10,577 nt of DNA. Source: Dechloromonas sp. Its GTDB lineage: Bacteria; Pseudomonadota; Gammaproteobacteria; Burkholderiales; Rhodocyclaceae. The notes beneath the pieces are model-generated. The model saw only the letters and a program-made list of their open reading frames with translations. It had not been told where the DNA came from and did not search any database. Below are positions 1 through 10,577 of the stretch, piece after piece. A program made the translations under genes and the position numbers. Within the stretch, counting starts at the first letter, position 1. Each line of letters opens with the position of its first letter. The stretch covers positions 866,960 to 877,536 of the forward strand of contig CP059264.1 in NCBI GenBank assembly GCA_013693915.1, given 5' to 3'.

Positions 1-702
1 CTGATTCACGCCGGACTGCAGGGCAACACGGGCATTCGCAACATCGTCACCGTCGCCAGTCCGATCGACATGCGCGGTGGCGGCATGGTGGCCGGCGTGG
101 CCCAGGCCCTCAATACACCGGCAGCGTTGATCCGCAAGTACACCGACTTTCGCCTGCTGGCGATGAACCCGGAAAAGCTGCATACACCCGGCTGGGTGAC
201 GACGCTGGCTTTCAAGCTCACGGACCCCATTGGCAGCGTCACGACCTATTGGGACCTGGTCACCAATCTTTGGGACCGCGAGTTCGTCGAGTCGCACAGC
301 ACGACGTCGAACTACCTGAACAACATGCTTTCCTACCCCGCAGGTGTGCTGCAGGATTTCGTGGTCAAGGTTGCTCTCGACAACAGACTCGCCGCGGGCG
401 AGATCGACGTGGGCCGGAAGATCTCGCGCTTCCGCAGAATTCGCTCGGCAATGCTGGTGTTTGCCGGTGAAAACGACGTGCTGGTGCCGGCGTCAACCGC
501 GCGCGGCATCCTCGACCTTGTGAATGCGCAGGACAAGACCTTCGCGCTTGCTCCGGGCGGGCACATGGGGGTCATCCTCGGCAGCGGGGCGCAAGCTGCG
601 GTGTGGGCGAGATCGGCGGATTGGCTGGTGTCGCGTTCGCTGGCTCGACCAGGGACGCGCCCCGGCCGCGTGACGCAGGCAAAGTCGCGCGCGAGCCGCT
701 AG
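1..702 (+). CDS. PhaC-like alpha/beta hydrolase, 3' part only
   Basis: The reading frame is open from the first base and ends with TAG at 700-702, giving the last 233 residues of a longer protein. The fragment begins with the strand and loop after the nucleophile of an alpha/beta-hydrolase (the stretch NIVTVASPID). It contains a strand plus acid loop, LVFAGENDVLVP, with the likely catalytic Asp at fragment residue 159, and the catalytic His in APGGHMGVI at residue 188. The PGGHxGV motif and spacing are typical of class I/III poly(3-hydroxyalkanoate) synthases and their relatives, which act on (R)-3-hydroxyacyl-CoA in the cytoplasm. The nucleophile box (GxCxG in true synthases, GxSxG in plain hydrolases) lies upstream of the window, so synthase and hydrolase cannot be told apart here. 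The C-terminal tail is rich in Arg and Lys. Nothing links it to the injection-system genes; it is probably ordinary chromosomal flank. Confidence 0.7.
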   Translation: MIHAGLQGNTGIRNIVTVASPIDMRGGGMVAGVAQALNTPAALIRKYTDFRLLAMNPEKLHTPGWVTTLAFKLTDPIGSVTTYWDLVTNLWDREFVESHSTTSNYLNNMLSYPAGVLQDFVVKVALDNRLAAGEIDVGRKISRFRRIRSAMLVFAGENDVLVPASTARGILDLVNAQDKTFALAPGGHMGVILGSGAQAAVWARSADWLVSRSLARPGTRPGRVTQAKSRASR

Positions 703-820
703 CCGGCGCTTGCGGGCCCGTGAAGGCTGCGGGTGCCATGTTCGCGGTGGCCGGCGGGAAAGGAGAAGCGAACCGGACATGCCATGAACATCTCGTGCCG
801 GACGCCGGCGTGACCAGGCC

Positions 821-922
821 GTGCGCGACAGGAGAGCGACGGGAAACCCCAAATGGGTGACGGCGTTCAGTCTCGTTCTCGTGCAAACCTTCTTCGCTTG
901 TGCGGGTAATGGTTCGGAATGA
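821..922 (+). pseudogene. Possible decapitated lipoprotein gene start (signal peptide remnant)
   Basis: A 33-codon frame from GTG at 821 to TGA at 920-922 has the layout of a lipoprotein signal peptide. A positively charged start (VRDRRATGNPKW) is followed by a hydrophobic core (VTAFSLVLVQTFFA) and a Cys at residue 27 preceded by F-F-A, a loose lipobox. The frame ends seven residues later, just where the GTTCGGAATG repeat cluster begins at 912. This fits a lipoprotein gene cut off by insertion of foreign DNA, leaving only its 5' end. Against it: the start codon is uncertain (GTG at 821 or 857), the ribosome binding site is weak, and a run this short could be chance. No product is expected to be functional. 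Confidence 0.3.
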
Positions 923-1030
923 AACCGGACAGATCACTTGCTACAAGTTCGGACCGATTACCTGTACCCTGCACGTGTTCCGAATGTCGGTGACAAATTT
1001 TGGCGACTGTGATCTACTTGGTCGCAATTG
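912..1030. repeat. Cluster of imperfect repeats, possible insertion-sequence end
   Basis: Three copies of a GTTCSGA motif occur at 912, 947 and 977. Each is followed by a 15-base unit starting CGG and ending TG: CGGACAGATCACTTG at 926-940, CGGACCGATTACCTG at 950-964 and CGGTGACAAATTTTG at 988-1002. The first two units match at 12 of 15 positions; the third is more diverged. A partial fourth copy (GGTCGCAATTG) starts at 1020. The stretch is visibly less GC-rich than its surroundings. Repeated short sites at one end are characteristic of transposase-binding ends in some insertion-sequence families (IS21 family, for example), and this cluster starts where the lipoprotein-like frame breaks. An array of regulator-binding sites upstream of the injection-system operon is the main alternative. 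No transposase gene is present. Confidence 0.4.
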
Positions 1031-1106
1031 GCTGCACAAGTGTGGTAACGGCTGCCGTCGACGGTCTCCCGTCGCGGATGTGGCGGTACTCGAAGAGGCT
1101 GACGTC

Positions 1107-1679
1107 ATGCTGGACATCGCGGTCGCGTTCCTGGCGGATGAATTCAACGCCTACCTGTTGCGGCGCACGGGTTCGCCCACGCCCTTCCGGATGGTGCCTG
1201 CCGCAGTGCTCGACGACAAGGGTGCCTTGGCCATCGCCTCGGGGACGGTCGCCCTGAGCATCGTGAACATCGAGGAAGAACGGGTCATGCGCCAGCAGTT
1301 GCCAAGCCGGGTGGTCAGTGGCGGCCGCGAGTTGCTGCTGCAGCCCGAGTTGAAGCTCAACCTGACACTGCTCTTCGCCGCCCGCATGGTCGATTACCCG
1401 ACCACGCTCAAGGCGCTGTCGCATGTGCTGACCTTCTTCCAGTCGCACCCGGCTTTCTCGGCCGACGACTATCCCCATCTCGATCCGCGCGTCGGCAAGA
1501 TCGTCATGGAGCTCTACAGCGTCGGGCCGGAAACCCTGAACCAGCTGTGGGCCGCGGTCGGCGCCAAGTACCAGCCCTCGGTGCTGTACAGGGCGCGGCT
1601 GGTGACGATCCAGGACCAGGAACCCTTCCAGCCGGGCGAGCCGATTACCGACATCGGCCTCGATCTGCGCAACCGCTAG
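1107..1679 (+). CDS. DUF4255 / Pvc16-type tail cap (terminator) protein
   Basis: This 190-residue protein has the pattern of the DUF4255 (Pvc16 N-terminal) family: an N-terminal helix in which the protein is committed to a few-subunit ring (LDIAVAFLADEFNAYLL), a central strand region (VALSIVNIEEERVMRQ), then LNLTLLFAARMVDYPTTLKAL and the end motif SVLYRARLVTIQDQEP. In Afp and PVC particles the family closes the distal end of tube and sheath, the counterpart of T4 gp3/gp15-like terminators. ATG at 1107 is chosen because AGAGG at 1094-1098 sits eight bases upstream and homology-like sequence begins exactly there; the 69 extra codons back to 900 are repeat-cluster DNA. At 190 residues it appears to be the core domain without the C-terminal extension of the longer Afp16. 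It is the first gene of the operon, whereas in Afp and PVC the cap gene is the last. Confidence 0.85.
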   Translation: MLDIAVAFLADEFNAYLLRRTGSPTPFRMVPAAVLDDKGALAIASGTVALSIVNIEEERVMRQQLPSRVVSGGRELLLQPELKLNLTLLFAARMVDYPTTLKALSHVLTFFQSHPAFSADDYPHLDPRVGKIVMELYSVGPETLNQLWAAVGAKYQPSVLYRARLVTIQDQEPFQPGEPITDIGLDLRNR

Positions 1680-1688
1680 GGCGACATC

Positions 1689-2687
1689 ATGGGCATCCAC
1701 TTCCGCACCCTCCTGCAGATCGAAGTGACCCATGGCTACTACGGCGGCTTGTGCCCAGACCTCGCTTTTGTTGTGCCGAGCGACGAGCCGGCCCTGGCGG
1801 CCGGGCGCCTGCTCGTGCGCGAACGCGAGGGGCGCCTGCTGGTGCTGTTCGAGACCGACGAGGCCGGCAACGCGCTCAGCGAAATCGCTGGCACAACACT
1901 GTTCGTCGGCCTGCGCCAGCTCAACCCGGCCTTCGCCAATTTCACCCAGCCACCGCTACCGGACGGCAGCTTGCCGCTGTATGCCAACGATGCTTCGCCA
2001 ACGGTATTTTCGGCCCCGGTGGCAGCCCACTGGATTGCCGCCCAGCAACGCATCGAGCCGGTGCAAGGGGCCCGTCCCCTGAGCTTGCGCTGGCAGCGCA
2101 ACGGCCTGACGCTCGCCGAGCAGACGCTGGTAGCCGGTGAGAACGAGGCGATGTTCGCAACCCGCGACTGGCCGGCCGGACGCTACACCCTGAGCGAGAC
2201 TGCCGGTGGGCCTGAGCAGCGCAGCACCTGGCTGCTGTCCCGCTCGCTCGCCGATCAGGCCTTGTGGTGCGTTGTCGCCGTGACCATCGCGCCGACCTAC
2301 TACGCCACGCCGCCGACCCTGCGCGTCGCGTTGCTGGCGCGCAGCGATGTGCTTCAGTACTACGTCGTCGCGCGCAACTTCGGCACCAACGAGTTCAATC
2401 AGCTCCAGCTCACCGATGCCGGTGCCGCCGAGCAGGCGCGGCCGGCCATCGCCTTTGCCAAGGTGCTGCCGGCCGAATTCGCTGCCGACGACCTGCTGCC
2501 GGCCTCGCTCGGCGATGCCTCGGCGCGCATTGTCCTTTTCCAGTCGCTGGCGCCGGTGGCGCGCCGGGCCGGCGGCTATCGCAAGCTGCAACTCAAACGC
2601 AACAACGAAGTTCTTGTCCAGCATCTGCCCCAGGCCGGTAGCGACCGGGCGCAGGCGCGTTTCGTCGTCCACCTCGCCAAGTCCTAG
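1689..2687 (+). CDS. Uncharacterised 332-aa eCIS-associated protein
   Basis: I do not recognise a named domain. The protein starts MGIHFRTLLQIEVTHGYYGG and has no signal peptide or membrane segment. The first ~110 residues look like a small alpha/beta or beta domain. Residues ~120-185 (PLSLRWQRNGLTLAEQTLVA, then PAGRYTLSE) read like an Ig-like or beta-sandwich module. The last ~140 residues contain many aromatic and beta-prone segments (LQYYVVARN, YRKLQLKRN) and end FVVHLAKS. It starts nine bases after the cap gene stop, with only a weak AGGG ribosome binding site, so it may be translationally coupled to the cap gene, and it ends 13 bases before the sheath gene. That position suggests a structural or assembly role at the cap end of the particle. 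I have a vague recollection of similar proteins starting with an HxYY motif in Bacteroidetes eCIS loci; this is memory, not a search. Confidence 0.8.
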   Translation: MGIHFRTLLQIEVTHGYYGGLCPDLAFVVPSDEPALAAGRLLVREREGRLLVLFETDEAGNALSEIAGTTLFVGLRQLNPAFANFTQPPLPDGSLPLYANDASPTVFSAPVAAHWIAAQQRIEPVQGARPLSLRWQRNGLTLAEQTLVAGENEAMFATRDWPAGRYTLSETAGGPEQRSTWLLSRSLADQALWCVVAVTIAPTYYATPPTLRVALLARSDVLQYYVVARNFGTNEFNQLQLTDAGAAEQARPAIAFAKVLPAEFAADDLLPASLGDASARIVLFQSLAPVARRAGGYRKLQLKRNNEVLVQHLPQAGSDRAQARFVVHLAKS

Positions 2688-2700
2688 AAGGGGTCAATCC

Positions 2701-4671
2701 ATGCCTACCTACCGCACACCTGACGTTCACATCGAAGAAATCTCGGTCTTCCCGCCTTCGGTCGCCGAAGTGGAAACCGCGATTCCCGCCTTCGTCGGCT
2801 ACACCGCCACCACGACGCAGCTAACCGCCGACGATCTGCTGCGTGTCCCGCGCCGTATCAATTCGCTGTTGGAGTTCGAGAGCCTGTTCGGCAAGGGGCC
2901 CGAATACGAGGTCAGCAAGGCGACCATCGACGAGTCCGGCAACTTCCTGTCGGCCGAGATCGCCAACAGCTATTACCTGTACGACAGCCTGCGGTTGTTC
3001 TACGACAACGGCGGCGGCGATTGCTACATCGTTTCGGCCGGCGCCTACAAGTCGACGGCGCCGCGCGTCGAGCGCGATCCGATCAAGCAGGCCATCCAGG
3101 CTGTCGCCAAGGTCGACGAACCGACCATCCTGCTCTTCCCCGATGCCGCGACACTTGGCGCCGACGACCTGGCCGCCGTGCAGCAGGAGGCCCTGAAGCA
3201 GTGTGGCGAACTAAAGGATCGCGTCGCCGTGCTCGATCTCGGCCTCGGCGATGTCAATGGCGCCAGCTTCCGCGACAAGATCGGCATCAACAACCTGAAA
3301 TACGGCGCAGCCTATACGCCTTGGCTCAAGCTCAACTACAGCAAGCGGGTCGGTTACGCGCAGGTGCGCGACAAAGTAGTGCGCAACGGCGTCGCCCAGC
3401 CGCTCAAGGATCTGACGACCGACAGCGCCGTGCTGAATATCCTGAAGTCGCTCGATGCCGCCCAGGCCGACGTGGCAACGCTGGCGACCCGCGTCGGCGA
3501 ACTAGGTGAGGGCGGCCTCTCGGTCGGTGGCACCTTCGCCAGGAAGGTGGCGGACTACCTGGCCGGCAAAACCGTGGCCAGCGCCCAGCCCTTGTTCGCC
3601 TATTGCTACGCCATCGCCAGGAAAGTCGACGGCCTGATCGCCGGTACGCCGCTGACCTGTACCGACCTGGTCGGTGACGGCGGCGCCAAGACCGGCGATA
3701 TACGCACCCTAATCACCGGCCAGCTGGTGCCGGCGCTGAAGCCCCTGGTGGCCCTGGAGAAGGAATTGAAGGCAGCGCAGGCGAGCTATACCGAGCAGTG
3801 GGACAAGAACAGCCCGCCGACGACTGCGATCTGGGAGAACACCTTCCGCGCCGATGCCGATGGCGGCCCGCCGGCGAGCAGCGGCAACATCCCCACTGCC
3901 GCCTCGGCCACCGTCGCGGCCCGCCTCGACGCGGCGCTACCGGGTATCCAGAAGGCTTTCACGGCGGTGAATGCCGGCCTCTCGGCCATCGTCGCCGCGG
4001 CCCACAACTACGCCCACCTTTACGAACAGAGCCTGTACGACAACTTCACGCCCTACCGCAACATCATCAAGGGAATCGGTTCGACGTTGACGCTTTGCCC
4101 GCCCTCGGGTGCCATCGCCGGCATCTATGCGCTGGTCGACAGCCAGCGCGGTGTCTGGAAGGCGCCGGCCAACGTCAGCCTGAACGGCGTCATCGCACCG
4201 GCAGCCAGCTTCACGGCCAGCGAAACCGACGCGCTCAACGTCGATGCGACGGCCGGTAAATCGATCAATGCCATCCGCGCCTTCGCCGGCAAGGGTACGC
4301 TGGTCTGGGGCGCCCGCACGCTGGCAGGCAACGACAACGAATGGCGCTACATCTCGGTGCGCCGCTTCTTCAACATGGTCGAGGAATCGGTCAAGAAATC
4401 GACCTACTGGGCGGTCTTCGAGCCGAACGACGCCAATACCTGGGTCAAGGTGCGCGGCATGATCGACAACTACCTGACGCAGAAGTGGCGCGAAGGCGCA
4501 TTGGCCGGCGCGACCCCGAAGGACGCCTTCTTCGTGCGCTGCGGCCTCGGCGTGACGATGAGCGCCCAGGATGTCCTGGAAGGGCGGATGAACGTCGAGA
4601 TCGGCATGGCCGTCGTGCGGCCGGCCGAATTCATCATCCTAAAGTTCTCGCACAAGCTGCAGACCAGCTGA
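2701..4671 (+). CDS. Contractile tail sheath protein (Afp2-4 / Pvc2-4-like), large form
   Basis: A 656-residue sheath protein. The N-terminus (YRTPDVHIEEISVFPP, then AIPAFVGYTA at about residues 26-35) is the standard start of phage-tail sheath proteins. The core continues through DGxxDCYIVS-type sequence (GGGDCYIVSAG) to YTPWLKLNY at residues 205-213. It resumes at TLCPPSGAIAGIYA (residues 464-477) and RGVWKAPANV. The conserved C-terminal sheath domain covers ~515-656 (GTLVWGARTL, WRYISVRRFFNMVEES, VEIGMAVVRPAEFIILKFSH). Contraction of this sheath drives the inner tube into the target. Between residues 214 and 460 is a mostly helical insertion absent from short sheaths, containing a Gly/Pro/Ser-rich linker near 385-400. 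The start at 2701 is set by AAGGGG at 2688-2693; the open frame back to 2347 is a shadow of the previous gene. Only one sheath gene is present here, whereas Afp and PVC have three. Confidence 0.95.
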   Translation: MPTYRTPDVHIEEISVFPPSVAEVETAIPAFVGYTATTTQLTADDLLRVPRRINSLLEFESLFGKGPEYEVSKATIDESGNFLSAEIANSYYLYDSLRLFYDNGGGDCYIVSAGAYKSTAPRVERDPIKQAIQAVAKVDEPTILLFPDAATLGADDLAAVQQEALKQCGELKDRVAVLDLGLGDVNGASFRDKIGINNLKYGAAYTPWLKLNYSKRVGYAQVRDKVVRNGVAQPLKDLTTDSAVLNILKSLDAAQADVATLATRVGELGEGGLSVGGTFARKVADYLAGKTVASAQPLFAYCYAIARKVDGLIAGTPLTCTDLVGDGGAKTGDIRTLITGQLVPALKPLVALEKELKAAQASYTEQWDKNSPPTTAIWENTFRADADGGPPASSGNIPTAASATVAARLDAALPGIQKAFTAVNAGLSAIVAAAHNYAHLYEQSLYDNFTPYRNIIKGIGSTLTLCPPSGAIAGIYALVDSQRGVWKAPANVSLNGVIAPAASFTASETDALNVDATAGKSINAIRAFAGKGTLVWGARTLAGNDNEWRYISVRRFFNMVEESVKKSTYWAVFEPNDANTWVKVRGMIDNYLTQKWREGALAGATPKDAFFVRCGLGVTMSAQDVLEGRMNVEIGMAVVRPAEFIILKFSHKLQTS

Positions 4672-4699
4672 TCCGCCCCTGACGCGAAAGGAAAAAATC

Positions 4700-5140
4700 A
4701 TGCCCATTCAAGCCCAATATCCCCTGGCGGTCTTCCACTTCAGCGTCGACTGGGGCGGTACGCGCGTCGGCTTCTCGGAGGTCTCCGGCCTGACGCAGGA
4801 AATCCAGGCCATCGAGTATCGCGACGGCTCCTTCCCGGAGTACTCGTCAATAAAGATGCCGGGCCTGCGCAAGTACAGCAACATCACGCTGAAGCGTGGC
4901 ATCGTCAAGTCCGACAACGAGTTGTTCAACTGGTTGTCGACGGTCCGGCTGAACAAGATAGAACGGCGCGACCTGACCATCAAGCTGCTCGACGAGGACC
5001 ACAACCCGGTGATGACCTGGCAGGTCGCCCGCGCCTTCCCGGTCAAGGTCGAAGGCCCGCAGCTCAAAGCCTCGGCCAACGAGGTGGCGATCGAGTCGAT
5101 CGAGATCGCCCACGAAGGCTTGACGGTGGTGACCAGCTGA
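4700..5140 (+). CDS. Inner tube protein (Afp1 / Pvc1-like, T4 gp19 / Hcp fold)
   Basis: This 146-residue protein shows the phage T4 gp19-like tube signature: FHFSVDWGGTRVGFSEVSGL near the start, the loop EYSSIKMPGLRKY, then the strand NITLKRGIV around residues 62-69, and a closing MTWQVARAFPVKVEGPQLKA segment followed by EVAIESIEIAHEGL. The length equals that of known eCIS tube proteins. Hexameric rings of it should stack to form the hollow inner tube inside the sheath. AAAGGA at 4687-4692, seven bases before the ATG, is one of the best ribosome binding sites in the window, as expected for the most abundant subunit. It lies 28 bases after the sheath gene. Confidence 0.95.
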   Translation: MPIQAQYPLAVFHFSVDWGGTRVGFSEVSGLTQEIQAIEYRDGSFPEYSSIKMPGLRKYSNITLKRGIVKSDNELFNWLSTVRLNKIERRDLTIKLLDEDHNPVMTWQVARAFPVKVEGPQLKASANEVAIESIEIAHEGLTVVTS

Positions 5141-5162
5141 TCGGCTGACGGAACGCGCTGCG

Positions 5163-5606
5163 ATGGCAAGCTACACGCCGCCGGTCTGCTTCCACTTTCG
5201 CGTCGATGTCCTCGGAATGACGAATGTCGACGACGTGCGCTTCACCGAGGTCGGTGGCCTGTCGGTCGAGATGGGCAGCGAGGAGGTGCCGGAAGGCGGC
5301 GAGAACCGCTTCGTGCAGAAGTACCCGACCCGTGCCAAGTACCCGGAGCTGGTGCTGAAGCGCGGCCTGCTGAAAAACTCCGAAGTCTGGGACTGGCTGC
5401 GCGAATGCATCGTCGATCACAAGATTCAGCCGCGCGCCGTCGATGTCGCCTTGCTCAGCGAACTGCACGAACCGTTGATGACCTGGCATCTGGTCGGCGC
5501 CTGGCCGACCAGGTGGGCGATCGGTGACCTCAACGCGGCGAACAACACCTACGCGCTGGAGTCGCTGCAACTGGCCTACCAGTACTTTACGGTCGACAGG
5601 AATTAG
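5163..5606 (+). CDS. Second tube protein / tube initiator (Afp5 / Pvc5-like)
   Basis: A 147-residue paralogue of the preceding tube protein. Shared landmarks are FHFRVDVLG, FTEVGGLSVEM, LVLKRGLL (residues 63-70), WDWLRECIVDH, LMTWHLVGAWPTRW and the closing YALESLQLAYQYF. It differs in the loop GGENRFVQKYPTRAKYPE, which replaces the PEYSSIKMPGL loop of the first. In Afp and PVC the Afp5-type protein forms the first ring on the spike, joining the tube to the baseplate, and the gene order here (tube, then this, then the small Afp6-like gene) agrees. The ribosome binding site (ACGGAA around 5149) is weaker than that of the main tube gene, consistent with lower copy number. Confidence 0.92.
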   Translation: MASYTPPVCFHFRVDVLGMTNVDDVRFTEVGGLSVEMGSEEVPEGGENRFVQKYPTRAKYPELVLKRGLLKNSEVWDWLRECIVDHKIQPRAVDVALLSELHEPLMTWHLVGAWPTRWAIGDLNAANNTYALESLQLAYQYFTVDRN

Positions 5607-5617
5607 GAGCCCCGGAT

Positions 5618-5788
5618 ATGCCCGTCATCGTCGATGAAGTCGTTATCTCGGTCGAAGTCGGCAATCGCGAGGCTGGTGGCGTTGCCGCACCGGCCGAAGC
5701 GACGATGCCGGTCGCGGATCGTCAGGCGCTGGTCGAGGAATGCGTCGCCCGCGTACTCGACATCCTGCGCGAACGCGAGGAGCCGTGA
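5618..5788 (+). CDS. Small DUF5908-like protein (Afp6 / Pvc6 position)
   Basis: A 56-residue frame starting ATG at 5618 with AGGAG at 5605-5609 eight bases upstream, beginning MPVIVDEVVISVEVGN. The strand-forming start is followed by an Ala-rich linker and an amphipathic acidic/basic helix (RQALVEECVARVLDILRERE). This size, start and position between the Afp5-like and Afp7-like genes match the very small DUF5908/Afp6 proteins found at this point in eCIS loci. Their function is not established; a chaperone or assembly factor for the neighbouring tube adaptor has been a reasonable guess. It ends one base before the GTG of the next gene and its 3' end supplies that gene's ribosome binding site, implying coupled translation. 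Confidence 0.8.
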   Translation: MPVIVDEVVISVEVGNREAGGVAAPAEATMPVADRQALVEECVARVLDILREREEP

Positions 5789-5789
5789 G

Positions 5790-6503
5790 GTGAGCTTCCA
5801 GGCAGGCGCTGGCTTGGGCCAGATCGACGTCGGCGGCACCCCGGCCGGCATGCTGGAAAAGCTGACCATCCTCGCCCATGCCCGGCCGGATTACAGCGAC
5901 GCGCCGATCTCGCGCTTCGTCGCCTTCGTCAATCCGGCCGAGATCACGCTCGGCTACGAAGTCGAATACGACGCCGCACAGGGTTCGGGGACGACCAACA
6001 GCCGCATGGAGTTCAAGAAGATCAAGCCGGGCGACCTGTCGCTGACCTTCTTCCTCGACGGTACCGGCGCCAACGGCAGGCCGCTCGACGTCCAGCAGGC
6101 GGTCGAGCAGTTCCAGCAGGTGACCGGTTACAACGGCGACATCCACCGCACCAACTATCTCGAAATCGTCTGGGGCACGCTGCAGGTCAAGCGCTGCGTG
6201 CTGAAGAGCGCCTCGATCGCCTACAAGCTCTTCCGGCCGGACGGCGTGCCGCTGCGGGCGGTGATCACGGCGGCCTTCACCGACAACTCCGACGACCAGA
6301 CGCGGGTCGCGATGGCCCAGGACCATTCGCCGGACCTGACCCACCAGCGCGTCATCAAGGCCGGCGACCAGTTGCCCGCCCTGTGCGCGGCGATCTACGG
6401 CGACCCCGGCCTCTATCTGCGGGTCGCCGAGGCCAACGGGCTGGACGACTTTCGCGCCTTGCCCGTGGGCAGCGTCGTGTATTTTCCGCCGCTGGAGAAG
6501 TAG
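5790..6503 (+). CDS. Tube/baseplate adaptor with C-terminal LysM domain (Afp7 / Pvc7-like)
   Basis: A 237-residue protein. Residues ~20-165 match the contractile-injection-system tube-protein domain (MLEKLTILAH, FVAFVNPAEITLGYEVEYD, LSLTFFLDGTGANG, YLEIVWGTLQVKRCVLKSAS, VPLRAVITAAFTD). Residues ~185-237 form a LysM-like domain (HQRVIKAGDQLPALCAAIYG, VAEANGLDDFRALPVGSVVYFPP). Such proteins, related to phage gp53-type adaptors, sit at the top of the spike and fasten tube to baseplate; here LysM is thought to act in assembly rather than in peptidoglycan binding. The start is GTG at 5790 because GAGGAG at 5777-5782 lies seven bases upstream and it follows the small gene directly. ATG at 5850 (residue 21) is a possible alternative, since homologues often begin near MLEKL, but it has no good ribosome binding site. 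ATG at 5634 would read antiphase through the small gene and is rejected. Confidence 0.9.
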   Translation: MSFQAGAGLGQIDVGGTPAGMLEKLTILAHARPDYSDAPISRFVAFVNPAEITLGYEVEYDAAQGSGTTNSRMEFKKIKPGDLSLTFFLDGTGANGRPLDVQQAVEQFQQVTGYNGDIHRTNYLEIVWGTLQVKRCVLKSASIAYKLFRPDGVPLRAVITAAFTDNSDDQTRVAMAQDHSPDLTHQRVIKAGDQLPALCAAIYGDPGLYLRVAEANGLDDFRALPVGSVVYFPPLEK

Positions 6504-6506
6504 GCC

Positions 6507-8234
6507 ATGCCGGATACCCGCACGCTGCCTATTGCCGCCGAACACCGCGAATTCGCCGTCAAGGCCGGTGACCGGGTGGTGTCGCGCGAGCACCAGCTGG
6601 TCGGCGTGACGGTCACGGCGATAGCCAACAAGATCGCCTCGGCGCGCCTGGTCTATGTCGATGGCGCGGCGGCGAGCGGGCGCTTTCCGCTGGCCGACAG
6701 CGATACCTTCGCGCCCGGCCGGAAGGTCGAAATCCTCGCCGGTAGCGGCCGCGATGCGACCTCGCTGTTCATCGGCAAGGTCGTGCGGGTCGGCTTGCGC
6801 GTCCGCGAAGGGGCTGCCTCGCAATTCGTCGTCGATTGCCGCCATGCCGCGATGAAGCTGACGGTGGCCGAACGCTGTGCCGATTTCTTCGACCAGACCG
6901 ACAGCGACATCATCGGGGCGCTGCTCGATGGTGCCGGCGTCGGGAAGGATGTCGAAGCCACCACCGTCAGCCACAAACAGGTGCTGCAATACCACGCCAC
7001 CGACTGGGATTTCCTGCTGGCCCGCGCGGCTGCCAACGGGCAACTGGTCTGGTGCGAAGGCGAGAAGGTCGTCGTGCGCAAGCCGGCCTTGGGCGGGGCG
7101 AGCGTGTGCACATTGAACTACGGTGCGACCCTGCTCGAGTTCGACGGCGAGATCGACGCCCGCCGCCAGTCGGCCATCGCCGGCACGAGTTGGGATGCGG
7201 CCGGCCAGCAGGCGGTCGAGGTCGAGGCGACGACGCCATCCTTCCGGCCGCCGGGCAACCTGACGCATGATGCGCTGGCCGACGTTGCCGGGCAGACCGT
7301 GCAGTTGCGCCATGCCGCCGTGCCGGAGGCCGAAATCCAGGCCTGGGCCGACGGGCAGGCGCTGGTCCGGCAGGTCGATCAGGTCTGCGGCCGCGGCAAG
7401 TGCCAGGGCATCGCCATCGTAAAGCCGGGTGTCGTCGTCGAGCTCGCCGGGCTTGGTCAACGCTTCAACGGCCAGGCCTTCGTCACCGGCGTGCGTCATG
7501 AGTTCAGCCTGGTCCAGGGCTGGAAGACGCACGTGCAGTTCGGAGGTGCCGAACCCGAGGCGCTCACGCCTCGTGGCCGTCAGGGCGTAAGCGGCCTGGT
7601 GCCGGCGGCGCAGGGGCTGCAGATCGGTGTCGTCACCGACATCGTCGATCCGGACAGCGAATTCCGTATCCGTGTCCGCCTGCCCATGCTCGGCCTGTCG
7701 AGCGATGGCGTCTGGGCGCGGGTGGCCAGCCTGGATGCCGGCGACGACCGCGGTTTCGTTTTCCGGCCCGAGGTGGGCGACGAGGTGACGGTCGGTTTCC
7801 TCGGCGACGACCCGCGCTACCCGGTGGTGCTCGGCATGCTGCACAGCAGCGCCAAACCTGCACCGATCGCGCCGGACAGCGACAACCACGAAAAGATGTT
7901 CAAGAGCCGTTCCGGCATGACCGTGCATTTCGACGACAACAAGGTCGTGCTGACCCTGGCGACGCCGGCCGGCAATCAGCTGGTGCTCGATGAGGATCAG
8001 GGTTCGGTCACTCTGGCCGACCAGAACGGCAACACACTGACGCTCGACAGCGACGGCGTATACATCGAAAGCGCCGGCAAGATCGAGTTCAAGGCGCCCA
8101 TGGATGCCAGCTTCGAAGGCCTGAACATCAGCCTCAAGGCTTCCGCGCAACTGTCGCTGGAAGGCAGCGCCAGCGCGGAGCTGAAGGGCGGCGGCATGGC
8201 CAAGGTGACGGGCGCCATGGTGCAGATCAATTAG
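6507..8234 (+). CDS. VgrG / gpD-like spike protein (Afp8 / Pvc8-like)
   Basis: A 575-residue spike protein with the usual module order. The N-terminal gpD/gp27-like part covers residues ~1-350 and includes ADFFDQTDSDIIGALLDGAG, the W-x-F-LxRxA motif DWDFLLARAAANGQLVW, and AFVTGVRHEFSLVQGWKTHV. A gp5-like OB fold spans ~370-450 (IGVVTDIVDPDSEFRIRVRL, WARVASLDAGDDRGFVFRPE, GDEVTVGFLGDDPRYPVVLG). A C-terminal beta-rich stretch follows at ~465-575 (LVLDEDQGSVTLADQNGN, then SLKASAQLSLEGSASAELKG), typical of the trimeric needle. It forms the central membrane-piercing spike of the baseplate and ends without any added effector domain. The ATG is three bases after the previous stop, so translation is probably coupled. 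The start codon lacks a strong ribosome binding site of its own. Confidence 0.95.
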   Translation: MPDTRTLPIAAEHREFAVKAGDRVVSREHQLVGVTVTAIANKIASARLVYVDGAAASGRFPLADSDTFAPGRKVEILAGSGRDATSLFIGKVVRVGLRVREGAASQFVVDCRHAAMKLTVAERCADFFDQTDSDIIGALLDGAGVGKDVEATTVSHKQVLQYHATDWDFLLARAAANGQLVWCEGEKVVVRKPALGGASVCTLNYGATLLEFDGEIDARRQSAIAGTSWDAAGQQAVEVEATTPSFRPPGNLTHDALADVAGQTVQLRHAAVPEAEIQAWADGQALVRQVDQVCGRGKCQGIAIVKPGVVVELAGLGQRFNGQAFVTGVRHEFSLVQGWKTHVQFGGAEPEALTPRGRQGVSGLVPAAQGLQIGVVTDIVDPDSEFRIRVRLPMLGLSSDGVWARVASLDAGDDRGFVFRPEVGDEVTVGFLGDDPRYPVVLGMLHSSAKPAPIAPDSDNHEKMFKSRSGMTVHFDDNKVVLTLATPAGNQLVLDEDQGSVTLADQNGNTLTLDSDGVYIESAGKIEFKAPMDASFEGLNISLKASAQLSLEGSASAELKGGGMAKVTGAMVQIN

Positions 8235-8250
8235 CGGCGAGGAGACGACG

Positions 8251-8526
8251 ATGCCAGCAGCAGCCTGTGTCGGCGATATCACCAGCCATGGTGGCACGGT
8301 CACCGGGCCGGGCGTGCCGACGGTCATGATTGGCGGCAAGCCGGCGGCGGTGCTGGGCGACCTGCATGCCTGTCCGTTGCCGCCGCAGCATGGCCCGTCG
8401 GCCAGCCCGTTCACGATGGGCAGTGCGACGGTGATGATCGGTGGCCGGCCGGCGCTGCGGGTCGGCGATATCTGCGGCTGCGCGGCCAGCGTGCTGGTCG
8501 GCAATCCGACCGTGATGATCGGCTGA
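8251..8526 (+). CDS. PAAR-domain spike tip protein (Afp10-like)
   Basis: A 91-residue protein made only of a PAAR domain. Three repeats of a turn carrying TVMIGG or TVMIG occur at residues 24-29, 60-65 and 87-91, and two are followed by the PAxxxGD signature (PAAVLGD, PALRVGD), the hallmark of the pseudo-threefold PAAR cone. Candidate metal ligands at the tip are His13, His39, His47 and Cys75 or Cys77, by analogy with the His/Cys zinc site of known PAAR proteins. It should cap the VgrG needle, sharpening it and possibly carrying cargo. A good AGGAG at 8240-8244 precedes the ATG. No toxin extension is fused to it. It sits before the gp25-like gene, the reverse of the Afp9-Afp10 order. Confidence 0.93.
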   Translation: MPAAACVGDITSHGGTVTGPGVPTVMIGGKPAAVLGDLHACPLPPQHGPSASPFTMGSATVMIGGRPALRVGDICGCAASVLVGNPTVMIG

Positions 8527-8534
8527 GGCGCGCG

Positions 8535-8609
8535 ATGAAATTTCAATTTTGGCCGTTTTTTCCGGTTGACCGTCAGGCAGGCGGTGCAGCCGTGGGAGCA
8601 GGGCGATGA
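8535..8609 (+). CDS. Tiny 24-codon ORF coupled by ATGA to the gp25-like gene
   Basis: The space between the PAAR and gp25-like genes holds one frame starting ATG at 8535 (residues MKFQFWPFFP, then a Gly/Ala-rich tail) and ending TGA at 8607-8609. Its stop overlaps the ATG at 8606 as ATGA, the classic arrangement for translational coupling. The first ten codons are AT-rich and aromatic, unlike the local codon use, and include a T6 run at 8556-8561. No homologue comes to mind and the ribosome binding site (TGAGGCG at 8524-8530) is modest. It may be a leader ORF feeding ribosomes to the gp25-like gene, or simply non-coding spacer. Confidence 0.3.
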   Translation: MKFQFWPFFPVDRQAGGAAVGAGR

Positions 8610-9214
8610 GCGAGCGTGACGAGCCTCTCGATTCCTTTCTCGGCACCGGCTGGGCCTTCCCGCCGCGATTCACGACCAGCGGCGCGGCGATGGTCGCGGA
8701 CGAGGACGACATCCACGAAAGCCTGGTGATCCTGTTCGGCACGGCGGCCGGTGAGCGGCTGTTCGCGCCGAAATACGGCCTCGACATGCATGCCATGCTG
8801 TTCGAGCCGATGAGTACGACGATGCGCACACTACTGCTCGATCGCGTGCGTACCGCGCTGTTGATCCACGAGCCGCGCATCCGGGTGCTGACCTTGAGCG
8901 TCGACAGCCCCGACCCGGCCAGCGGCCAGCTCAACATCCGGCTCGACTACGAAGTGCGCGCCACCAACTCGCGCTACAACCTCGTCTATCCCTTCTACGC
9001 CAGCGACGCCAACGAAGCGCGTGCCGCCGTGCTGCCCGGGGCGGGGCCTGATCGATCATGGCCGCCGAACGCATCCTGCAGAACGACATCCCCGGGCTGG
9101 GCCAGAGCCAGGATGAACGCTTGCCGGCGGCACTCGATCCGGGCCATGCGCCGATCGACGCCCGGACGCCGGCCGAACGCATCGCCGAAGCGCGGCGCCT
9201 GGCGGCCCGCCTGA
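8606..9214 (+). CDS. gp25-like baseplate wedge protein (Afp9 / Pvc9-like), 3' end probably frame-shifted
   Basis: Residues 1-131 are a GPW/gp25-family protein: FLGTGWAFPPRFT near the start, DEDDIHESLVILFGTAAGER (the conserved I-x-x-x-x-x-IL-x-T-x-x-GER pattern), FAPKYGLDMHAMLFEP, the RVRTALLIHEPRIRVLTLSV helix-strand, and the family's usual end YNLVYPFY. gp25 proteins help the sheath attach to the baseplate and carry the inter-wedge contact. Family members are about 130-150 residues, but this frame continues to 202 residues and overlaps the next gene by 157 bases. The extra tail is Arg/Pro/Ser-rich, as expected of antiphase reading. A TGA at 9049-9051, seven bases before the next ATG, would end a 148-residue protein if one base were added in the G-rich run at 9038-9046. 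The start has GGAGCAGGG at 8594-8602 upstream. Confidence 0.85.
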   Translation: MSERDEPLDSFLGTGWAFPPRFTTSGAAMVADEDDIHESLVILFGTAAGERLFAPKYGLDMHAMLFEPMSTTMRTLLLDRVRTALLIHEPRIRVLTLSVDSPDPASGQLNIRLDYEVRATNSRYNLVYPFYASDANEARAAVLPGAGPDRSWPPNASCRTTSPGWARARMNACRRHSIRAMRRSTPGRRPNASPKRGAWRPA

Positions 9215-10577
9215 ACTTCTACGACCTCGACCCGAAGGCCGTCAGCGGAAACTGGCAGGGGCTCTTCCCGCCCGGTGCCGAGGCGCTGCTGAGCGCCGAC
9301 GATGGCAAGGTGCCACCGCATCTCGGCCTGTTCGGCGCCTTCCTCGAGATGCTCGAGCCGGCCCGGCAGGCGCTCAACGATCTCGGCGGCGAGCATCTCG
9401 ATTTCGAATACCGCAAAGTCCTCGGATTCCGGCCGCTGCCGCCGCAGCCGGAACACGCCCACCTAGTCCTCGAGGCCAAGAAAGGTGCGGCGCCTTTCGC
9501 CGTCAAGCCGGCCATGCGCTTCACCGGCGGCAAGGATGCGCGTGGCGCCGAGCGCCTGTATGCGCCGGTGCACGACCTGCTGGTCGGCGCCGGCCAGGTG
9601 GTCGCCCGCCATAGCGTTTATCGCGACGCCGCCGGCCTGCGCTTCGCGCCGGTCGCCGATTCGGCCGATGGGCTCGGCGAAGCCTTGCCGCCGGCCAAGC
9701 CCGCCTGGCCAGCCTTCGGTCATGCCGGCCTGAGCCCGGTACCGGTCGGCTTCGCCATCGCGTCGTCCTTGTTGCGCCTGCAGGAAGGCGAGCGTCGGGT
9801 CAGCTTGAGCGTCGATTTGAGTTTCCTGGCCGCCAGCGGTTTGTCGGCCGGCGACGTTGGCGCCGCGCTGCAAGCCTATGTGACCGGCGCCAAAGGCTGG
9901 CTCGGCCCCTATCCGCTCAGCGCCTCGGCGCAGGGCGAACGCCTGCAGCTGGCCTGCGTCATCGCCGCCAGCGAGCCGGCGGTTGTCGATTGCGCCGCGT
10001 CGGTGCATGGCCATGCCTTCGCCACCAACCTGCCGGTCCTGCAACTGCTGCTGCGCCCCGAAGCCGCCGCCCGCTATGCGGCGCTCGCCGGCCTACGGCC
10101 GGAGCGGCTGCAACTCGAGGTCAGCGTCGACGGCGCCCGTAACCTGACGCTGGAAAACGACTTCGGCACCCTGAACCCGAAGAAGGCCTTCCAGCCCTTC
10201 GGGCCGCAGCCGGTCGCCGGCTCGCGCTTCCAGGTCGGCTGTCCGGAAGCGCTGGCCAAACCGCTGACGCAGTTGGCCATCAAGCTCGCCTGGCAGGGCG
10301 CCCCGGCCGACCTGGGCGGCTGGTACGGCCAATATTCGCGCCAAAGCAGCATCGCCAACGGCGTGCAGGCCCGGCTGGTCTATCAGGATGCCTCGGGCAG
10401 CCAGACGGTGCGCCAGCTCAACCTGATGCAGCGCACCGACGGCGTCACGACCCTCAGCCCGCAGGCGCCGGCTTACGCCATCCCGGTGGTTTCCCAGGCG
10501 AGCATGGCCTATCGCCTGTTCCACGGCGGCAACCTGTTCGCCCGCCTGCTCGGCCGCAAGCTGCAGCAGGTACAGCC
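9058..10577 (+). CDS. Baseplate wedge protein (Afp11/Afp12-like), 5' part, runs off the window
   Basis: The frame opens with ATG at 9058 (MAAERILQNDIPGLGQSQDE) and stays open for 506 codons to the edge without a stop, so only the N-terminal part is seen. The start, the following LDPGHAPIDARTPAERIAEA helix and LNFYDLDPKAVSGNWQGLFP fit large eCIS baseplate proteins. Next come FLEMLEPARQALNDLGGEHLDF, which begins the usual wedge-protein order of helix then repeated beta modules, and a motif around residues 365-382 (LENDFGTLNPKKAFQPFG) followed by PQPVAGSRFQVG. I cannot say from this part whether it corresponds to Afp11 or Afp12; the DPGI-LLELFA motif of many gp6/J-like proteins was not seen. It should form the baseplate arms that tie spike, sheath and fibres together. 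No clear ribosome binding site precedes it, so translation probably depends on the gp25-like gene. Confidence 0.85.
   Translation, partial: MAAERILQNDIPGLGQSQDERLPAALDPGHAPIDARTPAERIAEARRLAARLNFYDLDPKAVSGNWQGLFPPGAEALLSADDGKVPPHLGLFGAFLEMLEPARQALNDLGGEHLDFEYRKVLGFRPLPPQPEHAHLVLEAKKGAAPFAVKPAMRFTGGKDARGAERLYAPVHDLLVGAGQVVARHSVYRDAAGLRFAPVADSADGLGEALPPAKPAWPAFGHAGLSPVPVGFAIASSLLRLQEGERRVSLSVDLSFLAASGLSAGDVGAALQAYVTGAKGWLGPYPLSASAQGERLQLACVIAASEPAVVDCAASVHGHAFATNLPVLQLLLRPEAAARYAALAGLRPERLQLEVSVDGARNLTLENDFGTLNPKKAFQPFGPQPVAGSRFQVGCPEALAKPLTQLAIKLAWQGAPADLGGWYGQYSRQSSIANGVQARLVYQDASGSQTVRQLNLMQRTDGVTTLSPQAPAYAIPVVSQASMAYRLFHGGNLFARLLGRKLQQVQ

Follow-up and report, generated by a model that had tools for sequence, protein, structure and literature searches.

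The window (the whole stretch of DNA that was analysed, 10,577 nucleotides) holds, from 1107 to 10577, the 5' part of a single operon on the + strand that continues to about 23496. The spacing between its neighbouring genes, -157 to +79 nucleotides, is consistent with one operon, the 16 genes of which are as follows.

1107-1679, + strand: cap (Pvc16_N, DUF4255) of the Cis16A/Alg16A type, 190 residues (Pfam PF14065, E 1.2e-29)
1689-2687, + strand: cap adaptor (Alg16B/tCIS type), 332 residues, assigned from its predicted structure (Pfam and PHROG matches none)
2701-4671, + strand: single sheath, 656 residues (Pfam Phage_sheath_1C, E 1e-14; Phage_sheath_1, E 5e-9)
4700-5140, + strand: inner tube 1, gp19 family (PF06841, E 3.5e-48)
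5163-5606, + strand: inner tube 2 / tube initiator, gp19 family (PF06841, E 1.3e-39)
5618-5788, + strand: spike plug (DUF5908, Alg6/Cis6 type), 56 residues (PF19265, E 9.3e-14)
5790-6503, + strand: tube initiator / LysM adaptor (CIS_tube), 237 residues, GTG start (PF19266, E 1.5e-44)
6507-8234, + strand: VgrG-like spike hub, 575 residues (PF04717, Phage_base_V, E 1e-23; PF05954, Phage_GPD, E 2e-7)
8251-8526, + strand: PAAR spike tip, 91 residues (PF05488, E 2.2e-22)
8606-9214, + strand: gp25-like sheath initiator (PF04965, GPW_gp25, E 5.7e-22; alignment with five relatives)
9058-12081, + strand, past the window end at 10577: baseplate wedge 1 (Baseplate_J, Alg11/Cis11 type), 1007 residues (PF04865, E 5e-7)
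12056-14725, + strand, beyond the window: wedge 2
14741-17482, + strand, beyond the window: fibre (Alg19/Cis19 type), 913 residues
17493-18959, + strand, beyond the window: tape measure (CIS_TMP)
18944-20392, + strand, beyond the window: AAA ATPase
20311-23496, + strand, beyond the window: effector, 1061 residues, last gene of the operon

The sheath, tube, spike, baseplate and cap thus occur together with an AAA ATPase, a CIS tape measure and a DUF5908 plug, the part set of an extracellular contractile injection system (eCIS). The strand-consistent eCIS run named by the first-pass annotation is confirmed, with Pfam support for every gene that it named, although its parts list had overlooked the 332-residue gene between cap and sheath; the AAA ATPase, tape measure, fibre and toxin genes that it proposed to look for 3' of 10577 are all present. 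Its placing of the host among proteobacteria also holds (Rhodocyclales, Azonexaceae-like). Scans of the window with Rfam, of seven proteins with PADLOC and of positions 600-1300 for promoters and terminators gave no matches or sites. Literature on eCIS in Dechloromonas, Azonexus, Rhodocyclaceae or Accumulibacter was not found among the matches listed, which is no proof of absence.

The gene order had been described as rearranged, and as a sign of a separate lineage. That the layout is unlike Afp/PVC (an early cap gene, a single sheath and PAAR ahead of gp25) is borne out by the annotated pADAP record, which reads tube, three sheaths, tube, DUF5908, hypothetical, baseplate V, gp25, hypotheticals, tape measure, AAA, DUF4255; the traits of the Afp/PVC type (subtype Ia as cited in PMC10598620) are likewise not those found here, there being one sheath and a cap that comes first rather than after the AAA gene. 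The same order is, however, usual among 80 named relatives, where the cap gene precedes the sheath gene at 75 of the 76 loci that allow the test and PAAR comes before gp25 at all 67, and it recurs in the published Anabaena system. Because the order is common to named relatives, neither rearrangement nor an unknown lineage can be read from it; it is normal for this eCIS branch, and a false lead is thereby removed. According to excerpts of the respective reports, the Anabaena tCIS operon begins with the cap gene all3327 (PMC8894136), and AlgoCIS likewise has one sheath protein (PMC8894135). In the AlgoCIS PDB entries the names 'Algo1', 'Algo2' and 'Algo12' belong to the cap, the cap adaptor and the second wedge, a numbering that we read as operon positions.

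The best solved relatives of the cap are All3327 of the Anabaena tCIS (E 1e-20) and the AlgoCIS cap (E 5e-16), and its shortness (190 residues), together with a separate adaptor gene, is a trait of the AlgoCIS/tCIS type. The gene at 1689-2687 gave no sequence match in the PDB at E up to 1 and only weak matches in a profile search, the best two of which are caps (9r9n_C, E 0.0077; 7adz_1A, E 0.04). With Foldseek, 37 matches pass E 0.001, most of them to ordinary Ig-domain proteins, so that the adaptor call rests on the two that cover most of the protein. On its predicted structure the gene product is a cap adaptor, which, with 69 further homologues found, would give a function to a family without a Pfam model.

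Wedge 1 is related to AlgoCIS 7aeb_G (E 1e-113) and All3317 (E 7e-108), and its alignment with Alg11 residues 107-489 and 550-1031 suggests that it holds most of the Alg11/Cis11 cage domain (Alg11 278-643). In profile comparisons residues 9-526 of the fibre, the N-terminal part by which fibres of the AlgoCIS/tCIS type are anchored, match 9wt0_a (E 1e-117) and 7b5h_AA (E 4e-74); the match to Alg19 reaches residue 532 of its 1443, and the C-terminal parts of the two fibres have no similarity. The C-terminal half gave weak matches to IpaD (best E 0.012), which were put down to chance between helical proteins.

The sheath is the sole sheath-family match in the genome, is interrupted near its middle by an insert (about residues 213-440), and has AlgoCIS (E 3e-128) and All3325 (E 9e-126) as PDB relatives. 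By contrast with the sheath tree, the wedge tree, per-gene identities and a three-gene tree all place the body genes closest to the tCIS-like group; cap, adaptor, tubes, plug, LysM adaptor, spike and wedges are nearest to tCIS-like loci outside Rhodocyclales. The sheath data reject the body-gene grouping (p-AU 0.0001 and 0.00002) and the body data reject the sheath grouping (p-AU 0.0013), in tests of groups picked after the trees were seen and with uneven letter make-up flagged by the programs for the sheath, wedge and three-gene trees. This mutual rejection points to sheath exchange between operons, and the sheath gene appears to have evolved apart from the rest of the operon. An origin of the whole operon in Bacteroidota, as might be drawn from the sheath tree alone, is contradicted by the other three comparisons. 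The N-terminal part of the sheath and its insert look like Bacteroidota/Chlorobiota sheaths grafted onto a tCIS-like machine, and L065, a Bacteroidetes locus, adjoins the Azonexaceae-type group in the sheath trees; the N-terminal grouping with Bacteroidota is nevertheless borderline, since holding Azonexaceae-type sheaths with tCIS-like ones gives p-AU 0.057. A single betaproteobacterial clade for the C-terminus is not rejected (p-AU 0.078). Large middle inserts also occur in two cyanobacterial sheaths (186 and 256 residues).

Three parts make up the effector: an eCIS core domain (DUF4157; PF13699, E 4.8e-30), matched nowhere else in the genome, then a tape-measure-like trunk of helices and a C-terminal EndA-type nuclease fold, for which the PF13930 score, 25.3, lies below the curated cut-off of 27. 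A profile of the protein found no PDB match at E up to 1; the best Foldseek match of the whole model had an E of only 0.037, and the trunk is poorly modelled (mean pLDDT 67.6, pTM 0.32). The effector is probably a DNA-cutting toxin that this environmental bacterium loads into the syringe. In relatives this trunk can end in different C-terminal domains: the domain is like ours in 58 of 120 listed homologues, unlike in 56 and intermediate in 6, and those of 119 form 27 clusters. Toxins in conflict show exchange of this kind. In the sister operon G012 the effector has a different C-terminal domain, and a small gene follows 10 nucleotides downstream.

Taking sheath and effector together, we somewhat favour the view that Rhodocyclales eCIS have an inherited body with two exchangeable modules, a sheath swapped between operons and a payload that, if so, would be a polymorphic toxin, with a fixed tape-measure-like carrier, recognisable across phyla, bearing exchangeable warheads. 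If true, targets, predators or phages would exert their selection on coat and warhead, and the conflict between sheath and body, with the exchangeable C-terminal domains, makes separate evolution of eCIS coat and payload testable.

By analogy with published relatives, the tube would grow on the baseplate, enclosed by the sheath, with the AAA ATPase and the eCIS core domain assisting the entry of the effector into that tube, and the cap with its adaptor would seal the distal end. Particles would probably lie free in the cytoplasm and leave upon lysis of some cells; the finding of no lysis gene among the 10 flanking proteins scanned counts against this. Binding by the fibre would open the cage and let the sheath contract, driving the tube through the target envelope, after which the trunk may help the nuclease to cross a membrane and cut nucleic acid. 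We infer release, target and activity, and the support for bacteria as the likeliest target is weak. That the locus encodes a complete, probably working AlgoCIS/tCIS-type eCIS in a Rhodocyclales (Azonexaceae-like) host, operating by such a free-particle mechanism, is nonetheless a reading that we hold, as a whole, with considerable confidence.

eCIS, type VI systems and phage tails have sheath, tube, spike and baseplate families in common, and the first-pass annotation had named TssJLM/TssK or adjacent phage head and packaging genes as signs of a type VI system or a prophage. Its report of no type VI membrane-complex genes nearby is upheld: TssK and TssM have no match genome-wide, while the E. 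coli control did match. None of the 10 flanking proteins scanned belongs to a phage head or packaging module, the 278 matches of the sheath to phage records are partial, with none reaching 80% coverage, and the eCIS-only parts DUF5908, CIS_TMP, CIS_tube and eCIS_core are present, such that the chance of a type VI or prophage tail module is negligible. Decay of the operon in this genome, through length errors or mutations in gp25 and AAA, deserves more weight but is still very improbable. Both frames run into the next gene, gp25 (202 codons versus 148 in the relative G112) extending about 54 codons beyond the ends of the five aligned relatives into wedge 1, and AAA, also longer than in relatives (482 versus 448 codons), into the effector, and an ambiguous base occurs in several operon proteins; however, the conserved cores of gp25 and AAA are intact, there is no internal stop in any of the 16 genes, and the ambiguities are single-base and suggest an assembly error.

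The same genes could encode a cell-bound or intracellular system, like the thylakoid tCIS, T6SSiv or the Streptomyces systems, given the closeness of the body genes to the tCIS-like group, the retention of the tCIS in the cell pellet (excerpts of PMC8894136) and the action of Tme, the nearest described effector, in its producer's own culture (excerpts of PMC11126660). We think this doubtful though worth keeping in view, since wedge 2 is without most of the Cis12 membrane extension, the operon has no Cis13 gene, and in a crude hydropathy scan the fibre had no segment over 1.6 and the wedges only marginal ones. Excerpts on the Anabaena system report that truncation of Cis13 let particles float free; with both anchoring elements missing here, a free particle is likelier than a membrane-anchored one. 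It is also conceivable, but unlikely, that the nuclease is not used against others but serves the producer population through programmed lysis and DNA release. The three-part design is that of Tme, whose nuclease activity the excerpts of PMC11126660 tie to DNA release and sporulation, and no immunity gene was seen in the 437 nucleotides downstream of the effector (frames of at least 70 codons, coding-like composition), which is hard to reconcile with use of a nuclease against close kin; the exchange of C-terminal domains among homologues, and the other domain and adjacent small gene of G012, argue instead for attack.

Compared with named systems, the operon is a known type of eCIS, with sheath history and payload design as two features worth follow-up. 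Afp (Serratia entomophila, pADAP) and PVC share homologous tube, sheath C-terminus, LysM adaptor, spike, gp25, wedges, tape measure and AAA, but Afp has three sheath genes, the cap last, gp25 before the Afp10 position, a different fibre, and holins and a lysozyme upstream, unlike the flanks here. Tme (Streptomyces davawensis), likened to our effector by description in excerpts of PMC11126660, has the same N-terminal DUF4157/eCIS core, tape-measure-like hydrophobic middle and C-terminal EndA-type nuclease; it is larger (2247 versus 1061 residues) and sits in another CIS lineage, and the genes of its group, the largest of their clusters, lie just upstream of the baseplate genes, whereas ours is the last gene.

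AlgoCIS (Algoriphagus machipongonensis; PDB 7adz, 7aeb, 9wt0) has, as here, a single long sheath (692 residues), cap and cap adaptor, plug, cage-bearing wedge, Alg19 fibre and eCIS core cargo, with two cargo genes rather than one; its body genes are less similar to ours than those of tCIS-like loci. The Anabaena tCIS (all3313-all3327; PDB 7b5h, 7b5i) also has the cap first, a cap adaptor, one sheath and a Cis19-type fibre N-terminus, but its fibre is longer (1476 versus 913 residues), its sheath, All3325, is shorter (484 residues versus 656 with the large insert), and it has Cis13 and the full Cis12 extension. A betaproteobacterial look-alike of the tCIS without these anchors is a natural comparison for the passage from a released to an anchored syringe.

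The operon is an ordinary but complete eCIS. ORF calling across 57 kb around the window, combined with family scans, gave a single plus-strand operon of sixteen genes running from 1107 to about 23496 (window numbering); the first-pass annotation of an eCIS operon is sound. Neighbouring genes are spaced by -157 to +79 nt, in the following order (5' to 3'):

from 1107, +, cap
1689-2687, +, 332-aa gene, read as the cap adaptor by predicted structure
then, +, sheath, tube 1, tube 2, DUF5908, CIS_tube/LysM adaptor, spike, PAAR
8606-9214, +, gp25
then, +, wedge 1, wedge 2
14741-17482, +, 913-aa fibre
then, +, tape measure (CIS_TMP family match, E 1e-78)
18944-20392, +, AAA ATPase
20311-23496, +, 1061-aa effector

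The window occupies bases 866960-877536 in a genome of one contig (3.96 Mb; completeness 93.35, contamination 0.92), which as a whole has one sheath-family match and one eCIS-core match; genome-wide searches for TssK and TssM gave no match, with an E. coli control positive for both. The operon is flanked 5' by a PhaC-like hydrolase and a Sir2 protein, and 3' by a WS/DGAT acyltransferase, an aldolase, an aconitase and a pyruvate kinase. The nearest named relatives of the sheath are from Dechloromonas and Azonexus MAGs (Azonexaceae), and over a stretch of 130 residues the effector end in G112, a genome from the same genus, is identical to a protein named Ferribacterium limneticum; the host is thus probably a member of the Rhodocyclales. 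In L002, a 1814-aa protein with CHAT, DUF7379 and TPR-S domains lies 5' of the operon, as does a neighbouring gene pair for a helicase of the type III restriction type and a DNA methylase, these side features being spanned by 2698-8139 (-) and 10399-15131 (-).

Two reading frames are longer than their counterparts in relatives, i.e. gp25 (202 aa vs 148 in G112), which runs 157 nt into the next gene, and the AAA ATPase (482 aa vs 448), which runs 82 nt into the next gene; either natural change or assembly error may account for them. At least eight proteins near the operon contain X residues owing to ambiguous bases, a hint that some assembly errors persist in the single contig.

The gene order had been described as rearranged, in comparison with systems such as Afp of pADAP (tube, three sheaths, tube, DUF5908 etc., with the DUF4255 gene 3' of the ATPase). 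A single sheath-alignment scan of named genomes yielded 80 loci, kept with 10-kb flanks, in which genes were called with HMMs made from the window and its relatives. Among the 76 loci with at least 1.5 kb present 5' of the first sheath, the cap gene lies 5' of the sheath in 71 by script and in four more where overlap had masked it (L059, L067, L109, L110), leaving L123 as the sole exception, although the flanks are short enough for a second, far-downstream cap to escape notice and the cap HMM, which missed the annotated Afp cap, can overlook distant caps. In L110 a second sheath ORF sits 5' of the cap. The cap-sheath gap is 0.6-1.5 kb in 66 of the 71 loci, which is space for one adaptor gene, and under 80 nt in L094, L098 and L133. 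PAAR precedes gp25 wherever both were called (67/67), and more than one sheath ORF occurs in 11 of the 80 loci. Of 199 genomes from the same family, 60 carry a sheath match, which in six is full-length at 60-75%; gene order is identical in all six, through to the effector in four, the other two being cut in the effector (G177) and in wedge 2 (G164). Given the survey counts (cap 5' of the sheath in 75/76) and these six relatives, the order is that usual for a type already known, and its description as rearranged is not upheld. Variants were also seen: a Desulfobulbaceae locus (L070) has an additional sheath-tube pair, placed between the spike and PAAR genes, and three cap-first Algoriphagus loci (L118, L119, L120) have two tandem sheath ORFs, whereas A. 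machipongonensis is reported to have one sheath.

The sheath and the other operon ("body") genes disagree on ancestry. The whole-sheath tree (94 rows) places the window's group with Bacteroidota/Chlorobiota, unlike the body trees. When the sheath was split into N- and C-terminal parts (44 rows), the C-terminal part rejected union of the window's group with five Bacteroidota/Chlorobiota loci (p-AU 0.0039) and set it beside rows like the thylakoid-anchored Anabaena system, tCIS (support 88/83, not starred); the N-terminal part was compatible with the Bacteroidota/Chlorobiota union (p-AU 0.52) and nearly rejected that with tCIS-like rows (p-AU 0.057). By body genes, L062 and G164 group with Variovorax and Rubrivivax (100/100); the two parts of the sheath each reject this arrangement (p-AU 0.0001 and 0.00002), and the body genes in turn reject the L062/G164-Azonexaceae grouping of the sheath (p-AU 0.0013). 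Because sheath and body genes reject each other's groupings, the simplest reading of these sequences is that the sheath gene was exchanged between operons, with the cautions that the groups were chosen after the trees were seen, that composition was uneven and that the C-terminal part does not reject one betaproteobacterial clade (p-AU 0.078). Large middle inserts are present in the sheaths of Nostoc foliaceum (L108, 256 aa) and Pseudanabaena (L073, 186 aa), at a position occupied by 22-23 aa in six tCIS-like relatives.

A profile built from 40 of the best 120 of 162 fibre homologues matches Alg19 of the Algoriphagus system, AlgoCIS (E 1e-117), and Cis19 of tCIS (4e-74) over residues 9-526; the last ~390 residues show no similarity to Alg19/Cis19 and no convincing PDB match, and the C-terminal half is probably the target-binding part. 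Identity to the window's fibre is 35-90% in every 50-residue block among 29 close relatives, which argues against wholesale tip swapping, unlike the effector, whose warhead is exchangeable. The effector of a sister operon (L040, 1213-4836, genome G012) has a different C-terminal domain, and 10 nt 3' of it lies a gene of 153 codons that weakly matches YbjN, possibly an immunity or chaperone gene.

Four of these results are worth keeping for specialists: assignment of the cap adaptor, absence of the tCIS anchors, the conflict over the sheath, and a warhead that can be exchanged. The particle would assemble, open its cage and fire as in AlgoCIS, for which PMC8894135 and PMC13314943 describe these steps, and the AAA ATPase may load the effector, a role described in PMC11495950.

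The body genes ally the operon with the tCIS-like group (Nostoc, Pseudanabaena, Geobacteraceae, Variovorax, Rubrivivax and two Bacteroidota MAGs). Outside Rhodocyclales-type loci, this group is closest or level by identity for cap, adaptor, tube 2, plug, LysM adaptor, spike, gp25, both wedges and the sheath C terminus, with PAAR the exception (Algoriphagus loci higher, 73% vs 61-66%). Trees of wedge 1 (78 rows) and of three genes together (tube 2, LysM adaptor and spike; 43 rows) are concordant, both placing the window's group and tCIS-like rows on one side of a branch (support 100/100), and placement of the window's group together with five Bacteroidota/Chlorobiota loci is rejected (p-AU 0.00016). 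AlgoCIS is given as subtype Ib in the Chen et al. 2019 scheme, as cited in PMC10598620 and PMC8894135. A Cis13 gene, sought between the wedges, is absent there. Compared with tCIS All3315, wedge 2 aligns at 11-674 and 1141-1335 only, and is without most of the 610-1100 extension, the part that links tCIS to the thylakoid.
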